From positions 124,001-188,000 of the forward strand of contig NZ_RZNB01000001.1 in the NCBI RefSeq assembly GCF_004078635.1: a stretch of 64,000 bases of DNA, written 5' to 3'. This stretch comes from Labedella phragmitis (lineage in GTDB: Bacteria > Actinomycetota > Actinomycetes > Actinomycetales > Microbacteriaceae). The notes below the pieces were generated by a model that was not told the origin of the DNA, did no database searches, and saw only the letters and a program-made list of their open reading frames with translations. This document shows, piece after piece, positions 1-64,000 of this stretch. The translations under genes and the position numbers were made by a program. Positions within the stretch are counted from its first letter, which is position 1; every line of letters starts with the position of its first letter.

Positions 1-130
1 GCCAGATGACGTCGGACCCGGACGACTCGGTGTAGCCGAGACGGTCATACACGCGCGCCCTCGTCGCTGTCCGGGTTGAGCAACCGACATCTGCGCACCG
101 CGGTCGAGCGCATGGCTCGAGGATTCACGA
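1..130 (-). pseudogene. GNAT acetyltransferase C-terminal remnant, cut by the window edge
   Basis: Read on the minus strand, three short stretches in different frames join into what looks like the end of a GNAT N-acetyltransferase: ALDRGAQMSV, then LNPDSDEGARV, then YDRLGYTESSGSDVIW. The middle and last pieces resemble the conserved (N)PD(S)..ARV(Y)xRLGY region near the acetyl-CoA site. At least two frameshifts are needed to read through, one close to a CG-rich run near position 48. The frame is still open at base 1. No intact start lies in the window. This is either a decayed gene or one with sequencing errors; the family call rests only on the short C-terminal motif. Confidence 0.45.
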
Positions 131-196
131 CGACATCGCTCCCGCGATCCCCCGCCGCCGTTCCACTAGGGTCGCCTTGACGACGAAGGAGCGACC

Positions 197-616
197 ATGA
201 TCGACATCGTGCAGATGCCGCCGCGAATCGTGATCGGGGTGCCGGTGCTCGCGCCCTTCGATCACCTGTCGAGTCTCGTCCCCGAAGCGTGGGCGACGGC
301 GTTCTCGAGTCTTCCGGACGACGATCGGGACTTCGCGGAGGCGAGCGTCCGGGTCGGTGATCGATATCACGAGGTCGTCGGGATCCTCGCGGACGACGGT
401 GCCCGGATCGACGGCTTCGTGCACGCGCTGGTCCCGGGAGGCCCCTACGGTCATCTGCGGCACGAGGGGACGCGTGCGGGCATCGCCGCGGCCTTCGGCG
501 AGATCGAGGCGTGGCTCCGTTCGAGCGGACGGCCGCCCGGCGCCGCGAAACTGGACATCGGGTATCGGCGCGACGGATCCGACACCGTGCACGACCTGTT
601 CGTCTCGCTCGCCTAG
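197..616 (+). CDS. GyrI-like effector-binding domain protein
   Basis: The 139-residue protein consists of a single domain resembling the GyrI-like / AraC-type effector-binding fold: an N-terminal strand followed by VIGVPVLAPFDHL, a central helix, and a C-terminal half with VHALVPGGPYGHLRHEGT, which matches the family's P-G-x-Y-x-H-x-G-p pattern. Family members bind small hydrophobic or cationic ligands either as stand-alone proteins or fused to DNA-binding domains; no DNA-binding region is present here. The ATG at 197 follows AAGGAG at 186-191, a good ribosome binding site. It sits alone on its strand with a small unknown gene just downstream. The ligand cannot be inferred. Confidence 0.65.
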   Translation: MIDIVQMPPRIVIGVPVLAPFDHLSSLVPEAWATAFSSLPDDDRDFAEASVRVGDRYHEVVGILADDGARIDGFVHALVPGGPYGHLRHEGTRAGIAAAFGEIEAWLRSSGRPPGAAKLDIGYRRDGSDTVHDLFVSLA

Positions 617-644
617 TCGGTCGGAAGCACTCGAGGGCTCGGCC

Positions 645-941
645 GTGCGCTTCGGTATCGTCGTGGGCATGCCCGCCCGTTACCCGACAGCCGTGCTCGC
701 GATCGTCCGCCGAGGCGAGGTCGCCGACGAGTTGCGGCTCACGATCACCACGAACACCGGACGCGTACTCGACGAGTGGGTCGTCTATTCCCGCGAATTC
801 GACGCCGCAGCGCGGGCCGACGTCGAACGCCGACTCGACGCGGTGGGGCTCCGCAACGGACGCTTCGAGGGCAGCGCGCAGAGCGGCTGGCGCGCCGTCG
901 TGCGACCCGTCGACGTGGACCCGGCGGCTGCGACCGACTGA
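645..941 (+). CDS. Small hypothetical protein
   Basis: A 98-residue open frame starting at GTG 645, chosen because GAGGG at 633-637 lies seven bases upstream; an in-frame ATG at 669 is the alternative start. The protein is soluble-looking and has a mixed strand/helix pattern (PTAVLAIVRRGEV, LRLTITTNTGRVLDEWVVYSREF). I recognise no family. Codon use is typical of the neighbours, with G/C in third positions, which supports real coding. It begins 28 bases after the GyrI-like gene on the same strand and may be cotranscribed with it. Confidence 0.5.
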   Translation: MRFGIVVGMPARYPTAVLAIVRRGEVADELRLTITTNTGRVLDEWVVYSREFDAAARADVERRLDAVGLRNGRFEGSAQSGWRAVVRPVDVDPAAATD

Positions 942-987
942 CGCGCTCAGTCGATCGCAGCCGCCGCGCCGTAGCCGGCCGACCGCA

Positions 988-1668
988 TCAATACGCGATG
1001 AGCCCCTCGCGATCGCTGAACGTTCCGGTGGGGCCATCCGCGGCGACTGTCGCCATCGCGACGACCGCGTCGGTCCCCTCGGTGACGGTCTGGTGGCCGG
1101 AGTTCCCGTTGAGGTCGGTGGCCGTGTAGCCGGGATCGATCGCGTTGACGCGCATCCCGGGCAGGTTCTTCGCGTACTGCACGGTGAGCGCGATGACCGC
1201 CGCCTTCGACGCCACGTACGGGACCGTCATGACGTGCCCCTCGGCACGCGAGGAGTCGAGGAGGAACCGGGGGAAGCCGAGACCGCTCGCGACGTTCACG
1301 ATGACGGGGTGCGCCGACTCGCGGAGCAGCGGGAGGGCGGCTTGCGACACCCGGACGATCCCGGTGACGTTCGTCGCGAAGACCGCGTCGTTCGCCGCGG
1401 GCGTGAGGTCGTCGAGAGTCTGCGCGGAACCTGCGATGCCCGCGTTGTTGATGAGGACGTCGAGTGCGGGGAGTTGAGCGATCGCAGCGGCGACGGAGGC
1501 GTCGTCCGTCACGTCGAGCTGCACGGTGTGTGCGCCGAGTTCGCGAGCGGCATCGCCGGCGGCGAGGTCGCGCATCCCTGCATAGACGGTGTGGCCGGCG
1601 GCGAGGAGTCGGCGGGCGGTTTCGACTCCGAGGCCCTTGTTGGCGCCGGTGACGAGTGTCGTTGTCAT
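988..1668 (-). CDS. Short-chain dehydrogenase/reductase (SDR)
   Basis: This is a classical SDR oxidoreductase of 226 residues. The cofactor-binding glycine motif TGANKGLG is at residues 7-14, the structural NNAG lies near residue 92, and the catalytic YVASK is near 150-154, followed by the PGYTATDL segment after the active site. Such enzymes use NAD(P)H to reduce a carbonyl or oxidise an alcohol; the substrate is not evident. The length is slightly short for the family. It is divergent from the XRE/MmyB-type regulator starting at 1770, an arrangement very common for that regulator family, so this enzyme is its likely target. Confidence 0.85.
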   Translation of the reverse strand: MTTTLVTGANKGLGVETARRLLAAGHTVYAGMRDLAAGDAARELGAHTVQLDVTDDASVAAAIAQLPALDVLINNAGIAGSAQTLDDLTPAANDAVFATNVTGIVRVSQAALPLLRESAHPVIVNVASGLGFPRFLLDSSRAEGHVMTVPYVASKAAVIALTVQYAKNLPGMRVNAIDPGYTATDLNGNSGHQTVTEGTDAVVAMATVAADGPTGTFSDREGLIAY

Positions 1669-1769
1669 GACTCGACTCTGCGACCGATGCGGCGAGCGCC
1701 ACAGGTACCGCTCGACGGTGGGACCGGCGATACCACCCGGCGACGCCGGTCACCGCGCATACTGGCTCC

Positions 1770-2618
1770 ATGAGTGAGTTCGCGACCGTCCTGCGTGCTT
1801 GGCGCGACCGCGTCACGCCCCAGCAGGTGGGCATGCCGGCGGGGGCCGGTCGACGCACGAGCGGACTCCGGCGCGAGGAGCTCGCGGCCCTCGCCGGAGT
1901 GAGCGTCGACTACATCGTGCGGCTCGAGCAGGGTCGCGCGACGAACCCGTCGGCGCAGACCCTCACGGCGCTCGCCCGCGCCCTCCGGCTCGACCGAGAG
2001 GAACGCGACCATCTCTTCCGCGTCGCGGGGGCGCCGATCCCGTCGTCTCGCGTGGCACCGCAGCACATCCCGCCCGGAGTGTTGCGCATCGTCGACCGGA
2101 TGGGAGACTGTCCCGTCGCCGTGATGACGGCGGCCTGGGACATCGTGCACTGGAACCCGCTGTGGGCGGCGCTCTTCGGCGATCCGTCCACGCTCTCGGG
2201 CAACGAGCGCAACGTCGCGTGGCGCTACTTCATGCGGGGTCTCGGCGACATCGAGTTCGCCGAGGGCCACAGCGAGGAGTTCACGTCCGACCTCTCCGCC
2301 GACCTGCGACGCGCGGCGGGCCTCTACCCGGACGACGCGCGGATCGCCGGCCTCGTCGCCGCTCTCCTCCGCGACTCCCCGCTCTTCGCGGCCGCGTGGG
2401 AGACCGCGACGGTCGCCTCGCACACCTCGAGCCGCAAGACCGTGCACTCGGCGACGGTCGGTGCGCTCGAACTCGATTGCGACGTGCTGAACGCGCCGTC
2501 GACCGACATGCGCATCGTCGTCTACACGGCCGACCCGGGCTCCGCCTCGGCGGAGAAACTCGACCTCCTCCGCGTCACGGGAATGCAGGAGCTCGGCCGC
2601 CTCGTCATCGATACGTGA
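1770..2618 (+). CDS. XRE-family regulator with MmyB-like ligand domain
   Basis: A 282-residue transcription regulator. Residues 1-80 are a helix-turn-helix with the hallmark GLRREELAALAGVS and YIVRLEQGR segments of the actinobacterial XRE/MmyB group; residues 100-280 form the MmyB-like, PAS-related ligand domain with DIVHWNPLWAALFGD. It probably controls the divergent SDR gene. The start appears leaderless: CATACT at 1758-1763 is a -10-like hexamer six bases before the ATG, with no Shine-Dalgarno sequence. The 3' end overlaps the convergent ABC exporter gene by 14 bases. A second homologue occurs at 38732-39562 and a C-terminal scrap of a third at 9238-9375. Confidence 0.85.
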   Translation: MSEFATVLRAWRDRVTPQQVGMPAGAGRRTSGLRREELAALAGVSVDYIVRLEQGRATNPSAQTLTALARALRLDREERDHLFRVAGAPIPSSRVAPQHIPPGVLRIVDRMGDCPVAVMTAAWDIVHWNPLWAALFGDPSTLSGNERNVAWRYFMRGLGDIEFAEGHSEEFTSDLSADLRRAAGLYPDDARIAGLVAALLRDSPLFAAAWETATVASHTSSRKTVHSATVGALELDCDVLNAPSTDMRIVVYTADPGSASAEKLDLLRVTGMQELGRLVIDT

Positions 2619-4845
2619 TGGCGTCGGTCTCCTGCCGACCGCGCGCCCGACGCGAGGCACGTGCCTCGTCCACCCGATCGTGCGCCGGCCGCTTGTCGCC
2701 GCGCTGCACCGCCCACATCTCGGCATAGACGCCGCCGAGCTCGACGAGCTCGGAATGCGTGCCCTCCTCGACGATCCGGCCGGCCTCGACCACGAAGATG
2801 CGGTCGCACCGCATCACGCTGGCCAGGCGATGCGCGATCATGATGAGGGTCGCGCCGGGAAGCGATCCCATGAGGTCCTCGATCATGTGCGCCTCGGTCG
2901 ATGCATCGAGATCGCTCGTCACCTCGTCGAGGACGTACAGCGGCGACTCTTTGAGGAGCGCCCGGGCGAGCCCCAGCCGGCGCCGCTCACCTCCCGACAG
3001 CCCGGCCCCGGCTTCATCCAGCACGGTGCTTGCGCCGTGAGGAAGCGCCGCGACGAACTCATCGGCGTGAGCCCGGTGGAGCGCGCGTCGGACCGCGTGC
3101 GGCGAGGCGTCGGGAGACGACAGTCGGACGTTGTCCGCGACGGACCGCGAGTACAGCGAGATCTGCTGCGGCACATAGGCGATGCGGGATCGCACCACCG
3201 CGGGCGAGATCCGTTCGAGCGGCACCCCGGACAGCGAGATACCGCCCTCGTCCGGTTCGACCACCCGGAGGAGCAGCTTCGCGATCGTGGATTTCCCCCC
3301 GCCGCTCGGACCGACGAAGGCGACACGCTCGCCCTCCCGGATGGAGAAGGACATGTCGCGCAGCGCGGTGGCGCGTCCGCGGTAGCCGAACGAGACCGAG
3401 TCGAACCGCACCTCACCGCCGACGTCATCGACCTCATCGGATCCCGACACCTCGTCTCCCTCGGGCTCGTAGTCGAGGATCTCGGCGACGCGCCGGAGCG
3501 CCATGCTGGCCTCCTGCCACTCGAGCTGCAGCCCGATCAGTCGGGAGACGGGATCGATGAAGAAGGCGCTTAGTGCCACGAAGGCCATGAGCGTTCCGAG
3601 TGTGAGGTCGCCGTCGATGATGCGCGTCGTTCCGAAGAGGAGGAGGAGAAGCCCCGCGGCGGCCTGGAAGAGCGACATCAACGTCGATTGCCCGTTCTCC
3701 AGCATCCCTTCCCGGAAGGAGAAGCGGACGCTGCGGATGTATTCGCGCTCGACGCCCTCCATCTCTCGCGGTTCGAAGCCCTCGAGCTTGATGCCCTCCA
3801 CACCGCGGAGGCCCTCGATGATGCGCGAATTGAGGACGGAAGCCTGCTGCATCTGCTCGCCGTTGACCGCGCGGAACGGACGCAGGAACGCGACCACGAG
3901 GACGACCGAGGCGATCACGAAGACGACGATGACGAGGAAGAGGGAGGCGTCGAGCGAGAACAGCACGGCTCCCGTGACGATCGCCATCACGGCATCGAGC
4001 ACCGCCGACAGGGCGGCGCCGGTCAGGACGTTCTTGATTGTCATGGCGTCGCCGAAGCGGGTGAGGATGTCTCCCACGGGGCGGGAGTCGAAGAACCGGA
4101 ACGGCATCCGGTAGACGTGCGCGAAGTAGCCGAGGATCAGCGGGACATCGATGCGTTGCGACAGGTGCAGGACGATCCACTGCCGGACGAACTGCACGGC
4201 GTGCTGCACGACGTACATTCCGACGAAGAGCACGCCGAGCGGGACGATGAGCGACTCGAGGTCGTAGGGGATGACCTCGTCGACGATGATCTTCGTGGCG
4301 AATGACGTGGCGATGCCGAGGATCGTGAGGATGAGAGAGCCGAGGATCGCCCAGAGGAAGAGCGCCCGGTGCGGGCGGAGGAGGCGGAGGAATCGCCCGA
4401 CCGGACGGGACTGTGATCCGCCCGGATCGAACGCGCGCGATGGGGCGAGCAGGACGAGTACTCCGGTGAAGCGTGCGAGGAAGTCGTCGACCGCGACCCA
4501 GCGCCGCCGCTTCTCCGCCGGATCGCCGATGAGGAGGCGCCGGGACGTGGCCAGATGGATGACGACGAAGTGCGGATCGCCGGTTGACGTCGTCACGTGG
4601 GCGATCGCTGGTCGGGTGTAACTCGTCGTGAGGGCGTCCTCACCGACCCTCACGACCTTCGCCTCGAACCCCAACTCGACCGCGCCGTCGACGAGTCCGC
4701 GGACCGACACGCCCCGAGCCGCCGTTCCCAATGCGTCCCGCAATTGTGTGACCGACACGGTCTTCCCATGGGCCGCGCTGACCGCCGCGAGGCACGCGGC
4801 ACCGCAGTCGGAGCTCTCGTTCTGGCGGACGTGCTGGCGGGTCAT
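2605..4845 (-). CDS. Bacteriocin-type ABC exporter with C39 peptidase domain
   Basis: The 746-residue protein has the full architecture of a peptidase-containing ABC transporter. Residues 1-135 are a C39 cysteine peptidase with catalytic C14 in NESSDCGAACLA, H92 in DPHFVV and D108 in IGDP. Residues 150-440 are the transmembrane domain. Residues 475-700 are the ATPase, with Walker A GPSGGGKST (512-520), signature LSGGE (616-620), Walker B ending at E641 and the switch His at 672. Such exporters cut a double-glycine leader from a peptide while pumping it out. The downstream adaptor and the precursor peptide on the same strand (4907-6911) fit that job. The gene ends by overlapping the convergent regulator gene. 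Confidence 0.93.
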   Translation of the reverse strand: MTRQHVRQNESSDCGAACLAAVSAAHGKTVSVTQLRDALGTAARGVSVRGLVDGAVELGFEAKVVRVGEDALTTSYTRPAIAHVTTSTGDPHFVVIHLATSRRLLIGDPAEKRRRWVAVDDFLARFTGVLVLLAPSRAFDPGGSQSRPVGRFLRLLRPHRALFLWAILGSLILTILGIATSFATKIIVDEVIPYDLESLIVPLGVLFVGMYVVQHAVQFVRQWIVLHLSQRIDVPLILGYFAHVYRMPFRFFDSRPVGDILTRFGDAMTIKNVLTGAALSAVLDAVMAIVTGAVLFSLDASLFLVIVVFVIASVVLVVAFLRPFRAVNGEQMQQASVLNSRIIEGLRGVEGIKLEGFEPREMEGVEREYIRSVRFSFREGMLENGQSTLMSLFQAAAGLLLLLFGTTRIIDGDLTLGTLMAFVALSAFFIDPVSRLIGLQLEWQEASMALRRVAEILDYEPEGDEVSGSDEVDDVGGEVRFDSVSFGYRGRATALRDMSFSIREGERVAFVGPSGGGKSTIAKLLLRVVEPDEGGISLSGVPLERISPAVVRSRIAYVPQQISLYSRSVADNVRLSSPDASPHAVRRALHRAHADEFVAALPHGASTVLDEAGAGLSGGERRRLGLARALLKESPLYVLDEVTSDLDASTEAHMIEDLMGSLPGATLIMIAHRLASVMRCDRIFVVEAGRIVEEGTHSELVELGGVYAEMWAVQRGDKRPAHDRVDEARASRRARGRQETDAITYR

Positions 4846-4906
4846 CGGTGGGATCCCTCTCTCGTGGTCGTCATGGTCGTCATGTCGGAGGCGGGCAGGC
4901 GCGACC

Positions 4907-6028
4907 TCAGGGGGAGAACCCGGCGAGCTCCTGGGCGTACTCGAGGTAGGTGACCTCGTCGCGCACGACGTCGACGGTGATGGCCGTCCCGTTGATCAGA
5001 TCGTGCTCGGCACCGTCGCGCGTGCGGACGACGTCGTCGTCGAGCGCCAGGTGCACCACGAAGTAGTTGGCCGTCTCCGTCCCGTCGATCGGCATCGCCG
5101 TCACGTCGGCGTCGATGGAGACGACGCGGCCACTGAGCTTCTCGTACTCGACGGCGGGGAGACCCTCCACCGAGACGGTCGCCCGATCCCCCACCTCGAC
5201 GTGTTGCCGATCCGGCACGGACAGGTAGACGCTCACGTCGAGCCCCTCCTCCGTCGACGCCACGGAGCCGATCCGGTCTCCGGCCGTGACGACGCTGCCC
5301 ACCTGCACGCCCTCGTCGAGGTGGACCGTTCCGGAGACGGGCGCGGTGATCTGGAAGGCGCTCTCCCCGGTGCTCGCCGCGCGGCCACGAATGTCGATCT
5401 CCGCAATCTGCTGACGGATCTGGGTCTCCTTCGCCGACGACTCGCTCAAGGCCGTCGAGTCGAGTTCCTCCGCCTTCAACGCGTTGTCGGCGATGGCGCC
5501 GTCGATCTCCACGGGTGTGTACCCGAGCGCTTCGAGGCTCTCGCGGCTCACGATCAGCTGGTCCTTCTGTTTCTGCAGCGAGTCGAACTGCCAGTAGAAG
5601 GCCGCCTCGTCGACGACGTCCTGCCGGAAGGAGTTCTCGCCGTCGCGCACGGCCTGCGAGAAGCGAGACTGAAGGTCCAGCCCCTTCTCGAGGAGGGCCT
5701 TCTGGGCCGCGACGGTGTCCTTCTCCGCCTGAAGTTCGAGGCTCTCGACCGCGACGACGCGCGCTCCCGCCTCGACCCTCGAACCGTTCGGTGCGTCGAC
5801 CGCGGCGACGCGACCCGAGACGCTCGCCATCACGACCGTGCGGTTGGCTCCTTCGATGACGCCGACCCCCTCGACGAGGCTCGGCCGCATGGTCACCGAC
5901 GACCAGAGGACCACGGCGACGATCGCACCCGCGGTGAGTGCGAGGAGGAAGAGTCCGAAGAGAGGCGGCCGCTTCTCGTAGAGGATCCGACTGTCGGTGA
6001 GGCTGTCGAGGTCGACGATGCGCGTCAT
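4907..6028 (-). CDS. HlyD-family membrane fusion/adaptor protein
   Basis: A 373-residue protein of the HlyD/bacteriocin secretion accessory type. It has a short cytoplasmic N-terminus, one membrane helix at about residues 22-43, a biotinyl-lipoyl-like segment (VVMASVSGRVAAVDAPNGSR), a long helical region at about 95-210 likely to form the hairpin, a second lipoyl-like half (FQITAPVSGTVHLDEG) and a C-terminal beta domain. In this Gram-positive setting it would help the C39 ABC exporter pass peptide across the membrane and wall. The start at 6028 was preferred over a longer open frame because it gives an ATGA overlap with the stop of the preceding gene and puts the membrane helix close to the N-terminus. 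Confidence 0.85.
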   Translation of the reverse strand: MTRIVDLDSLTDSRILYEKRPPLFGLFLLALTAGAIVAVVLWSSVTMRPSLVEGVGVIEGANRTVVMASVSGRVAAVDAPNGSRVEAGARVVAVESLELQAEKDTVAAQKALLEKGLDLQSRFSQAVRDGENSFRQDVVDEAAFYWQFDSLQKQKDQLIVSRESLEALGYTPVEIDGAIADNALKAEELDSTALSESSAKETQIRQQIAEIDIRGRAASTGESAFQITAPVSGTVHLDEGVQVGSVVTAGDRIGSVASTEEGLDVSVYLSVPDRQHVEVGDRATVSVEGLPAVEYEKLSGRVVSIDADVTAMPIDGTETANYFVVHLALDDDVVRTRDGAEHDLINGTAITVDVVRDEVTYLEYAQELAGFSP

Positions 6029-6507
6029 GGCTCGCGCGAGACCGCCGGCGCGAAGGCGTCGACCTCGACGGACGTTCCGTCCTCGCCGGCGAAGACGAGG
6101 TAGACCGTCCCGTCGAGCTCGATCTCGTTCTCGTAGGCGGAGACGTTGATCTTGCTGTACACGACATCGAGGTCGGAGACGTCGCCACGGAACCGGACCA
6201 GGATGCAATCGCTCACCTCGACGCGCGGCTCGACTTCGACGTCCGGAGGAAGATCCGCGGGGGACAGAGGCGTCGCCGACTGACGCATGAGCGCCGTCTC
6301 GTGCGCGACGACGTGGTCCTCGTTCGCTCGCGGCGTGAGTCGCTGGACGAGGGGACCTCTCGGCGTCCCCCCGCTGTCGCGGATATCCCGCACGAGCGCG
6401 ACGGCCGTGTCGCGGACATGGCCCGGATCCAGCGCACGTATCCGTCGCCGCACGACGTTCTCGAGTACGAGTGTGCGCGGGTACTCGGTGCCGATCGTTC
6501 TTCTCAT
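6025..6507 (-). CDS. Unknown accessory protein of the peptide export operon
   Basis: A 160-residue soluble-looking protein that I do not recognise. It has an Arg-rich N-terminal helical region (RTLVLENVVRRRIRALDPG) and an acidic C-terminal half with alternating strands (VEVSDCILVRFRGDVSDLDV, IELDGTVYLVFAGEDG). No signal peptide or membrane helix is visible. It lies between the precursor peptide and the adaptor, and its stop overlaps the adaptor start as ATGA, so the two are translationally coupled. Position suggests a role in recognition, maturation or regulated export of the peptide, but nothing in the sequence proves it. A 7-bp hairpin sits just upstream of its start. Confidence 0.65.
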   Translation of the reverse strand: MRRTIGTEYPRTLVLENVVRRRIRALDPGHVRDTAVALVRDIRDSGGTPRGPLVQRLTPRANEDHVVAHETALMRQSATPLSPADLPPDVEVEPRVEVSDCILVRFRGDVSDLDVVYSKINVSAYENEIELDGTVYLVFAGEDGTSVEVDAFAPAVSREP

Positions 6508-6516
6508 CTCGTGTCG

Positions 6517-6534
6517 GTGTCGCTTCCGCGACAC
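6517..6534 (-). other. Hairpin upstream of the accessory gene
   Basis: Perfect 7-bp stem GTGTCGC/GCGACAC around a four-base loop (GGAA on the minus strand), ten bases before the start codon at 6507. A second stem, CGGGCG-N3-CGCCCG at 6584-6598, lies about ten bases after the precursor stop. Together they could trim or partly terminate the message so that much more precursor than export machinery is made, as in many bacteriocin operons. This is an inference from position. Confidence 0.4.
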
Positions 6535-6608
6535 TCGTCCTCTCGTCGCAGCGGTAGGGGGAACGGGGGACGGGCAACGCGTTCGGGCGCGCCGCCCGCC
6601 CGGAGGCG

Positions 6609-6911
6609 CTAGATCATCGAGTAGAACTTGTTCTCGAACCCGGCCATGATGAACGGGCTGCCGGCGGGGGACATGCCGGCGACCGCCCCGCGGACCTGCC
6701 ACTTGATCTTCTGGTAGGTCTTGTTGCGCAGGCCGGCGTGGTAGGCGCGCTCGCCGGCGGCCATGCCTCCGGCGTACAGGCTTCCTCCGATTCCGAGAGC
6801 GCCGCCGATGATGCCGATGACCGCGATGGCGCCGATGCCGCCGTCGATGCCGTCCAGTTCGTCGTTCGGGACGTCTCGATACGTGGTGGGCATCTCCAGA
6901 ACCATGGACAT
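6609..6911 (-). CDS. Double-glycine leader peptide precursor (class II bacteriocin-like)
   Basis: A 100-residue peptide with a leader of the double-glycine type: residues 14-25 read VPNDELDGIDGG, matching the ELxxIxGG pattern recognised by C39 peptidases, so cleavage is expected after G25. The 75-residue remainder starts with a Gly/Ala/Ile-rich hydrophobic stretch (about 26-53) with several Gly-x3-Gly spacings, followed by a basic, aromatic region (KTYQKIKWQVR) and the C-terminal FENKFYSMI. By my count the mature part is about +5 in charge and has no Cys. The ribosome binding site AAGGAGGT lies six bases before the ATG, the strongest in the window. It is followed by the accessory, adaptor and C39 exporter genes. 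Sequence and context agree on a secreted antimicrobial or signalling peptide; activity is inferred. Confidence 0.8.
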   Translation of the reverse strand: MSMVLEMPTTYRDVPNDELDGIDGGIGAIAVIGIIGGALGIGGSLYAGGMAAGERAYHAGLRNKTYQKIKWQVRGAVAGMSPAGSPFIMAGFENKFYSMI

Positions 6912-6979
6912 GTGAGTACCTCCTTGTTCGGATGCGGGCACCGGGCGGCGCCTGCGTGACCCGACGGTAGTTGCTCTTC

Positions 6980-7023
6980 TCCACACCCGCTCGGAGTTTC
7001 CACATAGATACGTCTTCTGTGGA
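6980..7023. promoter_or_regulatory. TCCACA repeats in the divergent bacteriocin promoter region
   Basis: The 144-base gap between the precursor and the divergent membrane gene holds TCCACA at 6980-6985 and 6999-7004 (19 bases apart, direct) and the inverted copy TGTGGA at 7018-7023. The second and third copies form an inverted repeat with a 13-base spacer. The third overlaps the -35 box of the rightward promoter. This layout looks like a binding site for a regulator of both directions. No dedicated regulator gene is next to it. Confidence 0.4.
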
Positions 7024-7048
7024 CAGGTTCTTCCGGGCGAGCGATACT
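7020..7048 (+). promoter_or_regulatory. Promoter of the candidate immunity gene, leaderless
   Basis: TGGACA at 7020-7025 (five of six matches to TTGACA), a 17-base spacer, then GATACT at 7043-7048. The ATG at 7056 is seven bases after the -10 box, so the transcript should begin at or next to the start codon. There is no Shine-Dalgarno sequence. Confidence 0.6.
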
Positions 7049-7055
7049 GGCGTGC

Positions 7056-7493
7056 ATGAATAGATACTCGTCCGCATCCCGCGATTCGGGCTCCGGCACC
7101 CTCGAGCCCCCACCGCATGACGCGCGTCCCGCTGTCGCGCGAGGCGACGTGTCGCCACTCGGACGCGCGTCGCTCGGAGCGCTCTTCGCCGCGGTGATCG
7201 TCAGCGCACCCGGGCTCACCGAGGCGTACGCCAGCGCCATCGCGATCGGCTTCTCCAGCCTGGCACTCGCGCTCGTCGAGTCCACCCGGCCCACCGCGAC
7301 CCGTCCACCCGGCCTTCCACGACGGCGGCGCGTGGCTCCGGCGCTCGTCGCGAGCGCGGCCGTCTTCATCGCGGCTTTCGCCGCATCCTTCGCGGCCGCT
7401 GCGGCAGGGAGTCGCGATCTGAGCACCGCCATCGCCGGAGCGGCGTTCATCCTGCTGTTGCCGCTGATCTGGCTCGACGAGCGGTCCCGCTGA
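7056..7493 (+). CDS. Small membrane protein, candidate bacteriocin immunity factor
   Basis: A 145-residue protein with about four hydrophobic segments: two in residues 38-75 (LGALFAAVIVSAPG and AIAIGFSSLALALV), then two in residues 92-140 (PALVASAAVFIAAFAASFAA and TAIAGAAFILLLPLIW), separated by an Arg-rich cytoplasmic loop (RPPGLPRRRRV). I recognise no family. It is transcribed away from the peptide precursor from a shared 144-base region. Small multi-pass membrane proteins next to the precursor are the usual form of immunity for class II bacteriocins, and no other candidate lies in this locus. The function is inferred from position and topology only. Confidence 0.6.
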   Translation: MNRYSSASRDSGSGTLEPPPHDARPAVARGDVSPLGRASLGALFAAVIVSAPGLTEAYASAIAIGFSSLALALVESTRPTATRPPGLPRRRRVAPALVASAAVFIAAFAASFAAAAAGSRDLSTAIAGAAFILLLPLIWLDERSR

Positions 7494-7540
7494 TCCGGCG
7501 ATGGCGTGAGGTGGGCGCACCGACTCCCTAGGCTGATCTC

Positions 7541-8497
7541 ATGCGCGGCTTCTACCCCGAGATCGAACCGTACGTCTCCGGCATGCTCGACGTCGGCGAC
7601 GGCCAACAGCTCTACTGGGAGGAGTCGGGCAACCCGGACGGCAAGCCCGTCGTCTTCCTCCATGGCGGACCCGGTGGCGGCACGAACGCCAACCAGCGGC
7701 GCGTCTTCGACCCCGCGAAGTACCGCATCGTGCTCTTCGACCAGCGCGGCTGCGGCCGCAGCACGCCGCACGCGAGCGAGAACCCCGATCTCTCCGCGAA
7801 CACCACGTGGCACTCGGTCGTCGACATCGAGCGACTGCGCGAGGCGCGCGGCATCGACAGGTGGCAGGTGTTCGGCGGGTCGTGGGGCAGCGCCCTCGCC
7901 CTCGCGTACGCCGAGACGCACCCCGAGCGCGTGACCGAGATCGTCCTGCGCGGCATCTTCACGCTCCGTCAGAGTGAGATCGACTGGTTCTACGAGGGCG
8001 GTGCGGGAGCGATCCTCCCCGAGCGGTGGGAGGGCTTCCTCGCGCCCGTCCCGGAGAACGAGCGACGCTCCCTCATCTCCGCCTACCACCGGCTGCTCAA
8101 CCACCCGGATCCCGCGATCCACGGGCCGGCCGCCGTGGCCTGGTCGGGCTGGGAGGCCGCGGCCATCACGCTCATCCCGCGCGACGACCTCATCGACACG
8201 TTCACCGAGCCCGCCTACGCGCTCGCGTTCGCACGCATCGAGAACCACTACTTCGTGAACAAGGGCTGGTTCGAACCGGAACAGCTGATCCGCGATGCGC
8301 CGAAGCTCCGCGACATCCCGGGCGTCATCATCCAGGGCCGCTACGACCTCTGCACCCCGGCATTCACCGCGTGGGACCTGCACCGCGCGTGGCCCGAGGC
8401 CGAGCTGCACATGATTCCGGATGCCGGTCACGCCTTCGACGAGCCGGGCATCCTCGACGCCCTCGTCACCGCGACGGACGGCTTCGCCGACCGCTAG
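7541..8497 (+). CDS. pip: Proline iminopeptidase (prolyl aminopeptidase)
   Basis: This 318-residue alpha/beta hydrolase carries all signatures of prolyl aminopeptidase, which releases N-terminal proline from peptides in the cytosol. The oxyanion segment HGGPGGG is at residues 41-47, FDQRGCGRS at 66-74, and the nucleophile S114 lies in GGSWGS. The acid D is in the GRYDLCTP segment and the His in DAGHAFDEPG near the C-terminus. Length is standard for the family. The start is leaderless: TAGGCT at 7529-7534 is six bases before the ATG. It stands alone between the bacteriocin locus and a repeat element. Confidence 0.93.
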   Translation: MRGFYPEIEPYVSGMLDVGDGQQLYWEESGNPDGKPVVFLHGGPGGGTNANQRRVFDPAKYRIVLFDQRGCGRSTPHASENPDLSANTTWHSVVDIERLREARGIDRWQVFGGSWGSALALAYAETHPERVTEIVLRGIFTLRQSEIDWFYEGGAGAILPERWEGFLAPVPENERRSLISAYHRLLNHPDPAIHGPAAVAWSGWEAAAITLIPRDDLIDTFTEPAYALAFARIENHYFVNKGWFEPEQLIRDAPKLRDIPGVIIQGRYDLCTPAFTAWDLHRAWPEAELHMIPDAGHAFDEPGILDALVTATDGFADR

Positions 8498-8524
8498 TCG
8501 CGACCGGAGTCGTCCGCGAGGCGC

Positions 8525-8580
8525 TTGGACGGGCTCAGCGGCCGGGAGGGCTCACGCTCCCTGAGCCTGTCGAAGGGCGC
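8525..8580. repeat. Dispersed palindromic element, copy 1 (degenerate)
   Basis: The left arm (GGACGGGCTCAGCGGCC) and right arm (CCTGAGCCTGTCGAAGGG) are inverted versions of the element core TTCGACAAGCTCAG seen at four other places in the window. It lies in the gap between convergent pip and the lipoprotein gene. Confidence 0.65.
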
Positions 8581-8598
8581 CGTCAGAACACGGAGCGG

Positions 8599-9114
8599 TC
8601 AGACGGGGTCCAGCGCCAGGTCGTCGAGCGCCACGACCTCGCCCCGGCCGTCACCGAGGTCCGTGGGACCGACGGGACACTCGACCGGCTCCCGGGAGAA
8701 CGACTGCCGGTAGGGGTCGATCACATACGAGGCACACACATAGGCGTGAGACGCGTCCGGGAAGAGGTTCCCACCCGGACGCGTCAACGCAGACACGAAG
8801 ACGTCGACGGTGAGGACGTCGTCCCCCACGTCGTGCGCGAACGGGTGCGGAGCTGTGGTCGCGGCGGCGAAGTCGGCCGCGAGCACCGGATTTCCGATGC
8901 CCGTCGCCGGATCGAGCTGGTACCAGAGGGAGTCGGGGCTCGGGCGGCTCCACATGATCCGTTCGAGACGGGCCTCGAACGCATGGAGACGGGTGCTGAT
9001 CTTCTCGATCGCGGTCGGCTCGGTGGCGCCGTCGAGCGAACATCCAGCGAGGCCGAGGGAGGCGAGAACCACGGCCGCCGAGGCAGCCGCGATGGGGCGA
9101 CGTTTCCGCTTCAT
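8599..9114 (-). CDS. Putative secreted lipoprotein
   Basis: A 171-residue protein with a classic lipoprotein signal: basic KRKRR, a hydrophobic core, and the lipobox LAGC, placing the lipidated cysteine at residue 25. The mature part has no family I recognise. It contains a two-cysteine C-terminal half (AYVCASYVIDPY and REPVECPVG), which may form a disulfide outside the cell. The start at 9114 is chosen because it begins the signal peptide, and TAGGCT on the minus strand (9122-9127) lies seven bases upstream, which suggests a leaderless transcript. It converges on pip across a repeat element. Confidence 0.75.
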   Translation of the reverse strand: MKRKRRPIAAASAAVVLASLGLAGCSLDGATEPTAIEKISTRLHAFEARLERIMWSRPSPDSLWYQLDPATGIGNPVLAADFAAATTAPHPFAHDVGDDVLTVDVFVSALTRPGGNLFPDASHAYVCASYVIDPYRQSFSREPVECPVGPTDLGDGRGEVVALDDLALDPV

Positions 9115-9237
9115 TCGATTCAGCCTACGAGGAACCCCGTCCTCGACGACAATTCCCGTATCGCCCGATCCGACCTGGCAGACGTCGGCGGTGCCCGAGG
9201 GGCCCCGGTTCCGGCCCGGGCCCCTCGCGTCGCTCCG

Positions 9238-9375
9238 TCCCTCGGCGTCGAAGGGATGACGCTCGTCGTGTTCCACGCGGAACGCGGGTCGGCGGATGCG
9301 GAGAAGCTCGCGCTCCTCGCCTCGGCGGGCCTGCCGACAGTGGCACCGCGGGCGGAGACCGGCGTGCGGGCCTGA
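9238..9375 (+). pseudogene. C-terminal remnant of an XRE/MmyB-type regulator
   Basis: The open frame here encodes MTLVVFHAERGSADAEKLALL, which closely parallels the end of the regulator at 1770-2618 (MRIVVYTADPGSASAEKLDLL) and the typical VVYTAEPGS(P/A)SAE ending of that family. No helix-turn-helix or central ligand domain precedes it; the region upstream is non-coding or degraded. The stop codon TGA at 9373-9375 overlaps the beginning of a dispersed repeat half. This is a scrap of a deleted regulator gene. Confidence 0.6.
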
Positions 9376-9390
9376 GCCTGTCGAAGGGGA
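9371..9390. repeat. Dispersed palindromic element, single half (copy 2)
   Basis: CCTGAGCCTGTCGAAGGGGA is one arm of the recurring element and has no partner arm nearby. It directly follows, and overlaps, the stop codon of the regulator remnant, so element insertion or recombination may have marked the deletion edge. Confidence 0.6.
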
Positions 9391-9415
9391 TCACTCGGGA
9401 CGGTGACGAATCCGA

Positions 9416-9595
9416 TTACGGCCGGCATTCCTCCCGCGGAACGGGCGGCCGCTCGTGCGACGAGATCATCGGCCCAACGCTCTTGCCGCCCAGCGCCGCG
9501 AGGACGGCGAGCACCACCGTGATGCTGCGGCCGACAGCACGAGCGGTGAGGCGCAGCACCCGCCACACCACCGGCTTCCACTCACGCGATCCCAT
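9416..9595 (-). CDS. Small single-pass membrane protein
   Basis: A 59-residue open frame starting at ATG 9595. It has a basic N-terminus (REWKPVVWRVLRLTARAVGR), one hydrophobic segment (SITVVLAVLAALGG, about residues 25-40) and a polar tail with EERP/PREE-type residues. It is the only sensible coding frame in this stretch and shows GC-rich third positions. No Shine-Dalgarno is visible; CATCAT six bases upstream could be a weak -10 box. It is divergent from the methyltransferase gene at 9668. Function unknown. Confidence 0.5.
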   Translation of the reverse strand: MGSREWKPVVWRVLRLTARAVGRSITVVLAVLAALGGKSVGPMISSHERPPVPREECRP

Positions 9596-9667
9596 GTCCG
9601 AATGATGCGCGACGCCGCTCCTCTCCACAAGAGGTCGGCGCGGTCGGGACGCTCCTAGACTCGCCTC

Positions 9668-10082
9668 ATGACCCCGTCCGCTCTCGGCCGCGCCATCGAT
9701 CGCGCGCGGATCGACGAGCAGTGCCGCGTAACCGACCGGCTCGGTGCCCGGCACGGTCGCCTCTACTTCGCCGCGCAGGCCGTGATGGGGCTCGTGTGGT
9801 GGATCGGCGTCTTCACCGTGCCGCTCGTTCGCGAGCTCGTCATCGCGGGACCGTATCGCTTCGTCCGCAATCCGATGGCGGTAGCGGGCATCGCCCAGGG
9901 CGCGGCCGTCGGCCTGATCCTCGGTTCCTGGCTCGTGGTCGTCTACGCGGTCGCGGGGTCGTTCGTTTGGAACGAGCTCGTGCCCCATCGAGGAGGCGGA
10001 CCTGAAGGAGCGCTTCGGCGAAGAGTACGAGGCGTACCGGGACCGCGTGGCGTGCTGGGTGCCGCGCTTCCCGACGGCGTGA
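9668..10082 (+). pseudogene. Isoprenylcysteine carboxyl methyltransferase-like protein, frameshifted
   Basis: The first ~105 residues include membrane segments and GPYRFVRNPMAVAGI, the hallmark GPY.xxRxPm of the ICMT/PEMT methyltransferase group, where S-adenosylmethionine binds. After NELVP the frame is lost; in the next frame the expected ending continues as IEEADLKERFGEEYEAYRDR and VACWVPRFPTA, then TGA at 10080-10082. Removing one C from CCCC at 9983-9986 restores a 137-residue protein. So there is a single-base insertion in a homopolymer run, either a true mutation or a sequencing error. The unshifted frame would run on to 10105. The start is leaderless (TAGACT at 9656-9661). Confidence 0.75.
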
Positions 10083-10101
10083 GACGGGTTCCGCGAATCG
10101 C

Positions 10102-10133
10102 TTGACCCTGGAGCGCGCTCCAGGTTGCAGGAT
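10102..10133 (+). promoter_or_regulatory. MerR-type promoter with spacer palindrome
   Basis: TTGACC at 10102-10107 and CAGGAT at 10128-10133 are separated by 20 bases, the over-long spacing typical of MerR-controlled promoters. The spacer is filled by the perfect palindrome CCTGGAGCGCGCTCCAGG (10107-10124), where a MerR-family dimer would sit and twist the DNA. No merR-like gene is adjacent. The nearest gene downstream is the DUF2200 protein at 10269; an in-frame ATG at 10140, six bases after the -10 box, would add an unconvincing 43-residue extension. Confidence 0.6.
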
Positions 10134-10268
10134 GAGGTCATGAATGATCTCCGACGGCCCGAGACGGGCGACGATCGACGCGCCCCACCTGTCTCACTGA
10201 ACTCTCGCTCCACCCCTCACGCGCTACCGTTGACCCACCCAAACCCCCAGCCACGGAAGGGATCAGCC

Positions 10269-10622
10269 ATGGCACGACACCGCATCTTCGGCACCCCCTT
10301 CGCCGCCATCTACCCGCACTACATCGCGAAGGCGGAGCGCAAGGGCCACACGGCGGAGGAGATCGACCGCGTCATCTCGTGGCTCACCGGCTACGACGAG
10401 ACGGGCCTCAAGCGGACCCTCGCCGACGAGACCTCGCTCGAGGACTTCTTCGCGCAGGCCCCCGAGCCGAACCCCAACGCGAGCCTCATCACGGGAACGA
10501 TCTGCGGCGTGCGCGTGCAGGAGATCGAGGACCCCCTCATGCAGAAGATCCGTTACATGGACCTCCTCGTCGACGAGGTCGCGCGAGGGAAGAAGATGAC
10601 GTCGATCCTGCGAGGGTCGTAA
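10269..10622 (+). CDS. DUF2200 family protein
   Basis: A 117-residue protein that matches the DUF2200 pattern throughout: an N-terminal FxxxYPHYIAKAERKG.T segment, the DRVISWLTGYDETGL motif, and a C-terminal IRYMDLLVDEVARGKKM. The biochemical role of the family is not known. The ATG at 10269 is preferred because GGAAGGG lies about seven bases upstream and the family begins here; the frame is open further upstream to the MerR-type promoter. It is followed by the 34-bp palindrome and the Fic gene on the same strand. Confidence 0.85.
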   Translation: MARHRIFGTPFAAIYPHYIAKAERKGHTAEEIDRVISWLTGYDETGLKRTLADETSLEDFFAQAPEPNPNASLITGTICGVRVQEIEDPLMQKIRYMDLLVDEVARGKKMTSILRGS

Positions 10623-10640
10623 GCCTGCTTACCGAATGTC

Positions 10641-10674
10641 CTTATCCAAGCTTTCTCGAGAAAGCTTGGATAAG
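10641..10674. promoter_or_regulatory. 34-bp perfect palindrome, probable fic operator
   Basis: Two 17-base arms, CTTATCCAAGCTTTCTC and its exact complement, meet without a spacer. The right end (TAAGGT at 10671-10676) looks like a -10 box six bases before the GTG start of the Fic gene, so a bound dimer would block the promoter. A terminator is less likely because no T-run follows. The Fic protein's own C-terminal winged-helix region is the natural candidate binder. Confidence 0.65.
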
Positions 10675-10682
10675 GTGTTGAC

Positions 10683-11900
10683 GTGAACAAGGAAACCGAT
10701 GCCCCAGGCAGCGGCGATAGTTGGCCCGTCACTCGGCATGAGCCACTCCCCTGGACTCGTTCCGGCGATGAGGTCGGCTCGCGCCGTCGCTTGAGGGCGG
10801 CAGCGGGCTCCTACCAGGCGGCGGTACCTCCCTTCATTCGCGATCTCGACGTGAAACTTCCGGCCGAGCTGGTCGCCGCATCGGAGGACGCCAGCCGGGA
10901 GCTGACGCGCTTCGACACGGAAGCGGGCACCCTCGCGGCTCCGTTCGCGTCGATCCTGCTTCGCACGGAGAGCGCATCGAGTTCGGAGGTGGAGAACCTG
11001 ACATCGAGCGCGAAGCAGGTCGCGCTCGCCCAGATCGGCGACTCGACCTCACAGAACGCGCGGTTGGTTGTCGGCAACGTGGCCGCGATGGAGGCGGCGA
11101 TCGCCCTAGCGGACGACCTTGATACGGACGCCGTCCTCGCGATGCACCGCGCGCTGCTCGAGAAGTCGGCACCTGACATCGTCGGTCACTGGCGCGAGGA
11201 GCAGGTGTGGGTCGGCGGTGGCTCCGTGTCACCGCACAACGCGACGTTCGTCCCGCCACACCAGGATCGCGTCCCTGCCCTGATGGACGACGTCATGGCG
11301 TTTGCGCGTCGCACCGACCTTCCAGCGATGGCCCAACTCGCCATCGCGCATGCCCAGTTCGAGACGATCCACCCGTTTCCCGACGGCAACGGCCGAACCG
11401 GGCGAGCGCTCGTGCAGGCGATGCTGCGTGCCGGAGGGGTGACGAAGAACGTGACCGTCCCCGTGTCGGCCGGGCTGCTCGGCGACACCGAGGGCTACTT
11501 CCGCGCGCTGACCGCCTACCGCGACGGCGACGTCCGCCCGATCGTCGAGGCGATGTCCGAAGCGTCCTTTGACGCCATCCGTAACGGCCGGATCCTCGAG
11601 AAGGACATCACCGAGATCGCGGCGCGCTGGGACTCGAACGTTCGGGCGCGCAGCCACTCCTCGGTGCACCGCCTCAAGAACCTGCTACTGCGCCAGCCTG
11701 TCGTGACCATCAAGCTCGTCGAATCGGAGCTCGGCGTCAGTAATCCGGCGGCGGACGATTCCGTGCAGAAGCTCGTGGACGCCGGTGTGCTGACCCAGGC
11801 GACAGCGGGCCGGCGCAACCGGCACTGGCAGGCCGATGAGGTGCTCGCTGCGCTCGATGCCTTCGGGGCGCGAGCGCGGCGGAAGCGGGCGGGAAGCTGA
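10683..11900 (+). CDS. Fic-domain protein with N-terminal inhibitory motif and C-terminal HTH
   Basis: A 405-residue Fic enzyme. The catalytic motif HPFPDGNGRTGR is complete (residues 230-241), so it should transfer AMP or a related group to a target hydroxyl. SSEVEN at 100-105 fits the (S/T)xxxE(G/N) inhibitory helix, placed N-terminal to the core as in class II Fic proteins that restrain themselves. Residues about 310-400 form a winged-helix-like DNA-binding region (VVTIKLVESELGVSNPAADDSVQKLVDAGVL in shape, with a turn at ELGVSNPA). The start is GTG. The 34-bp palindrome ending nine bases upstream suggests autoregulation. Targets cannot be read from sequence. Confidence 0.9.
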   Translation: MNKETDAPGSGDSWPVTRHEPLPWTRSGDEVGSRRRLRAAAGSYQAAVPPFIRDLDVKLPAELVAASEDASRELTRFDTEAGTLAAPFASILLRTESASSSEVENLTSSAKQVALAQIGDSTSQNARLVVGNVAAMEAAIALADDLDTDAVLAMHRALLEKSAPDIVGHWREEQVWVGGGSVSPHNATFVPPHQDRVPALMDDVMAFARRTDLPAMAQLAIAHAQFETIHPFPDGNGRTGRALVQAMLRAGGVTKNVTVPVSAGLLGDTEGYFRALTAYRDGDVRPIVEAMSEASFDAIRNGRILEKDITEIAARWDSNVRARSHSSVHRLKNLLLRQPVVTIKLVESELGVSNPAADDSVQKLVDAGVLTQATAGRRNRHWQADEVLAALDAFGARARRKRAGS

Positions 11901-11962
11901 GGCAGGTCGAGAAGGACGTCTCGCTGGCGTCCGCTCATCGCCGTCGTTTGCGCCCTCGGCCG

Positions 11963-12850
11963 TCACTGAGTCGGCGTCGGGCTGGTGGGCGGTGTGGCGG
12001 GCAGCGGTACTGAGTTCGTCAGGTCGAGGATCGCTCCGGATCCGTAGAGGACCGAGATCGCGCTGACGACGACCACCACGAAGAAGCGCACTCCACCGGA
12101 GCGACTGAACGCCGCGGCACGGTTCAGAACGAAGGGTCTGCGTGGTCGTCCGTCGCTGCAGGCGAGGAACGCGAACCAGTCGAGGAGGCTCACCCACAGG
12201 AGCAGTATCAGCGACAGGAGGAGGAGTGCGCCGCCGGCCAGGGCCGCGAGGTACAGGAACATCTCGGGACCGGGACGGTCCGAGCTCGCCGTCAGCGTGT
12301 CCATGGCGTCGGCGAACCACGTTCCCAAGCCACGAGAGGAGTCGATCACCTCGAGTCGCTCGTGCGCTTCGCGGAGCGTGAAGCTCCCCAGACGAGCGTT
12401 GAGGATGCCTTCCCACGTCATCCAGGTCGCGATGCCGGCCAGCAGAGCTGACAGCAGCGTCCAGGTCGCCCCGCGCGGCCAGCCGACGAGTCGACGAGTC
12501 CACACGGTCGCCAAGACGAGGCCCGCGAGCAGCCCGAGCAGAGCACCGACGGAGATGGCGCGGATCCACTCGTAGTACATCGCGAAAGCGATCCCGACAA
12601 CCACCGAGCCGACAAGCACGCCGACGATCCAGAGGGCCACGTCCGAGTTGTCGTCATTCGTCGACTGCTTGGTCTGCTGCACCTCGGTGCGCTGCTCGAC
12701 GATGTGATGCTCGATCTGCACGACGGTGATACTCGTGCCGGGGCTCGCCGAGTGACGGGCTGCCGACCCGGCCCCGCTCACGGCGAGTTGAACGCCGAGG
12801 ACGATCAGTCCGGCGATTGTGGCAGCGAGAATCTCAAGCCAGAAGTCCAC
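11963..12850 (-). CDS. Multi-pass membrane protein of unknown function
   Basis: A 295-residue protein starting at GTG 12850, with GAAGGAG seven bases upstream. Hydrophobic segments are visible at about residues 5-25, 72-95, 100-118, 128-147, 205-235 and 258-275. Between the first and second lies a polar, Gln/Thr-rich stretch (IEHHIVEQRTEVQQTKQSTN) that may be extracellular. It ends in a Pro/Thr-rich tail (PATPPTSPTPTQ). I recognise no family. It is convergent with the Fic gene and shows somewhat lower GC than the core genes, so it may be part of an acquired stretch with the small membrane genes up to 13957. Confidence 0.6.
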   Translation of the reverse strand: MDFWLEILAATIAGLIVLGVQLAVSGAGSAARHSASPGTSITVVQIEHHIVEQRTEVQQTKQSTNDDNSDVALWIVGVLVGSVVVGIAFAMYYEWIRAISVGALLGLLAGLVLATVWTRRLVGWPRGATWTLLSALLAGIATWMTWEGILNARLGSFTLREAHERLEVIDSSRGLGTWFADAMDTLTASSDRPGPEMFLYLAALAGGALLLLSLILLLWVSLLDWFAFLACSDGRPRRPFVLNRAAAFSRSGGVRFFVVVVVSAISVLYGSGAILDLTNSVPLPATPPTSPTPTQ

Positions 12851-13138
12851 CGCGATGCTCCTTCACGTCCGTGGTCGGGACCGCCAGGCTAGCGAGGAGC
12901 GCCGACACCACGCGACGATCCAATACCTCTTTGGTCCCCCCTCGGTGCTCGTCAATGGCCGACTCCTTCCTCCCCGCTCAAGGGAGTATTCCGACGCGGA
13001 CGAGTCGACCCTGCCTGACCTCCGGAAGTCCTCAACGGCTCGAAGAAGTCGCGTCGTCGCCGCCGAGTTAAGCTCTCGCCGACACCGAACACGACGACGA
13101 AAAAGGCAGAGCGCCCCAACCAACGATGCGATCACGCC
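12851..13138. other. Gap without a convincing gene
   Basis: About 290 bases between the multi-pass membrane gene and the 29-residue peptide. A minus-strand frame of 90 codons (12863-13135, GTG start) is open but Arg-rich and lacks a ribosome binding site, so I do not call it. No promoter or repeat was recognised. Confidence 0.4.
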
Positions 13139-13228
13139 TCAGTGGGTCACGAAGATTCCGGTCAAGACGAGGGCGACGGCTGTCACGATCGCCACGGCGA
13201 GATTGCCGCGGCGGAGGGAATCCGTCAT
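13139..13228 (-). CDS. 29-residue single-helix membrane peptide
   Basis: A very short open frame, MTDSLRRGNLAVAIVTAVAL followed by VLTGIFVTH, that consists of a basic N-terminus and one membrane helix. Its ATG overlaps the TGA of the upstream gene (13225-13228) as ATGA, the usual sign of translational coupling in this window. It would be the third member of a row of small membrane proteins transcribed from the promoter at 13966-13993. Function unknown; coding status rests on the overlap and its plausible helix. Confidence 0.5.
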   Translation of the reverse strand: MTDSLRRGNLAVAIVTAVALVLTGIFVTH

Positions 13229-13623
13229 GCGCGCCTCCGAGCGGCCTCGGGCTGAGCATCTCGGGCCGAGTCAGTCGCCCGATCCCGCTCGTCCAACTCT
13301 GCCGCCGCACGCACTGCGCCTTCGCGAACGGCGACGAGCAAAACCTTCCGCCACAACGGCTCGCTCACGAGGAGGGGACTGGCTCTGAGTTCGACCATCG
13401 TCACCAGGATCGCCGTGACACCGATCGTCGTGACGTAGAGGGGCGCCGCGAACACGGCGTCCGTCATGCGCGTCGATGCGACCGCGATGAACACGATCGT
13501 GACGAGCACGGTCGTCAGCCAGGCCCGGATCCCTCGCTCCGCAGCAACGAGACCCATCGCCACGGCGAGCACGAAAGACAGCACATACGCGCCGACGGGC
13601 GACGATACGAACTCGCTGATCAT
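13225..13623 (-). CDS. Small membrane protein, unknown
   Basis: A 132-residue protein with hydrophobic segments at about residues 11-28, 34-50 and 60-78 (VLSFVLAVAMGLVAA, TTVLVTIVFIAVAS, LYVTTIGVTAILVTMV), then a charged cytoplasmic tail rich in Arg, Asp and Ala (ELDERDRATDSARDAQPEAA). No family recognised. It follows the 102-residue membrane gene by 25 bases, with GGAG nine bases before its ATG, and its stop overlaps the start of the 29-residue peptide. The three are likely one transcript. Confidence 0.6.
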   Translation of the reverse strand: MISEFVSSPVGAYVLSFVLAVAMGLVAAERGIRAWLTTVLVTIVFIAVASTRMTDAVFAAPLYVTTIGVTAILVTMVELRASPLLVSEPLWRKVLLVAVREGAVRAAAELDERDRATDSARDAQPEAARRRA

Positions 13624-13648
13624 CGTCGACTCGCTCCATTGCTTCTCC

Positions 13649-13957
13649 TCAGCTGAACGAAGAGATCATGAAGATGCCGATCACCACCGATACGACTGCC
13701 GCAATCAGCGAGATTCGCCGGAAGAGTCGAAACCGGGTGCCGTGCACCTTCAGGATCCACACGACGCTGCCGAAGAGCAGCGCCGCAATGAGGAACGGAA
13801 CGCCGAGCGGAGCGTTGAGGCTCCGGGCGATCCATCCCGCTGCGTCTGCCGGGGGGAATCTCACGCAGGTGATGGCCACACCCAGGCTGAAGAGCAGTAC
13901 CGCCGCAACTAGTTGAAGGCTGGACGGGCGCTGCTTCCCGGCATCGGAATGATTCAT
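13649..13957 (-). CDS. Small membrane protein, unknown
   Basis: A 102-residue protein with hydrophobic segments at about 16-32 (LQLVAAVLLFSLGVAIT), 53-70 (LGVPFLIAALLFGSVVW) and 82-100 (ISLIAAVVSVVIGIFMIS). No family recognised. ATG 13957 was chosen over an upstream start because a strong promoter lies immediately before it. It heads the probable three-gene operon running to 13139. Confidence 0.6.
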   Translation of the reverse strand: MNHSDAGKQRPSSLQLVAAVLLFSLGVAITCVRFPPADAAGWIARSLNAPLGVPFLIAALLFGSVVWILKVHGTRFRLFRRISLIAAVVSVVIGIFMISSFS

Positions 13958-13965
13958 TAAGTCAC

Positions 13966-13993
13966 CGTATAGGTACTTTGATGAAAGCGTCAA
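13966..13993 (-). promoter_or_regulatory. Promoter of the small membrane protein operon
   Basis: Reading leftwards, TTGACG (13993-13988), 16 bases, then TATACG (13971-13966). The -10 box ends eight bases before ATG 13957, so the leader is absent or very short. This is among the best sigma-70-like matches in the window. Confidence 0.6.
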
Positions 13994-14094
13994 CAACGCA
14001 TCCGCGGGCGATCAACCCGGCACCTGAAGGCCCCGCCGTCGACGTCGCCTCGTCGGCAGTGACTCAACGAAGACCCGCTGCTATATTGCATTGC

Positions 14095-14481
14095 ATGACA
14101 CCTCCGTCCGACGTCTCCGCGCAACTGCGCAAGGGCGTCGCGGAGTACTGCATCCTCGGACTCCTGTCGCGGGAGCCGATGTACGGCTGGCAGCTCTCGG
14201 AGACGCTCGTGCACTCGGGGCTCATCGCGAGCATCGGCACCCTCTACCCGGTGCTGTCGCGGCTGCGTGAACGGGGGCTCGTCACCTCGTTCGAGGAGGC
14301 GACGGGCGCCGGCCCCGTCCGCAAGTACTACCGACTGACCACCGCCGGCGAGGAGCTGCTCGCCGACTTCCGCGACCAGTGGCCGGCGTTCTCCCTCACG
14401 GTCGGCGCCCTCATCCGCGGCGAAGCGCCCGACGACTTCACGACCGACCCACCGCTCGAAGGGACGACCCCCGATGCCTGA
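14095..14481 (+). CDS. PadR-family transcriptional regulator
   Basis: A 128-residue PadR-like winged-helix repressor: YCILGLLSREPMYGWQLSETL, then IGTLYPVLSRLRERGLV and the wing segment GPVRKYYRLTTAGEELL, all matching the family. PadR proteins of this type commonly repress a gene they overlap. TATATT at 14082-14087 is seven bases before the ATG, so the transcript is probably leaderless; TATATTGCATTGCA around the start may be its own binding site. The stop overlaps the next start by eight bases, coupling it to the membrane protein. Confidence 0.88.
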   Translation: MTPPSDVSAQLRKGVAEYCILGLLSREPMYGWQLSETLVHSGLIASIGTLYPVLSRLRERGLVTSFEEATGAGPVRKYYRLTTAGEELLADFRDQWPAFSLTVGALIRGEAPDDFTTDPPLEGTTPDA

Positions 14482-15079
14482 CTTCTCCCCCGCAGCCGAC
14501 ACCTACCTCGACCGACTCGCGAACGAGCTCCGCGCCGTGCGCGAACCGCTCCGCGGCGACATCTGGTCCGGCATCGCCGAGGAACTCGACGGCCTCGCCG
14601 AGACTGACGCGCGTAGCCGGATCGCGGAGCTCGGCGACCCGTCATTCATCGCTCGCGAGGCACGCAACGCCGTCGACGTCGGCACGATCGGCGACACCAC
14701 GTCGACCGGTTACACGACCGTGGTCGCGCAGCGCCCGCCGCTCTCCGAGTCACGCGGCCTCGCAGTGCTGGGCGCGATCGCGCTCGGGGTCGGCGGCTTC
14801 GTCGTCCCCTTCGTCGGCTGGGTCGTCGGGGTCGTGCTCGTGTGGATGTCGTCGCTGTGGCGCACCCGCGAGAAGGTGATCGCGATCGTCGGCCCGTTCG
14901 TCGTCCTCATCCTCGCGGCGGTGGTCAGCCGCTCCATCAACGGCTGGGCCGCCGTATCGGGGACGGAGAATCCGCTCGTGCCGGTCATCGGGGACATCGC
15001 GGTGTCGAGTGTGATCGGGGCGTTGCTGCTCAACGTGATTGCGATGGTGTGGTTGTTGGTGCGGCTCGGGCGGCGATAG
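14474..15079 (+). CDS. PadR-associated membrane protein (HAAS/DUF1700-like)
   Basis: A 201-residue protein. The N-terminal ~75 residues form a helical cytosolic domain (LDRLANELRAVREPLRGDIW, ELDGLAETDARSRIAELGDP) like the HAAS domain found in partners of PadR regulators. Hydrophobic segments follow at about 97-127, 137-155 and 172-198. The eight-base overlap with the PadR gene is the standard arrangement for this pair. The role is probably membrane stress sensing or regulation, but no substrate is evident. Confidence 0.7.
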   Translation: MPDFSPAADTYLDRLANELRAVREPLRGDIWSGIAEELDGLAETDARSRIAELGDPSFIAREARNAVDVGTIGDTTSTGYTTVVAQRPPLSESRGLAVLGAIALGVGGFVVPFVGWVVGVVLVWMSSLWRTREKVIAIVGPFVVLILAAVVSRSINGWAAVSGTENPLVPVIGDIAVSSVIGALLLNVIAMVWLLVRLGRR

Positions 15080-15180
15080 CCGAACACGGTCGCCAGCAAC
15101 CACCGGTCGCCGAGCCCACCACCGAGCACTGAGCCCACCACCGGCCCCCGAGCCCGATTCCGGTCGCCGAGGCCACCACC

Positions 15181-15292
15181 GGTCGCTGGGCTTGTCGAAG
15201 CGTCTCACCTCGAAGGGGCACCGCGCTTCGACAAGCCCAGCGACCGTGTTTCTGCAGACTGAGGGAGCGCACTTCGACGGGCTCAGCGACCG
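15181..15292. repeat. Dispersed palindromic element, copy 3 (perfect 22-bp arms plus an extra half)
   Basis: GGTCGCTGGGCTTGTCGAAG-CG (15181-15202) is perfectly complementary to 15224-15245, with a 21-base loop. A further half copy, ACTTCGACGGGCTCAGCGAC-CG, is at 15271-15292 and ends three bases before the stop codon of the SIS-domain pseudogene. Upstream, 15085-15180 holds loose repeats of ACCACCGGTCGC. The arms could fold as a strong terminator between convergent genes. Confidence 0.75.
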
Positions 15293-15294
15293 TA

Positions 15295-16330
15295 TTAGTC
15301 GCCCTTGCCGAACTTCGTGTCGGGCTGGTCGTAGAGGAACTCCTCGATCGTGATGCCGCGGCGCTTCGCGATCGCCTCCGTCACGACGTGGGTCGCGATC
15401 GCCTCGGCGATGACACGCTCGAAGCCGGTGCTGCCCTCGGGCACACGCAGCACGTGCGTTCTCATGGTCGAGTTCCCGCACATCGTCATCGGAGCCCGCG
15501 GACACGACGAGCACCTTCACGCCCGCCTCCGCTTGCGACGGCACGACGCCGAGGCCGCGCCCGTCGTCGAAGAGCACGAGACCCGTTCCCGCGCGGCCCG
15601 GCTCCATGGGACCGTGCAGGTACTGGAAGGTCTCGCAGCCCGCGGTCGGAAGCCGCAGCGCCTCACGGAACACGAGCGCGCCCTGCGCCGCCGACGTGAA
15701 CGAGACGCCGAGACCCGCGAAGTCGACGCTCTGCACGCCGTCGAAGAACTCGGCGAGCGCCTCGGCCTCCGGGCGGAACCGCTCGAGCATGTCGGCGACG
15801 AGGTCCGCCACCGTCGACTCGTCGATCGAGACGGCGGGGAGACCCGCGGCGCGCAGGAGAGCCGAGTAGGCGGCGAGCGTGCCGATGTGGCCTGCCGTGT
15901 AGACGGGCGAATCCGTGATGCCGCCAAGGGAGACGATCGTGTCGGCGACCTCGCCCACCTCCGCCTCGGGGTAGTGCGTGATCGCGATGCGGCGGCCCCG
16001 GGGGAACCGGCGCGCCACCTCGATCGGTTCCGGGCTCCGACCGGACTCGGTGACGATGACGATGTGGTCGCCCGGCGCGAAGCCCTCCGGCGCGTCGAAG
16101 AGGTCGGACGCGGTCACGTTGACGCCGCGCACCGCCTGAGCGGTGAGCGCCCACACGAGCGCGTTGGCCGAGTGGCTCTACGCCCCCATCGAGACGAGGG
16201 CGACCGTCTCGCCCGGCTTCCACGGCCCGATCGACGCGCCGGCGACGGACTCGCGGATGCTCTCGACGGCCGCGCGGAGGAGCTCCGACTGCTTCCAGAC
16301 GGTCGTGGAGAACGTCTCTCGGTTCTGCAT
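15295..16330 (-). pseudogene. SIS-domain sugar isomerase/deglycase-like, broken
   Basis: The minus strand encodes an SIS (sugar isomerase) domain protein of about 345 residues in pieces. It begins MQNRETFSTTVWKQSELL at 16330 and reads to SMGA, where TAG at 16178-16180 interrupts a segment that should read SMGASSHSANALVW. The frame then runs on through VTESGRSPEPIEVAR, typical of sugar-phosphate binding, until a frameshift near 15450-15490. The last piece, from MRTHVLRVPEGSTGFERV to DQPDTKFGKGD, is in another frame. One nonsense and one frameshift mutation make a sequencing artefact unlikely. It probably served the sugar uptake system whose permease fragment lies just upstream. Confidence 0.8.
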
Positions 16331-16358
16331 GTGTTTCCTTTCGTGGGGGTGGAGAGGG

Positions 16359-16580
16359 TCAGCCCTTGACGGCGCCGGCGGCGAGGCCGCTGACCACCTG
16401 GCGCTGGAAGATCAAAACGATCACCACGGGCGGGATCGACGCGATGAGGCCGCCCGCCGCGACGAGACCGAAGTCCGTCGTGTATCGACCGGCGAACTCG
16501 GCGATCGCGACGGGCAGGGTCTTCGCGGCGTCGGTCGAGGTGAAGATGAGCGCGTACATGAACTCGTCCCACGCGAGGAA
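16359..16580 (-). pseudogene. Sugar ABC transporter permease, C-terminal fragment
   Basis: The last 73 codons of a carbohydrate ABC permease (MalG-like group): FLAWDEFMYALIFTSTDAAK, a loop, then the final membrane helix IASIPPVVIVLIFQRQVVSG and the ending GAVKG. The expected first ~200 residues, including the EAA loop, are missing: homology stops sharply at about 16580, and the DNA to the right belongs to the restriction-modification island. The fragment is followed by the SIS-domain pseudogene, so the whole sugar locus is dead. Confidence 0.75.
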
Positions 16581-16740
16581 TGGATGGAGCGGGGTTTGAC
16601 TCCTACGTCTTCGGGCCGCGCAATCCGGTGTAACTTCGGAGCGCACGAGTTCGGTGAAGATCCGAGCGCCATTCGCTGGACCGTTACCTTCCCCCGTTGG
16701 AGCCAGCGAACCGTGCGGACAGCCCCACGGAGCCGGAACC

Positions 16741-19700
16741 TCAGACCATCCGCTCGCCAGCACCGAGCTCGAAGAAGCGCTCGAAGAACGCCCCTAACCG
16801 GGTGAGTACGCGCTGCTTCTTTTCGCCGTGACCACCCTCGGCGGAGAAGCGTGACACCGGCGGCAGCACCTTTGTGATGGCCGTTCCGCCGGCACGGAGC
16901 TGACCGTCGCGGAACGCGGTCCGGACGAAGTCACGGGTCTCCTCCGGGCGGAGGCTCTCGTCATCGATGATGGCATCGAGTTCCGCCTCGCGTTTCGCCG
17001 CGATGAACGCCTGCCACTCCCGGTCGATCTCGCCATCGACAGACAGTGAGTCGACGAAGTCCTCGATGAGGTCTTTCTTGTTTCGCAGGCTCGGGCTGGC
17101 GTCAACCGCGCGGGTGATTTCGGCGCGGATTTCTTTGTCGTCGCCGTCGCCACGCTCGGCGCGATACCTCTGCACGAGCATCAAGATGTAATCGACGTTG
17201 ATCTCGACCTGTTTGATGAGCTCGATCTCGAAGACGACGTCGTCGTTGATGGTCTCCCTATCCGCGTCCTTGTCCTTCCGGAAGTCGGCGTAGAGGTCAA
17301 GGTAGACGCTGCGATAGTCCTGGCTCTGTCGGGCGCTGAGGATCTCGTGGCCAGTAAATTCGTCAAAGGACGTGAGGATGTTCTGCAGCCGGAGAATGGC
17401 GCCGAACAGTGCGATGAATTGCTTCTGCGCCGACTCTCCCGTGATCGGCGCTCCGAGCGGGAAGAGGGTGAGCAGCTCGGTGACCTTCTCGGCATAGTCG
17501 CCGTAGTACTCCACGTACGGCTTCAGCAGCACGACCCCCCTCGCGTCCTTATTGCCAAAGAGCGCGAGTGCGTCGTTCGTCTCGTCTTCGAGGTCGCGGA
17601 AGCTGACGATGTTGCCGTACGTCTTCACGGAGTTGAGGATGCGGTTCGTACGCGAGTACGCCTGGATGAGGCCGTGGGCCCGGAGGTTCTTATCGACGAA
17701 CATCGTGTTTAGCGTGGTGGCATCGAACCCCGTAAGGAACATGTTGACGACGATGACGAGGTCGATCTCGCGCTGCTTGAGCCTTAGCGAGAGGTCTTTG
17801 TAGTAGTTCTGGAAGCGGTCAGCGGAGGTGTCGAACGACGTGCCGAACATGTCGTTGTACTCCTGGATGGCTTCCTCGAGGAACGTGCGCGCGTCGATGG
17901 GGAGCGCCCCCACGTCGAAGCCCTCTTCCTCGAGCCCGCCGTCCTCGACCGCGTCGTTGGCGCCATAGGAGTAGATAATGCCGACCTTGAGCTGCTTGTC
18001 GGAGGGCAAGTCCCGTTGCTGCGATTGGAAGGTGCCGTAGTAAGCGCGCGCCGCCTTGATGCTCGCGGTGGCGAAGAGGGCGTTGAAGCCGCGGACCCGT
18101 CGCTCGCCGAGCGTGTAGTGCTGGGCGCGCTTCGTCTTCTGGTCAAAGTGCTCGCGGATATACGCGACGACGTCGGCGACTCTCTTGTCGGCGAGAAGCG
18201 CCGCTTCTGTGTCGATGGCGGGGACTTGTTTGTCGATGACGTTGCCGACCTTGACGGTGTTCACGTAGTCGATACGGAACGGCAGGACGTTCTTGTCGGT
18301 GATCGCATCGACGATCGTGTACGTGTGCAGCTTGTCCCCGAAGGCCTGCTGGGTGGTTTTCAGCTGCGGGTTGCCTCCGCTTCCGGAGTTCGCGGCGAAG
18401 ATCGGCGTGCCGGTGAAGCCGAACAGGTTGTATCGCTTGAAGGATTTGGTGATCGCCGTGTGCATGTCACCGAATTGCGACCGGTGGCACTCGTCGAAGA
18501 TGAGCACGATGTGCCCGTCATAGATCGCGTGCCCCTTGTTAGCGGCGATGAATGTCGACAGCTTCTGGATGGTCGTGATGATGATGCGAGCGGCCGGGTC
18601 CTCGAGCTGCTTCTTGAGCACCGCGGTGGAGGTGTTCGAGTTGGCGGCGCCCTTCTCGAAGCGGTCGTACTCCCGCATGGTCTGGTAGTCGAGGTCCTTG
18701 CGGTCCACGACGAACAGCACCTTATCGACGCTTGGTAGCTTCGACGCGAGCTGGGCGGCCTTGAAAGAAGTGAGGGTCTTGCCCGATCCGGTGGTGTGCC
18801 ACACATACCCGCCCGCGGCGAGGCTGCCGAGCTGCTTGTGGTTGGTGGAGATATCGATTCGCTGCAGGATCCGCTCGGTTGCGACGATCTGGTACGGCCG
18901 CATGACAAGAAGCATCCGGTCGGCGGTGAGCACGCAATACCTCGTGAGGATGTTGAGCAGAGCGTGTTTGGCGAAGAACGTCCTCGCGAAAGCCGGCAGG
19001 TCCTGGATGGGCTTGTTCTGCGCGTCCGCCCACCACGACGTGAACTCGAACGAGTTCGAGGTTTTACGCACCCGCTTTGAACCGGTGGTCTCGCTGAGGT
19101 GCTGACGGCGCGTGGTGTTCGAGTAGTACTTCGTCAGCGTGCCGTTCGAGATGACGAAGAGCTGCACGTACTCGAAGAGCCCGGACCCCGCCCAGAAGCT
19201 GTCACGCTGATAGCGGTCGATCTGGTTAAACGCCTCGCGGATGTCGACGCCGCGGCGCTTCAGCTCGATGTGGACCATTGGCAGCCCGTTGACGAGCACG
19301 GTCACGTCATACCGATTGGCCCGGGCGGATTCGCCCTCCCCCGCGGCGATCTCGTACTGATTGATGACCTGGAGGCGGTTGTTGTGGATGTTCTGCTTGT
19401 CGATCAGCAGGATGTTCTTGGTCGATCCGTCGTCGCGCTTGAGCAGCTGAACGTGGTCATCTTGGATGCGCACCGTCTTCTCGGCGATGCCCTCGTTGGC
19501 TCCGGCGATTCGTTCAGCGAAGAACTGCCTCCACTCGGTGTTGGAGAAGGACACCGAGTTGAGAGTTTCCAGCTTCGCGCGAAGGTTAGCCGTGAGCTGC
19601 GCCTCGGACGCGATCGGCAGGTACTCGTACGCCTGCGACTGCAGCAGACCGATTAGCTCGCGTTCGAGCTCCGCCTCGGACTGATACGACGTCTCGGCTT

Positions 19701-19785
19701 TCGCGCTGGGCACGTACTCTGCGACGACGGTGCTCTCGTTCGACACCGCAATGGCGTCGTATGCCCGCCCACTCAAATCGCTCAC
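16741..19785 (-). CDS. hsdR: Type I restriction enzyme R (motor/nuclease) subunit
   Basis: The 1014-residue protein is a full-length HsdR. The N-terminal nuclease site is visible as D160 and the ELK motif E174-x-K176 in VHIELKRRG (PD-(D/E)xK fold). The translocase follows: Walker A TTGSGKT (331-337), DECH box (431-434), FGFTGTP, and later helicase motifs including VVNMFLTGFD and QAYSRTNR. HsdR joins HsdM and HsdS to pull DNA past the recognition complex and cut unmodified DNA at a distance. Its ATG overlaps the hsdS stop as ATGA. All key residues seem intact, so the enzyme should be active. Confidence 0.95.
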   Translation of the reverse strand: MSDLSGRAYDAIAVSNESTVVAEYVPSAKAETSYQSEAELERELIGLLQSQAYEYLPIASEAQLTANLRAKLETLNSVSFSNTEWRQFFAERIAGANEGIAEKTVRIQDDHVQLLKRDDGSTKNILLIDKQNIHNNRLQVINQYEIAAGEGESARANRYDVTVLVNGLPMVHIELKRRGVDIREAFNQIDRYQRDSFWAGSGLFEYVQLFVISNGTLTKYYSNTTRRQHLSETTGSKRVRKTSNSFEFTSWWADAQNKPIQDLPAFARTFFAKHALLNILTRYCVLTADRMLLVMRPYQIVATERILQRIDISTNHKQLGSLAAGGYVWHTTGSGKTLTSFKAAQLASKLPSVDKVLFVVDRKDLDYQTMREYDRFEKGAANSNTSTAVLKKQLEDPAARIIITTIQKLSTFIAANKGHAIYDGHIVLIFDECHRSQFGDMHTAITKSFKRYNLFGFTGTPIFAANSGSGGNPQLKTTQQAFGDKLHTYTIVDAITDKNVLPFRIDYVNTVKVGNVIDKQVPAIDTEAALLADKRVADVVAYIREHFDQKTKRAQHYTLGERRVRGFNALFATASIKAARAYYGTFQSQQRDLPSDKQLKVGIIYSYGANDAVEDGGLEEEGFDVGALPIDARTFLEEAIQEYNDMFGTSFDTSADRFQNYYKDLSLRLKQREIDLVIVVNMFLTGFDATTLNTMFVDKNLRAHGLIQAYSRTNRILNSVKTYGNIVSFRDLEDETNDALALFGNKDARGVVLLKPYVEYYGDYAEKVTELLTLFPLGAPITGESAQKQFIALFGAILRLQNILTSFDEFTGHEILSARQSQDYRSVYLDLYADFRKDKDADRETINDDVVFEIELIKQVEINVDYILMLVQRYRAERGDGDDKEIRAEITRAVDASPSLRNKKDLIEDFVDSLSVDGEIDREWQAFIAAKREAELDAIIDDESLRPEETRDFVRTAFRDGQLRAGGTAITKVLPPVSRFSAEGGHGEKKQRVLTRLGAFFERFFELGAGERMV

Positions 19786-21020
19786 GCTGGCGCCTGTTCG
19801 AACGTGAGTAGCTTGTCGCGGTGATACTCATACTGCTTGCGGCGGGCGGCGTGTTCAGCCCTGAGGCTGGCGGTGAGGTGGCGTGTTAGCTCATGGAGCT
19901 GGTCGAGGGTTCGCGCGACACGCTCCTGCTCGTCCGGTGGGGGGAGCGGAACCAGGACCTTCGACAAACGGCTTTTTGAGACGTTGATGCGTGTGACCCC
20001 GCTCGCAGTCTTGACGAGCTGAGCCCGCATGGTGGGCGCACGGAACAAATGCTTCGCGAACTCGGGTTTGAGTAGGCCGATATCGAACGGCCGAAACCCG
20101 ATACAGAAACTGTTTAGGTACAAGGGCGCGGTGAGCCTTCGCGTGACTACTGACGTCATTCCAACCTCCTCGACCGATTCGGAGGAGCCGGTAAACAGGA
20201 CGTCCCCATACGCCAGCAATCGTTGCCTTTCCGCCTCGCCGACCCGCACAAAATCCATTGCGTCGACGTCGAGAGCAATGTTGCTAAAGACATTCTTGTA
20301 CGAGGCGTACCTCGCATTGCCGTGAGAGAAATCAGCTTTACTCTTGCCAACAAGCCCGCCGAAAATCGTTCCAAGGTCACCCAACGGTTCCCGTCTGGTG
20401 TCCGCTGTGAACGAGAGGAGCGAGTTCCGGTGGTACTCGTATTGACGACTACGAGCGTCTAACTCCGCGTCAAGTTCTGCTCGAACATTCGCGTCCCTCT
20501 CGGTGAGCCGGTCTAGCACTCGCACGATCTCTCGCTGAACCTCGAGAGGGGGCACAGGGATCACCAGCTCCTCGAACCGCTTGCGCGAAACGTAGGCGAT
20601 GGTGCCAGTTGTCGCAGCGCTTCGAAGCTCGTCCGTTTTCGTGAACATCAAATGGAGCAAGAAGCGATTCAGCACCCTCGGCCCGCACACGAGGCCTATG
20701 AACGTCTGGTTCGTCACTAATGGCCGCGTCGCTATGGCGTAGGTTCCGAGCGAAGCGCTACAAGAAGCCACGACAGTACCTGCGGGCATGACCTTCAGGT
20801 TCATGTCCCGAATGACGTCTTCGGAGACAGCAAGGCCGCTCTTGGACCCGTTCATCTCCATTCCCGTGATGTCTTCGATTCGACACCACGGTGTATCTCC
20901 GCAAAAATTTTTCGGGCGGTCGCGCATAGGAACGATGAAGTCGGAGAGCACTTCCTTGAGCGCTAGATGCGGCACCCCCTTCGGACATAGACGTGCGACG
21001 AGATCACGCAATTCAGTCAC
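19782..21020 (-). CDS. hsdS: Type I restriction-modification specificity subunit
   Basis: A 412-residue HsdS with two target recognition domains (about residues 15-160 and 205-360). Each is followed by a helical spacer ending in near-identical repeats: RQYEYHRNSLLSF at about 192-204 and KQYEYHRDKLLTF near the C-terminus. PPLEVQREIVRVLD and PPPDEQERVARTLD mark the start of each spacer. The two domains set the two halves of a split DNA target that cannot be read from sequence. Codon use and base composition are noticeably less GC-rich than in the flanks. It overlaps hsdM upstream and hsdR downstream by four bases each. Confidence 0.93.
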   Translation of the reverse strand: MTELRDLVARLCPKGVPHLALKEVLSDFIVPMRDRPKNFCGDTPWCRIEDITGMEMNGSKSGLAVSEDVIRDMNLKVMPAGTVVASCSASLGTYAIATRPLVTNQTFIGLVCGPRVLNRFLLHLMFTKTDELRSAATTGTIAYVSRKRFEELVIPVPPLEVQREIVRVLDRLTERDANVRAELDAELDARSRQYEYHRNSLLSFTADTRREPLGDLGTIFGGLVGKSKADFSHGNARYASYKNVFSNIALDVDAMDFVRVGEAERQRLLAYGDVLFTGSSESVEEVGMTSVVTRRLTAPLYLNSFCIGFRPFDIGLLKPEFAKHLFRAPTMRAQLVKTASGVTRINVSKSRLSKVLVPLPPPDEQERVARTLDQLHELTRHLTASLRAEHAARRKQYEYHRDKLLTFEQAPA

Positions 21021-22585
21021 TTCGCGCTCTCCAGATCCGCGATGATCTCGTCGATCGACGCGCGGAGCTCTTGTTGGCGGGCGACTATTCGCGCGATCTC
21101 CGCATTCAGCTCGGTGATGTCGATGACCTCGCGCGTGTCTTCCTGCTCGACATAGGACCGCACCGCGATGTTGTAGTCATTCGCCGCGATGTCGTCGTTC
21201 ACCACCAGTCGCGCCACATGGTCGACGCTCTCGCGCGCAGTGAAGGTGTCGAGGATGTGCTTCTGATTTCCGTCGACGAGCTTGTTCTTGTTCCCGACGC
21301 GGGTGAACTCCGCCGATGCGTCAATGAAGAGCACGGCGTTATCGTTCTTCGACTTCTTGAGCACAATGATGCAGGTGGCGATCGTCGTTCCGAAGAACAG
21401 ATCCGGCGGCAGCTGGATGACCGCATCCACGTAGTTGTTGTCGATGAGGTACTTGCGGATCTTCTGCTCCGCTCCACCGCGATAGAGCACGCCTGGGAAC
21501 TCGACAATCGCGGCGGTGCCGTTAACCGCCAGCCACGACAGAATGTGCATTGTGAAGGCGAGATCAGCCTTCGACTTCGGTGCGAGCACGCCGGCGGGAG
21601 CGAAGCGCGGATCGTTGATGAGAAACGGATTCGCGTCGCCCTCCCACTTGATCGAGTACGGCGGATTCGAGACGATCGCCTCGAAGGGCTCGTCGTCCCA
21701 GTGAGCAGGCTCCGCGAGGGTGTCACCGTGCGCGAGGTTGAACTTTTCGTAGTTCACGTCATGCAGGAACATGTTGATTCGCGCGAGGTTGTACGTGTTC
21801 AGGTTGATCTCCTGGCCGTAGAACCCTTGCCGGACGTTCTCCTTCCCGAGCACCTTTGCGAACTTGAGAAGCAGCGAGCCGGAGCCGACCGCCGGATCGT
21901 AGACCTTGTTCACCTCTGTTTTGCCGACAACCGTGATTCGAGCGAGGAGCTCGGAGACCTCCTGCGGCGTGTAGTACTCGCCGCCAGACTTGCCGGCGCT
22001 CGACGCATACATCTGCATGAGGTACTCGTAGGCGTCGCCGAAGAGGTCGATCGAGTTGTCCTCGAAGTTGCCGAGCGGCAGGTCTCCGATCGCGTCGAGC
22101 AGCTTTACAAGCTTTTCGTTGCGCTTCGCCACGGTGTTGCCGAGCTTTGAGCTGTTCACGTCGAGATCGTCAAAGAGACCCTTGAGGTCGTCTTCCGCGT
22201 CCGTCCCAACGGCGGAACCCTCGACGTTCTTGAACACCCGAGCGAGCGTCTCGTTCAGGTTTTCGTCCTGGGATGCGCGGCGCCGAACGTTCTGGAACAG
22301 CTCGGACGGAAGGATGTAGAAGCCCTTTTCCTCCACCGTCGTCTGACGCCCGAACTCCGCGTCGGAATCGTCCAACCGGGCATAGTCGAACGCGGATTCG
22401 CCAGCCTCGCGCTCGCTCCTATTGATGTACGCGGCGAGGTTCTCGGAGATGAAGCGGTAGAACAGCATCCCGAGCACGTATGACTTGAAGTCCCATCCGT
22501 CGACCGATCCACGCAGGTCGTTCGCGATGCGCCAAATCGTCTTGTGCAGCTCGGCGCGCTGCCCTTCTTTAGTACTCGGTGACAT
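21017..22585 (-). CDS. hsdM: Type I restriction-modification methyltransferase subunit
   Basis: A 522-residue N6-adenine methyltransferase. The N-terminal helical domain (IWRIANDLRGSVDGWDFKSY) is followed by GGEYYTPQEVSELLARI, the S-adenosylmethionine-binding motif YDPAVGSGSLLL, and the catalytic NPPY in IVSNPPYSIKWEG. It modifies host sites and is the core of the HsdM2S complex. It is the first gene of hsdM-hsdS-hsdR, joined by ATGA overlaps, the usual order for this class. A weak AGAAG lies before the ATG. Upstream, 157 bases separate it from the unknown cassette on the same strand. Confidence 0.95.
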   Translation of the reverse strand: MSPSTKEGQRAELHKTIWRIANDLRGSVDGWDFKSYVLGMLFYRFISENLAAYINRSEREAGESAFDYARLDDSDAEFGRQTTVEEKGFYILPSELFQNVRRRASQDENLNETLARVFKNVEGSAVGTDAEDDLKGLFDDLDVNSSKLGNTVAKRNEKLVKLLDAIGDLPLGNFEDNSIDLFGDAYEYLMQMYASSAGKSGGEYYTPQEVSELLARITVVGKTEVNKVYDPAVGSGSLLLKFAKVLGKENVRQGFYGQEINLNTYNLARINMFLHDVNYEKFNLAHGDTLAEPAHWDDEPFEAIVSNPPYSIKWEGDANPFLINDPRFAPAGVLAPKSKADLAFTMHILSWLAVNGTAAIVEFPGVLYRGGAEQKIRKYLIDNNYVDAVIQLPPDLFFGTTIATCIIVLKKSKNDNAVLFIDASAEFTRVGNKNKLVDGNQKHILDTFTARESVDHVARLVVNDDIAANDYNIAVRSYVEQEDTREVIDITELNAEIARIVARQQELRASIDEIIADLESAK

Positions 22586-22742
22586 TCGCTTCTTTCTGGG
22601 GTCATGCGATTGTGATGCTCGTGCGTTCCCTCGGCTTCTCAGACTAGGCCCGCCGCGGATAGCCCCCGGAGCGCTTCGCGTGGGCGTGAGAGCTGAGGGA
22701 CGGGGCGAAGGCGACGCCGTGTGAGACGCTCAGCACGTTGAA

Positions 22743-23276
22743 TCAAGCTCGCGGCATCCAATAGGTCGCGGCATACAACCGAAACACGGACTGCGCCAGG
22801 AGTAGAACCTGATAGACGGTCAAACCAACCGACAACGCCTGTATGACAGTGCTCGTGAGTTCCAGTTCGACGACACCGAACCAAAGGGCGAGGCGGTCGG
22901 GTATGACGAGCTGGATCACGGCCAATCCTGTAGCCAGAATTCCCACCAGCACAGTCCAGAACAACTGAGTAGTGAGGCGGTAGACATGCCAGCGCTCATC
23001 CGTGGCCGAGAATCTTGCGTCGGCTTTCATATTGATGGCACGTGGCCAGAAGAACATTGCCATCGTCACGCTAAGGGCAGTGAAGACGGCGTTAGCTGCC
23101 AAGATTGAAGCGCCCGGGTCTCGTGTTGGAGCGGTGAAGCCGAAGGCAAGTCCGACGAGCCCGGAGAGCACCAGCCATACCAACTGAAGCCAGGCAAGCC
23201 CCGGCCGCGCAATGCTTGGCGGCGCGAGGGAGTAGAACTGTTCTCGCGCAATCTGAAGTACTGAAACGCCATTCAA
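22743..23276 (-). CDS. Four-helix membrane protein, second gene of an unknown island cassette
   Basis: A 177-residue protein with four hydrophobic segments at about residues 24-46 (LAWLQLVWLVLSGLVGLAFG), 58-77 (AANAVFTALSVTMAMFFW), 105-126 (LFWTVLVGILATGLAVIQL) and 140-160. A cytosolic loop (NMKADARFSATDERWHVYRL) separates the two hairpins. I recognise no family. It starts 19 bases after the stop of the 328-residue gene and is surely cotranscribed with it. In defence islands, small multi-helix membrane proteins paired with a soluble partner often act as effectors that damage the membrane, but nothing here proves that. The DNA is visibly poorer in GC than the chromosome. Confidence 0.65.
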   Translation of the reverse strand: MNGVSVLQIAREQFYSLAPPSIARPGLAWLQLVWLVLSGLVGLAFGFTAPTRDPGASILAANAVFTALSVTMAMFFWPRAINMKADARFSATDERWHVYRLTTQLFWTVLVGILATGLAVIQLVIPDRLALWFGVVELELTSTVIQALSVGLTVYQVLLLAQSVFRLYAATYWMPRA

Positions 23277-23295
23277 TCGCGTCGGCCTCCGCCCC

Positions 23296-24282
23296 TCACT
23301 TGAAGGAACTCAGTATGGCCGTAGCCACTGACTTCAGACCGGGCAGCGCAGACTCGACGTCAGAAAGAAAATCTGCACAGGCAACTGCGAACTCTCGCTG
23401 GCTCGGCCGCTTGGCTCGAGAGATCCCTGCACCCTGAGGGCCTACCGGGTAGACGAGCGTCGGCGCCTTGTCATCAGTGGCGAGACCAAATGATCGTTGA
23501 CGCCCATTGGGCGTCTGGAATGAAACCTGTGCTCGCCAACCATCGCGCATAACAGAGTTCGGCGTAGAGGTTTTTCGGACCAATGGCAAGTCAGTCAAGA
23601 ACCCGAACACGGCCTTACGGTCGGGACCATTCTTTCCCATCAATCGACTTAGAGCCAAGCTACCTCTCGGCTTGACGACGAATCTTACGTCTGCGTGCAC
23701 CCCGTTTACGTCCATCGCCTGAGTCGACCCGCCGGGCCGCGGCGCATCGAACCTGAGCTCGCGGACCATAACTTTAGAAGCCCAGCTTTCTAGCGCACTC
23801 CATTCGGCCACGGGCGCAAGCGAAACTGTGATGCGTGCATCAGACGTCGCCGCACGCAGGGCGGCCACCAGGACTTCTTCGAGATAAGAGAAGGCCGACG
23901 TGAGTCCCGCGCGCTCGTTGAGCCAGTAGACCTCGTGCGCATCTTTGGGGTAGACGAAGATTGCTCGAACAAAGGTGCCGTTGTGATCTTCCTCGCCATA
24001 AGGAATCCGACCACCGGTACTTTGGTGCAAGTTGCCCACCAGGCCGGCGCGACCCACCTCGAACTCAACGAACGTGAATTCACGATATTCAGTTATTTGC
24101 GTTACTCGTAGTGACCTGGATTCGTCCTCTGCATGGACCTTCAACCTGGCACTTTTCAAAGACTTCAGAGCGCCGTCGATAGCACTCCGGGCCGTTGCCC
24201 CCTTGCCATCGAGGTCATCGATCGGTTTCTTTTCGCCGCCCCGCGCATAACTTGGCTTGAACGAGAACGCATATGGATTCAT
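23296..24282 (-). CDS. Unrecognised protein, first gene of the island cassette
   Basis: A 328-residue soluble-looking protein starting at ATG 24282; a TTG at 24297 would add five residues, and neither has a clear ribosome binding site. No signal peptide or membrane helix. An alpha/beta N-terminal part (KSLKSARLKVHAEDESRS, FTFVEFEVGRAGLVGNL) leads to VRAIFVYPKDAHEVYWLNER and a helix (FSYLEEVLVAALRAA); the C-terminal half has strands with many Arg/Lys. I know no family that fits. It heads a two-gene unit with the four-helix membrane protein and sits upstream of hsdMSR in the same orientation, a place where accessory anti-phage genes are frequent. Function not assigned. Confidence 0.65.
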   Translation of the reverse strand: MNPYAFSFKPSYARGGEKKPIDDLDGKGATARSAIDGALKSLKSARLKVHAEDESRSLRVTQITEYREFTFVEFEVGRAGLVGNLHQSTGGRIPYGEEDHNGTFVRAIFVYPKDAHEVYWLNERAGLTSAFSYLEEVLVAALRAATSDARITVSLAPVAEWSALESWASKVMVRELRFDAPRPGGSTQAMDVNGVHADVRFVVKPRGSLALSRLMGKNGPDRKAVFGFLTDLPLVRKTSTPNSVMRDGWRAQVSFQTPNGRQRSFGLATDDKAPTLVYPVGPQGAGISRAKRPSQREFAVACADFLSDVESALPGLKSVATAILSSFK

Positions 24283-24608
24283 TGAATAATTTGCCAAGGT
24301 TGGGCCTGATTGTCCTTACTCCGCGGTCGTCCACGTTCATAGTTGCGAGCCGCAGGCTGTAAGCATCCTCCAATGAGGTCGATCCGTGGATCACGGTGGC
24401 TTCGCTGATGGCCCGCCTGCTGAGGCTCTTTTGAACCGGCCATCGTCCGGGCCCTCACAATGAAGACAAGGCTCCGGGCCACAAGATACAACCAACGTTA
24501 GAGCGAACGTGTTCACCTCGTCGTTCCCCACTTCAGGTGAGATGCGTACCGGTTAACCGAGTGCAAGCACGCGAGGCCCTTCACTTCGTATCACGGGCGC
24601 AGAGCACG
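24283..24608. other. Gap at the right end of the island
   Basis: About 325 bases with mixed composition between the unknown cassette and the ROK regulator. I see no gene, tRNA, integrase remnant or obvious inverted repeat. It should contain the cassette promoter and the right junction of the inserted DNA. The 9-mer CACGCGAGG at 24568-24576 also occurs at the left junction (16570-16578), but this may be chance. Confidence 0.4.
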
Positions 24609-25877
24609 TCAAGAAGTGTGCGCCATGTCTATCCCCAAAGCGTTGCGGCGGACGTGGTCCATCGCGCTGGCGATGGCGCCCTGGGCGACGATGTCGGCGC
24701 CGAGTGCGGAGGCGACGAGTTCGGGTGGGTCGGCGTTCATGTAGGTGGTGAGCATCGCGGTCGTGAGGTCGAGGAGCGGGGGCATGGACGGGGCCAGAGC
24801 ACCCGCGAAGACGATGCGCTCCACGTCGAGGAGGCCGCCGAGGATCGCTCCGATGCGGGCGAGGCGGTCGGCCATGCGATCCAGGAGCGTGAGGGCGTCG
24901 GGGTCGCCGGCGGCCGCCGCATCGAAGACGGTGGGGGCGTCGATGTCGTCCGCGGGGACCTGGGCGAGCGCACTGTCTGCGGCGAGCGCTCCGCTCTCGC
25001 GCGCCTGCCGGCCCCATTCGCGGAGCAGCGCGCCCACGCCGAGCGGGTCGCCGACGCCGTCGACGAGAGACAGCAAGTGGAGCTCACCGGCCTGGCCGCG
25101 GCCGCGGACGAGGTGGCCGTCGACGACGTAGCCGGCGCCGAGTCGCTCGCCCGCGACGATCGCGATGTAGGAGTGGGCGCCCACCCCGGCGCCCACGGCA
25201 CCCTCGGCGAGCGCCGCGAGGTTGGCGTCGTTGTCGACGAGCACGGGGCACCCGCGACCGGTCAACCGCTCGGCGAGACGCGGGTTCATGCGCTGCCAGA
25301 AGACGTCGCGATCCGGGGAGGCACCGTTGACATCGACGGGGGCCGGCACGCCAACTGCGATGCAGAGGACACGGGTCCGCTCAGCCACCATTCCGTCAAC
25401 AGACTCGATGTCGGCGGCCTCTGGATCTGAGACGGGCACAGTCGCACCGTCCCTCAACGCCTCATCGATCGCCGCGTCGATCGCCGCGATCCGCTCCTCC
25501 GCCTCGGCCTCCGGATCCACGACCCGCTGCGAGCGCGCCACTTCGGCCCCGCGCAGGTCGGTCACGACCGTCGACACGGAGTGCGCTCCCGCATCCACGC
25601 CCACGAGCAGCCCGGCCTCCGCCCGCAGCGCGTAGCGCCGCGCAGGCCGGCCCTTCCGGTACTCCGCCCCGGACTGCCGCGAGTCGTCGAGCTCCGTCAG
25701 CCACCCGAGCTCGATGAGCTCGTCGCACACCGCGATGGCGGTGGAGCGGGCGAGTCCGGTTGCCTGGATGACGTCGGTCGCCGTGAACGCAGCCGCCGAC
25801 CAGGCGATGTCGAGGACGGCCCCGACGTTCGCCGTCCGGGGCGCGACCGTCGCGGCCCTGCTCGACATCGTGCGCAT
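24609..25877 (-). CDS. ROK-family transcriptional repressor
   Basis: A 422-residue regulator with an N-terminal winged helix (TATDVIQATGLARSTAIAVC, then DELIELGWL) and a ROK domain (GVDAGAHSVSTVVTDLRG, VLVDNDANLAALAEGAVG). The ROK zinc-site cysteines of active sugar kinases (CxCGxxGC) are absent; the equivalent region reads GELHLLSLVDGVGDPLG, so it should bind sugar without phosphorylating it. It is divergent from the sugar ABC transporter and glucosidase at 26055-30992, which it very likely controls. The start at 25877 is uncertain; the frame stays open to 25973, and GATACT ten bases upstream could be its -10 box. Confidence 0.85.
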   Translation of the reverse strand: MRTMSSRAATVAPRTANVGAVLDIAWSAAAFTATDVIQATGLARSTAIAVCDELIELGWLTELDDSRQSGAEYRKGRPARRYALRAEAGLLVGVDAGAHSVSTVVTDLRGAEVARSQRVVDPEAEAEERIAAIDAAIDEALRDGATVPVSDPEAADIESVDGMVAERTRVLCIAVGVPAPVDVNGASPDRDVFWQRMNPRLAERLTGRGCPVLVDNDANLAALAEGAVGAGVGAHSYIAIVAGERLGAGYVVDGHLVRGRGQAGELHLLSLVDGVGDPLGVGALLREWGRQARESGALAADSALAQVPADDIDAPTVFDAAAAGDPDALTLLDRMADRLARIGAILGGLLDVERIVFAGALAPSMPPLLDLTTAMLTTYMNADPPELVASALGADIVAQGAIASAMDHVRRNALGIDMAHTS

Positions 25878-25995
25878 GATGGCCAAGAGTATCGCCGCGT
25901 CGACCCCCTCGACGCCACCGGCACCCCGACGGAGGATGGGATCGCCTCCGCGCTTGACCTCGACGATGAGCACTGGAAGAGTGGAGCACTGAGAG

Positions 25996-26018
25996 TTTAT
26001 TCACTCACACTATTTATT
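25996..26018. promoter_or_regulatory. AT-rich repeat TTTATT, probable ROK operator/promoter
   Basis: TTTATT occurs at 25996-26001 and 26013-26018, an isolated AT-rich patch in GC-rich DNA, about 40 bases before the solute-binding protein start and 120 bases before the ROK gene start. AT-rich sites of this kind are typical for ROK repressors such as NagC. The exact contacts are a guess. Confidence 0.45.
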
Positions 26019-26054
26019 GGCGATCCAACGACGGACGCCGACGGAAGGACAACG

Positions 26055-27350
26055 ATGTCTAGACGGAAGACGGGGGCACTGAGGGCCGCCGCAGGAGCGT
26101 TGGGACTGGCCCTCGTGGGCGCGGCCCTCACCGGCTGCTCGAGCGGCGGCGCGGAGACCGTGCACTTCACGTTCAACAAGCGTGAGGCGATCACGTTCAT
26201 GGAGCAGACGGTCGCCGACTACAACGCGTCCCAGAGCGACTACCGCGTCGTCATGGACACGTCGGGTGTCGACCCGATCTCCGCGAGCTTCGTCCGCGGC
26301 AATCCGCCGGACATCATGCTCGCCAACTACAACCACGAGGTCTCGCGCTTCGTGCAGCGCTGCGTGCTCGAGGACCTCTCCGAGACGGAACCCGCGTCGC
26401 GCATCCGCGACGACTTCCAGCCGCTGCTCGACCAGTTCGGCACGTGCCCGGGCCGCACCACCGCCCTGCCGTACTCGGTCATGGCCGCCTCGGTCATCTA
26501 CAACAAGACGATCTTCGAGGAGAACGACCTCGAGGTCCCCACGACGTGGAGCGAGCTCATCGAGGTCGGCGACACGCTCAAGGCCAACGACATCGTCCCC
26601 TTCTACGGCACCTTCGCCGACGCGTGGACCGTCAACCAGGGCTGGTTCGACTACTCCGTCGGTGGTGCCATCGACGTGCAGTCCTTCTACGACAAGATGG
26701 CGGAGCAAGGCACCGAGGTCGGGCCGAACTCCGAAGTCTCCTTTCAGAAGGACTTCCTCGAGCCCATCGAGAAGATGCAGCTGCTCGCGAGCGAGTACAC
26801 GCAGCCGAACGCGGGAAGCCGCGCCTACGACGTCGGCAACGTCGCCTTCGCGAACGGCGAGGCCGCGATGTACATGCAGGGCCCGTGGGCGCTCAGCCAG
26901 ATCGAGCTGACGAACCCCGACCTCGAGATCGGCACCTTCCCGCTGCCGATGACCGAGGACCCCGCCGACCTCAAGGTCCGCGTCAACATGGACCTCGTCA
27001 CGATGATCCCCGAAGAGGCATCGAACAAGGAGGGCGCCTTCGACTTCCTCGACTACCTGTTCCAGCCCGACATCATCCAGGCGTACAACGAATCCCAGCT
27101 CGGCTTCGTCCCGACCGAGGACGGCACCGCTCCCGACGACCCCCGCGTCGAGGGCATGATCCCCTACTACGACGCCGGCGCGTTCTATCAGGGCCCCGGA
27201 ATCCTCAACCCGCGCGCCATCCCCACGGAGAACTATGCGCAGGCCTTGGCCCTCGGCACGAACGCCGAGAACCTGCTGCGCACCATGGACGCCGACTGGG
27301 CGCGGATCGCGTTCCGCCAACCGGCCATCTCGAGCGAGGAGGGCAACTGA
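26055..27350 (+). CDS. Carbohydrate ABC transporter solute-binding lipoprotein
   Basis: A 431-residue extracytoplasmic binding protein (family 1). Its signal peptide ends in the lipobox LTGC (Cys at about residue 28), so it is anchored outside the membrane. Typical features are GNPPDIMLANYNHEVSRFV, ALPYSVMAASVIYNKTIFEE, the VPTTWSELIEVGDTLKA segment and AMYMQGPWAL. It delivers a sugar, probably an alpha-glucoside given the alpha-glucosidase downstream, to the two permeases. ATG 26055 has GGAAGG eight bases upstream. It is the first gene of a four-gene operon; its TGA overlaps the next ATG by one base. Confidence 0.92.
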   Translation: MSRRKTGALRAAAGALGLALVGAALTGCSSGGAETVHFTFNKREAITFMEQTVADYNASQSDYRVVMDTSGVDPISASFVRGNPPDIMLANYNHEVSRFVQRCVLEDLSETEPASRIRDDFQPLLDQFGTCPGRTTALPYSVMAASVIYNKTIFEENDLEVPTTWSELIEVGDTLKANDIVPFYGTFADAWTVNQGWFDYSVGGAIDVQSFYDKMAEQGTEVGPNSEVSFQKDFLEPIEKMQLLASEYTQPNAGSRAYDVGNVAFANGEAAMYMQGPWALSQIELTNPDLEIGTFPLPMTEDPADLKVRVNMDLVTMIPEEASNKEGAFDFLDYLFQPDIIQAYNESQLGFVPTEDGTAPDDPRVEGMIPYYDAGAFYQGPGILNPRAIPTENYAQALALGTNAENLLRTMDADWARIAFRQPAISSEEGN

Positions 27351-28264
27351 TGAGCGCCACGAGAAGCATCGTCACCGGTGGCGGCGGCGCCAAGACGCCC
27401 CGCAGCCGTAAGAAGGTCGAGCCGATCTACTACCTCTTCCTGTTCCCCGCCGTCATCCTGTTCACGCTCGCGATCACGGTTCCCGGGATCATCGGCATCT
27501 TCTTCAGCTTCACCGACTCGATCGGGATCGGTGAGTGGGAGTTCATCGGGTTCACGAACTACATCGCGGCGTTCAGCGACCCGGCGATCCTCACGAGCTT
27601 CCTCTTCACGTTCGGGTTCGCTCTCGTGACGGTGATCCTCGTGAACGTGATCGCATTCCTCCTCGCGGTGGGGCTCACGGCGAAGATCCGCTTCAAGATG
27701 GGCCTCCGGGCGATCTTCGTGATCCCCATGGTCGTCTCCGGCATCATCATCGCCTACGTCTTCGCGTTCCTCTTCCAGAACTCATTGCCGGCCGCCGGTT
27801 CGGCGCTCGGCATCCCGTTCCTCGAGACGAGCATCATCGCGAACCCCGACCTCGCGTGGGTGGGCATCGTGATCGTGACGGCGTGGCAGTCGATCCCCGG
27901 CACGCTCCTCATCTACATCGCGGGGATCCTGTCGATCCCCGGAGACGTGTACGAGGCGGCCTCCATCGACGGTGCGAACAAGCGCCAGCAGTTGCTGCGG
28001 ATCACGCTCCCGCTCGTGGCGGGCTACGTGGTCATCAACGTGATCCTGGGCTTCAAGAACTACCTGAACGCCTACGACATCATCATCGGGCTCACGAACG
28101 GAGGTCCCGGCACCTCCACACGGAGCATCGCGATGACGATCATCCGGGGCTTCCAGACGGGCGACTACGCCTACCAGATGGCGACGGCGACGCTGTTCTT
28201 CATCATCACGATCATCATCGCCGTCCTGCAGCTCTCGGTGACGCGCGGAAGGAGCAACATCTGA
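27350..28264 (+). CDS. Carbohydrate ABC transporter permease (MalF-like)
   Basis: A 304-residue inner-membrane protein of the binding-protein-dependent permease family with six membrane helices. The EAA motif EAASIDGANKRQQLLRITLP, which contacts the ATPase, is at about residues 203-222. It starts with a Lys/Arg-rich cytosolic tail (KTPRSRKKVEP). No ATPase gene is in the operon, so it probably shares a general MsiK-like ATPase encoded elsewhere, as usual in actinobacteria. Start and stop overlap by single bases with both neighbours. Confidence 0.92.
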   Translation: MSATRSIVTGGGGAKTPRSRKKVEPIYYLFLFPAVILFTLAITVPGIIGIFFSFTDSIGIGEWEFIGFTNYIAAFSDPAILTSFLFTFGFALVTVILVNVIAFLLAVGLTAKIRFKMGLRAIFVIPMVVSGIIIAYVFAFLFQNSLPAAGSALGIPFLETSIIANPDLAWVGIVIVTAWQSIPGTLLIYIAGILSIPGDVYEAASIDGANKRQQLLRITLPLVAGYVVINVILGFKNYLNAYDIIIGLTNGGPGTSTRSIAMTIIRGFQTGDYAYQMATATLFFIITIIIAVLQLSVTRGRSNI

Positions 28265-29193
28265 TGTCCACGATTCCCCTCACCCCCGGAAGAACCGCCA
28301 AGGAAGAGACCGCGACGACCGGCTCGACGCGCTCCATCACCACCGGCGGCGCGGGCGCGCCCACGAAAGGTCGGAAGAGCGGCAGCTGGTCGACGACGAT
28401 CATCCTGTTCCTCTGCGCCGTGACCGTCCTCCTGCCGCTCTACGTCACCATCTCGATGGCGTTCAAGACCGGCCCGCAGTCGGTCGACGGCAACGCCTTC
28501 TCGCTCCCGGCCCCGTTCAGCATCGACGGCTTCGTCGAAGCGTGGCAGCTCACCCGGTTCCCCGTGGGCTTCGCGATGTCGTTCATCGTCACGGCGGGAA
28601 CGGTGGTGGCGACGATCATCCTCGCGTCGTTCGCGTCCTACGCGATCATCCGCAACTGGGATCACCGGTTGTTCCGCTACTCCTTCTTCTACCTGCTCGG
28701 CGCGATGTTCATCCCGTTCCCCGTCGTCGCCCTGCCGCAGATCCAGCTCACCGGACGGTTTGGGCTCGACAACCCACTCGGCGTCATCATCCTCGCGACG
28801 ATGTTCCAGTTGAGCTTCAGCGTGCTGCTGTTCACCGCGTTCCTCCGCTCCATCCCCATGGAGCTCGAGGAGAGCGCGCGGATCGACGGCGCGAGCACGT
28901 GGCAGACGTTCTGGCGCCTGATCTTCCCGCTGCTTGCCCCCATGAGCGCGACGGTCGGCATCTTCGCCTTCCTCTACGCGTGGAACGACTTCATGATGCC
29001 GTCGTTGATCATCTCCGACGCGGACATGCAGACGCTTCCCGTGCGGCAGAACCTGTTCCAGTCGCAGTTCAGCAGCAACTACAACGTCGCGTTCGCCTCG
29101 TACCTGATGGCGATGGCGCCGGCGATCATCGCCTACCTGTTCGCGCAGCGCTGGGTGATGGAGGGTGTCACGCAGGGCGCGCTCAAGGGCTGA
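28264..29193 (+). CDS. Carbohydrate ABC transporter permease (MalG-like)
   Basis: A 309-residue permease, the partner of the preceding one. It has a long cytosolic N-terminus (about 45 residues rich in Thr, Gly and Lys), six membrane helices, and the EAA-type loop EESARIDGASTWQTFWRLIF. The ending VMEGVTQGALKG is standard for this subfamily and matches the ending of the broken permease at 16359-16580, but this copy is intact. Its ATG overlaps the previous TGA. The alpha-glucosidase follows 116 bases downstream. Confidence 0.92.
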   Translation: MSTIPLTPGRTAKEETATTGSTRSITTGGAGAPTKGRKSGSWSTTIILFLCAVTVLLPLYVTISMAFKTGPQSVDGNAFSLPAPFSIDGFVEAWQLTRFPVGFAMSFIVTAGTVVATIILASFASYAIIRNWDHRLFRYSFFYLLGAMFIPFPVVALPQIQLTGRFGLDNPLGVIILATMFQLSFSVLLFTAFLRSIPMELEESARIDGASTWQTFWRLIFPLLAPMSATVGIFAFLYAWNDFMMPSLIISDADMQTLPVRQNLFQSQFSSNYNVAFASYLMAMAPAIIAYLFAQRWVMEGVTQGALKG

Positions 29194-29309
29194 CACCTCA
29201 CCACGATCCGACGGCCGTCGCGGCTTCCGCGGCGGCCGTCGGCACGACTCCATCAGACCGCCCACTCCACGGACCCACACACCCGCAGCCAGAGAAGGGC
29301 TTCCCCACC

Positions 29310-30992
29310 ATGACCGATGTACTCCTCACCGAGTCCCGCCGCACCGACCCGGCCATCTGGTGGCGGCAGGCCGCCGTCTACCAGATCTACCCGCGCAGCT
29401 TCGCGGACGCGAACGGCGACGGTCTCGGCGACCTCCCCGGCATCGTCTCCCGCGCCGACTACCTCGCCGAGCTGGGGATCGACGCCGTGTGGCTGAGCCC
29501 GTTCTACCCGTCGGCCCTCGCGGACGGCGGCTACGACGTGGCCGACTACCGCGACGTCGACCCGCGGATCGGCACGCTCGAGGACTTCGACCGCATGGTC
29601 GCAGCCCTCCACGAACGCGGCATCCGCGTGATCGTCGACATCGTCCCCAACCACAGTTCGAACCTGCACCCGTGGTTCCAGGAGGCGCTCGCGGCCGGTC
29701 GCGGGTCCGCGGCGCGCGAGCGGTACATCTTCCGCGAGGGCGCGGGCGAGAACGGCGAGCAGCCGCCCACCGATTGGGGTGCGGCGTTCGGCGGCTCGGC
29801 GTGGGAGCGCGTCGAGGACGGCCAGTGGTACCTCCACAGCTTCGCCACCGAGCAGCCGGACTTCAACTGGGACCACCCCGAGGTGCGGGAGGACTTCCTG
29901 ACGACCCTGCGGTTCTGGTCCGACCGGGGCGTCGACGGGTTCCGCATCGATGTCGCCCACATGCTCACGAAGGACCTCACCGAGCCGCTGCCGAGCCGGG
30001 CGGAGCTCGAGGGTCTGCCGCACGACGGCAACCATCCACTGAGCGATCGTGACGACGTGCACGAGATCTACGCCGAGTGGCGCCGCGTCTTCAACGAGTA
30101 CGACCCGCCGCGCACCGGCGTCGCCGAGGCATGGGTGAGCAGCCCGGAGCGCCGTGCGCGCTACGCGTCGGCGGAGGGGCTCGGTCAGGCCTTCAACTTC
30201 GACCTGCTCGTCGCCGACTTCGACGCCGAGCAGTTCCGGACGATCATCGCGGACAACCTCGCGCAGTCGGCCGCGTCGGGTTCGTCGACCACGTGGGTGC
30301 TGTCGAACCACGACGTCACGCGGCATGCCACGCGTTACGGTCTCCCGGCGCTCGAGGGCAAGCCCGAGAAACAGGGCGTCGAGTGGGTGCGGGCCGGCGG
30401 CCCCGCCGACTGGGTCGATCGTGAGCGCGGGCTTCGTCGTGCGCGCGCCGCGAGCCTGCTCCTCCTGGCGCTTCCGGGAAGCGCGTACCTCTACCAGGGC
30501 GAGGAGCTCGGCCTGCAGGAGGTCGCGCAGATCCCGGCCGACCAGCGTCAGGACCCGGCGTTCTTCCGGGGCGGCGAGTTCGACGGCTTCGGCCGCGACG
30601 GCTGCCGCGTCCCGATCCCGTGGACGTCGACCGGTTCGTCGTTCGGGTTCGGGTCCGGTCCCGCGCACCTCCCGCAGCCGGAGTGGTTCGCGGAGTACGC
30701 CGTCGACGTCGAGTCGTCCGACCCCGCCTCGACGCTGTCGCTCTACCGCGAGGCGCTCCGCCTCCGCCGGGTCCTCCAGACGGAGGAGCAGCTCGAATGG
30801 GTCGAGACCGGCCGAGCCGACGTCGTCCGCTTCGCGCGCCCCAACGGCTGGAACGTCGTGACCAACTTCGGCACGGAGCCGTTCGACCTCGGGGCGGACG
30901 CCGCGAGCGTCGTGCTCGGCACGGTCGACGGCGGCGCCGTTCCCGGCGAGAGCACGGTGTGGATCGCCCCGTCGGGCATCCTGGGTCACTGA
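29310..30992 (+). CDS. GH13 alpha-glucosidase
   Basis: A 560-residue cytosolic glycoside hydrolase of family 13. Visible signatures are AAVYQIYPRSFADANGDG, DIVPNHSS, nucleophile D214 in GFRIDVAH, acid/base E273 in VAEAWV and the transition-state Asp D335 in SNHD. It should split alpha-1,4 or alpha-1,6 glucosides such as maltose, isomaltose or trehalulose-like sugars brought in by the adjacent ABC transporter. There is no signal peptide. The ATG at 29310 is preceded by AGAAGGG. The frame is open far upstream, but only from here is the family present. Confidence 0.92.
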   Translation: MTDVLLTESRRTDPAIWWRQAAVYQIYPRSFADANGDGLGDLPGIVSRADYLAELGIDAVWLSPFYPSALADGGYDVADYRDVDPRIGTLEDFDRMVAALHERGIRVIVDIVPNHSSNLHPWFQEALAAGRGSAARERYIFREGAGENGEQPPTDWGAAFGGSAWERVEDGQWYLHSFATEQPDFNWDHPEVREDFLTTLRFWSDRGVDGFRIDVAHMLTKDLTEPLPSRAELEGLPHDGNHPLSDRDDVHEIYAEWRRVFNEYDPPRTGVAEAWVSSPERRARYASAEGLGQAFNFDLLVADFDAEQFRTIIADNLAQSAASGSSTTWVLSNHDVTRHATRYGLPALEGKPEKQGVEWVRAGGPADWVDRERGLRRARAASLLLLALPGSAYLYQGEELGLQEVAQIPADQRQDPAFFRGGEFDGFGRDGCRVPIPWTSTGSSFGFGSGPAHLPQPEWFAEYAVDVESSDPASTLSLYREALRLRRVLQTEEQLEWVETGRADVVRFARPNGWNVVTNFGTEPFDLGADAASVVLGTVDGGAVPGESTVWIAPSGILGH

Positions 30993-31017
30993 CCCGTACC
31001 GGTCACTAAACCATCTC

Positions 31018-31087
31018 GGTCGCTGAGCTTGTCGAAGCGCCTCCAGCTCTCTGGAACGCGGCGCCCTTCGACAAGCTCAGGGACCGG
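31018..31087. repeat. Dispersed palindromic element, copy 4
   Basis: GGTCGCTGAGCTTGTCGAAG (31018-31037) is almost exactly complementary to CTTCGACAAGCTCAGGGACC (31067-31086), with a loop of about 29 bases. It lies in the gap between convergent genes, 25 bases after the glucosidase stop, and could act as a bidirectional terminator. Confidence 0.75.
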
Positions 31088-31134
31088 AGTGGAGGCCGCA
31101 AGCGACCGGCGTGGAGGCCACGGGTGGGCCGGCG

Positions 31135-31707
31135 TCAAAGGATCTCGAACGAGTAGGTGCCGTCGGCCCAGCTGATCGTGGCGGTGTAGGTGTAGCCGAC
31201 GTACTCGTCGATTGTCGTCTGCGTGACGGCCATGCACTCGAGTTCGCCGTCCGACAGCTCGGTGATCGCCACGGTCGACGTGTCGCCGTCGGGGAAGCAG
31301 ACGCTCTCGAGGATGGGACCCTCGAGGTAGCCCTCGGCCACGAGCGCTTGGGCGTCCTCGTGCACCGCCTTCTCGAGCGCGAGGAGGATCGACTCCCGCC
31401 AGGTCTTCTCGTCGGCGAGCGCCGCCGCAGCGGCGAGACGCTCATCGGCGGCCTGCTCCTCGATCGCGGCGGCGGCGGCCTCCTCCGCGGCGACCGCGGC
31501 GATCTTCTCGTCGCGCGCCTCGGTGAGGGAGGCCGCGACGGCCGACTGTCCCGCGGCGAACAGTCCGACGCCCACGGCGCCGATCCCGCCATGGAAGAGG
31601 AGGCCGCCCACGAGCGCGGACACGACGACCGCGGCCGTGCGACCGCGTGAGGTCCGCTGTCGTGTGGGCGCGGCGGGAGGGGCGACGGGGTACTGAGGGT
31701 CGGTCAT
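31135..31707 (-). CDS. Membrane-anchored coiled-coil protein, unknown
   Basis: A 190-residue protein. A Pro-rich cytosolic start (PQYPVAPPAAPTRQR) is followed by one membrane helix (TAAVVVSALVGGLLFHGGIG, about 24-50), then an Ala/Glu-rich helical stretch (EKIAAVAAEEAAAAAIEEQA) likely to form a coiled coil outside the cell, and a small C-terminal domain with two Cys (ESVCFPDG, DGELECMAVT) that may be disulfide-linked. No family recognised. It stands alone; the repeat element marks its 3' side. Confidence 0.65.
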   Translation of the reverse strand: MTDPQYPVAPPAAPTRQRTSRGRTAAVVVSALVGGLLFHGGIGAVGVGLFAAGQSAVAASLTEARDEKIAAVAAEEAAAAAIEEQAADERLAAAAALADEKTWRESILLALEKAVHEDAQALVAEGYLEGPILESVCFPDGDTSTVAITELSDGELECMAVTQTTIDEYVGYTYTATISWADGTYSFEIL

Positions 31708-31991
31708 GGCCGTGCTTTCAAACGGGCGCGAGCGTCGGGCCCGAGCGAAGCTGAATGGATCGCTTCACCGTAGAGCCGGGGGTATCGCGTCATCGCTCCC
31801 CATTTCGGGTGGAGATGTGCGGATCATCGAATCCTCACCTCTGGTCTCCGCACCACGCCGGCGTACCGTGTCGGCATGAGCAGCACGTCCGCTCTCCGAC
31901 GAGATCGATCCCCACACCACGGGAAGGGGTGCCTGCACGTGAAGCGCCTCGATGCTCTGGACCCGCCGACTCGGCCGTCGACGCTGCTGGG
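31708..31991. other. Gap without a recognised gene
   Basis: About 285 bases between the coiled-coil gene promoter side and the oxidoreductase stop. Short open frames on both strands look like chance frames. No clear element seen. Confidence 0.35.
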
Positions 31992-32903
31992 TCAGCGCTG
32001 TGTGACGACGACCTTGCCGCTACTACTCTCAGCGGTTCTGTGCGCGTCGATGATGTCGGCCAGGGGGAAATCGTGTCCGACTCGGGGCGTCCACAGACCG
32101 GCCTCTCCGAGTGCGGCCGCGTCCCGGAGGAGTACTGAGTCGTGGCGGGCGATGACACTCAGCGCGCCCAAACGGGCAGCTTCTTGAGCGCTGAGGACGG
32201 TGACGACTCGGTCGGCGTTCCCGACGATGGCCACGATGTCGGGCAGCGAGTCGGAGGGGGATGGCGCGGCGTGCAGTCCGGCGTCGACGCCGCTCGGTGC
32301 GAGGGCGGCGACTCGCTCCGCCAGCCCCGGGCCGTAGGTGGTCGGGAGGACGCCCATCCCCTCGAGGTAAGGGAAGCTGCTCCGGCTGCCCGTGCCGATG
32401 ACGGTGGCTCCCGCGGTGAGCGCGAACGCTGCGGCTGCACTGCCCACTACTCCGGATGCACCCTCGACGAGCACCGTCAGGCCCTCCACGTCGCCGAGCG
32501 CTTCGATGGCTGTGGCGGCGGTAGCGCCCGCGAGGCCCGCCGCAGCGGCCTGCGTCGTTGTCCACTGTTCCGGCACGACGCTCCACGCGGTCAGAACGGC
32601 GAACTCTGCCGTTGTCCCGCTGACCCCACCATTGAGCCCGAAGACGACGTCACCGACCTCGGTGTCTGTCACGCCCGGGCCGACTTCGTCTACGACGCCG
32701 ACCGCGTCCATGCCCGGCACGGCGGGGAGGTCCAGCGGCAGGACCTGCGCGAGGTGGCCGGCGCGGAGGAAGACGTCGATCTGGTTGACGCTCGTTGCGC
32801 GGACTGCGACGCGGATCGAGTTCTCGCCGGCGTGGGGCTCCGGTGCATCCTCGATGACGAGGACGTCGGGGGTCCCGTAGGAGTGGTATCGGGCAGCGCG
32901 CAT
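31992..32903 (-). CDS. NADPH:quinone reductase-like medium-chain oxidoreductase
   Basis: A 303-residue medium-chain dehydrogenase/reductase of the zinc-free quinone reductase type. It shows the GroES-like part (ATSVNQIDVFLRAGHLAQVL, LPAVPGMDAVGVVDEVGPGV) and a Rossmann domain with VLVEGASGVVGSAAAAFA. The catalytic zinc cysteines of alcohol dehydrogenases are absent. Such enzymes reduce quinones or enones with NADPH. It is the last of a same-strand series with the hydrolase operon but is separated from it by a strong terminator, so it likely has its own promoter. Confidence 0.85.
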   Translation of the reverse strand: MRAARYHSYGTPDVLVIEDAPEPHAGENSIRVAVRATSVNQIDVFLRAGHLAQVLPLDLPAVPGMDAVGVVDEVGPGVTDTEVGDVVFGLNGGVSGTTAEFAVLTAWSVVPEQWTTTQAAAAGLAGATAATAIEALGDVEGLTVLVEGASGVVGSAAAAFALTAGATVIGTGSRSSFPYLEGMGVLPTTYGPGLAERVAALAPSGVDAGLHAAPSPSDSLPDIVAIVGNADRVVTVLSAQEAARLGALSVIARHDSVLLRDAAALGEAGLWTPRVGHDFPLADIIDAHRTAESSSGKVVVTQR

Positions 32904-32961
32904 GGTGGTTCGACTCTCTCTCGTGAGGCTCGACAGCGAAGGCGTGCCGAGGAAGGAGCAA

Positions 32962-33007
32962 GGAAGAGCACGGGGGTCACGCTTTCGCGCGACCCCCGTG
33001 CTCTTCC
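32962..33007 (-). terminator. Rho-independent-type terminator after the secreted hydrolase gene
   Basis: A perfect 17-bp stem, GGAAGAGCACGGGGGTC (32962-32978) against 32991-33007, around a 12-base loop, 11 bases beyond the stop at 33018. Only a short T-rich tail follows on the minus strand, yet the stem is the strongest in the window. Confidence 0.75.
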
Positions 33008-33017
33008 CTGGACAGTG

Positions 33018-33869
33018 CTACTTGGTGCCGTTCGCCGCGGCCTCGATGACCTTGGCGACCTTCTTCGGCTCCTTCACCATGGCGAGGTGTCCTGCCGTGA
33101 CCTCGGTGACGGTGGATCCGGCGCGCTCAGCCATCTGCAGCTGGAGTGCGAGCGGGATGCTGGCGTCCTGTGTGCCTGCGACGTACCAGGACGGGAGCGT
33201 CTTCCACGCCTCGGCCGCTGAGGCCTTCTCGTTCACCGCGCTGAAGGTGATCGGGCGCTGCTTGGCGTAGAAGGATGCCTGTTCGGACTTGGAGAGGCCG
33301 TTGGCGAAACCAGGACCGAATGCGTCCTTCTTCAGGTAGAGATCGACGTCACCCTCGGGGGCGCCCGGGTACGGGATCGTGTCGAACAACTGGGTCGGGT
33401 CGACGGGGCCGGCGCTGTTCAGCAGGTCGAGCAGGCTCTCACCCTCGGCGGGCACGAAGGCGTCGACGTACACGAGACTCTTCACGTCCGGGTCGCTGAG
33501 GGCTGCTTCACTGATGACGGCTCCGCCGTAGGAGTGACCGACGAGGACCACCGGGCCGGTGGTGCGGGCGGCGAGGAACGATGCGAGGTACTCGGAGTCA
33601 CCGCTGAGGGAACGGAGCGGGTTGGCGAAATCGAGGACCGGGTAGCCGTCCTTCGTGAGGATCTTCTCGACGGCGGTGAACGAACTGGCGTCGGTCCAGG
33701 CGCCGTGCACGATGACGACGGTCGGCTTGGCCTGCGGCCTGTGCCTGTCGGTGACGCTGTCGGCGTTCGCGGTACCCGCGAGGGCGACGCTTGCGACAGT
33801 AGCGATACCGGCGGCGATGGTGAGGATTCGACGTGTGGCACCCCGGAGGGTGCGAGCGGGCTTGTTCAT
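33018..33869 (-). CDS. Secreted alpha/beta hydrolase
   Basis: A 283-residue alpha/beta hydrolase with an N-terminal signal peptide (ILTIAAGIATVASVALAG then TANADS, cleavage likely near residue 37). The core has VVIVHGAWTDASSFTAVE (oxyanion region), the nucleophile elbow GHSYGG, and the final His in AGHLAMVKEP. It is closely related to the cytosolic hydrolase at 34803-35537 through shared blocks such as LLDLLNSAGPVDPTQLFD and YAKQRPITFSAV, so one arose by duplication and gained or lost the signal. Third gene of the operon controlled by the TetR-type site at 35545-35576. Substrate unknown. Confidence 0.85.
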   Translation of the reverse strand: MNKPARTLRGATRRILTIAAGIATVASVALAGTANADSVTDRHRPQAKPTVVIVHGAWTDASSFTAVEKILTKDGYPVLDFANPLRSLSGDSEYLASFLAARTTGPVVLVGHSYGGAVISEAALSDPDVKSLVYVDAFVPAEGESLLDLLNSAGPVDPTQLFDTIPYPGAPEGDVDLYLKKDAFGPGFANGLSKSEQASFYAKQRPITFSAVNEKASAAEAWKTLPSWYVAGTQDASIPLALQLQMAERAGSTVTEVTAGHLAMVKEPKKVAKVIEAAANGTK

Positions 33870-33954
33870 GATCTTCTTTCTTGAGTGATGTTGCGGGGAT
33901 TGTGCGACGGTCATTTGCCGCGGCTTATCTGGGTTTCTGACGAGGGGCGTACCG

Positions 33955-34806
33955 TCATGCCTCCTCTTGAGCGATCGTGGCGATCTGTCGACCGAGGTCG
34001 TATTCCAGCGGTCCGCGCTGTTGCATCCCGTTGTCCAGGAGGCGCCCCACGATCCCGGCGACTTCAGGGCGGGAGACTCCCGCCCAGTACGCGTCGGAGT
34101 GGAGCGGGTACTCGGCGTCGGGGAGACGGGTGTACTTGTCGATGAACGCTTTGATCTCCACGATCGCTTGGTGGTCCCACCCGGAGACGCGCCGTGCGAA
34201 AGCATTGACGAAGTCCTCGAACTCAGCGTCGGGTATGGCGCGATTGACGTATCCGTAGCGCTCCGCGAGCGCTCCGTCGAAGTCCTCGCCGCCGAGCAGG
34301 ATCTCCATCGTGCGGCCCCGTCCGACGAGCGACGGCAGCCGACCGCTGGCGCCACCTCCGGTGACGGCCTTCAGTGCGATCTCCACTTGAGCGAGCTTCG
34401 CCTTCTCCAGGCTCGCGAAGCGCATGTCCATTGCGAGGACGAGTTCGCTGCCGGCACCCCGGGTGTTGCCCCGGATGGCCGCGATGGTGACGGCATTCAA
34501 TTTGCTCATGCGCACCGTGATGTCGACCCAGGCGGTGTACCCGGTGGTGGTCGGCAGTGCCTCGGCGGCGTCGTTGTCGACTTCGACGTCGTAATGGGCG
34601 ATGTAGAAGTCGGGGTCGGCGCTGTCGAAGACCACCACGTTGACCGTGTCATTGTGCTCGAGCTCGGTGAGGAGCTCTTTGAGCTCGCGCATCATCTCGA
34701 GCCCGATCACATTGATCGGTGGGTTATCGAAGGTCACTCGCCAGAAAGTCGGCGATTCGACGGTGAGTTTGAGCTGGGTGGGGTGGAAGTCGTCGAGGAA
34801 GCTCAT
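33955..34806 (-). CDS. Enoyl-CoA hydratase/isomerase family protein
   Basis: A 283-residue crotonase-fold protein: FDNPPINVIGLEMMRELKEL at the N-terminus, then the oxyanion-hole segment IAAIRGNTRGAGSELVLAMD. The usual catalytic Glu pair is not obvious (ALKAVTGGGASGRLPSLVGR), so it may catalyse an isomerase or hydrolase reaction rather than hydration. It lies between two paralogous hydrolases, overlapping the upstream one by four bases (ATGA) and followed by the other after 85 bases. Together they suggest breakdown or detoxification of a small ester or lactone. Confidence 0.82.
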   Translation of the reverse strand: MSFLDDFHPTQLKLTVESPTFWRVTFDNPPINVIGLEMMRELKELLTELEHNDTVNVVVFDSADPDFYIAHYDVEVDNDAAEALPTTTGYTAWVDITVRMSKLNAVTIAAIRGNTRGAGSELVLAMDMRFASLEKAKLAQVEIALKAVTGGGASGRLPSLVGRGRTMEILLGGEDFDGALAERYGYVNRAIPDAEFEDFVNAFARRVSGWDHQAIVEIKAFIDKYTRLPDAEYPLHSDAYWAGVSRPEVAGIVGRLLDNGMQQRGPLEYDLGRQIATIAQEEA

Positions 34807-35537
34807 GCGCGTTCTGCGACCGTCGCGGCGGCGAGGATGACGTCGGCGACCTCGCGGGGGTGGGTCACCATCGAGAGGTGACCTGTTTCCAGCTGCGTGA
34901 CGGCCGATCCGGCACGCTCGGCCATCCGGAGCTGGAGAGCCAGCGGGATGCTGCCGTCGATCGTGCCCGCCACGTACCAGGAGGGAAGCTTCTCCCAGCC
35001 CTGGTTCGCAGCAGCCGGCGCGCCGACAGCGCTGAACGTGATCGGGCGCTGCTTGGCGTAGAACTCCGCCTGCAGTTCCTCGGAGAGTCCCGTTGCGAAT
35101 GCGGGTTCGAACGGGCCGCGCTGGATGTAGAGGTCGACATCTCCCTCCGGAGCGCCGGGGTAGGGCGCCATGTCGAACAGCTGGGTCGGGTCGACGGGGC
35201 CGGCGCTGTTCAGCAGGTCGAGGAGGCTTTCTCCCTCAGTCGGAACGAAAGCGTTGACGTAGACGAGACCGGTCACGCTGGGAACGGCCGCGGCGGCTGC
35301 TCCGATGACCGCTCCACCGTAGGAGTGGCCCACGAGGATGACCGGGCCGCTGGTGCGGCTCTGCAGGAACGCGGCGAGGTAGTCGGCGTCGCCGCCGAGT
35401 GATCGCAGCGGGTTCGCGAACTCGAGGACGTCGTAGCCGCCCGTGGTGAGCAACTGCTGAACTCCCGCGAAGGAGCTTGCATCGGTCCATGCTCCGTGCA
35501 CGATGACGATGGTGGGGTTGGTGGTGGTGTCGGTCAT
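34803..35537 (-). CDS. Cytosolic alpha/beta hydrolase
   Basis: A 244-residue alpha/beta hydrolase without signal peptide. It carries IVIVHGAWTDASSFAGVQ, the nucleophile motif GHSYGG at about residues 83-88, and ETGHLSMVTHP for the catalytic His. Most of it aligns with the secreted hydrolase at 33018-33869; a more distant relative is at 48062-48760. It is the first gene of the hydrolase/enoyl-CoA hydratase/hydrolase operon. The promoter just upstream contains CGGAG/CTCCG palindromes, shared with the MFS/SDR promoter, likely bound by the neighbouring TetR protein. Confidence 0.87.
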   Translation of the reverse strand: MTDTTTNPTIVIVHGAWTDASSFAGVQQLLTTGGYDVLEFANPLRSLGGDADYLAAFLQSRTSGPVILVGHSYGGAVIGAAAAAVPSVTGLVYVNAFVPTEGESLLDLLNSAGPVDPTQLFDMAPYPGAPEGDVDLYIQRGPFEPAFATGLSEELQAEFYAKQRPITFSAVGAPAAANQGWEKLPSWYVAGTIDGSIPLALQLRMAERAGSAVTQLETGHLSMVTHPREVADVILAAATVAERA

Positions 35538-35544
35538 GATGACC

Positions 35545-35576
35545 CTCTCCGGTCTTTACCGGAGAGTCTCTCCGGT
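35545..35576. promoter_or_regulatory. TetR-type operator of the hydrolase operon
   Basis: ACCGGAG-AGTCT-CTCCGGT (35558-35576) is a perfect palindrome with a five-base centre. A further half, CTCTCCGGT, at 35545-35553 forms an inverted repeat with it around CTTT. It lies eight bases upstream of the hydrolase start. The CGGAG-N5-CTCCG layout recurs at 37759-37777 and 37790-37810. Confidence 0.7.
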
Positions 35577-35677
35577 TATTAGAGAGAGCGCTCGAAGGGG
35601 GCAGGTAATTCCCGCTAGCCAAAAGTTTTTTGCCTGAGTTTCTGGCGAGTTGTTCGGGTGCCTCGTTGGGCGGGATT

Positions 35678-36250
35678 TCAGGAGTGAGCGTGCGGAGGGG
35701 TGAGGCCGTGGAGGACGATCGAGAGCATCGACCGCACCTGAGCCGGATCGAGCTTTGCCTGCTCGGCGCTCATGGCGACCCCCGTGACGAGCCGGATGAC
35801 TTCGCCGGAGTCGACGGGGGCCACCACCACTCCCGCGTGGAAGGCGCGGTCGAACACCCGCCCATTCGCTTCGACGACGGCGGCATGGGCCGCACGCAAG
35901 GGCGAGTCCTCATCACTCTCGGTGGCCGCCATGGTGGACGCGAGTCCACGGTAGAGCCGTGCGCGCTCGACCAAGCGCATCAACCAGTCGAGGACGTCGT
36001 CCCAGCGATCGGTCGCCGTGGCGTCGGCGTCGGCTTCGACGTCGCTGACCCAGGTGAGGAGCAGCTCGCTGATGAGGTCCTCGCGCGTGGGAAAGTGCCG
36101 ATACAGGGTACCGGGACCCACTCCCGCCCGCTTGGCGACGTTGTCGAGCGAGCACTCCGTGCCGCCCAGCTCGACCTCGACCCGGGCGGCCTCGAGAATG
36201 CGCGCCCGGTTCTTCAGCGCGTCTGCGCGCATACGCCGGGGTGGGTTCAT
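35678..36250 (-). CDS. TetR-family transcriptional repressor
   Basis: A 190-residue TetR regulator. The helix-turn-helix reads ECSLDNVAKRAGVGPGTLYRHF (residues about 33-54 in shape) with RHFPTREDLISELL following, and the C-terminal ligand domain is helical. ATG 36250 was preferred to an upstream TTG as it gives the normal short N-terminus (MNPPRRMRADALKNRARILE). It lies between the MFS efflux gene and the hydrolase operon on the same strand; both promoters carry the CGGAG-N5-CTCCG palindrome, making this the natural binder. The inducer is unknown. Confidence 0.88.
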   Translation of the reverse strand: MNPPRRMRADALKNRARILEAARVEVELGGTECSLDNVAKRAGVGPGTLYRHFPTREDLISELLLTWVSDVEADADATATDRWDDVLDWLMRLVERARLYRGLASTMAATESDEDSPLRAAHAAVVEANGRVFDRAFHAGVVVAPVDSGEVIRLVTGVAMSAEQAKLDPAQVRSMLSIVLHGLTPPHAHS

Positions 36251-36315
36251 GTCGGTAGAGATGTGGTCCGCCCTTCCCCTCGCAAGCCGCGTGGTGTTGT
36301 GTATCAAGGATATGA

Positions 36316-37737
36316 TCAGCGGGCTGTGACGCGGGGGCTATGCACGGGCTGCTCGGCCGCCTTGGCGACCGGCCTCCTGATCGTGAAGATCGCGACCACG
36401 GTCGCCACGGCCGCGAGTCCCGCGCCGGTGAACATGGCACCGGCGAAGCCGGGGATGAACTGCCCTTCTACCGCACCGGTCGCATAGACGCTGACCGCGA
36501 CCGCGATCCCGACCGATCCTCCGACCTGCTGCGCCATCTGCAGCAATCCCGATGCCGAGCCGGTGTCGTCCTCGGGGACCGCGTTCATCGCCGTAAGAGT
36601 ACCGGCCGTAAAGATGAGCGCCACTCCGAGTGCATGGACGACAAGCGGAACGACGACGGCGACATAGGATGCATTCTCGTTCAGCGGCGCCCAGAGCAGG
36701 AAACTCGTAGCGACAAGCATTCCCCCGATGACGAGTGGGATGCGAGCGCCGAAACGAGCGACGATGCCCGGCACCCATCGAGTGACGATGAACACCGTTG
36801 CGGTGAGGGGCAGGAAAGCGAGTCCGGCAAGCAGCGGGCCGAAGTCGAGAACGCGCTGCAGGAACTGCACGATGAAGAACAGCATGGCGGCATGGGTGCC
36901 GACGATCAGTCCCATGTTGATGAGAGCGCCGACGCGCGGCGTGTGTGTCAGAAGGTGAACGGCGACGAGAGGGTTGGCCGAACGTCGTTCGATCACGACG
37001 AGCACGGCGATGAGGACTATGGCCAATCCGAAGAAGAGAACGGTGCTGACTGAACCCCAGCCCCATTCTCCCGCGTAGATGAAGGCCCATACGATCCCGG
37101 CGGATGCCAAGCTGGCGAAGACCGCTCCCGGAACGTCGAAGGCGTGGGTTCGGCGCCGATCGCTCTCGTTCACGAGCCAGGCCACGGTCGCGATGACGAC
37201 GATGCCGACCGGCACGTTGATGAGGAGCCCCCATCGCCAGGAAGCCAGATCGGTCAACAAACCGCCGAGAATGAGACCAGCCGACGACCCGATCGCGGAG
37301 GTCGCAGTGAACAACGCGAGCCCCTTCGCGCGAGCCGCTTCGTCTCGCGCCATCGTTGCGATCAGGGCCAACACGCTCGGTGCGGCCACGGCCGCACCGA
37401 TCCCTTGGAGGACACGAGCGGCGACGAGCATGATCGGGTCGATCGCGAGACCTCCGAGCAGCGACCCGAGCATGAACACCCCGGTGCCCACCGCGAATAC
37501 CCGTACGCGGCCGAACGCGTCGCCGAGTCGGCCACCGAGCAGGATCAACCCCCCGAAGGCGAGAGCATAAGCATTCGGTACCCACGACAGGGACGCGGCC
37601 GTGAAGCCGAGTTCTGCTTGTACGGCGGGCAGGGCGACGGTCATGACCTGAGCGTCGAGCTGCAGCATGAGCTGCAATGCCAACACCGCCGACAGGGCGA
37701 AGGCCGCAGTACGGGGCTTGTTCGAGACGAGAGACAC
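36316..37737 (-). CDS. MFS drug efflux transporter (DHA2-like)
   Basis: A 473-residue major facilitator with 14 hydrophobic segments, as in the EmrB/QacA group. Marks of the family are LDAQVMTVALPAVQAELGF in helix 1, GRLGDAFGRVRVF (motif A) and ARVLQGIGAAVAAPSVLALI. Such pumps export hydrophobic or cationic toxic compounds by proton exchange. The start is GTG at 37737 with GAGGAG six bases before. It is divergent from an SDR gene; two palindromes lie between them. The TetR gene follows 65 bases downstream and may be cotranscribed. Confidence 0.9.
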   Translation of the reverse strand: MSLVSNKPRTAAFALSAVLALQLMLQLDAQVMTVALPAVQAELGFTAASLSWVPNAYALAFGGLILLGGRLGDAFGRVRVFAVGTGVFMLGSLLGGLAIDPIMLVAARVLQGIGAAVAAPSVLALIATMARDEAARAKGLALFTATSAIGSSAGLILGGLLTDLASWRWGLLINVPVGIVVIATVAWLVNESDRRRTHAFDVPGAVFASLASAGIVWAFIYAGEWGWGSVSTVLFFGLAIVLIAVLVVIERRSANPLVAVHLLTHTPRVGALINMGLIVGTHAAMLFFIVQFLQRVLDFGPLLAGLAFLPLTATVFIVTRWVPGIVARFGARIPLVIGGMLVATSFLLWAPLNENASYVAVVVPLVVHALGVALIFTAGTLTAMNAVPEDDTGSASGLLQMAQQVGGSVGIAVAVSVYATGAVEGQFIPGFAGAMFTGAGLAAVATVVAIFTIRRPVAKAAEQPVHSPRVTAR

Positions 37738-37758
37738 CGAATCTCCTCAAAGGGAATG

Positions 37759-37777
37759 AACGGAGAGCACCTCCGTT
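37759..37777. promoter_or_regulatory. TetR-type operator 1 in the MFS/SDR divergent promoter
   Basis: AACGGAG-AGCAC-CTCCGTT, a perfect palindrome with a five-base centre, 21 bases upstream of the MFS start. Same layout as the operator at 35558-35576. Confidence 0.7.
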
Positions 37778-37789
37778 TCTATCTAAGGT

Positions 37790-37810
37790 ATCCGGAGAAG
37801 CCCTCCAGAT
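37790..37810. promoter_or_regulatory. TetR-type operator 2 in the MFS/SDR divergent promoter
   Basis: ATCCGGAG-AAGCC-CTCCAGAT, eight-base arms with one mismatch and a five-base centre, 31 bases upstream of the SDR start codon at 37842, so it would cover that promoter. Confidence 0.65.
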
Positions 37811-37841
37811 ATTCCCTACTACGTGAATGAGGACAGAAATC

Positions 37842-38582
37842 ATGCCGTCTCCAACCGAACGCATCGCTCTCGTCACCGGCGGATCACGAGGAATCGGAGC
37901 CGCCATCGTGCAACGCCTCGCCGCAGACGGGTACACCGTGGCCTTCACCTATGTGTCATCGCACACGGCAGCCGACGCGCTCGTCGACACCGTGCGGGAT
38001 GCCGGCGGGACCGCGATCGCCTATCAGGCCGACGGGACGGACGAGGAGGCCTTCGCCGCGGTCGTCGAGTCCGTCGTCAATCGCGCCGGAGGGCTCGACG
38101 TGCTGGTGAACAGTGCCGGGGGCGGCACCTGGAGTGAACTCACCGAACTGCCAGTGGCGGAGATCGACTCCATGATCGCCATCAATGTCCGCGCACTGGT
38201 CCTGGCGACCAGGGCCGCCATCCCCCATCTCCGCGAGGGCGGACGGATCATCAATATCGGCAGCGTGAACGCCGACTACACGGGTTTCGTCGGGGGTTCG
38301 GTCTACTCGATGACCAAGGGAGCGGTTGCGAGCTTCACGAAGGCTCTCGCACGCGAGCTCGTACCGCGCGGACTCACCGTCAACAACGTGCAGCCCGGGC
38401 CCGTCCATACCGATGCGAACCCCTCGGACGGCCCCGCCGGAGAGACGCTTCGTTCTCGCATCGCCGTGGAGCGGTTCGGCTCACCCGTCGAGGTCGCTGC
38501 GCTCGTGTCGTACCTGACCACACCGGAGGCCGCCTTCATGACCGGTGCTTCCCTGAACATCGACGGCGGCTTCAGTGCCTGA
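37842..38582 (+). CDS. SDR family oxidoreductase
   Basis: A 246-residue classical SDR resembling 3-oxoacyl-ACP reductases. TGGSRGIG binds NADP(H), followed by LDVLVNSAGGG, IINIGSVNA (catalytic Ser region) and the active-site VYSMTKGAV with Tyr and Lys. The ending TGASLNIDGGFSA is standard. ATG 37842 was preferred because GAGGA lies nine bases upstream; ATG 37827 is an alternative. It is divergent from the MFS pump and shares its operators, so it is likely a member of the same inducible response. Confidence 0.88.
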   Translation: MPSPTERIALVTGGSRGIGAAIVQRLAADGYTVAFTYVSSHTAADALVDTVRDAGGTAIAYQADGTDEEAFAAVVESVVNRAGGLDVLVNSAGGGTWSELTELPVAEIDSMIAINVRALVLATRAAIPHLREGGRIINIGSVNADYTGFVGGSVYSMTKGAVASFTKALARELVPRGLTVNNVQPGPVHTDANPSDGPAGETLRSRIAVERFGSPVEVAALVSYLTTPEAAFMTGASLNIDGGFSA

Positions 38583-38731
38583 CGCCAGGGGGCCCGTAAG
38601 CGAAGGCGACCGTCTACTGCTTCACCCCACGATCACGAGCTATGCAGAATGAGGCGAGCTCCCGCTGACGGGGGGCCGCCCCGGCGGGCGCGAGCGTCGC
38701 CGACACCGGCACGAAAGCTCTCCCGTCGCGC

Positions 38732-39562
38732 CTAACGCCGCGCTCGTCGCGTGGCGTCGATCGCTCCCAGCAACGCAAGGGCGTCGGCACTCGACGACCC
38801 GACAGGAGCGGTCGCAACGGTGAGCTGCTGGCCCGGCGCATCGCGAACGTCGAGCGTCTGGTAGGTCAGTTCCACTCGACCGATGTCGGGGTGGTTGATG
38901 ACTTTGTAGGTGATGTTTAGTCCTGACACGGTGTGATCCGCCCAGAGGGTGGCGAAGTCACTGCTCTCCCGCAGGAGGCGTTCCACGAGGGGCGGAACGG
39001 CCGGGTACGGAACCGGGAATCCGGCAGCGAGCCGGATCGCACTGACGGACGCTCGCGCGACGACGTCCCACTCGACGAAGTAATCACGGGCGGCGGGCTC
39101 GAGGAAAATGAACTCGAGCCCGCCGACCTCGAGTTGTGTGGGACCGAGCAGCGCCCTCGCGGTGGCGTTGGCGGCGATCACCCGAAAAGCCGGGTCGACC
39201 ACATAAGCCGCAGCTCCAGGAAACGCATCCATCAACTGAAGCAGTTCCGCACTGACGGTGTCCGGCGGCGGCTGGAATGTGGGGGCAAGCATGGCGAGCC
39301 GATAGGCATGCTGACGAGCGTCAGGACTGAGTCGGAGCGCTCCGCAGAGCGCATCGACGACCTGAGCCGACGGTGTGCGCTCGCGGCCCTGTTCGAGCCG
39401 GGTGTAATAGTCGACGCTCACTCCGGCCAGGACGGCGACCTCCTCCCGGCGCAGCCCCGTGACACGACGGCCGGCGACGTCAGGTAGTCCCACATCCTGG
39501 GGAGCGACGCGGGCGCGCTGCGCCCGGAGGAAATCTCCGAGAGGACTGGGCTGGACCGGCAT
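38732..39562 (-). CDS. XRE-family regulator with MmyB-like ligand domain
   Basis: A 276-residue homologue of the regulator at 1770-2618. The DNA-binding part has RRVTGLRREEVAVLAGVSVD and YYTRLEQGRERTPS; the ligand domain has FRVIAANATARALLGP and ends LTVATAPVGSSSADALALL, matching the family's conserved C-terminus. ATG 39562 is chosen because GAAGG lies just upstream; an ATG at 39595 is also in frame. It is not directly divergent from an enzyme gene, and its nearest neighbours are an SDR (convergent) and an NTF2-like gene (same strand). Confidence 0.85.
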   Translation of the reverse strand: MPVQPSPLGDFLRAQRARVAPQDVGLPDVAGRRVTGLRREEVAVLAGVSVDYYTRLEQGRERTPSAQVVDALCGALRLSPDARQHAYRLAMLAPTFQPPPDTVSAELLQLMDAFPGAAAYVVDPAFRVIAANATARALLGPTQLEVGGLEFIFLEPAARDYFVEWDVVARASVSAIRLAAGFPVPYPAVPPLVERLLRESSDFATLWADHTVSGLNITYKVINHPDIGRVELTYQTLDVRDAPGQQLTVATAPVGSSSADALALLGAIDATRRARR

Positions 39563-39640
39563 GGCCTTCACGTTAGTCGACCTCGCAGCGCCCACGTCGG
39601 GTCGTCCGTTCGGACGACGCGGACCCTCCGGCGCATGGCG

Positions 39641-40033
39641 TCACTCGTTCCCGTCGCGCGCGGTGTTGACCATCATGAAGCTCTCGCAGAGCTCCGGCGT
39701 TCGGAACGTCACGGTCCACTGGTTGTCGAAGTCACCGAGCTTCGTGTATCGGCCCACTCCTGTGATGACAGCGGTGGGGCCGTCGATCGAGACGATCTCC
39801 CAGTCGAAGCTCCAGCCGCCCTGCTGCCAGTCCCACCGGCTGCGCCAGCCGGAGACGATCTCGTCCCGTCCGATCCAATCCGTCTCGTACGGGCTCTCGT
39901 GGTACTCGCCGTCCTCCGTGAAGAGTCCGGCGATGTCGTGCGGGTCGTTGGTCTTCCATGCGGTCAGGTAGCGGTCGACCCAGGAGGTCACGGTGTCGGT
40001 GGTGATGACGAGGTCATTCGTGTTGGTGGTCAT
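39641..40033 (-). CDS. SnoaL/NTF2-like protein
   Basis: A 130-residue alpha+beta-barrel protein of the NTF2/SnoaL group: VTSWVDRYLTAWKTNDPHDI, AGLFTEDGEYHESPY and the C-terminal strands WTVTFRTPELCESFMMV. The domain forms a hydrophobic pocket used for small-molecule catalysis or binding; the family is too broad to name a substrate. ATG 40033 starts the domain properly. It is divergent from the aldo-keto reductase, with a hairpin-prone segment in the 188-base gap. Confidence 0.75.
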   Translation of the reverse strand: MTTNTNDLVITTDTVTSWVDRYLTAWKTNDPHDIAGLFTEDGEYHESPYETDWIGRDEIVSGWRSRWDWQQGGWSFDWEIVSIDGPTAVITGVGRYTKLGDFDNQWTVTFRTPELCESFMMVNTARDGNE

Positions 40034-40092
40034 GCGTCCACTGTGATCGGGGAGACCCTGACCGGGAAGGGTGCGCTTCCCAGGGTGTGCGA

Positions 40093-40132
40093 CACCCACC
40101 CTCGTCCTCGCCGGCTGCGGGGTGGGTGGGTG
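40093..40132. other. Hairpin in the NTF2-like/aldo-keto reductase gap
   Basis: CACCCACCC (40093-40101) can pair with GGGTGGGTG (40124-40132) around a 22-base loop. It could lie in the leader of the aldo-keto reductase message or mark a regulatory site; no further support. Confidence 0.3.
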
Positions 40133-40221
40133 CGCCGCACCCCGTGTGGCTCGCCCTTCTTGCGACCGGAGCGGGGCCCAAGACTCGAATCATCCAATCG
40201 GACATCGACTTCGGAGGCACC

Positions 40222-41283
40222 ATGACCACCCACTCCTACCGCACGCTCGGCTCGACGGGACTGCGCGTCAGCCCCCTGGCACTCGGCGCGATGAACTTCG
40301 ATGACGGCACCTGGGGCTCTGCCCCGGAGACGTCCTTCGACATCCTCGATCACTACCTGGATGCGGGCGGCAACTTCATCGACACCGCCAATCAGTACAA
40401 CGGAGGGAAGTCCGAGCAGACACTCGGCGACTACTTCGAGCAGCGACGAGGGGTCCGCGACCGTGTCGTCCTCGCGACGAAATTCGGCGGCACCCTGCAT
40501 CCGGCGGACCCCAACGCCGGCGGCGCAGGACGAAAGGCGATCTACACGCAGCTCGACGAATCACTACGCCGCCTCAAGACCGATTACGTCGACCTCTACT
40601 GGATGCACCAGTGGGATCGGCATACCCCGATCGAGGAGACCCTTTCCACCCTCGACGACCTGGTACGGGCGGGAAAGATCAGGGCGATCGGCGTCTCGAA
40701 CGTGCCGGCCTGGTGGGTAGGCCAGGCCGTCGGGCTCTCGGGAGCACGCGGCTGGGAACGCATCGCGGCACTTCAAGTCGAATACTCGCTGCTCGCCCGT
40801 ACGCCCGAAGGAGAGCAGTTCGGGGCGGCCCGAGCACTCGGCCTCGGCGTCACCCCCTGGAGCCCGCTGGCATCCGGAGTGCTCTCCGGCAAGTACTCCC
40901 GCGCCGTGCGCGCAGTTGAGGGATCCAGCCGGTCGGGTTACGCCTCCCCGAATCTCACTGAGGCCACGTTCGTGCTCCTGGACGCGCTCGCGGAGATCGC
41001 CGACGAGCACACCGCCACTGTCGCTGCGGTCTCGCTCGCGTGGGTCCGGCAGCAGGCGGAGGTGACATCGACCTTGATCGGCGCTCGGACAGTCGAACAA
41101 CTCCGGGCCAACATGGCCTCGATCGAGGTCGTCCTGTCCGCCGAGAACGTCGCACGGCTGTCAGCTCTGACGGAGCCCACCCTGGAGTACCCCATGAACG
41201 TCATCCGCGGTTTCGCCACCGGCTTCCTTCAGGGAGACACGACGATCAATGGTTTGAGCTCCACGGCATTCAGGCGTGAATGA
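40222..41283 (+). CDS. Aldo/keto reductase
   Basis: A 353-residue (beta/alpha)8 NADPH-dependent reductase of the YajO/Tas-like group. The catalytic tetrad region is visible: FIDTANQYNGGKSEQTLGDY (Asp and Tyr), ATKFGG (Lys) and YWMHQWDRHTP (His). RAIGVSNVPAWWV and the C-terminal IGARTVEQLRANMASIEV bind cofactor. It reduces aldehydes or ketones. GGAGG is placed five bases before the ATG. It is followed by a TetR gene on the same strand with its own promoter region. Confidence 0.9.
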   Translation: MTTHSYRTLGSTGLRVSPLALGAMNFDDGTWGSAPETSFDILDHYLDAGGNFIDTANQYNGGKSEQTLGDYFEQRRGVRDRVVLATKFGGTLHPADPNAGGAGRKAIYTQLDESLRRLKTDYVDLYWMHQWDRHTPIEETLSTLDDLVRAGKIRAIGVSNVPAWWVGQAVGLSGARGWERIAALQVEYSLLARTPEGEQFGAARALGLGVTPWSPLASGVLSGKYSRAVRAVEGSSRSGYASPNLTEATFVLLDALAEIADEHTATVAAVSLAWVRQQAEVTSTLIGARTVEQLRANMASIEVVLSAENVARLSALTEPTLEYPMNVIRGFATGFLQGDTTINGLSSTAFRRE

Positions 41284-41401
41284 ACGTCTCCTCGATGCGG
41301 CTCCCGCTCCATCATGGACGCGCCGTGGGAGAAGTTCCGGCCCTCCGACAACCTGCCGTCGCTCTATCTTCGAGCCCGTTTCTGTGTCACACTGACTTAT
41401 G

Positions 41402-41413
41402 TAGTGATCACTA
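41402..41413. promoter_or_regulatory. Palindrome TAGTGATCACTA, probable TetR autoregulatory site
   Basis: A perfect 12-bp palindrome, with a further TAGTGA at 41420-41425, 21 bases before the TetR gene start at 41435. The sequence differs from the CGGAG-type sites, so this second TetR protein has its own operator. Confidence 0.6.
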
Positions 41414-41434
41414 AGAAAGTAGTGAGGACATGAC

Positions 41435-42082
41435 ATGGCGGTAACCGGACGGCCCCGCGGGTTCGATACCGATCAGGCGCTGGACGCTGCGGTCGACGTT
41501 TTCTGGCGACGTGGTTACGACGGCGCGAGTGTGTCCGAACTGACTGCGGCGATGGGCATCAAGCCGCCGAGTCTGTACGCCACATACGGGGACAAGGCGC
41601 AGCTCTTCCAGGCGGCGCTCCGTCGCTATGTGGAACGCAACATGGGCTACGTCACCGATGCCCTCGCGCAACCCACCGCTCGCGGCGTGGCTGAGGCCTT
41701 TCTCACCGGCAACGCGCTGGCGGTGACGATGCCCGGATCCCCGGCGGGTTGCCTCTCAGTGCAGGCCGCGGTCGCGACGGAGGGATCCACGCAGCTTGCC
41801 CTGCTCACGGAGAACCGGACACGTATTCAATCTCTCTTCGCTGATCGATTCCGCCGTTCCGTCGAGCGGGGCGATTTGCCAGCGGATGAGGACCCAGATG
41901 AGCTCGCAGCGTTTCTGATCACCGTCACGAGCGGCTTCGCCATCCGGGCAGCCGATGGAGCGCCCCGAGAAGTCCTCTTGGCCATGGCGCGCCGCGCGAT
42001 GGTCAACTTCCCCGGAGAGCACAGCGCCCTCAGTCCCACTGATCACCGCCCCACCGACCCGAAGGAGCCGACCCATGCCTGA
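41435..42082 (+). CDS. TetR-family transcriptional regulator
   Basis: A 215-residue TetR protein: GRPRGFDTDQALDAAVDVFW, the helix-turn-helix ASVSELTAAMGIKPPSLYAT, and YGDKAQLFQAALRRYVER. The C-terminal half contains AGCLSVQAAVA, common in the subgroup regulating redox and quinone genes. Its operator-like palindrome lies just upstream. The stop overlaps the next start by eight bases, so it is cotranslated with the MazG-like gene, an unusual partner. The divergent or neighbouring target is unclear; the upstream aldo-keto reductase is possible. Confidence 0.87.
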   Translation: MAVTGRPRGFDTDQALDAAVDVFWRRGYDGASVSELTAAMGIKPPSLYATYGDKAQLFQAALRRYVERNMGYVTDALAQPTARGVAEAFLTGNALAVTMPGSPAGCLSVQAAVATEGSTQLALLTENRTRIQSLFADRFRRSVERGDLPADEDPDELAAFLITVTSGFAIRAADGAPREVLLAMARRAMVNFPGEHSALSPTDHRPTDPKEPTHA

Positions 42083-42434
42083 ATTCACCCCGTCTCTGTC
42101 CACTGCTCGAGAACAAGCCCTCGCCGTTCGCTCCCAGTACGAGGTGTTGGAGGAGCGCTTCAACGGGAAGACCTGGTCGCTCCACGAGCTCATGATCGGC
42201 TTCTCCAATGACGTCGGCTACATCGGTCGTCTTCTCCTGGCCCACGACGGAACCTGGGGCATCGACGGCGACCCGCGCGCCGAGCTCGAGCACAAGCTCG
42301 CCGAGTCGATCTGGTGGGCATTCGTCCTCGCGGACAAGCTCGACATCGACCTCGACGAGGCGTACGCCAAGACGATGGCGAGCATCAGCGCGGGGCTCGA
42401 TTCCACGATCGACCGCACCGACCCCGCCGCCTAG
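42075..42434 (+). CDS. MazG-like nucleotide pyrophosphohydrolase-type protein
   Basis: A 119-residue all-helical protein of the MazG/dUTPase-like group. ELEHKLAESIWWAFVLADKL matches the family helix where acidic residues bind magnesium (consensus ExxD), followed by DIDLDEAYAKTM. Members cleave nucleoside triphosphates to monophosphate and pyrophosphate. The N-terminal EExxD pair is weak here, so activity is not certain. GAAGGAG precedes the ATG, which lies inside the end of the TetR gene. Confidence 0.7.
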   Translation: MPEFTPSLSTAREQALAVRSQYEVLEERFNGKTWSLHELMIGFSNDVGYIGRLLLAHDGTWGIDGDPRAELEHKLAESIWWAFVLADKLDIDLDEAYAKTMASISAGLDSTIDRTDPAA

Positions 42435-42477
42435 AACCTCGAGGCCACCCTGACCACCACCGATTGACGGAGTAATG

Positions 42478-43065
42478 ATGACCACCACCACGCTCACCGA
42501 GCACCTCCACGCATCCGACGAGCCCGAATACGTGCACACACCCTCCGTGGATTACGTCGCCGTCCTCGGTGACGGCGCCCCGGGAAGCGATGAGTTCTAC
42601 CGCAAGAAGATCCTCGTCTCCGACATCGCGCGCATTCTCAACAAGAGCGACGAGACACCGGTTGTAGAGATCCAGTTCTGGTATCCGGAGAACTCCGCAC
42701 GAGTGGAGATCGCCGACTTCTACAGCGTGAACCCGATCCCATCGCTGCTCTACCGGGTGCTCGCCCAGATCCCGAACGGAACCACCGATGCGGAGATCAC
42801 CGACGCGCGGACCCGAGCCGAGAGTGTCGCGGACACCGCCTCGGACGAGGTGACGTCATTCACGATCCCCGGACAGGATGTGGTCCAGGTCATGCATCAC
42901 GGACCGTTCTCGGAGGAGTTCGCAACCCTGGCACGCCTCGGCGATTATGCACAGGGTCGGAGCCTGCACAGGGCCGGCCCGCATCACGAGATCCACCTCG
43001 ACGCCTTCACGCGCACGACCCCGCAGGACACCCTCCGGACGATCCTTCGCGATCCCGTCGACTGA
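42478..43065 (+). CDS. GyrI-like small-molecule binding protein
   Basis: A 195-residue protein resembling the GyrI-like domain family: VDYVAVLGDGAPGSDEFYRK, a middle part with PVVEIQFWYPENS, and VVQVMHHGPFSEEFATLARL, which matches the family's hallmark HxGPY-like segment (here HHGPF). The second of two tandem ATGs (42478) is chosen because GGAG lies five bases before it. Probably a ligand-binding protein without a DNA-binding part, like the gene at 197-616 but longer. Forty-three bases after the MazG-like gene, likely the same transcript. Confidence 0.7.
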   Translation: MTTTTLTEHLHASDEPEYVHTPSVDYVAVLGDGAPGSDEFYRKKILVSDIARILNKSDETPVVEIQFWYPENSARVEIADFYSVNPIPSLLYRVLAQIPNGTTDAEITDARTRAESVADTASDEVTSFTIPGQDVVQVMHHGPFSEEFATLARLGDYAQGRSLHRAGPHHEIHLDAFTRTTPQDTLRTILRDPVD

Positions 43066-43126
43066 GGTGTCTCAGGCGGGGAAGGTTCCCCTGCGCGCAG
43101 CACGAGCGAACCGCTACCGTGACGTC

Positions 43127-43433
43127 ATGGCGAACCTCACCGAGCCGCATGACGGAGACGTCGCCGCGTTCCTCGACTCCGTTCTCGATGAGCGGCGCCG
43201 CGCGGAGGCCCACGCCGTGCCTGCCCTCGTGGAAAGAGGACACCGGGACACTCGGCGTGATGTGGGGACCATCGATGGTGGGATTCGATTCGCGGCCCTA
43301 CACGAACACGACCGGCACGCAGGACTGGTTCGTCGTGGCTCCCCACAAGGCAGCGCGCACGATCTACGACGACTACGCACCCGCCGGCCCTCTCTTCGAC
43401 GAGCTCGGTAGCCGGTACTCGACTAGATGGTGA
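43127..43433 (+). pseudogene. DUF1801-family protein, frameshifted and truncated
   Basis: The first frame gives MANLTEPHDGDVAAFLDSVL and DERRRAEAHAVPALV. The next frame continues with EDTGTLGVMWGPSMVGFDSR and TGTQDWFVVAPHKAARTIYD, matching the DUF1801 hallmark (V/P)MWGPSMVGFG. A frameshift near 43225-43235 separates them, and the normal C-terminal ~30-40 residues (GK.C.Y.K.L) are missing: the frame ends at SRYSTRW, overlapping the convergent gene. The start has TACCGT six bases upstream (leaderless). A dead gene. Confidence 0.72.
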
Positions 43434-44520
43434 GCGTCCGCGGGCTCGGGTACGGATGCCGCGCGCCCTCGAGGAGAGCGATCGCGGCCAGGGCGAAGCC
43501 GACGACGCCGAGCACCAGGGTGGGGGCCTCGTCGGTTCCCGTCATGATCGGCAGGTCGAGGATGTTCATCACGGTGCCGAAGGAGAAGAGGAACTCGAAG
43601 AGGATCAGAGCGACTCCGGCCGCTGCAGCGAGGGCTCGCGCGGACGACGGGCGGAGCCAGCCGTCGCGCGAGCCGAGTGCGAGGAGGACGACGGTGGCGC
43701 TCACACCGACCACCATCACCGCGATCCCGATGACGTTCACCAGCACGACGGCCCCGCCTTCCCCGGATGCCGCGAGCGCTGCGTCGATCTCGGCGAGCGA
43801 CATCCCGGGAGCGGCGAGGAGCGGCCGCACCACGAACGCCACGACACCGCACGCGACGGTGAGCAGCACGAGGGGGACAGCGAGGGGTGCGATGCGGAAG
43901 GAGTTCCGGGGACCGCGACCTGCCGAGCCCAGGTGTGCGGACCAGGAGAGTGCGGCGAGCGCGCAGCCCATCGAGGTGAATGCGACGAGCGCGAGGAGCA
44001 GGCTCGCCTCGGCGGGCGCGAGTGCGCTCACAGCGGCTGCGGCGACCATCGCCCCGAGCGAGACCGACGCGGCCGTGCGGAGGTGCCGCGCTCGTGACCC
44101 GAGCACCGGGACGACGAGCGCGAAGAGGGCGACGGCGGCAACGGCCGCGGCGATACCGAACAGGCCGCCGATGGCGTTGAAGACGGTCGGGTCACCGAAC
44201 ACCCAGCCCATGCCGAAGGACAGGACCGAGAGCACCGAGGTCGCGGAGAACGCCGCCCCGAGACGGAGGCGGCCGAGCGCCACGACGTGCGCCAGTCGCG
44301 GGTCGGCGGGCGAGCGGCGGTCGGCGGTCACGACGGCCTGCATGGCTGCACGTACGAGAGCGCGTGTGTCGCGGGGCGAGGCGGAACGAGCAGCGGCGGT
44401 CCACCGCTCGGCGGCGTCGGCCTGGTGCGCCCATGGCAGCAAGGACGCGAGGAACCGCAGCAACGCGTCGGTGAACCCGGCTCCGGCGCCGGCGGCGCGT
44501 GAAGGGATGGAGGTCGTCAT
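43423..44520 (-). CDS. Multi-pass membrane protein, unknown
   Basis: A 365-residue protein. An N-terminal soluble region of about 85 residues (LLPWAHQADAAERWTAAARS, DTRALVRAAMQAVVTADRRS) precedes some eight hydrophobic segments from residue 90 to 355, with a short exit loop EIDAALAASGEGG. No family recognised. GGGAGC lies before the ATG. Its stop region overlaps the DUF1801 pseudogene. No signature of a transporter or enzyme was found. Confidence 0.65.
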   Translation of the reverse strand: MTTSIPSRAAGAGAGFTDALLRFLASLLPWAHQADAAERWTAAARSASPRDTRALVRAAMQAVVTADRRSPADPRLAHVVALGRLRLGAAFSATSVLSVLSFGMGWVFGDPTVFNAIGGLFGIAAAVAAVALFALVVPVLGSRARHLRTAASVSLGAMVAAAAVSALAPAEASLLLALVAFTSMGCALAALSWSAHLGSAGRGPRNSFRIAPLAVPLVLLTVACGVVAFVVRPLLAAPGMSLAEIDAALAASGEGGAVVLVNVIGIAVMVVGVSATVVLLALGSRDGWLRPSSARALAAAAGVALILFEFLFSFGTVMNILDLPIMTGTDEAPTLVLGVVGFALAAIALLEGARHPYPSPRTLTI

Positions 44521-44695
44521 CGTTGCTCCCAGCCGGTCGCCCGTGCGACCCTGTTCCGCACTCTAGGGGGCGGCCGAGAAGGGGGCAATGAGCGCCGTGC
44601 ACGTGACACTGCGACCCCTGGCGCATGGATCGCCTCAATGGTGAGATCGTTGACTCAGCGCGTGCTGGTGAGCACCGCCTGCGAGAGGAGTCGCG

Positions 44696-45151
44696 ATGCG
44701 TCCGTACATGGACAAGGTCATGCCCGGTGCCTGGAAGGCCGCTGGAACGTTCGCGATCGCTGTCGGAGAAGAGGCGCTGCGTCAGGGGCTCTCGCCCCAG
44801 GAGATGGAGCTGATCAAACTCCGCGCATCGCAGATGAACGGGTGCGTCTACTGCCTGGATCTGCACTCCCGCAAGGCGCGGGCCGCCGGTCTCAGCCAGC
44901 AGAAGCTCGACATCCTGCCGGCCTGGCGCGAGACGGACCTGTTCGACGACCGCGAGCAGGCGGTACTCGCCATCGCGGAAGCGGCGACCGTGCTCCCGCT
45001 CTCCGAGGAGTCAAAGGCCGATCTGTTCGGTGCCCGCACCGTACTCGGGGACGAGACTTTCGCCGCTGCCGAGTGGATCGCCGTCACCATCAACGCGTTC
45101 AACCGGATCTCGATCCTCAGCGGGCACCCGGTGCACCCCCGCGGCGAGTGA
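44696..45151 (+). CDS. Carboxymuconolactone decarboxylase / AhpD-like protein
   Basis: A 151-residue helical protein with the AhpD core: ELIKLRASQMNGCVYCLDLH, in which C50, C53 and H57 form the redox/proton-relay motif CxxC-x3-H. Such proteins reduce alkyl hydroperoxides together with lipoamide-linked partners. REQAVLAIAEAATVLP is the second family block. GAGAGGAG lies before the ATG. It precedes the cNMP-binding/reductase fusion by 53 bases on the same strand, and a redox partnership between them is plausible. Confidence 0.88.
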   Translation: MRPYMDKVMPGAWKAAGTFAIAVGEEALRQGLSPQEMELIKLRASQMNGCVYCLDLHSRKARAAGLSQQKLDILPAWRETDLFDDREQAVLAIAEAATVLPLSEESKADLFGARTVLGDETFAAAEWIAVTINAFNRISILSGHPVHPRGE

Positions 45152-45204
45152 CCGCCGGCTTTTCGTCGTCGCTATCGGCCACTGCGGCTCGGTAGTTTGT
45201 CCTC

Positions 45205-46839
45205 ATGCAGACCACCTATCTGGGTCCCGACCAGTTGCCGGCACTCACCGACGCGCAATGGGAGCGACTGATCACCTTCGGCGTCGCCGAGGACGTCACA
45301 GCCGGGGACTACCTCGCCCGCTCGGGCGACCGCGAGTACGACCTCGTCCTCGTCGACACGGCCGAGGTCGAGGTCGTACGCGACTCGTTGTGGTGGATCG
45401 GCGAGACCATTCTCGGGACGCTCGGCCCGCGTACCTTCGTCGGCGAACTGAGCCTGCTCAACGGGCAGGGCGCGTTCCTCTCGTCGCGCGTCACCCGGGA
45501 CGGACGCATCTTCCGCGTCTCGCGCGCGTCGCTCCGTCGCCTCATGAGCGAGGACGACGAGCTCTGCGACCTCGTGCTGCGGACGCTCTGGCACCGCCGC
45601 GAGTCGCTGCGGAAGGGACCGGCCGCGCTCACGCTCAAGTTCGTCGGCGAGGAGTCGTCGCGTGAGTTCCACGCGCTCCGGCGGTACGCGGAGCGGCTCG
45701 ATCTCGTGCACACCGCCACCTCGTCCACCCCGGCGCACCTCGCCCTGCACGAGATCGACCCGCAGACCTTGCCGATCGCCTACATCCAGGGCGAGGCGCT
45801 CACGAACGCCACCCCTGGCCTCGTCGCCGACCGGCTCGGGCTCAGCTACAACGGTGACGCCGACGAGGTCGTCGATCTCGTCGTGATCGGCGGCGGCCCC
45901 GCCGGTCTGGCCGCCGCGATCTACGGGGCGTCCGAGGGCCTCGAGACGGTGCTCCTCGATGCTGTCGCGCCGGGAGGTCAGGCCGCCGCGACCTCACGCA
46001 TCGAGAACTTCCTCGGCTTCCCGTTCGGGGTGAGCGGCAGTGAACTGATCGGACAGGCGTCACTGCAAGCGCTCAAGTTCGGTGTGCGCGTCTATGCGCC
46101 GTGCGAGGCTGTCGACCTCCAAACCGTGAACGACACTCTCGAGATCACCCTCACCGACGGGCGCATCATCCATGCCCGGTCGGCGATCGTCACCTCCGGA
46201 GCCTCGTACCGCCGCCTCCCGCTCGACCGCTGGTCCGACTTCGAGGGCGCCGGGATCTACTACGCCGCGACCCAGCTCGAGCTCCGGCACGTGATGGAGT
46301 CGCCCGTCGTCGTCGTGGGTGGAGCGAACTCTGCCGGTCAGGCCGCGCTGTTCCTCGCCGCCGGCGGCTGCCCCGTGCGGCTCGTGGTGCGCGGCGGCGA
46401 CCTCCGAGCCCGGATGTCGACCTACCTCGCCGACCGCCTCGTCGAGGACTCCCGGATCGAGGTCGTGACGGAGGCGAGCGTGACCGCGCTCGACGGCGGC
46501 TCGTCGCTCGAGCGTGTGTGCATCGACCGGCTCGGCGAGGTCGACGCCCGCGGGCTGTTCTGCTTCATCGGGGCGGAGCCCGCGACGACGTGGCTCGGAA
46601 GCCTCGAGCGCGACACCGCCGGCTTCCTCCGCACCGGCACCGACATCCCCGCGGCCTCGCTCGGATCCACGTGGGCGCGTCTCGGCCGGGAGCCGCTCCC
46701 CTTCGAGACGTCGCTCCCCCGCGTCTTCGCCGCGGGGGACGTCCGCCGCGGCTCCATGAAGCGTGTCGCTGCGGCTGTCGGCGAGGGTTCGAGCGCGGTC
46801 GCCTCGGTGCACCGTGCTCTCGCGGGCCTCACCGTCTGA
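45205..46839 (+). CDS. Cyclic-nucleotide-binding/thioredoxin-reductase-like fusion
   Basis: A 544-residue protein with two parts. Residues 1-140 resemble a cNMP-binding (CAP-ED) domain: GDYLARSGDREYDLVLVDTA and FVGELSLLNGQGAFLSSRVT. Residues 225-540 form an FAD/NAD(P)H oxidoreductase of the thioredoxin reductase fold: VIGGGPAGLAAAIYGASEG, SRIENFLGFPFGVSG, VVVGGANSAGQAALFLA and the FAD end FAAGDVRRGSMKRVAAAVGE. The redox CxxC is missing; the position reads YYAATQLE. It is therefore not a thioredoxin reductase but a flavin enzyme of the ferredoxin-NADP reductase-like kind, perhaps gated by a ligand at the N-terminus. Leaderless start (TAGTTT at 45193-45198). Confidence 0.85.
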   Translation: MQTTYLGPDQLPALTDAQWERLITFGVAEDVTAGDYLARSGDREYDLVLVDTAEVEVVRDSLWWIGETILGTLGPRTFVGELSLLNGQGAFLSSRVTRDGRIFRVSRASLRRLMSEDDELCDLVLRTLWHRRESLRKGPAALTLKFVGEESSREFHALRRYAERLDLVHTATSSTPAHLALHEIDPQTLPIAYIQGEALTNATPGLVADRLGLSYNGDADEVVDLVVIGGGPAGLAAAIYGASEGLETVLLDAVAPGGQAAATSRIENFLGFPFGVSGSELIGQASLQALKFGVRVYAPCEAVDLQTVNDTLEITLTDGRIIHARSAIVTSGASYRRLPLDRWSDFEGAGIYYAATQLELRHVMESPVVVVGGANSAGQAALFLAAGGCPVRLVVRGGDLRARMSTYLADRLVEDSRIEVVTEASVTALDGGSSLERVCIDRLGEVDARGLFCFIGAEPATTWLGSLERDTAGFLRTGTDIPAASLGSTWARLGREPLPFETSLPRVFAAGDVRRGSMKRVAAAVGEGSSAVASVHRALAGLTV

Positions 46840-46898
46840 CGCGAGCGATGCTCCGCGAAGCGCTGACAGGTTCATGGCATCGACCCGACGGGAGCACC

Positions 46899-47228
46899 TC
46901 AGCGGAGGACATTGACCGACATCGATCGGATCTCGTGTTCCGCGAGGACGAACGTGAAGCGGTGCGACTGAGGGCCGTCGGGTGAGACGCCGTCGACCTC
47001 CGCATCGACGACGTGCTCCGTGCCGCGACGGAAGGCCGTGATCGGGTGGATCAGCACCGGGGGGATCCGCGAGAACCAGGCGGCGATCTCGCTCCGCCCG
47101 TGATGGGGTCGATCCTCGTGCGTCACCGTCCCGTCGGGGGTGAACAGCGAGCACAGGCCCTCGTAGTCGCCGTCGTTCATGGAATTCAGTGCGGCCGTGA
47201 TGATCGGGGCCGTGTCAGTCGTCGTCAT
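46899..47228 (-). CDS. SnoaL/NTF2-like protein
   Basis: A 109-residue NTF2-like domain: IITAALNSMNDGDYEGLCSL, FTPDGTVTHEDRPHHGRSEI, and strands VVDAEVDGVSP and HRFTFVLAEHEI. Similar in kind to the protein at 39641-40033 but clearly different in sequence. The ATG at 47228 follows GAGAGGAAC. It is codirectional with the TRIC-type gene upstream. Substrate unknown. Confidence 0.75.
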   Translation of the reverse strand: MTTTDTAPIITAALNSMNDGDYEGLCSLFTPDGTVTHEDRPHHGRSEIAAWFSRIPPVLIHPITAFRRGTEHVVDAEVDGVSPDGPQSHRFTFVLAEHEIRSMSVNVLR

Positions 47229-47305
47229 GTCAGTTCCTCTCCTCGAGCGGTCGTTTGGCCGCCGTGGTCGATGGCCCCGCGCACGGAAGGCGGGGTCGTG
47301 GTGGT

Positions 47306-47971
47306 TCACGATCGCTTCGGTGTCCGGGGATGGGTTCGGGTGGCCGGTCGCTGCTCGGGGAAGGTCCAGGCGAAGACGATGGCGAGGAGGCGGACGGTCG
47401 CGGTCACGATGATGCAGCCGACGGCGGCGATGGGCACGGAGACCCCGAGCTCGATCAGCAGAACGAGGACCCCGACCCCGGAGCCGGCCGCGACGGCGTA
47501 CAGCGTTCCGACCTGCAGGAACGAGACCGGCAGACCGAGGGCGGTGTCACGGAGCATCCCGCCGCCGATCGCGCCGATGACGCCGACGACCAGTGCGCCG
47601 ACCTCGCCGACCCCGAGGGAGAGCGCCTTGGTGGCGCCGATCGCGCCGAAGAGGCCCATGACGGCCGCGTCGAGCACGGTGATCAGCCAGGCGGCGTGAG
47701 TGATGAGCGGTTGGAGGATCATGCCGACGAGGGCGGCAGCGCCGGCGACGACGAGATACCAGTTCATCCAGATCACCACCGGGGGTTGGTTCAGGACCAC
47801 GTCCCGGAGCAGGCTTCCGCCGAGCGCGACGATCAATCCGATGACGAGGACGCCCAGCACATCGATGCGACGGTGGCGGGTGTCGGCCGCGAAGAGCGCC
47901 CCCTGGAGTCCTCCCAATCCTGCAGCGAGCAGCTCGACCCAGAGCGGCACCTGGAACGTCGCGACGGGCAT
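47306..47971 (-). CDS. TRIC/UPF0126-family membrane channel-like protein
   Basis: A 221-residue protein with seven hydrophobic segments arranged as two repeats. Each repeat carries the family's glycine-rich motif: ALGGSLLRDVVLNQPPVVI and AIGGGMLRDTALGLPVSFL. Bacterial relatives form trimeric potassium or cation channels. The start at 47971 has AGAGGAGC before it; an upstream in-frame start would add an unlikely tail. The C-terminus ends in a basic tail (RPATRTHPRTPKRS). Confidence 0.87.
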   Translation of the reverse strand: MPVATFQVPLWVELLAAGLGGLQGALFAADTRHRRIDVLGVLVIGLIVALGGSLLRDVVLNQPPVVIWMNWYLVVAGAAALVGMILQPLITHAAWLITVLDAAVMGLFGAIGATKALSLGVGEVGALVVGVIGAIGGGMLRDTALGLPVSFLQVGTLYAVAAGSGVGVLVLLIELGVSVPIAAVGCIIVTATVRLLAIVFAWTFPEQRPATRTHPRTPKRS

Positions 47972-48061
47972 GATGCTCCTCTGGTCGGACCCGGGGTCGG
48001 CTCGCAATCTCGGGCGAGCCGACCCCGGCGGGTGATTGTCAGTGAGGACGAGCCCCGGCTG

Positions 48062-48760
48062 TCACCGCGCCGCGGAGCTCGAGGCGGTGACGATGACGTC
48101 GGCGACGGTCTCGGCCTGCGAGATGAACAGGGCGTGGCTGCCCGGGACGTTGGTGATGTCGGCGCCGATGCGCGTCGCCATGTGCTGCAGCATCGCCTGG
48201 TCGAACGCCTTGTCCTCGGTGGCGATGACGGCCCAGCTCGGCTTGTCGCGCCATGCGGCCACCGTGACCGCCTCTCCGAACACGGCCATGTTGACGGGCA
48301 CCTGGCTGTCGGCCAGGAACGCAGCGTCGGCCTCGCTCAGATCGGCGGCGAATCCCGGACGGAAGGCGTCGCGGTTGAGGTGGCCGAAGCCGTCGTCGGT
48401 CACATCGATGACGAACTCGGGCGTCGCGGCGAAGCCCTCGTACTGCTGCCCGCTGGTCTCACCGGCATCCGGGATGAGAGCCGAGACATAGACGAGGCCG
48501 GCGACCTTCGGGTGCACACCAGCCTCCGTGATGACGGTGCCGCCCCACGAGTGGCCGACGAGGATGGCCGGACCGTCCTGAGCATCCAGGACGCGTTTCG
48601 TCGCCGCGACGTCGTCGGCGAACGAGGTGAGCGGGTTCTGCACGATCGAGACGCGGTAGCCGCGAGCGGTCAGCAGGTCGTAGACCCGGCGCCAGCCGGA
48701 TCCGTCGGCGAAAGCCCCGTGTACGAGGACGACGTTGGTGATGTCTCCGGTGGTGGTCAT
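48062..48760 (-). CDS. Alpha/beta hydrolase, third paralogue
   Basis: A 232-residue alpha/beta hydrolase of the same broad group as those at 33018 and 34803: VVLVHGAFADGSGWRRVYDL, the nucleophile motif GHSWGG, VYVSALIPDAGE and the His in PGSHALFISQ. It lacks a signal peptide. GGAAGGAAGAG lies before the ATG; an ATG five codons upstream is within this ribosome site and is not used. The promoter region carries a near-palindrome at 48827-48844. Substrate unknown. Confidence 0.85.
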   Translation of the reverse strand: MTTTGDITNVVLVHGAFADGSGWRRVYDLLTARGYRVSIVQNPLTSFADDVAATKRVLDAQDGPAILVGHSWGGTVITEAGVHPKVAGLVYVSALIPDAGETSGQQYEGFAATPEFVIDVTDDGFGHLNRDAFRPGFAADLSEADAAFLADSQVPVNMAVFGEAVTVAAWRDKPSWAVIATEDKAFDQAMLQHMATRIGADITNVPGSHALFISQAETVADVIVTASSSAAR

Positions 48761-48826
48761 TACTCTTCCTTCCATATTCGGCTCCGATGAGCCGGGCGGG
48801 TTGTCAGGGAGGTGTAACGCTGGCTG

Positions 48827-48844
48827 TACGCAATATATTGCATA
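48827..48844. promoter_or_regulatory. Near-palindrome TACGCAATATATTGCATA
   Basis: An 18-bp inverted repeat with one mismatch, 67 bases upstream of the hydrolase start and overlapping its likely -10 region (TTGCCT is 17 bases before ATATAT on the minus strand). The 10-mer TATATTGCAT is shared with the PadR gene promoter (14082-14091). Confidence 0.5.
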
Positions 48845-48963
48845 CGGGTTGCGGCAGGCAAGAGCACGCGTCGACGCGCCTTCATCGCTCGCGACCGCAC
48901 GACAGTGAACCGGGGAGTTCAATGAGGTGCGACGAACTTGCGAAGCCGGCCGCCCTCTTTGAC

Positions 48964-49032
48964 GGTCACTGAGCCTGTCGAAGCGCGACACCCTTCGAGG
49001 AACAGGACACCCTTCGACAAGCTCAGAGACCG
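48964..49032. repeat. Dispersed palindromic element, copy 5
   Basis: Left arm GGTCACTGAGCCTGTCGAAG (48964-48983), right arm CTTCGACAAGCTCAGAGACC (49012-49031), with an extra degenerate CCCTTCGAGG between them. It lies between the hydrolase promoter and the terminator of the flavoprotein-like gene. Confidence 0.75.
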
Positions 49033-49033
49033 A

Positions 49034-49064
49034 AAAGGGCCGCCACGCAAGGTGACGGCCCTTT
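49034..49064 (-). terminator. Rho-independent terminator
   Basis: AAAGGGCCG (49034-49042) pairs with CGGCCCTTT (49056-49064) around 13 bases and ends in TTTTC on the minus strand, 27 bases after the stop codon of the gene at 49091-49573. Confidence 0.7.
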
Positions 49065-49090
49065 CAGGACTCAGGAGATAGGAGGGAGCC

Positions 49091-49573
49091 CTACAGGTCG
49101 ACCTTCTCGTTGTCGGCGTCGAGAGTCTCGCCCGTCACCTTCGACTTCACGAAGCTCATGAGCGAGGCGACCTTGCCGCCGGGGCTGTCCCAGTACTCGG
49201 CGCTGTCGGCGGAGAACTTCAGCAGCGTGACGTTCGGGTCGGAGGGGCCCTCGGGGAACCACGCCTCGACGGCGCCGTTCCACAGCTCCTCGAGCTTCGC
49301 GTGGTCGTCGACGAGGTCGGCGGTGCCGGAGAGCGACACCCACGAGTCGTTCGAGCTGAGCGAGACGCCGACGCTCGGGTTGAGGGCGATGTGCGTCACG
49401 GCCGACGCGTTGCGGCCGATGATGAACCACAGGTCGCCGTCGAACTCGCGCTCCTGGACGGTGAGGGGGTGGGCGACGAGCTTCCCCATCTCGTCGACCG
49501 TCGTGAGCATGGCGAAGCGGAAGTCCTTGAGCAGTTCGGCGACCTTCGCGGTGCCGTCGGTGGTGTCGGTCAC
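49091..49573 (-). CDS. Pyridoxamine 5'-phosphate oxidase family protein (general stress protein 26-like)
   Basis: A 160-residue split-barrel flavin-binding protein: KDFRFAMLTTVDEMGKLVAH, WFIIGRNASAVTHIALNPSV and the C-terminal SPGGKVASLMSFVKSKVTG typical of the GSP26 subgroup. It probably binds FMN or F420, but its substrate is unknown; members respond to general stress. The start is GTG 49573 with GAAAGGA before it. A terminator follows the gene. Confidence 0.85.
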   Translation of the reverse strand: MTDTTDGTAKVAELLKDFRFAMLTTVDEMGKLVAHPLTVQEREFDGDLWFIIGRNASAVTHIALNPSVGVSLSSNDSWVSLSGTADLVDDHAKLEELWNGAVEAWFPEGPSDPNVTLLKFSADSAEYWDSPGGKVASLMSFVKSKVTGETLDADNEKVDL

Positions 49574-49871
49574 GGTGGATCCTTTCGGTCGGGCCGCCCC
49601 GGCGCAACGCGGTCGTCGTGCCTCTTCCGAGCGGGAATGACGGCAGCCTATGCCTGCACTCTCCGCGACCGCCTGGATGGCCGGGGGCGTTGCATCCGCC
49701 CGGGATGTCTGCTCTCGCTGAGGCACGACGGCGCGGGTCGGGTCCTCTCGGGAGCAGGTCCCGCAGCGCGCGGACGACGATCTCGGGCGACTACTCCGCC
49801 CCGAGGTGGGTTTCGTGACGACACACGTCGAGCCTCCTGACAACGGGACGCCAGTGCGGTGTCGGCCGACC
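49574..49871. other. Gap without a recognised gene
   Basis: About 298 bases between the flavin-binding stress protein start and the SRPBCC stop. It must contain the promoter of the former. No coding frame with convincing features was seen. Confidence 0.35.
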
Positions 49872-50366
49872 CTACTCGCGCGGGCTCAGGCCACCGACGT
49901 AGGACGCGAGATTCGCGAGGGTCTGCGTGCCGCCGTCGACAGCGTGGTACTTCTCGACCGCCTCGTCCCGCTGCTCCCTCGTGGGGAAGACGGTCCGCAT
50001 CTCGACGCGGGTCGCGTCGCCGTCGGAGTCGAAGGCGATGACCGTCTCGAAGGTGTTCGGGTCGTCACGCGACTCCCCGTGGCGGAAGGCGATCCGCGCG
50101 GGCGGAGTGATCTCCGTCCACGTGATCCACTCGCTGTAGTCGGTGCCGTCCGGACCGTGCATGACGAAGTCCCACTCGCCGTCGGCACGGAACTCGAAGG
50201 ACCGCGTCGTCGTCGTGAACCCTTCCGGCCCCCACCACCGGGACAAGTGGTGCACGGCCGTGAAGGCCTCGAACACCAGTTCCGCCGGCGCATCGATGAC
50301 ACGCGAGATGACGATCTCGCGGTCCGCTGTCCCCGTGGGCGTCGCGCCCTGATCCGTCGTACTCAT
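49872..50366 (-). CDS. SRPBCC (AHSA1-like) domain protein
   Basis: A 164-residue helix-grip fold protein: IVISRVIDAPAELVFEAFTA, SRWWGPEGFTTTTRSFEFR and the C-terminal GGTQTLANLASYV helix, which matches the AHSA1/activator of Hsp90-like group common in bacteria. Such proteins bind hydrophobic ligands. Its ATG overlaps the stop of the ArsR gene by four bases, and ArsR-SRPBCC pairs of this kind are frequent, so the regulator governs it. Confidence 0.9.
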   Translation of the reverse strand: MSTTDQGATPTGTADREIVISRVIDAPAELVFEAFTAVHHLSRWWGPEGFTTTTRSFEFRADGEWDFVMHGPDGTDYSEWITWTEITPPARIAFRHGESRDDPNTFETVIAFDSDGDATRVEMRTVFPTREQRDEAVEKYHAVDGGTQTLANLASYVGGLSPRE

Positions 50367-50734
50367 CCGTCCTGCTCCTCGTCGTGTCGTCGCTCTGTCT
50401 GTTGCTGTTGCTGTTTGAGGTCCTGCACGTACGCGTCGAGGCGGTCAAAGCTCTCGTTCCAGAAGCGCTCGAAGCCACCGGACCACTCGTGCACGGAACG
50501 CAGTCCACGGGCATCGAGCCCGTAGACGCGCTGCTTCCCCTCGCGGTGGTCGCGCACGAGCCCGACCTCCCGCAGGACCCGGAGGTGCTTCGACGTTCCG
50601 GGCTGCGGGATGCCGAGGCGCAGCGAGAGGTCCATCACCGGGAGGTCGCCGTCGCGGAGCAGCATGAGGATCTCGCGACGCTTGGGTTCCGCGATCGCGT
50701 TGAAGACGTCGGACGTCGTTGCTGCTCGTGCCAT
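50363..50734 (-). CDS. ArsR-family winged-helix repressor
   Basis: A 123-residue ArsR-type regulator: IAEPKRREILMLLRDGDLPV, the recognition helix IPQPGTSKHLRVLREVGLVR and the wing DHREGKQRVYGLDA. No metal-binding cysteines are present, so it is not a classical arsenic or cadmium sensor. The C-terminus has a Gln-rich run (LKQQQQQTERRHDEE). It is expressed from a leaderless promoter containing CCCATATGGG, likely its own operator. It is coupled to the SRPBCC gene. Confidence 0.9.
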   Translation of the reverse strand: MARAATTSDVFNAIAEPKRREILMLLRDGDLPVMDLSLRLGIPQPGTSKHLRVLREVGLVRDHREGKQRVYGLDARGLRSVHEWSGGFERFWNESFDRLDAYVQDLKQQQQQTERRHDEEQDG

Positions 50735-50740
50735 GGTTCG

Positions 50741-50768
50741 ATCCTATACCCATATGGGAATGCGTCAA
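50741..50768 (-). promoter_or_regulatory. Leaderless ArsR promoter with internal palindrome
   Basis: Reading leftwards: TTGACG (50768-50763), 16 bases, TAGGAT (50746-50741), six bases, ATG 50734. CCCATATGGG at 50749-50758 sits in the spacer, ideally placed for repression by the ArsR dimer. Confidence 0.7.
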
Positions 50769-50874
50769 GTGGATGGAACCTCGCTCACACGGGACGCCCG
50801 GCCAAGTCAATCCCGACGTGGCGGGTCAGCTCGGCGGTGTGCAATGAAGCGAGAACGAGAGCAAAGGAGCCCAC

Positions 50875-52314
50875 GTGACCACGATGCCATCCGCGTTCAC
50901 TCCGGTCGGTGCGGACCCGGATGAAGTCCGGTGCTACCTCGAGGAGCACCGCGCCGAGTTCCGAGCCGAACTCGCGGAGTGGGTCGCCATCCCCTCCGTC
51001 GCCGGCATGCCGGAGCATACCGACGATGTGCGCCGATCCGCCGACTGGCTCGTCGCGCGCTGCGAGCAGCTCGGCTTCCCCACGGCGGAGGTGTGGGAAT
51101 CCGGCGACAGCGTCGGCGTCTTCGCCGAGTGGATCGTCGATCCGGACCTGCCGACAGCCCTCGTCTACGGCCACCACGACGTCCGGGCGGCGAAAGCGGA
51201 GGAATGGACGGTCACGTCGCCGTTCCAACCGGCGCTTCGGGGCGACCGGCTCTACGGCCGGGGATCCTCCGACGCCAAGGGTCAGCTGCTCGCTCACCTC
51301 TGGGCCATCCGGGCGCACCTCGACGCGAGCGGTGACGACACCCCGGCCGTGAACCTCCGCCTCATCGTCGAGGGGGAGGAGGAGCTCGGCTCTCCCCACT
51401 TTCGCGAACTGCTCGAGGAGCATCGCGATCGCCTGTCGGCGGACGTGATCGTGTTCTCGGACACCCTGCAGTGGCGTGCCGGGGAACCGGCGCTCTGCAC
51501 GAGCGTGCGCGGCATGATCGGTGCCGAGCTCGAGATCCGCGGGCCCCTCAAGGACATCCACAGCGGGGCGTCCTCAGGACCGGCGCCGAATCCGGCGATC
51601 ACTCTCGCAACACTCATCGCCGCTCTGCAGGACGAGTCCGGCCGTATCGCCTTCCCCGGGTTCTACGACGACGTCATCGAGATCTCACCGCAGCGGCGGG
51701 CCGAGCTCGCGGCACTCGAGTACTCGGACGACGACTGGTTGGACCGCACCCACACCGAGACGACCGAGGGCGAGGCCGGGTACTCGGTCCTCGAGCGCTT
51801 GTGGGAGCGGCCATCCCTCGAAGTCGTGTCACTGCTCGCGGGCGATCCGCTGGGCATGCCGCGAGCAGTCATCCCGTCCGCGGCGACCGTGTCGCTCAGC
51901 ATCCGGACGGTCGAAGGACAACGCGTCGCCACCGTGGCCGATCAGCTGCGCTCCTTCGTCGAAGAGCACGTCCCGGACGGATACGGCTACGGCCTCTCGG
52001 TGGCCGAGGAGACGGGCCAGGAGCCGTACCGAACGCCCGAGACGTGGCACGTCGACGCGCTCGATCGCGCCATGCGCATCGGCTACCGAGTCACCTCCGT
52101 CGGTCGCATGGGCAACGCCGGCGGTGGACCCGCCGACCTGCTCGCGACCCTGATCGGCGCTCCCGTCCTCTTCTTCGGGACCGGGCTCCCCGAGGACTAC
52201 TGGCACGACTCCGACGAGAGCGCCGATCTGCGCGAAGCGCTCGCCGGTGCCGCGACGCTCGCGCAGCTCTGGCTCGAGATCGCCGCCGGCCCCCAACCGG
52301 ACGACCCGTCATGA
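50875..52314 (+). CDS. M20-family metallopeptidase (dipeptidase)
   Basis: A 479-residue zinc peptidase of the M20 family. Metal and catalytic residues are visible in LVYGHHDVRAA (His, Asp), LYGRGSSDAKG (bridging Asp), IVEGEEELGS (catalytic and metal Glu) and the C-terminal FFGTGLPEDYWHDSDE (His). The dimerisation domain contains GPLKDIHSGASSG. It cleaves dipeptides or similar amides in the cytosol. AAAGGAG lies five bases before the GTG start; ATG 50884 is an alternative. Its stop overlaps the next start as ATGA. Confidence 0.92.
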   Translation: MTTMPSAFTPVGADPDEVRCYLEEHRAEFRAELAEWVAIPSVAGMPEHTDDVRRSADWLVARCEQLGFPTAEVWESGDSVGVFAEWIVDPDLPTALVYGHHDVRAAKAEEWTVTSPFQPALRGDRLYGRGSSDAKGQLLAHLWAIRAHLDASGDDTPAVNLRLIVEGEEELGSPHFRELLEEHRDRLSADVIVFSDTLQWRAGEPALCTSVRGMIGAELEIRGPLKDIHSGASSGPAPNPAITLATLIAALQDESGRIAFPGFYDDVIEISPQRRAELAALEYSDDDWLDRTHTETTEGEAGYSVLERLWERPSLEVVSLLAGDPLGMPRAVIPSAATVSLSIRTVEGQRVATVADQLRSFVEEHVPDGYGYGLSVAEETGQEPYRTPETWHVDALDRAMRIGYRVTSVGRMGNAGGGPADLLATLIGAPVLFFGTGLPEDYWHDSDESADLREALAGAATLAQLWLEIAAGPQPDDPS

Positions 52315-53474
52315 CCACAGAGCGAGCGGCCCTCCGCACGATCGGGGTCGAGGAGGAACTCGTCCTCGTCGACGCCGAGACCATGCGGCCCCGAGCCGTC
52401 GGCCCGGCGATCGTGGCGGCCGCGGCGGGACCGTCCGGAAGCAGTCTCGAGGCGGAGATGAAGCAGGAGCAGATCGAGGTCATTTCTCCTCCGAGTGCGA
52501 CGCACGCCGAACTGCTCGACTGGGTCCGGCGCGGACGGCGACGAGCCGACGCCGAGGCGCTGCGCCACGGCGCGCGCGTGGTCGCGACGGCCACGAGTCC
52601 CGGGGCGCTGTCCGCGAGCCTCGCGCACGGCGACCGCTACTCGAGGATGGCGGAGCGGTACGGCATCGTCGCTCGGGACCAGTTCACGTGCGGGCTGCAC
52701 GTGCACGTCGCGATCGACTCGCCCGAGGAGGGCGTCGGTGTCCTCGACCGGATCCGGTGCTGGCTCCCGTCGCTTCTCGCCCTGAGCACGAACTCGCCTC
52801 TCTGCCACGGCGCGGAAACCGGCTATCGCAGTTACCGTTATCAGACGTGGGGGCGATGGCCCACCTCGGGTCCGACCGAGGTCTTCGGCGGAGTCGAGCG
52901 CTATCGCAACATCGTGGCGGCCCTGGTCGCGTCGGAGGCCCTCCTCGACGAGGGCATGATCTACTTCGACGCGCGGCTGTCGCGGAACCACCCGACCGTC
53001 GAGATCCGCATCGCCGACGTCCCCCTCTACGCCGAGGATGCGTCGCTGCTCGGGATCCTCGCTCGCGCTCTCGTCGAGACGGCCGCCATCGAGTGGCGCA
53101 CGGGTACGCCGCCCCCGACCGTGCCGACGCCCGTACTCGTCGCGGCCTCCTGGATCGCGAGCAAGGACGGAGTCACGGGCTCTCTCATCGACCCCCACTC
53201 GAGCTCACGCGTGCCGGCGGCGCACGTGCTCGAGTCCCTGCTCGACCACGTCGGCGTCGCACTCGCCTTGTCGGGAGACGCGGCGGTCGCCGTCGACGGC
53301 GTCGCGCGGATCCTCGCTCGCGGCACGGGTGCCGACCGGCAGATGACCGTCTGGCGACGCTCCGGCGACATCGGGCAGGTCGTCGCCGACGCCGCGCTCG
53401 CGACGATCGACGCGGGGGCCGCGCGACTCAGACCCAGTGCGACGGACGGTGGACCGCGCGTGGCAGCCGTGTGA
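52311..53474 (+). CDS. YbdK-type carboxylate-amine ligase (GCS2 family)
   Basis: A 387-residue ATP-grasp-like ligase related to glutamate-cysteine ligase: TIGVEEELVLVDAETMRPRA, ALEAEMKQEQIEV-like SLEAEMKQEQIEVISPPSA, CGLHVHVAI with the catalytic His pair, and YFDARLSRNHPTVEIRIADV. Members show weak glutamate-cysteine ligase activity; the true product is often unknown. It is translationally coupled to the M20 peptidase upstream, hinting that one makes and the other breaks an amide bond. The 3' end overlaps the convergent pentapeptide gene by 47 bases. Confidence 0.9.
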   Translation: MTTERAALRTIGVEEELVLVDAETMRPRAVGPAIVAAAAGPSGSSLEAEMKQEQIEVISPPSATHAELLDWVRRGRRRADAEALRHGARVVATATSPGALSASLAHGDRYSRMAERYGIVARDQFTCGLHVHVAIDSPEEGVGVLDRIRCWLPSLLALSTNSPLCHGAETGYRSYRYQTWGRWPTSGPTEVFGGVERYRNIVAALVASEALLDEGMIYFDARLSRNHPTVEIRIADVPLYAEDASLLGILARALVETAAIEWRTGTPPPTVPTPVLVAASWIASKDGVTGSLIDPHSSSRVPAAHVLESLLDHVGVALALSGDAAVAVDGVARILARGTGADRQMTVWRRSGDIGQVVADAALATIDAGAARLRPSATDGGPRVAAV

Positions 53475-54288
53475 GGGCGTCGCCGCGAGCCGAGTCGAGC
53501 TGCGGCTGAGTCACGAAGAGGGCAGCCGAGAGATCGGCGCCGCGCAGATCCGTGTCACGCAGGTCGGCGCCGATGAGGTCGGTGAAACCGAGGTCCGCGC
53601 CGCTGAGGTCCGCCGCGATGAGGTAGCTGCCGCGCAGGGTGAGCGCCCGCAGGTCGGCGCCCGCGAGTCGAGCGCCCATGAGGTCACTGCGCGGCCCGAC
53701 CTTCTTGGGTCGCTTGCCGCTCGGCCGCGGTGCTCGCGCTCGCACGGCCGCACTCACCCGCCCGAGCAGTTCGACGACGACGTCGCGGTGGGTGTTCAGG
53801 TCCGCGGCGAGCACCTCCTCGGGCGTCCCCTCCGCGATCCGCTCGGTCTCGTCGAGCACCGCGGTCACCTCGGACCGCAGCTCGGAGTCGAGGAGCGGGG
53901 AGAGCGACACCGCCTCACCCAGATACCAGAGCAGTTCGTGCACCTCGCGCATGAGCGGGAAGACCGCGAACATCGAGCGGCGGACCGCCGGGTCGTCGCG
54001 CCAGCTCACGCCGCCGAACGTCGACCGCGCCACGTGCTGACCCGCCCCGAAGCAATCGAAGACGGTGCAGCCGCGGAAACCGCTCTGCCGGAGGCGATCG
54101 TGGATGCGGCAGCCGTCGTCGTCAGCGAGATTCACGCACGGATCGCCGGCAGGCTTGTCGACCGCGAAGTCCGCCGACCGTGCGAAAGCGAGCGCCACGC
54201 AGCAGAGCCCGACGCACGAGGCGCAATCCGCCTTCAGGAGGTCGCGCCGGTCACCCCGAGCAGGGATGGGCGGTGCCGCGTCGACCAT
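53428..54288 (-). CDS. Pentapeptide-repeat protein with Cys-rich N-terminus
   Basis: A 286-residue protein. The N-terminal 85 residues have many Cys: CASCVGLCC at about 21-30, then CVNLADDDGCRIH and GCTVFDCFG, resembling a YkgJ-like metal-cluster site (CxxC...C..C). A helical middle (residues 100-190) leads to about 12 pentapeptide repeats (ADLRALTLRGSYLIAADLSG, ADLGFTDLIGADLRDTDLRG), which fold as a right-handed beta helix. The combination with a Cys-rich domain is seen in actinobacteria; function unknown. GGAGAGG precedes the ATG. It overlaps the ligase gene at the 3' end. Confidence 0.85.
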   Translation of the reverse strand: MVDAAPPIPARGDRRDLLKADCASCVGLCCVALAFARSADFAVDKPAGDPCVNLADDDGCRIHDRLRQSGFRGCTVFDCFGAGQHVARSTFGGVSWRDDPAVRRSMFAVFPLMREVHELLWYLGEAVSLSPLLDSELRSEVTAVLDETERIAEGTPEEVLAADLNTHRDVVVELLGRVSAAVRARAPRPSGKRPKKVGPRSDLMGARLAGADLRALTLRGSYLIAADLSGADLGFTDLIGADLRDTDLRGADLSAALFVTQPQLDSARGDALTRLPRAVHRPSHWV

Positions 54289-54309
54289 GACCTCTCCGTC
54301 GCACGCCGA

Positions 54310-54858
54310 TCAGCGCGCGGCGGCCTCCGCGGCGTAGACGCGTTCGAGCTCCTCGGCGCCGAGAGACGCGCCCGTGCCATCGCAGAGCGACCCGCCCACC
54401 ATGTGACGCGTCATACGGCCACCCGACTCGTTGATCTGTGCGTCGTGCGTCTCGCCGCACCCCGGGCAGGTCGCCGCGACGGTGCGGCGCCCGACCTGTC
54501 GTCCACTTCCGATGCACGTCATCGCGTGAGCGGTGTGCGAAGCGAGCAAGGTGGCCCCGCCGACCGACGTCGTGCCGACGAGCTCGCGGCAGACCGGGCA
54601 GCGCATGGTCGAGGCGTCCGCGAGGTTGAGCGGGGCGGCGACGGGCTTCCGGACGCGGGGGGCTGCGGGTTCGCGCGGCGTGGTCTGCGACGAGGAGGCC
54701 CGCTTGCCCGGGGAGCGCTTGGCGGCGGGCGCCACGCGAGGAGCGAGACCCGACCCGCGGCACATCGTGCCCTGACGGCGATGGTCGACGACGCGACCGT
54801 CGGCGACGTCGACCGTCTGTCGACAGATGGGGCAGACCCCGGTGCTGGAACTGGGCAT
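54310..54858 (-). CDS. Protein with three zinc-ribbon-like modules
   Basis: A 182-residue protein built from three similar modules, each with CPxC, a His-bearing middle and a final C-x-G-(S/T)-G: VCPICRQTVDVADGRVVDHR with CRGSG, CPVCRELVGTTSVGGATLLA with CIGSG, and CPGCGETHDAQINESGGRMT with CDGTG. They look like divergent zinc-binding repeats, probably for protein or nucleic-acid binding. A Lys/Pro/Ala-rich linker lies between modules 1 and 2. ATG 54858 is preferred over 54864 because GAAGG is then seven bases upstream. The pentapeptide gene precedes on neither side: it lies 21 bases downstream on the same strand. Confidence 0.65.
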   Translation of the reverse strand: MPSSSTGVCPICRQTVDVADGRVVDHRRQGTMCRGSGLAPRVAPAAKRSPGKRASSSQTTPREPAAPRVRKPVAAPLNLADASTMRCPVCRELVGTTSVGGATLLASHTAHAMTCIGSGRQVGRRTVAATCPGCGETHDAQINESGGRMTRHMVGGSLCDGTGASLGAEELERVYAAEAAAR

Positions 54859-55041
54859 GATCATCCTTCGGGGGGAAGTGGAGGTGGGGGGCGTGCGGGC
54901 CGCGTCGACGCGCGCCCGCGGGGCGTCGAGCGTGCTCGGGGCACGTGACTCCAGGGTACGCGATCCGGCGGGAGGCGGCGCCGGTCATCACGCCGCCGAG
55001 CGCTCTCCTCACGCCACCGACCGCTCATCGACGGATGAGTG

Positions 55042-55776
55042 TCAGCCGTGCAGGGCTTCCAGGCGAGAGGGGGCCCCGTGGTCGATCGTGTGGTCTCGGG
55101 ATTCCGCGGCGGCCTCGAGCATGCGGAAAACGACCGACAACTGGTCACGGCCCAGCTGGCGGGCGATCTCGGGCACCGCGAGACCGGCGCGCACGGACGA
55201 GTGCAGGGTCCGAAGCTCTGCGCCCGTCCAGGGCTGACCGAAACGGCGTGCGAGAGGATCCGCGACGGGCTCCGTCGCTCCGAACACCCGGCGCGCGAGT
55301 TCCTCGATGATCGAGCAGGGCTCGATGGCGAGCTCGACGGCGAGCTCGTCGAGGAAGAAGCCGACGCGGTACAACGAGACGAGCCCGTCGCTCTCGGGCT
55401 CGATCCACTCGTGGGACAGCCGGTAGTTGTGGGTCGCCATGGCGCGGAGGTCGCGAGCGGGGATCGGGCGCCACGGAAGCACGGTCGCGCTCGGGACCGC
55501 GTCGTCCATCACGAGGATCGATCGGTCGCACTCCGGCTTCGTCCCGTCGGCGGAGGACGCCTCGCCGGTGACGAGCGCGGATGGTGCGAAACCACTCGCG
55601 AGGGGACCGGCGGCCGTGTCGCCGATCGTCGTCATCTGCGGGGCCGAGCGCGCCTGGCGTCGCTCGAGGTACTGACCGACGAGGATCGCGGCCACGACGA
55701 CGACCGACGCGGCGCCGAGGATCACGAGCGCGGTGAGGACGTCGAGGGTGTCGACGGTGAGAGGCACGGCGGTCAC
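55042..55776 (-). CDS. Membrane-anchored protein with C-terminal HTH-like segment
   Basis: A 244-residue protein with one N-terminal membrane helix (LDVLTALVILGAASVVVVAA, residues 11-34), a long cytosolic part, and a C-terminal region WTGAELRTLHSSVRAGLAVP then EIARQLGRDQLSVVFRML that looks like a helix-turn-helix of the kind seen in SANT/Myb-like bacterial proteins. No family recognised. The start is GTG 55776, whose GTGA overlaps the stop of a 24-codon leader frame with its own good ribosome site, so translation is probably coupled. Confidence 0.65.
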   Translation of the reverse strand: MTAVPLTVDTLDVLTALVILGAASVVVVAAILVGQYLERRQARSAPQMTTIGDTAAGPLASGFAPSALVTGEASSADGTKPECDRSILVMDDAVPSATVLPWRPIPARDLRAMATHNYRLSHEWIEPESDGLVSLYRVGFFLDELAVELAIEPCSIIEELARRVFGATEPVADPLARRFGQPWTGAELRTLHSSVRAGLAVPEIARQLGRDQLSVVFRMLEAAAESRDHTIDHGAPSRLEALHG

Positions 55777-55847
55777 CGCCCCGTCGAGGGGCGCGACAGA
55801 CGGGCTCCGGGTACGACGCGGAAGGGGGCGGACGCGGGTGAGTCCAT
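55773..55847 (-). CDS. 24-residue leader peptide coupled to the membrane protein
   Basis: ATG 55847 follows GAGAGAGGT at good distance and opens a frame MDSPASAPFRVVPGARLSRP-STGR that ends in TGA (55775-55773), overlapping the GTG start of the next gene as GTGA. The main gene has no ribosome site of its own, so this small frame likely loads ribosomes for it. The peptide itself need not have a function. Confidence 0.5.
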   Translation of the reverse strand: MDSPASAPFRVVPGARLSRPSTGR

Positions 55848-56039
55848 GGTGTTACCTCTCTCGGGTGAAAGGATGACCCTCCCACGCTACGAGCTTCCGG
55901 AGGTTTCCGCGTCTCCCCGTTCGAGGCCGCCCCGAACGGGTCACGCCGAGGGTCCTCCGGGTGTGGTCCGGTGAAGCGTCGGCGAGCCGTCACGGGGACT
56001 GCGGCACGCTCGTCGGATTCCTGGATAAAGTGATGCTCG

Positions 56040-57518
56040 ATGACCCCCCTCGTCTTGCGCTCCGTCCGCCTGCCCGGCGACACGGAACCCGTCGATGTCC
56101 TCGTGCGCGACGGCCTCGTCCACAGCATCCAGAGCGCCGGAACGGCCCTTCCCGTCGGCGGCGACGCCGAGGAGATCGCCGCGGACGGCCGCTACCTCAT
56201 CCCCGGCCTGTGGGACGAGCACGTCCACGCGACGACGTGGGCCCTCACGTCGAAACGCGTCGATCTCTCGCGTGCCGACTCCGCACGGGAAGCGGCCGAG
56301 ATCGTCGGCGCCTTCCTCACCGACACGGCCGGGCCGAACGACACCCTCGTCGGGGTCGGCTTCCGCGATGCCGTCTGGGGCGACGAGCCGTCGCTCGAGG
56401 CTCTCGACGCCGCGGGGGGCGGACGCCCCGTCGTCCTCGTGAGCCACGACCTCCATTGCGTCTGGATCAACTCGGCCGCCGCGTCGCGGTTCGAGGTGAC
56501 CGTCGGAGCGGACGGTCTCCTGCGCGAGGAGGCGGCCTTCGATCTCACCCAGGCCCTCGCTGCACTCCCGGAGACACTCGTCACGGCGTGGATGATCGAC
56601 GCGGCGGACGCCGCCGCCGCCCGAGGCGTCGTCGGCATCGTCGACTTCGAGATGAGATGGAATCGCGAGGACTGGCTGCGCCGGTTCTCCGCCGGCTTCC
56701 GGTCGCTGCGCGTGGACGTGGGCGTGTATGGGGAAGACCTCGACGCCGCCGTCGCGGAGCGCATGCACACGGGCGCCCCGCTCTCCGAGGCGTCGGCCGA
56801 CCTGCTGCGCGTCGGGCCCCTCAAGGTCATCATCGACGGTTCTCTCAACACCAGGACGGCGTACTGCGTCGATCCGTATCCGCACGGCGGCCACGGCGTG
56901 CTCTCCGTGTCCGAGACCGAACTCGTCGATCTCCTCACCCGGGCCAAGGCGGCGGGCTTCACGCCGGCCGTACACGCGATCGGCGACGCGGCCAATCGAG
57001 TCGCCCTCGACGCCTTCGAGCAGGTCGGGATCACGGGCCGCGTCGAGCACGCCCAGTTCCTCCGACCGGAGGAGCTCGCGCGGTTCGCCGCCCTCGGCGT
57101 CACCGCGAGCGTCCAGCCCGAGCATGCTCTCGACGATCGCGACACGGCCGAGGCCAACTGGCCCGGCAGGACCGATCGCACCTTCCCCCTGCGGTCGCTG
57201 CTCGACGCCGGCGCACGGCTGGCCTTCGGCTCCGATGCGCCCGTCGCACCGCTCGACCCGTGGGTCACGATGTCGGCGGCCACGGCGAGGGCCCGTGACG
57301 ACGGTCGTGAGCCCTGGCACGCCGAACAGGCCGTGACCCGACTCGAGGCCCTGGCCGCCTCGACGCGCGGTCGCACGCGAGTGGAGGTCGGCGACGTCGC
57401 CGACCTCGTGCTCGTCGACGCCGATCCACTGACGGCAGCGGACGAGGTCTTCCGTCACATGCCCGTGGCGGCAACTCTCCTGGCCGGTCGCTTCACCTTC
57501 CGCTCGACGGCCCTGTAG
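56040..57518 (+). CDS. Amidohydrolase family protein (YtcJ-like)
   Basis: A 492-residue metal-dependent hydrolase. The metal site begins with GLWDEHVHATTWALTSKRVD (HxH), continues with AVHAIGDAANRVALDAFEQV, RVEHAQFL (His) and ends with FGSDAPVAPLDPW (catalytic Asp). The order and length match the YtcJ-like group, which hydrolyses amides or formamides of unknown type. No signal peptide, so cytosolic. TAAAGT eight bases before the ATG may be the -10 box of a nearly leaderless message. Confidence 0.88.
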   Translation: MTPLVLRSVRLPGDTEPVDVLVRDGLVHSIQSAGTALPVGGDAEEIAADGRYLIPGLWDEHVHATTWALTSKRVDLSRADSAREAAEIVGAFLTDTAGPNDTLVGVGFRDAVWGDEPSLEALDAAGGGRPVVLVSHDLHCVWINSAAASRFEVTVGADGLLREEAAFDLTQALAALPETLVTAWMIDAADAAAARGVVGIVDFEMRWNREDWLRRFSAGFRSLRVDVGVYGEDLDAAVAERMHTGAPLSEASADLLRVGPLKVIIDGSLNTRTAYCVDPYPHGGHGVLSVSETELVDLLTRAKAAGFTPAVHAIGDAANRVALDAFEQVGITGRVEHAQFLRPEELARFAALGVTASVQPEHALDDRDTAEANWPGRTDRTFPLRSLLDAGARLAFGSDAPVAPLDPWVTMSAATARARDDGREPWHAEQAVTRLEALAASTRGRTRVEVGDVADLVLVDADPLTAADEVFRHMPVAATLLAGRFTFRSTAL

Positions 57519-57543
57519 CCGGCGGGGGAGGACCGCCGCGCTC

Positions 57544-58116
57544 TCAGCGGTAGTGCAGCTCTCCGCGCGCCGCCTTCTCGACGACGTCCGCGATGCGCGC
57601 CGCCCGGACAGAGGGCGTCTTGATGGAGCCGAGCCGGAAGTAGATGCGGAAGCGTTCGACGGCGGACAGCCCCGCGATGAAGGCGGCGGCCTCCGGGTTG
57701 GCGTCGAGAGCCGCTTGGAATTCGGGTGACGCGACGGCGTCCTTCTGACGGTACGCCGCGTCCCAGCGTCCGTCGGCCTTCGCGCGAGCGATTTCGGCGT
57801 AGCCACCCTCACGCATGCGACCCTCGTCGATGAGGCGCGCGACGTGCTCGCGGTTGATCTGCGACCACGGGCTGTTCTTCCGACGCGGCGTGAACGCCTG
57901 CAGCGTGTAGTCGTCGTCGAAGCGGCCGGCCTGACCGTCGATCCAGCCGTAGCAGAGGGCGACGTCGAGGGCCTCCGACCAGGTCATGCCCGGAGCGCTC
58001 GACGTCTTCTTACGCAGCTTGAGGCGCACGCCACCGTCGTCGGGGGTTCCCGCGAGATACTGCTCCCACTCCTCCACCGTGACGTCGAGGATGGGCTTGT
58101 CCGCGAAGCTCACCAT
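57544..58116 (-). CDS. YdeI/OmpD-associated family protein
   Basis: A 190-residue protein matching the YdeI group: SFADKPILDVTVEEWEQYLA, GVRLKLRKKTSSAPGMTWSE, ALDVALCYGWIDGQAGRFDD and YTLQAFTPRRKNSPWSQINR. The family is often labelled bacteriocin-protection but its real biochemical role is not established. The start is leaderless: TAGGCT (minus strand, 58129-58124) is seven bases before the ATG. It is convergent with the amidohydrolase. It lies 50 kb from the bacteriocin-like locus, so no link is claimed. Confidence 0.88.
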   Translation of the reverse strand: MVSFADKPILDVTVEEWEQYLAGTPDDGGVRLKLRKKTSSAPGMTWSEALDVALCYGWIDGQAGRFDDDYTLQAFTPRRKNSPWSQINREHVARLIDEGRMREGGYAEIARAKADGRWDAAYRQKDAVASPEFQAALDANPEAAAFIAGLSAVERFRIYFRLGSIKTPSVRAARIADVVEKAARGELHYR

Positions 58117-58153
58117 GGCGCCCAGCCTAAGACCGGATGCGGGCCGGACGAGA

Positions 58154-58747
58154 TCAGTCGTCGAAGCGGACGGCGCTCGGTCCGGCGTCGGTATCCCCCG
58201 GCAGGGAGGGCTCCCCGGTCTCGGGGTCGACGGCCGCCGGCGGCAGAGGGTCGGCCGTCGGCGCCGCCGCATCCGCCTGCGCCGACTCGGACCGGGCGAT
58301 GTCGTCCTGCGGGAGTGCCGCGGCCGGCACGTCCTCGGGCACGTAGACGCCGATCGGGCCGACACGGGCCGGCTGGGAGGAGTCGCTCGAGGGCGTCGCT
58401 CCAGTCGGCACGATCTGCTCGGCCGCCACGGGAGTGACGGCGGGCGTGTAGACGCCCGCCGGCTCGTAGGCCCCGAGCACATCCGGGGCGCTCTGCCCCT
58501 CGTAGGCGTCCGCGACGCCGAGCGCGGGCTCCCCCTCGAAGACGGCCGCCCCCTCGTAGGGAGTCGGGGCCTCGAAGACGTCGGCACCGGTGTAGACATC
58601 GGCCCCCGAGAAGGCGGGATCACCGATATCGGCGATCGGAGCGCGCGGGCTCTCTGCTCCGACACTCGTCGCGACGCCCTCGGGCCTGCTTTCGTGGCCT
58701 CCCGCAGCAGGGTCGTCCGGGCGGGGGTTCGCGTTCTCGGCCGTCAT
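58154..58747 (-). CDS. Acidic, low-complexity hypothetical protein
   Basis: A 197-residue protein rich in Ala, Pro, Asp, Glu and Gly. It contains spaced Tyr/Phe-bearing short repeats (GADVYTGADVFEAPTPYEGA, AAVFEGEPALGVADAYEGQS). No membrane helix or signal. It is probably disordered. Coding is supported by regular third-position GC and by a start with CACGCT six bases upstream. No family recognised. Confidence 0.55.
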   Translation of the reverse strand: MTAENANPRPDDPAAGGHESRPEGVATSVGAESPRAPIADIGDPAFSGADVYTGADVFEAPTPYEGAAVFEGEPALGVADAYEGQSAPDVLGAYEPAGVYTPAVTPVAAEQIVPTGATPSSDSSQPARVGPIGVYVPEDVPAAALPQDDIARSESAQADAAAPTADPLPPAAVDPETGEPSLPGDTDAGPSAVRFDD

Positions 58748-58924
58748 GCTGCCAGCGTGCCACACGTGGAACGGCCCCTCCAGGGGGTGGAGCACGAAAA
58801 CGGAGACGACCGCCACGCGCCGCCGGGAAAGCGGCGCATGGCGATCGTCGGCCGCGAGCAGGGACGGCACAGGTACCCCGCTCGGCGGCGGCGTCTCGAG
58901 CGGACGCACCCGCCGGAGACGCGG

Positions 58925-58956
58925 AGTGCCGACCGACCCCCCAGCAGGTCGGCACT
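58925..58956 (-). terminator. Stem-loop after the first small paralogue
   Basis: AGTGCCGACC (58925-58934) is exactly complementary to GGTCGGCACT (58947-58956) with a 12-base loop, ten bases after the stop at 58966. No T-run follows on the minus strand, so termination strength is uncertain. Confidence 0.5.
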
Positions 58957-58965
58957 CGGGGAGGG

Positions 58966-59205
58966 TCACGCGCCGCGCGCGATCTCCTCCCGGGCTGAGA
59001 GCTGGGCGATCTCGAAGCCGAGCATGATGGCTCCGGCGCGCGCACCCTTGAGGCTGCGGCGCGCGATGGCCACGTCGTCTTCGGTCACCGCCCAGGGGAA
59101 GCCGTCGCCCAGGTAGGCGATCTGCTCCGCAGGGAGTCGGTTGAGCAAGCGGTCGGCCTTCTGGATCGTTTCCCAGATGGTGTCTTCGTCGATTCGGGTG
59201 ATCAT
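58966..59205 (-). CDS. Small protein, paralogue A
   Basis: A 79-residue protein that shares most of its core with the protein at 59646-59909: KADRLLNRLPAEQIAYLGDG and FPWAVTEDDVAIARRSLKGA. The pattern KADRLLxxLPxEQIAxLGDxFPWxVTxxDVAxAR is common to both. I recognise no known family. It has a helical, soluble look. AAAGAAAG lies upstream of the ATG. The intergenic region between the two copies carries a cluster of TTCGGGT motifs, the first of which lies in its own start region. Confidence 0.65.
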   Translation of the reverse strand: MITRIDEDTIWETIQKADRLLNRLPAEQIAYLGDGFPWAVTEDDVAIARRSLKGARAGAIMLGFEIAQLSAREEIARGA

Positions 59206-59576
59206 GGCTAGGGCTTTCTTTCGGGTTCACTACAGAAGAGCGCGCTCGACGAGATTCATGACGCGGGTACGTCAAGAAAAATCGGAACACGGTCGGGACG
59301 GCGGGGCTAGCACCGTCGAACCCCCGCGTTATCGGGAAGATTCCAGGCTGGGACGGCCTGACGGGGGGTTCAGGTAGGGCGGTTTCTCACGGTGGGATCG
59401 AGTTTCGGGTTCGATCTTCCGTACAGTTCTCTCTGGTCGGAGCACACCTGCGGCGAGCGCGTCAGATCGTGAGTGCCATTCGGGTAAAGGGCGCGGACGA
59501 TCGCGATCGTTCAGGAGCACACCGGTCAGAAAACGTCATCGATTCGGGTAATCAACTCCGTCGTTTCTATTCGGGT
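59193..59576. repeat. Cluster of TTCGGGT motifs between two paralogues
   Basis: Six exact copies of TTCGGGT in 384 bases, at 59193, 59220, 59404, 59479, 59543 and 59570, all in the same orientation, with related TTCGGG(C/G) forms at about 59620 and 60008. Several are flanked as (G/T)ATTCGGGT(G/A)A. The spacing is irregular. The stretch from 59206 to 59645 holds no convincing gene and is less GC-rich than its surroundings. It may be a regulatory array serving the two paralogues. Confidence 0.5.
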
Positions 59577-59645
59577 GAATACCATCCAACGGGAATCCGA
59601 ACTCTGCGTGTACCCCCCTTTCGGGCCGCACCCCTCGACCGACGT

Positions 59646-59909
59646 TCATGGTATTGGCCGATCGGGCCACACGCGGCGGGGCCCGCCCCACTCATCGTCG
59701 GTGAGGTCGGCGATCCGTCGACCGAGTTCGATGGCACGCAACCGGACGCCGATGAGGTGGGTGCGCGCCACGGCCACGTCCGCGTCGGTCACCGTCCACG
59801 GGAACGCGTCGCCCAGGTGCGCGATCTGCTCGGTCGGCAGCAGACCCAAGAGGCGGTCGGCTTTGAGCGTGCACAGCCAGGTGGCCTCATCGTCGATGAG
59901 CGCGATCAT
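59646..59909 (-). CDS. Small protein, paralogue B
   Basis: An 87-residue protein, paralogous to the one at 58966-59205: KADRLLGLLPTEQIAHLGDA and FPWTVTDADVAVARTHLIGV, with the same predicted helices. It has a longer, Pro/Arg-rich C-terminus (GGPRRVWPDRPIP). The ribosome site AAGGAGG eight bases before the ATG is strong, suggesting high expression. Function unknown. Confidence 0.7.
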   Translation of the reverse strand: MIALIDDEATWLCTLKADRLLGLLPTEQIAHLGDAFPWTVTDADVAVARTHLIGVRLRAIELGRRIADLTDDEWGGPRRVWPDRPIP

Positions 59910-60077
59910 GCGTCCTCCTTCGTCCGTGCGCTGAGGCGTCGGCGGCTGCCGTGCGGCTCGACGGACGCACGGTGGGCGCCGACCCGCGAAGCTCTATCTG
60001 TACCCTATTCGGGGGTCAAACGCATGGGTGGAGAGAGGATCTGTGAAGAGGCGGTTCCTGTCCGCCCTTCGGACGCC

Positions 60078-61571
60078 TCAGCTCGTCATCCCGCGCGCCG
60101 CTTGCGCGGTGATGCGCCGCGCCATTCCCGAGAAGATGACGCCGTGAAACGGCAGGATCGCGATCCAGTACAGCCGACCGGCGAGGCCGTGCGGGAAGAA
60201 GACGGCGCGCTGCCGGTAGCGGCTTCCGGTGTCCGTGGGATCCACGGACATCTCGAGCCACGCGAGACCCGGCACCTTCATCTCGGCTCGCAGCCGGAGG
60301 AAGCGCCCGCGATCGAGCTTCTCCACGCGCCACCAGTCGAGAGCCTCTCCGGTGTTGAGGCGAGTGGGGTGCCGCCGCCCGCGCCGCAGGCCGACGCCGC
60401 CGACGACCTTGTCCATCCACCCCCGCACGGACCACGCGAGCGGAAACGAGTACCAGCCGTTCTCTCCGCCGATCGCCTCGACGACGGCCCACACCTTCTC
60501 GGGCGGCGCCGCCGTCTCGCGCGTGCGGTCGTCGGTGAAGACCGTGTGGCCCGCCCAGTCGGGGTCGCTCGGCAACGGGTCGCTCGCGGCGTCCGCGACG
60601 GACGCGTCCTGCCAGCTCGTCTCGACCTCGCCGTCGTTCATCTTCGCGAGTGCGAGCCGCACCGCCCGACGATAGCCTGTGAGGCCGCCGTCGGGGGCGG
60701 CGATGTAGTCGTCGATGTCGTGCTCACGCACGACGCACTCGTGCTGGAGCGACTCCACGAGCGGCATCGCGAGGCTCCGCGGGATCGGGGTCACGAGATT
60801 GACCCAGTGGGCCGCGAGTCGTGGCGTCAGCACGGGCAGCGGAGTGATGGGACGCTGCGGCAGACCGGCCTCCACGGCGTAGCCGTTCATCATCTGGCCG
60901 TAGCGCAGGACGTCGGGTCCGCCGATGTCGAACGTCCGGTTCACGTCGTTCGGGAGATCCGCCGCGCCGATCAGATAATGCAGGACGTCGCGGACGGCGA
61001 TGGGCTGGATGAAGTTGCGGACCCAGCGCGGGGCCGGCATGTAGGGGAGCACCTCGGTGAGGTGACGCACCATCTCGAACGACGCCGATCCGGAACCGAT
61101 GACGACACCGGCCTGCAGTACCGCGGTCGGTACGCCGGAGGCCATGAGGATCTCGCCGACCTCGGTTCGCGACCGGAGGTGGCGGGACAGTTCGACCCCC
61201 TCCGGGTGGAGACCGCCGAGGTAGACGATGCGTCCGACGCCCGCGCCCCGAGCCGCTTTCGCGACGTTCTCGGCGGAGCGGCGTTCCGAGTCCTCGAAGG
61301 AGGTCTTGCCGTGCGATCCCGTCATGGAGTGCACGAGGTAGTAGGCGACGTCGACTCCCGCGAACGCCTCGGCGAGCGTCTCGGCCTCGAGGAGGTCCCC
61401 CTGCACGATCTCGACGTCGCCGGCCCACGGCACATCGCGGAGACGTTCGGGGTTGCGGGCGAGGACGCGCACACGGAAACCCGCCTCGAGGAGACGCGGT
61501 GCGAGGCGGCCGCCGATGTAACCGGTCGCTCCGGTGACGAGCACGAGTCCGCGTGTATCGGGGTTATCCAT
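60078..61571 (-). CDS. NmrA-like SDR fused to DUF2867
   Basis: A 497-residue protein. The N-terminal 290 residues are an NAD(P)-binding atypical SDR: VLVTGATGYIGGRLAPRLLE, VRVLARNPERLRDVPWAGDV, AYYLVHSMTG and RIVYLGGLHPEG. The C-terminal part (about 340-490) is DUF2867: AAPPEKVWAVVEAIGGENGW, DWWRVEKLDRGRFLRLRAEM and LYWIAILPFHGVIFSGMARR. The fusion is well known in actinobacteria and proteobacteria, function unclear. Leaderless start: TAGCGT six bases before the ATG at 61571. Confidence 0.88.
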   Translation of the reverse strand: MDNPDTRGLVLVTGATGYIGGRLAPRLLEAGFRVRVLARNPERLRDVPWAGDVEIVQGDLLEAETLAEAFAGVDVAYYLVHSMTGSHGKTSFEDSERRSAENVAKAARGAGVGRIVYLGGLHPEGVELSRHLRSRTEVGEILMASGVPTAVLQAGVVIGSGSASFEMVRHLTEVLPYMPAPRWVRNFIQPIAVRDVLHYLIGAADLPNDVNRTFDIGGPDVLRYGQMMNGYAVEAGLPQRPITPLPVLTPRLAAHWVNLVTPIPRSLAMPLVESLQHECVVREHDIDDYIAAPDGGLTGYRRAVRLALAKMNDGEVETSWQDASVADAASDPLPSDPDWAGHTVFTDDRTRETAAPPEKVWAVVEAIGGENGWYSFPLAWSVRGWMDKVVGGVGLRRGRRHPTRLNTGEALDWWRVEKLDRGRFLRLRAEMKVPGLAWLEMSVDPTDTGSRYRQRAVFFPHGLAGRLYWIAILPFHGVIFSGMARRITAQAARGMTS

Positions 61572-61642
61572 GGTGCGACGCTACGTCGCCGCCCTGCGGA
61601 CCGGGCATGGTTGCGCGCCGCGACCGCGCGGGCTAGCGGCGC

Positions 61643-61882
61643 TCAGTCGCGTCGGGAGTCGGCGGCGCGCACGAGCTCCTCGACGCTCACGCCGAGGTGG
61701 GAGGCGACCAGGAGGAGTTCGCGGGTGTCGAACGGCACGGTGCCGTTGACGCGGTCGTAGGTGGCCGTCCTACCGAGTCCGAGGACGGCCGCGAGGCTAC
61801 CCGCGCGCATCTTCCGGCGCGCCAATTCGGCGCGCACCGTGGCCGCCACTGCCTCCGACCACGTCTGTCCGCCCTGCGTCAT
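61643..61882 (-). CDS. Small XRE-type helix-turn-helix protein
   Basis: A 79-residue DNA-binding protein with LARRKMRAGSLAAVLGLGRT, ATYDRVNGTVPFDTRELLLV and ASHLGVSVEELVRAADSR, an XRE/Cro-like five-helix domain and nothing else. Its leaderless promoter (TACTCT six bases before ATG) mirrors that of the divergent HTH gene at 61970, so both promoters lie back to back in 87 bases. Likely a repressor acting on that shared region. Confidence 0.8.
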   Translation of the reverse strand: MTQGGQTWSEAVAATVRAELARRKMRAGSLAAVLGLGRTATYDRVNGTVPFDTRELLLVASHLGVSVEELVRAADSRRD

Positions 61883-61888
61883 CCGTCC

Positions 61889-61963
61889 AGAGTACCCAAA
61901 CGAGTACTTCTTCCCGAACCGGTCCTCCAGAGCCTGTGGACGCCCCCGTGACACGGGTACTCT
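61889..61963. promoter_or_regulatory. Mirrored leaderless promoters of the XRE pair
   Basis: GGGTACTCTGG occurs in both directions. On the minus strand TACTCT (61894-61889) is six bases before ATG 61882; on the plus strand TACTCT (61958-61963) is six bases before ATG 61970. The 11-base identity around both -10 boxes suggests one regulator sees both. Confidence 0.6.
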
Positions 61964-61969
61964 GGGTCG

Positions 61970-62341
61970 ATGGGGAGAGCTGAGATCGGCGTCGCTGCGG
62001 CCTTCGCGTACCAGGTCGTGCGCGAACTCGACACGGTGCGCAGCAGACGCGGAATGACGCACGCCGCCCTCCTCGAGCACTTGAGCATCTCGCGCAACTA
62101 CTACTACAAGCGGCTCCGCGGCGAACTGCCCCTCAACCTCAACGACGTCGCCGAGATCGCCACGGCGCTCGGCACCACCCCGTCCGCCGTGCTCACGCGG
62201 GCGGAACGCGCCGTGAAGGCCTCGGGTCGCGGGCTCTCGGATGTCAGGGGTACGGCCGATACTGATGCCGACGGGCTCCCACTCGCCGCTCTCGACCGTC
62301 CGGGGTTCGAGTCGCAGCAGGAGTCCGAACAGCACGACTGA
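61970..62341 (+). CDS. XRE-type helix-turn-helix protein
   Basis: A 123-residue protein with an XRE/Cro-like domain at about residues 15-80: AYQVVRELDTVRSRRGMTHA, LLEHLSISRNYYYKRLRGEL and LNLNDVAEIATALGTTPSAV. The rest is a polar, Asp/Glu-rich tail without a domain I recognise. It is followed after 38 bases by an ImmA/IrrE-like metallopeptidase gene. HTH plus ImmA/IrrE is the standard pair in which the peptidase inactivates the repressor. Confidence 0.82.
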   Translation: MGRAEIGVAAAFAYQVVRELDTVRSRRGMTHAALLEHLSISRNYYYKRLRGELPLNLNDVAEIATALGTTPSAVLTRAERAVKASGRGLSDVRGTADTDADGLPLAALDRPGFESQQESEQHD

Positions 62342-62379
62342 CCCGGGCCCAGCGCGTCCGGCAACCGGACGGAGGACGC

Positions 62380-62811
62380 ATGCGGCAGAGGAACGACGGC
62401 CACGAGCGCTCGATCCACGAGCTCATCGCCGATCTCGGGGTCAGCATCGAGTACAGCCCCGACCTCCCCCCTGGCCGCCTCGGCGCCTACCTCGACGACG
62501 AGCGCCGCATCATCATCCGCACAGGCCTCACCACGCCCCTCGAGCGTGAGACCCTCCACCACGAGTACGTGCACGCGCTCTACCGCGATCGCGCGTCGAC
62601 GCCCCGAGCGGAACGCCGTGCGGAACGGGAGAGCGCCGTCATGCTCGTCGACGAGCATCGTTACGCCGAGGCGGAACGCAACGGGCTCTCCGCGCTCGGC
62701 ATCGCACGACACCTCGACGTGCCTCTCGCCGTCGTGCAGGTATACCAGCGCGAGATCCTGGCCGGGCGCATCCCCGACCCGCGACTCCGGCGCCTCGAGT
62801 GGTCGACGTGA
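62380..62811 (+). CDS. ImmA/IrrE-family metallo-endopeptidase
   Basis: A 143-residue protein with the zinc-binding HHEYVHAL (HExxH type, residues about 60-67) preceded by RRIIIRTGLTTPLERETLHH. The C-terminal part (GLSALGIARHLDVPLAVVQV) looks like the short helical region found in this family. Relatives cut phage-type or stress repressors (ImmA on ImmR, IrrE/PprI on DdrO). Here the likely substrates are the HTH proteins at 61643 and 61970. GGAGG lies before the ATG. No phage genes are nearby. Confidence 0.85.
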   Translation: MRQRNDGHERSIHELIADLGVSIEYSPDLPPGRLGAYLDDERRIIIRTGLTTPLERETLHHEYVHALYRDRASTPRAERRAERESAVMLVDEHRYAEAERNGLSALGIARHLDVPLAVVQVYQREILAGRIPDPRLRRLEWST

Positions 62812-62867
62812 AGCCGCCCGTCTCGTCGCGGCGAACCATCGCGGAGGGGCGAAGCCGAGCCCGTGGC

Positions 62868-63797
62868 TCAGACCACGTGGCGCACGGCCGCCTGCAATCG
62901 CGTCCGCACGTCGAAGAGCTCGTTTCCGCCGATCGGTTCCACTCCGGACGGACCGGAGCGCAAGAGGTGGGGCAGCCTCGATCGCGTCACCACGAAGGCG
63001 GCGGGCTTGCGCATCCGGTCGAGTTCCGCCGCTCCGTCCTCGAAGGCCTCGTCCGGAACCACGACCACGACACCGGTCACCTTCACGCGAGCGGATCGAC
63101 CGAGCTCGCGCGACGCGCGCACGAGCGACCGCACGGGCTGCTCGACCGCAGAGCCACCGACGGGCACGACCTCACCGCGAGCCACGCGGACGGGCACGCC
63201 GAAGTCCTCGGAGCAGATCGCGTACAGGCCGGTCGGCCCGAGCACGACGTGGTCGATCTTCCGCTCGCCCGGGACGGCGACGTCGTGCCACACCGTGAAC
63301 GCCATGCCGAGAGCGGAGACCTGGCGGGCCGTGGCCTCCTCGGCGAGGGCTTCGGCGAGCGCTCGTCGGATCTCGACGGGAGCTCGTCGCACGAGGGCGG
63401 GATCGTAGGGGTCCTCGGGCTCGGCACCGCGTCCCGCCCATTCGCGGATGAGTCGGAGGTACGCCTCCCGAGCGGCTCCGCCCGGGTGCCCGTACGACCG
63501 TGCGCGGGGGCGCGAGTTGTCGGCGCGAGTGCGATGCGTCGGCGCCGACCAGCCTGCGCCCTCGGCCGTCGACTCCGTGTCGTTGCTCTCGCCCCGGTCG
63601 TACGCGGCTCGCGAGCGGGCTTCGCCCACTCGCTCCCACGCGCGCTGGACGGCCGTGAACTCGACGGCGTCGCCGCCCGTGTCCGGGTGTGTCTCGCGAA
63701 GGCGGCGGCGGTACGCCTTCCGCAACTCGTCGGCCGAGGCGGAGGGGCTCACTCCGAGCACCTCGTAGGGAGACGCGGACGCCGGCGAATCGGTCAT
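62868..63797 (-). CDS. J-domain protein with C-terminal NERD-like domain
   Basis: A 309-residue protein. Residues 9-70 form a J domain with the HPD signature (RRLRETHPDTGGDAVEF), needed to stimulate Hsp70 ATPase. A disordered Arg/Ser-rich linker follows. Residues 130-300 resemble a nuclease-related (NERD) domain: KIDHVVLGPTGLYAICSEDF. The NERD catalytic pattern (D...ExK) is only partly visible: KIDHVVLG supplies the Asp, but the EvK is replaced by SEDFG. This fusion is typical of actinobacterial genomes; the true role is not known. Confidence 0.8.
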   Translation of the reverse strand: MTDSPASASPYEVLGVSPSASADELRKAYRRRLRETHPDTGGDAVEFTAVQRAWERVGEARSRAAYDRGESNDTESTAEGAGWSAPTHRTRADNSRPRARSYGHPGGAAREAYLRLIREWAGRGAEPEDPYDPALVRRAPVEIRRALAEALAEEATARQVSALGMAFTVWHDVAVPGERKIDHVVLGPTGLYAICSEDFGVPVRVARGEVVPVGGSAVEQPVRSLVRASRELGRSARVKVTGVVVVVPDEAFEDGAAELDRMRKPAAFVVTRSRLPHLLRSGPSGVEPIGGNELFDVRTRLQAAVRHVV

Positions 63798-63890
63798 CCG
63801 CTGCTTCCCTTCACTCGGCGCACCGTGGCGCGGTCACCTACAGACGATAGCCGAGAGCGGCTGACAGCGGTCCGAGTCCGCCCGACGCGA

Positions 63891-64000
63891 TCAGCCGAGC
63901 TGGAGCGCGAGCCACGACGGCAGCTGAGCGAAGGCGATCCAGACGCCGGTCGCCACCGCGAGGCCGGCCACGATTCGCCACAGCGACCGGATCCGTCGAG
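63891..64000 (-). CDS. Membrane protein C-terminus, cut by the window edge
   Basis: The last 35 codons of a minus-strand gene continue beyond the window. They read RRIRSLWRIVAGLAVATGVW then IAFAQLPSWLALQLG and TGA, i.e. a basic stretch followed by a hydrophobic segment. The family cannot be told. Confidence 0.5.
   Translation of the reverse strand, partial: RRIRSLWRIVAGLAVATGVWIAFAQLPSWLALQLG

Follow-up and report, generated by a model that had tools for sequence, protein, structure and literature searches.

Which kind of peptide does the five-gene locus at positions 2605–7493 of the window (the whole stretch of 64,000 nucleotides from Labedella phragmitis that was analysed) make and export, and which of its proteins would protect the producer? 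The first-pass annotation had proposed a class II bacteriocin-like locus, and all of its genes were re-found at the same coordinates, with the precursor, accessory, adaptor and exporter genes on the reverse strand and a divergent membrane protein gene on the forward strand. It is likely, at a probability of about 0.72, that the locus is a cassette for an unmodified, single-peptide bacteriocin with a double-glycine leader (class II, IId-like). Pointing to this are the double-glycine leader, the adjoining C39 ABC exporter and adaptor, which are found in the window, in Labedella populi and in a Rhodoglobus metagenome-assembled genome (MAG), and the lack of any Pfam or NCBIfam match to a modification enzyme in the proteins of the cassette, all five of which were searched. 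The layout of the cassette is familiar, and at the level of sequence its peptide lies outside every catalogued family searched.

The precursor (6609–6911, reverse strand) has 100 residues and was delimited by its leader pattern, its Shine-Dalgarno sequence and its homologues, giving a leader of residues 1–25 that ends in GG and a mature part of residues 26–100. The Shine-Dalgarno sequence AAGGAGGT lies 6 nt 5′ of the ATG; its 8-base match is in the longest class found, but the claim that it is the strongest in the window stands only as joint strongest, since an 8-base match precedes two further ORFs as well. As had been proposed, the leader is of the double-glycine type, with hydrophobic residues at −4 (I), −7 (L), −12 (V) and −15 (Y), the corresponding residues of the Rhodoglobus precursor being V, F, I and Y. 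When ORFs of 40–170 aa were filtered for a Shine-Dalgarno match of at least 4 bases and hydrophobic −4, −7, −12 and −15 positions before GG or GA, the precursor was the only GG ORF in the 64 kb window, the two other passing ORFs having GA only. The GG form of the filter returned one precursor each in a 19 kb L. populi stretch and a 20 kb Rhodoglobus locus. The precursor is present as a single copy in the genome of the window, and is 100% identical to that of L. populi and 51% identical to that of the Rhodoglobus MAG.

The mature peptide was correctly described as 75 residues long and free of Cys, and we computed a mean mass of 7,692 Da and a pI of 9.99. Its first half is hydrophobic and rich in Gly, Ala and Ile, with GxxxG motifs, the second half is basic, and the C-terminus GFENKFYSMI is identical in both genera. 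Helical amphipathicity is not strong in the peptide from the window (moments 0.07–0.25), while the Rhodoglobus N-terminal segment reaches 0.44. That the precursor belongs to no known bacteriocin family was borne out, as it fell under every Pfam and NCBIfam cut-off. No convincing match was found in PHROG and none in the plasmid search, and none of 98 pattern matches to the precursor alignment in viral contigs was confirmed; the order-level genome sample gave 4 partial matches (best E 5e-4). AlphaFold models of the precursor (pLDDT 45.6) and of the accessory protein (pLDDT 37.0) were too poor for use.

The exporter (746 aa, 2605–4845, reverse strand) carries Peptidase_C39, ABC_membrane and ABC_tran domains, the first scoring 99.4 bits against a Pfam cut-off of 22, and is the only protein with a C39 domain found in this genome. 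It is homologous to PCAT1 (PDB 4ry2) over residues 5–711 (E 3.6e-146), and the Cys-His-Asp triad that had been noted is intact, with Cys14, His92 and Asp108 falling in columns that match PCAT1; the ATPase motifs are also present. With its N-terminal C39 domain and ABC exporter core the protein is a PCAT, which differs from PCAT1 in its cargo and in sitting beside an HlyD-type adaptor. The adaptor (373 aa, 4907–6028, reverse strand) indeed contains HlyD_3 (55.6 bits in Pfam) and has a hydrophobic N-terminal segment; in the plasmid search it matched 14 records at 24–28% identity over 50–62% of the query. The Rhodoglobus counterparts of exporter and adaptor are 62% and 46% identical, respectively. 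It is very likely that the precursor is exported by the C39 exporter of its own cassette.

The cassette forms one insertion, common to the genome of the window and L. populi and absent from two other Labedella genomes, so that all five genes occur in 2 of the 4 Labedella genomes. Collinearity with the cassette-free genomes ends at 2589 and restarts at 7514 in one (L040) and ends at 2594 and restarts at 7524 in the other (L041), which places the inserted segment at approximately 2595–7513. The flanking SDR, HTH and hydrolase genes, including the adjacent HTH gene at 1770–2618, are collinear in the cassette-free genomes. In these two genomes we found no C39 domain, adaptor, accessory or divergent protein, and the precursor search gave only one weak 41-residue match (G002, 39%, E 0.009). 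Nucleotide identity to L. populi is 96–99.6% over about 3500–7500, against 79–89% upstream of the cassette, as expected of a trait exchanged between species.

The Rhodoglobus MAG has the identical order of precursor, accessory, adaptor and exporter genes in a different genomic context; the operon is therefore real, with a conserved leader. The proposed check of the five-gene order thus found four genes kept in a second genus, without the divergent membrane gene. Homologues of the precursor lacking the GG motif or lying away from C39 exporters would have spoken against the proposal; both homologues (L. populi and Rhodoglobus), few as they are, have the motif and lie next to such exporters. The leader rule and the cleavage site are constant across the two genera, while intervening residues vary. 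Only three loci are known in all, two of them nearly identical, and therefore selection on the peptide is hard to test. Such loci had been called poorly described in this family, in agreement with our sample of 398 Microbacteriaceae genomes, of which 8 have C39 domains; among the open-access papers searched we found none naming Microbacteriaceae together with double-glycine or class II bacteriocin terms.

Concerning self-protection, the candidate put forward was the divergent membrane protein (145 aa, 7056–7493, forward strand, within the inserted segment). Its hydropathy segments (32–77 and 91–143) are compatible with the four helices claimed for it, but they come from a simple scan and are not proof. 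A DUF2530 assignment was rejected (15.7 bits against a cut-off of 25.5), with nothing usable among 12 relatives examined. In Labedella the protein and the cassette go together: of the 374 family genomes sampled, only the two cassette carriers have it. However, nothing in the Rhodoglobus locus matches it, it has no homologue beyond L. populi among the 374 genomes, and it is the 160-residue accessory protein that is conserved; its assignment to immunity stands on weaker ground than the first-pass annotation supposed. In the Rhodoglobus locus a different membrane ORF, of 69 residues (L043, 7130–7339), begins 2 nt past the precursor stop, and the two loci have no membrane immunity candidate in common, as if membrane immunity proteins had been swapped and the 160-residue protein kept. 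As a refinement of the bacteriocin reading, the divergent protein alone may confer immunity, with the 160-residue protein as a precursor chaperone or export helper; we give this somewhat less than an even chance, its divergent transcription counting against it as well.

The accessory protein (160 aa, 6025–6507, reverse strand) is an immunity candidate by operon position. It is probably cytosolic, is 43–44% identical in the Rhodoglobus locus, and matched no family above cut-off in Pfam, NCBIfam or PHROG. The plasmid search gave no match and the solved-structure search only one chance-like row (E 1.2); weak matches were 11 partial ones (E 0.001–0.009) and, in the class-level sample, a single one (E 0.002). 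Tentatively, its sequence profile suggests a remote similarity to GyrI-like small-molecule-binding proteins (PF06445), although no Pfam match to PF06445 is listed for any of the three members. The accessory alignment aligned with a GyrI-like set, the only family compared in this way and one chosen by eye, over 118 columns by hhalign (Prob 64%, P 6.4e-5), and 60 column shuffles gave at most 0.6%. Single members gave 20–47%, and splitting the reference into three subsets gave 0.3, 0.2 and 22.5%. As a control, 156 ORFs were chosen by codon-position G+C, the accessory gene of the window not being among them. First in the ranking came a known GyrI-like gene that also belongs to the reference set, then the Rhodoglobus accessory protein (26.2) and then another gene, which Pfam matches weakly to the GyrI-like family (24.6), the rest lying at 21.2 and below. 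Scored alone, the accessory protein of the window reached 26.5 and the L. populi copy 30.7, so that single sequences stand only a little above an ordinary low-scoring gene. An earlier control of 155 ORFs chosen by length alone, none of which reached the score of the alignment, was dropped, as its top rows lacked a GyrI-like gene that the window is known to contain. It is conceivable, and rather doubtful, that this is a stand-alone protein of GyrI-like (effector-binding) fold and that, in the cytosol, it binds the peptide itself, which is basic and hydrophobic, either conferring immunity or serving as a holding chaperone. If true, this would be a new kind of bacteriocin self-protection, with pneumococcal rtgX as a possible distant parallel.

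Known systems resemble the cassette in part. The pediocin PA-1 (ped) and bactofencin A (bfn) operons, as outlined in PMC5465099, each encode an ABC transporter and an accessory protein besides one structural gene and an immunity gene, and the construct names given there place the immunity gene second. The cassette likewise has one structural gene, then a candidate immunity gene and two transport genes, with the conserved 160-residue protein in the pedB position. In contrast to ped and bfn, the host is actinobacterial, the peptide lacks Cys and shares no family above cut-off with theirs, and the genes include an HlyD-type adaptor, a possibly GyrI-like second gene and an extra divergent membrane gene. 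The pneumococcal rtg locus (RtgAB), by the description in PMC7018657, combines a PCAT, an accessory transport protein and GG peptides; rtgX, a hypothetical protein of GyrI-like type to which ours is likened by description only, occurs there in 21.1% of 318 genomes. The rtg locus differs in its multiple GG peptides and Rgg-type regulation. A figure legend in PMC10301443 names a GyrI-like domain beside SunT and LanM.

Could the peptide instead serve in signalling, as a pheromone, or be some other secreted GG peptide that is not antibacterial, with the GyrI-like protein sensing its imported or unprocessed form? GyrI-like domains are usually ligand sensors, which would suit such a role, but a mature part of 75 residues whose hydrophobic half is of the membrane type is large for a pheromone, a separate membrane protein accompanies the cassette, no recognised regulator was found among its five genes in Pfam or NCBIfam, and the adjacent HTH gene is shared with the cassette-free genomes. 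We therefore hold a signal to be improbable, even if GG peptides of such exporters may be pheromones or of unknown role (PMC7018657). A two-peptide bacteriocin of class IIb, like those of the lactobin A/cerein 7B family, is more improbable still. Both homologues match TIGR03949 weakly (best E 0.014), through the leader and the next Gly-rich hydrophobic segment (residues 16–53), and the hydrophobic half has GxxxG motifs; yet the 15.1 bits fall under the NCBIfam cut-off of 21.5, the match does not extend to the conserved C-terminal half, and a single GG precursor passed the leader filter at each of the three loci. That these transport genes have decayed or fallen out of use, leaving no functional product, is hardly credible: nothing beyond its rarity favours decay, whereas the motifs are intact, all five reading frames are open in two species (that of the window and L. 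populi), and dN is well below dS for the accessory (0.009/0.049), adaptor (0.010/0.037) and divergent (0.010/0.049) genes.

If the locus is a bacteriocin cassette, the precursor, with its own strong ribosome-binding site, would probably be made in excess. From what is known of the family, the C39 domain would bind the leader via −4, −7, −12 and −15 and cut after GG, and the ABC part would carry the 75 mature residues out of the cell, the HlyD-type protein serving as adaptor. The hydrophobic first half could then enter membranes, and the peptide would most likely permeabilise or inhibit close relatives, killing of bacteria being what we infer for it. The producer would be protected by either the conserved 160-residue protein or the divergent membrane protein. 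The cassette would add a peptide family absent from the catalogues searched, for which the mature terminus and the mass are predicted; the cassette-free sister Labedella species are natural indicator strains, and the two immunity candidates are separable by a simple test.

Putative non-coding elements were also seen. The presumed shared divergent promoter region (6912–7055) holds one promoter-like match on the forward strand (9 of 12 bases) and a TCCACA-N13-TGTGGA inverted repeat (6999–7023), which is short and may be due to chance. Between the precursor and accessory genes, a 14-pair RNA hairpin (6568–6601, reverse strand) was predicted by folding against shuffles (z −2.05 for the whole gap, 7 of 200 shuffles folding as well). 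It is possibly an attenuator or processing site and, lying 3′ of the precursor, may lower expression of the following genes. The Rhodoglobus locus also has a perfect 14-bp hairpin 5′ of its accessory gene (z −4.41, 0 of 200 shuffles).

The locus is a real, complete and rare bacteriocin-like cassette, of which the peptide is uncatalogued while the type of cassette is known. The positions of its five ORFs in the first-pass annotation were confirmed. On the minus strand, in transcription order, lie the precursor gene (6609-6911, 100 aa), the accessory gene (6025-6507, 160 aa), the HlyD-type adaptor gene (4907-6028, 373 aa, HlyD_3 by Pfam), which overlaps the accessory gene by 4 bases, and the C39 ABC exporter gene (2605-4845, 746 aa, with C39, ABC_membrane and ABC_tran by Pfam); a gene for a 145-aa membrane protein (7056-7493) is divergent from them. 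Exporter residues 5-711 were covered by the alignment with PCAT1 (4ry2; E 3.6e-146). The Cys-His-Asp triad previously assigned to this C39 exporter is indeed present (Cys14, His92 and Asp108), as are the ATPase motifs, and its C39 domain was the sole one found in the genome.

In the precursor leader, MSMVLEMPTTYRDVPNDELDGIDGG, positions -4, -7, -12 and -15, through which C39 domains bind leaders (PMC7018657), are occupied by I, L, V and Y, respectively. When the whole window was scanned, no other ORF in the size class of the precursor combined a Shine-Dalgarno match, the hydrophobic pattern and GG; two further ORFs met the same leader filter, but with GA. Its Shine-Dalgarno match, earlier called the strongest of the window, is joint longest, being equalled at two other ORF starts. 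The mature part was computed to have 75 residues and no Cys, as had been stated, with 7,692 Da and a pI of 9.99. No Pfam or NCBIfam model matched the precursor above its cut-off, which agrees with the earlier placement of the mature peptide outside known bacteriocin families; the nearest were TIGR03949 of NCBIfam (class IIb lactobin A/cerein 7B; 15.1 vs 21.5 bits) and DUF6229 of Pfam (10.8 vs 25 bits), and the PHROG search gave a holin family at E 0.27.

All five genes were found in Labedella populi, where the precursor is 100% identical to that of the window. The exporter search also led to locus L043 in a Rhodoglobus sp. MAG (RYN_70), where the genes for precursor, accessory protein, adaptor and exporter follow one another in the same order (51%, 43%, 46% and 62% identity, respectively). 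Rhodoglobus keeps these four of the five genes, with no match to the divergent one. As judged from its ORFs, the L043 cassette is flanked by a mutarotase-like gene on one side and an AraC-like gene on the other, and therefore lies in a different genomic context. The two precursors share 12 of 25 residues in the leader and 38 of 75 in the mature part, among which the block AGERAY-AGLRN--YQ--KW--RG and the unchanged last ten residues, GFENKFYSMI, stand out. With the Rhodoglobus homologue added, both precursors gave a weak match to TIGR03949, and each of two further models was matched by a single precursor (E 0.047 and 0.15). Over the last ten codons (window 6611-6641, L043:7095-7125), DNA identity between Labedella and Rhodoglobus is 97% in 31 bases, and blastn aligned no other part of the precursor gene.

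Elsewhere in the sampled genomes, the cassette is absent or too diverged to detect. The precursor alignment found its own genome only, plus 4 weak partial matches, among 396 genomes of the order, and the accessory alignment its own genome plus 1 weak match among 394 of the class; when the accessory protein was searched singly in 398 genomes of the family, 2 matches were strong and 11 were weak and partial. No homologue of either was found in plasmids, nor of the precursor in viral contigs. C39 domains occurred in 8 of 398 sampled Microbacteriaceae genomes; of the six C39 loci outside Labedella, five have exporters only 25–32% identical over the main aligned stretch, and the sixth matched over only 61 residues. 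The open-access literature searched, which leaves most subscription journals outside, yielded no Microbacteriaceae report with bacteriocin and double-glycine, or with class II bacteriocin, and mentioned Labedella with bacteriocin solely in broad actinobacteria works.

Whole-genome searches of the other two of the 4 Labedella genomes (G001 and G002) revealed no C39 domain, adaptor, accessory or divergent protein, and no precursor apart from one weak 41-residue match in G002. Both are collinear with the window until 2589/2594, just before the HTH gene stops, and collinearity resumes at 7514/7524, immediately past the stop of the 145-aa gene, which is therefore part of the cassette. In G001, 72 bases lie between the matching pieces; in G002 the interval is 731 bases long, differs in sequence and carries other small ORFs. 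From sequence comparison, the cassette is one inserted unit relative to these genomes. The stretch 2595-7513, between the MLTR/HTH and alpha/beta-hydrolase genes, is a variable spot in Labedella: two genomes carry the cassette there, one has about 730 bp with other small ORFs, and one almost nothing; in L. populi, the cassette is adjoined by an extra ~674 bp that includes a 175-residue open frame. Nucleotide identity to L. populi is 79–89% upstream (500-2750), 85–89% over the 3′ part of the exporter gene (2750-3500), 96–99.6% over ~3500-7500 and 89–97% over 7500-8500, mostly the hydrolase gene. We read this pattern as recent exchange between species, and the jump inside the exporter gene near 3500 is likely a recombination edge. 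The G+C content of the cassette, 68.0%, is similar to the 67.3% of the rest of the window.

The leader, exporter, adaptor, gene order, co-inheritance and conservation were observed directly. From what is known of PCATs, the C39 exporter would cleave the precursor after GG and export the peptide. Less firmly, the mature peptide may act antibacterially on a membrane target. It could instead be a signal, but its size, its hydrophobic half and the linked membrane protein argue against this.

Under the antibacterial reading, one small cassette protein may confer immunity, although which one is, like the activity itself, a weaker proposal than cleavage and export. Among 374 sampled genomes of the family, the 145-aa membrane protein, the earlier candidate, occurred in two, precisely the cassette carriers, but it has no match in L043. 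There, a 69-residue ORF with a GTG start (L043:7130-7339), 2 nt after the precursor stop, probably encodes a two-helix membrane protein; it has no Pfam match. The accessory protein, present in Rhodoglobus too, is the conserved candidate, and no membrane segment was predicted in it. Names of ped and bfn constructs list the immunity gene in second place (PMC5465099), where the 160-aa gene stands here.

This accessory protein is the remaining point of interest of the cassette, and is tentatively GyrI-like. The fold was chosen for comparison by eye, from the two halves of the protein. In the profile alignment, Prob was 64% (P 6.4e-5, 118 columns), against at most 0.6% in 60 column shuffles and 0.1% for the reversed alignment. 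Single members gave Prob 20–47% (scores 26.2–30.7); in a 156-ORF control, scores above 24.6 were confined to the Rhodoglobus accessory protein and a GyrI-like gene that belongs to the reference set, and the control gene scoring 24.6 is itself weakly GyrI-like by Pfam. For the accessory protein, Pfam reported no GyrI-like domain. In pneumococcus, 21.1% of 318 genomes have rtgX, a GyrI-like hypothetical protein, in the rtg exporter locus (PMC7018657), which makes such a protein beside a C39 exporter less odd. Two further GyrI-like proteins are encoded at 197-616 (below the Pfam cut-off, 18.6 vs 26 bits) and 42475-43065 (above it, 28.6 bits).

In the gap between the precursor and accessory genes, a 14-pair hairpin is possible at 6568-6601; the fold of the gap as a whole had z -2.05, equalled by 7 of 200 shuffles. 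In L043, a perfect 14-bp hairpin precedes the accessory gene (z -4.41, 0/200). Their like positions suggest attenuation or RNA processing, hairpin-based attenuation being again less firm than cleavage and export. The divergent promoter region folds no better than shuffles (z -1.09, 25/200) and contains the inverted repeat TCCACA-N13-TGTGGA.

Near other C39 loci of the family lie short GG-type ORFs that look unlike the window precursor, namely L026:4161-4295 (44 aa), L029:7384-7521 (45 aa) and L030:8221-8466 (81 aa, with Cys residues).
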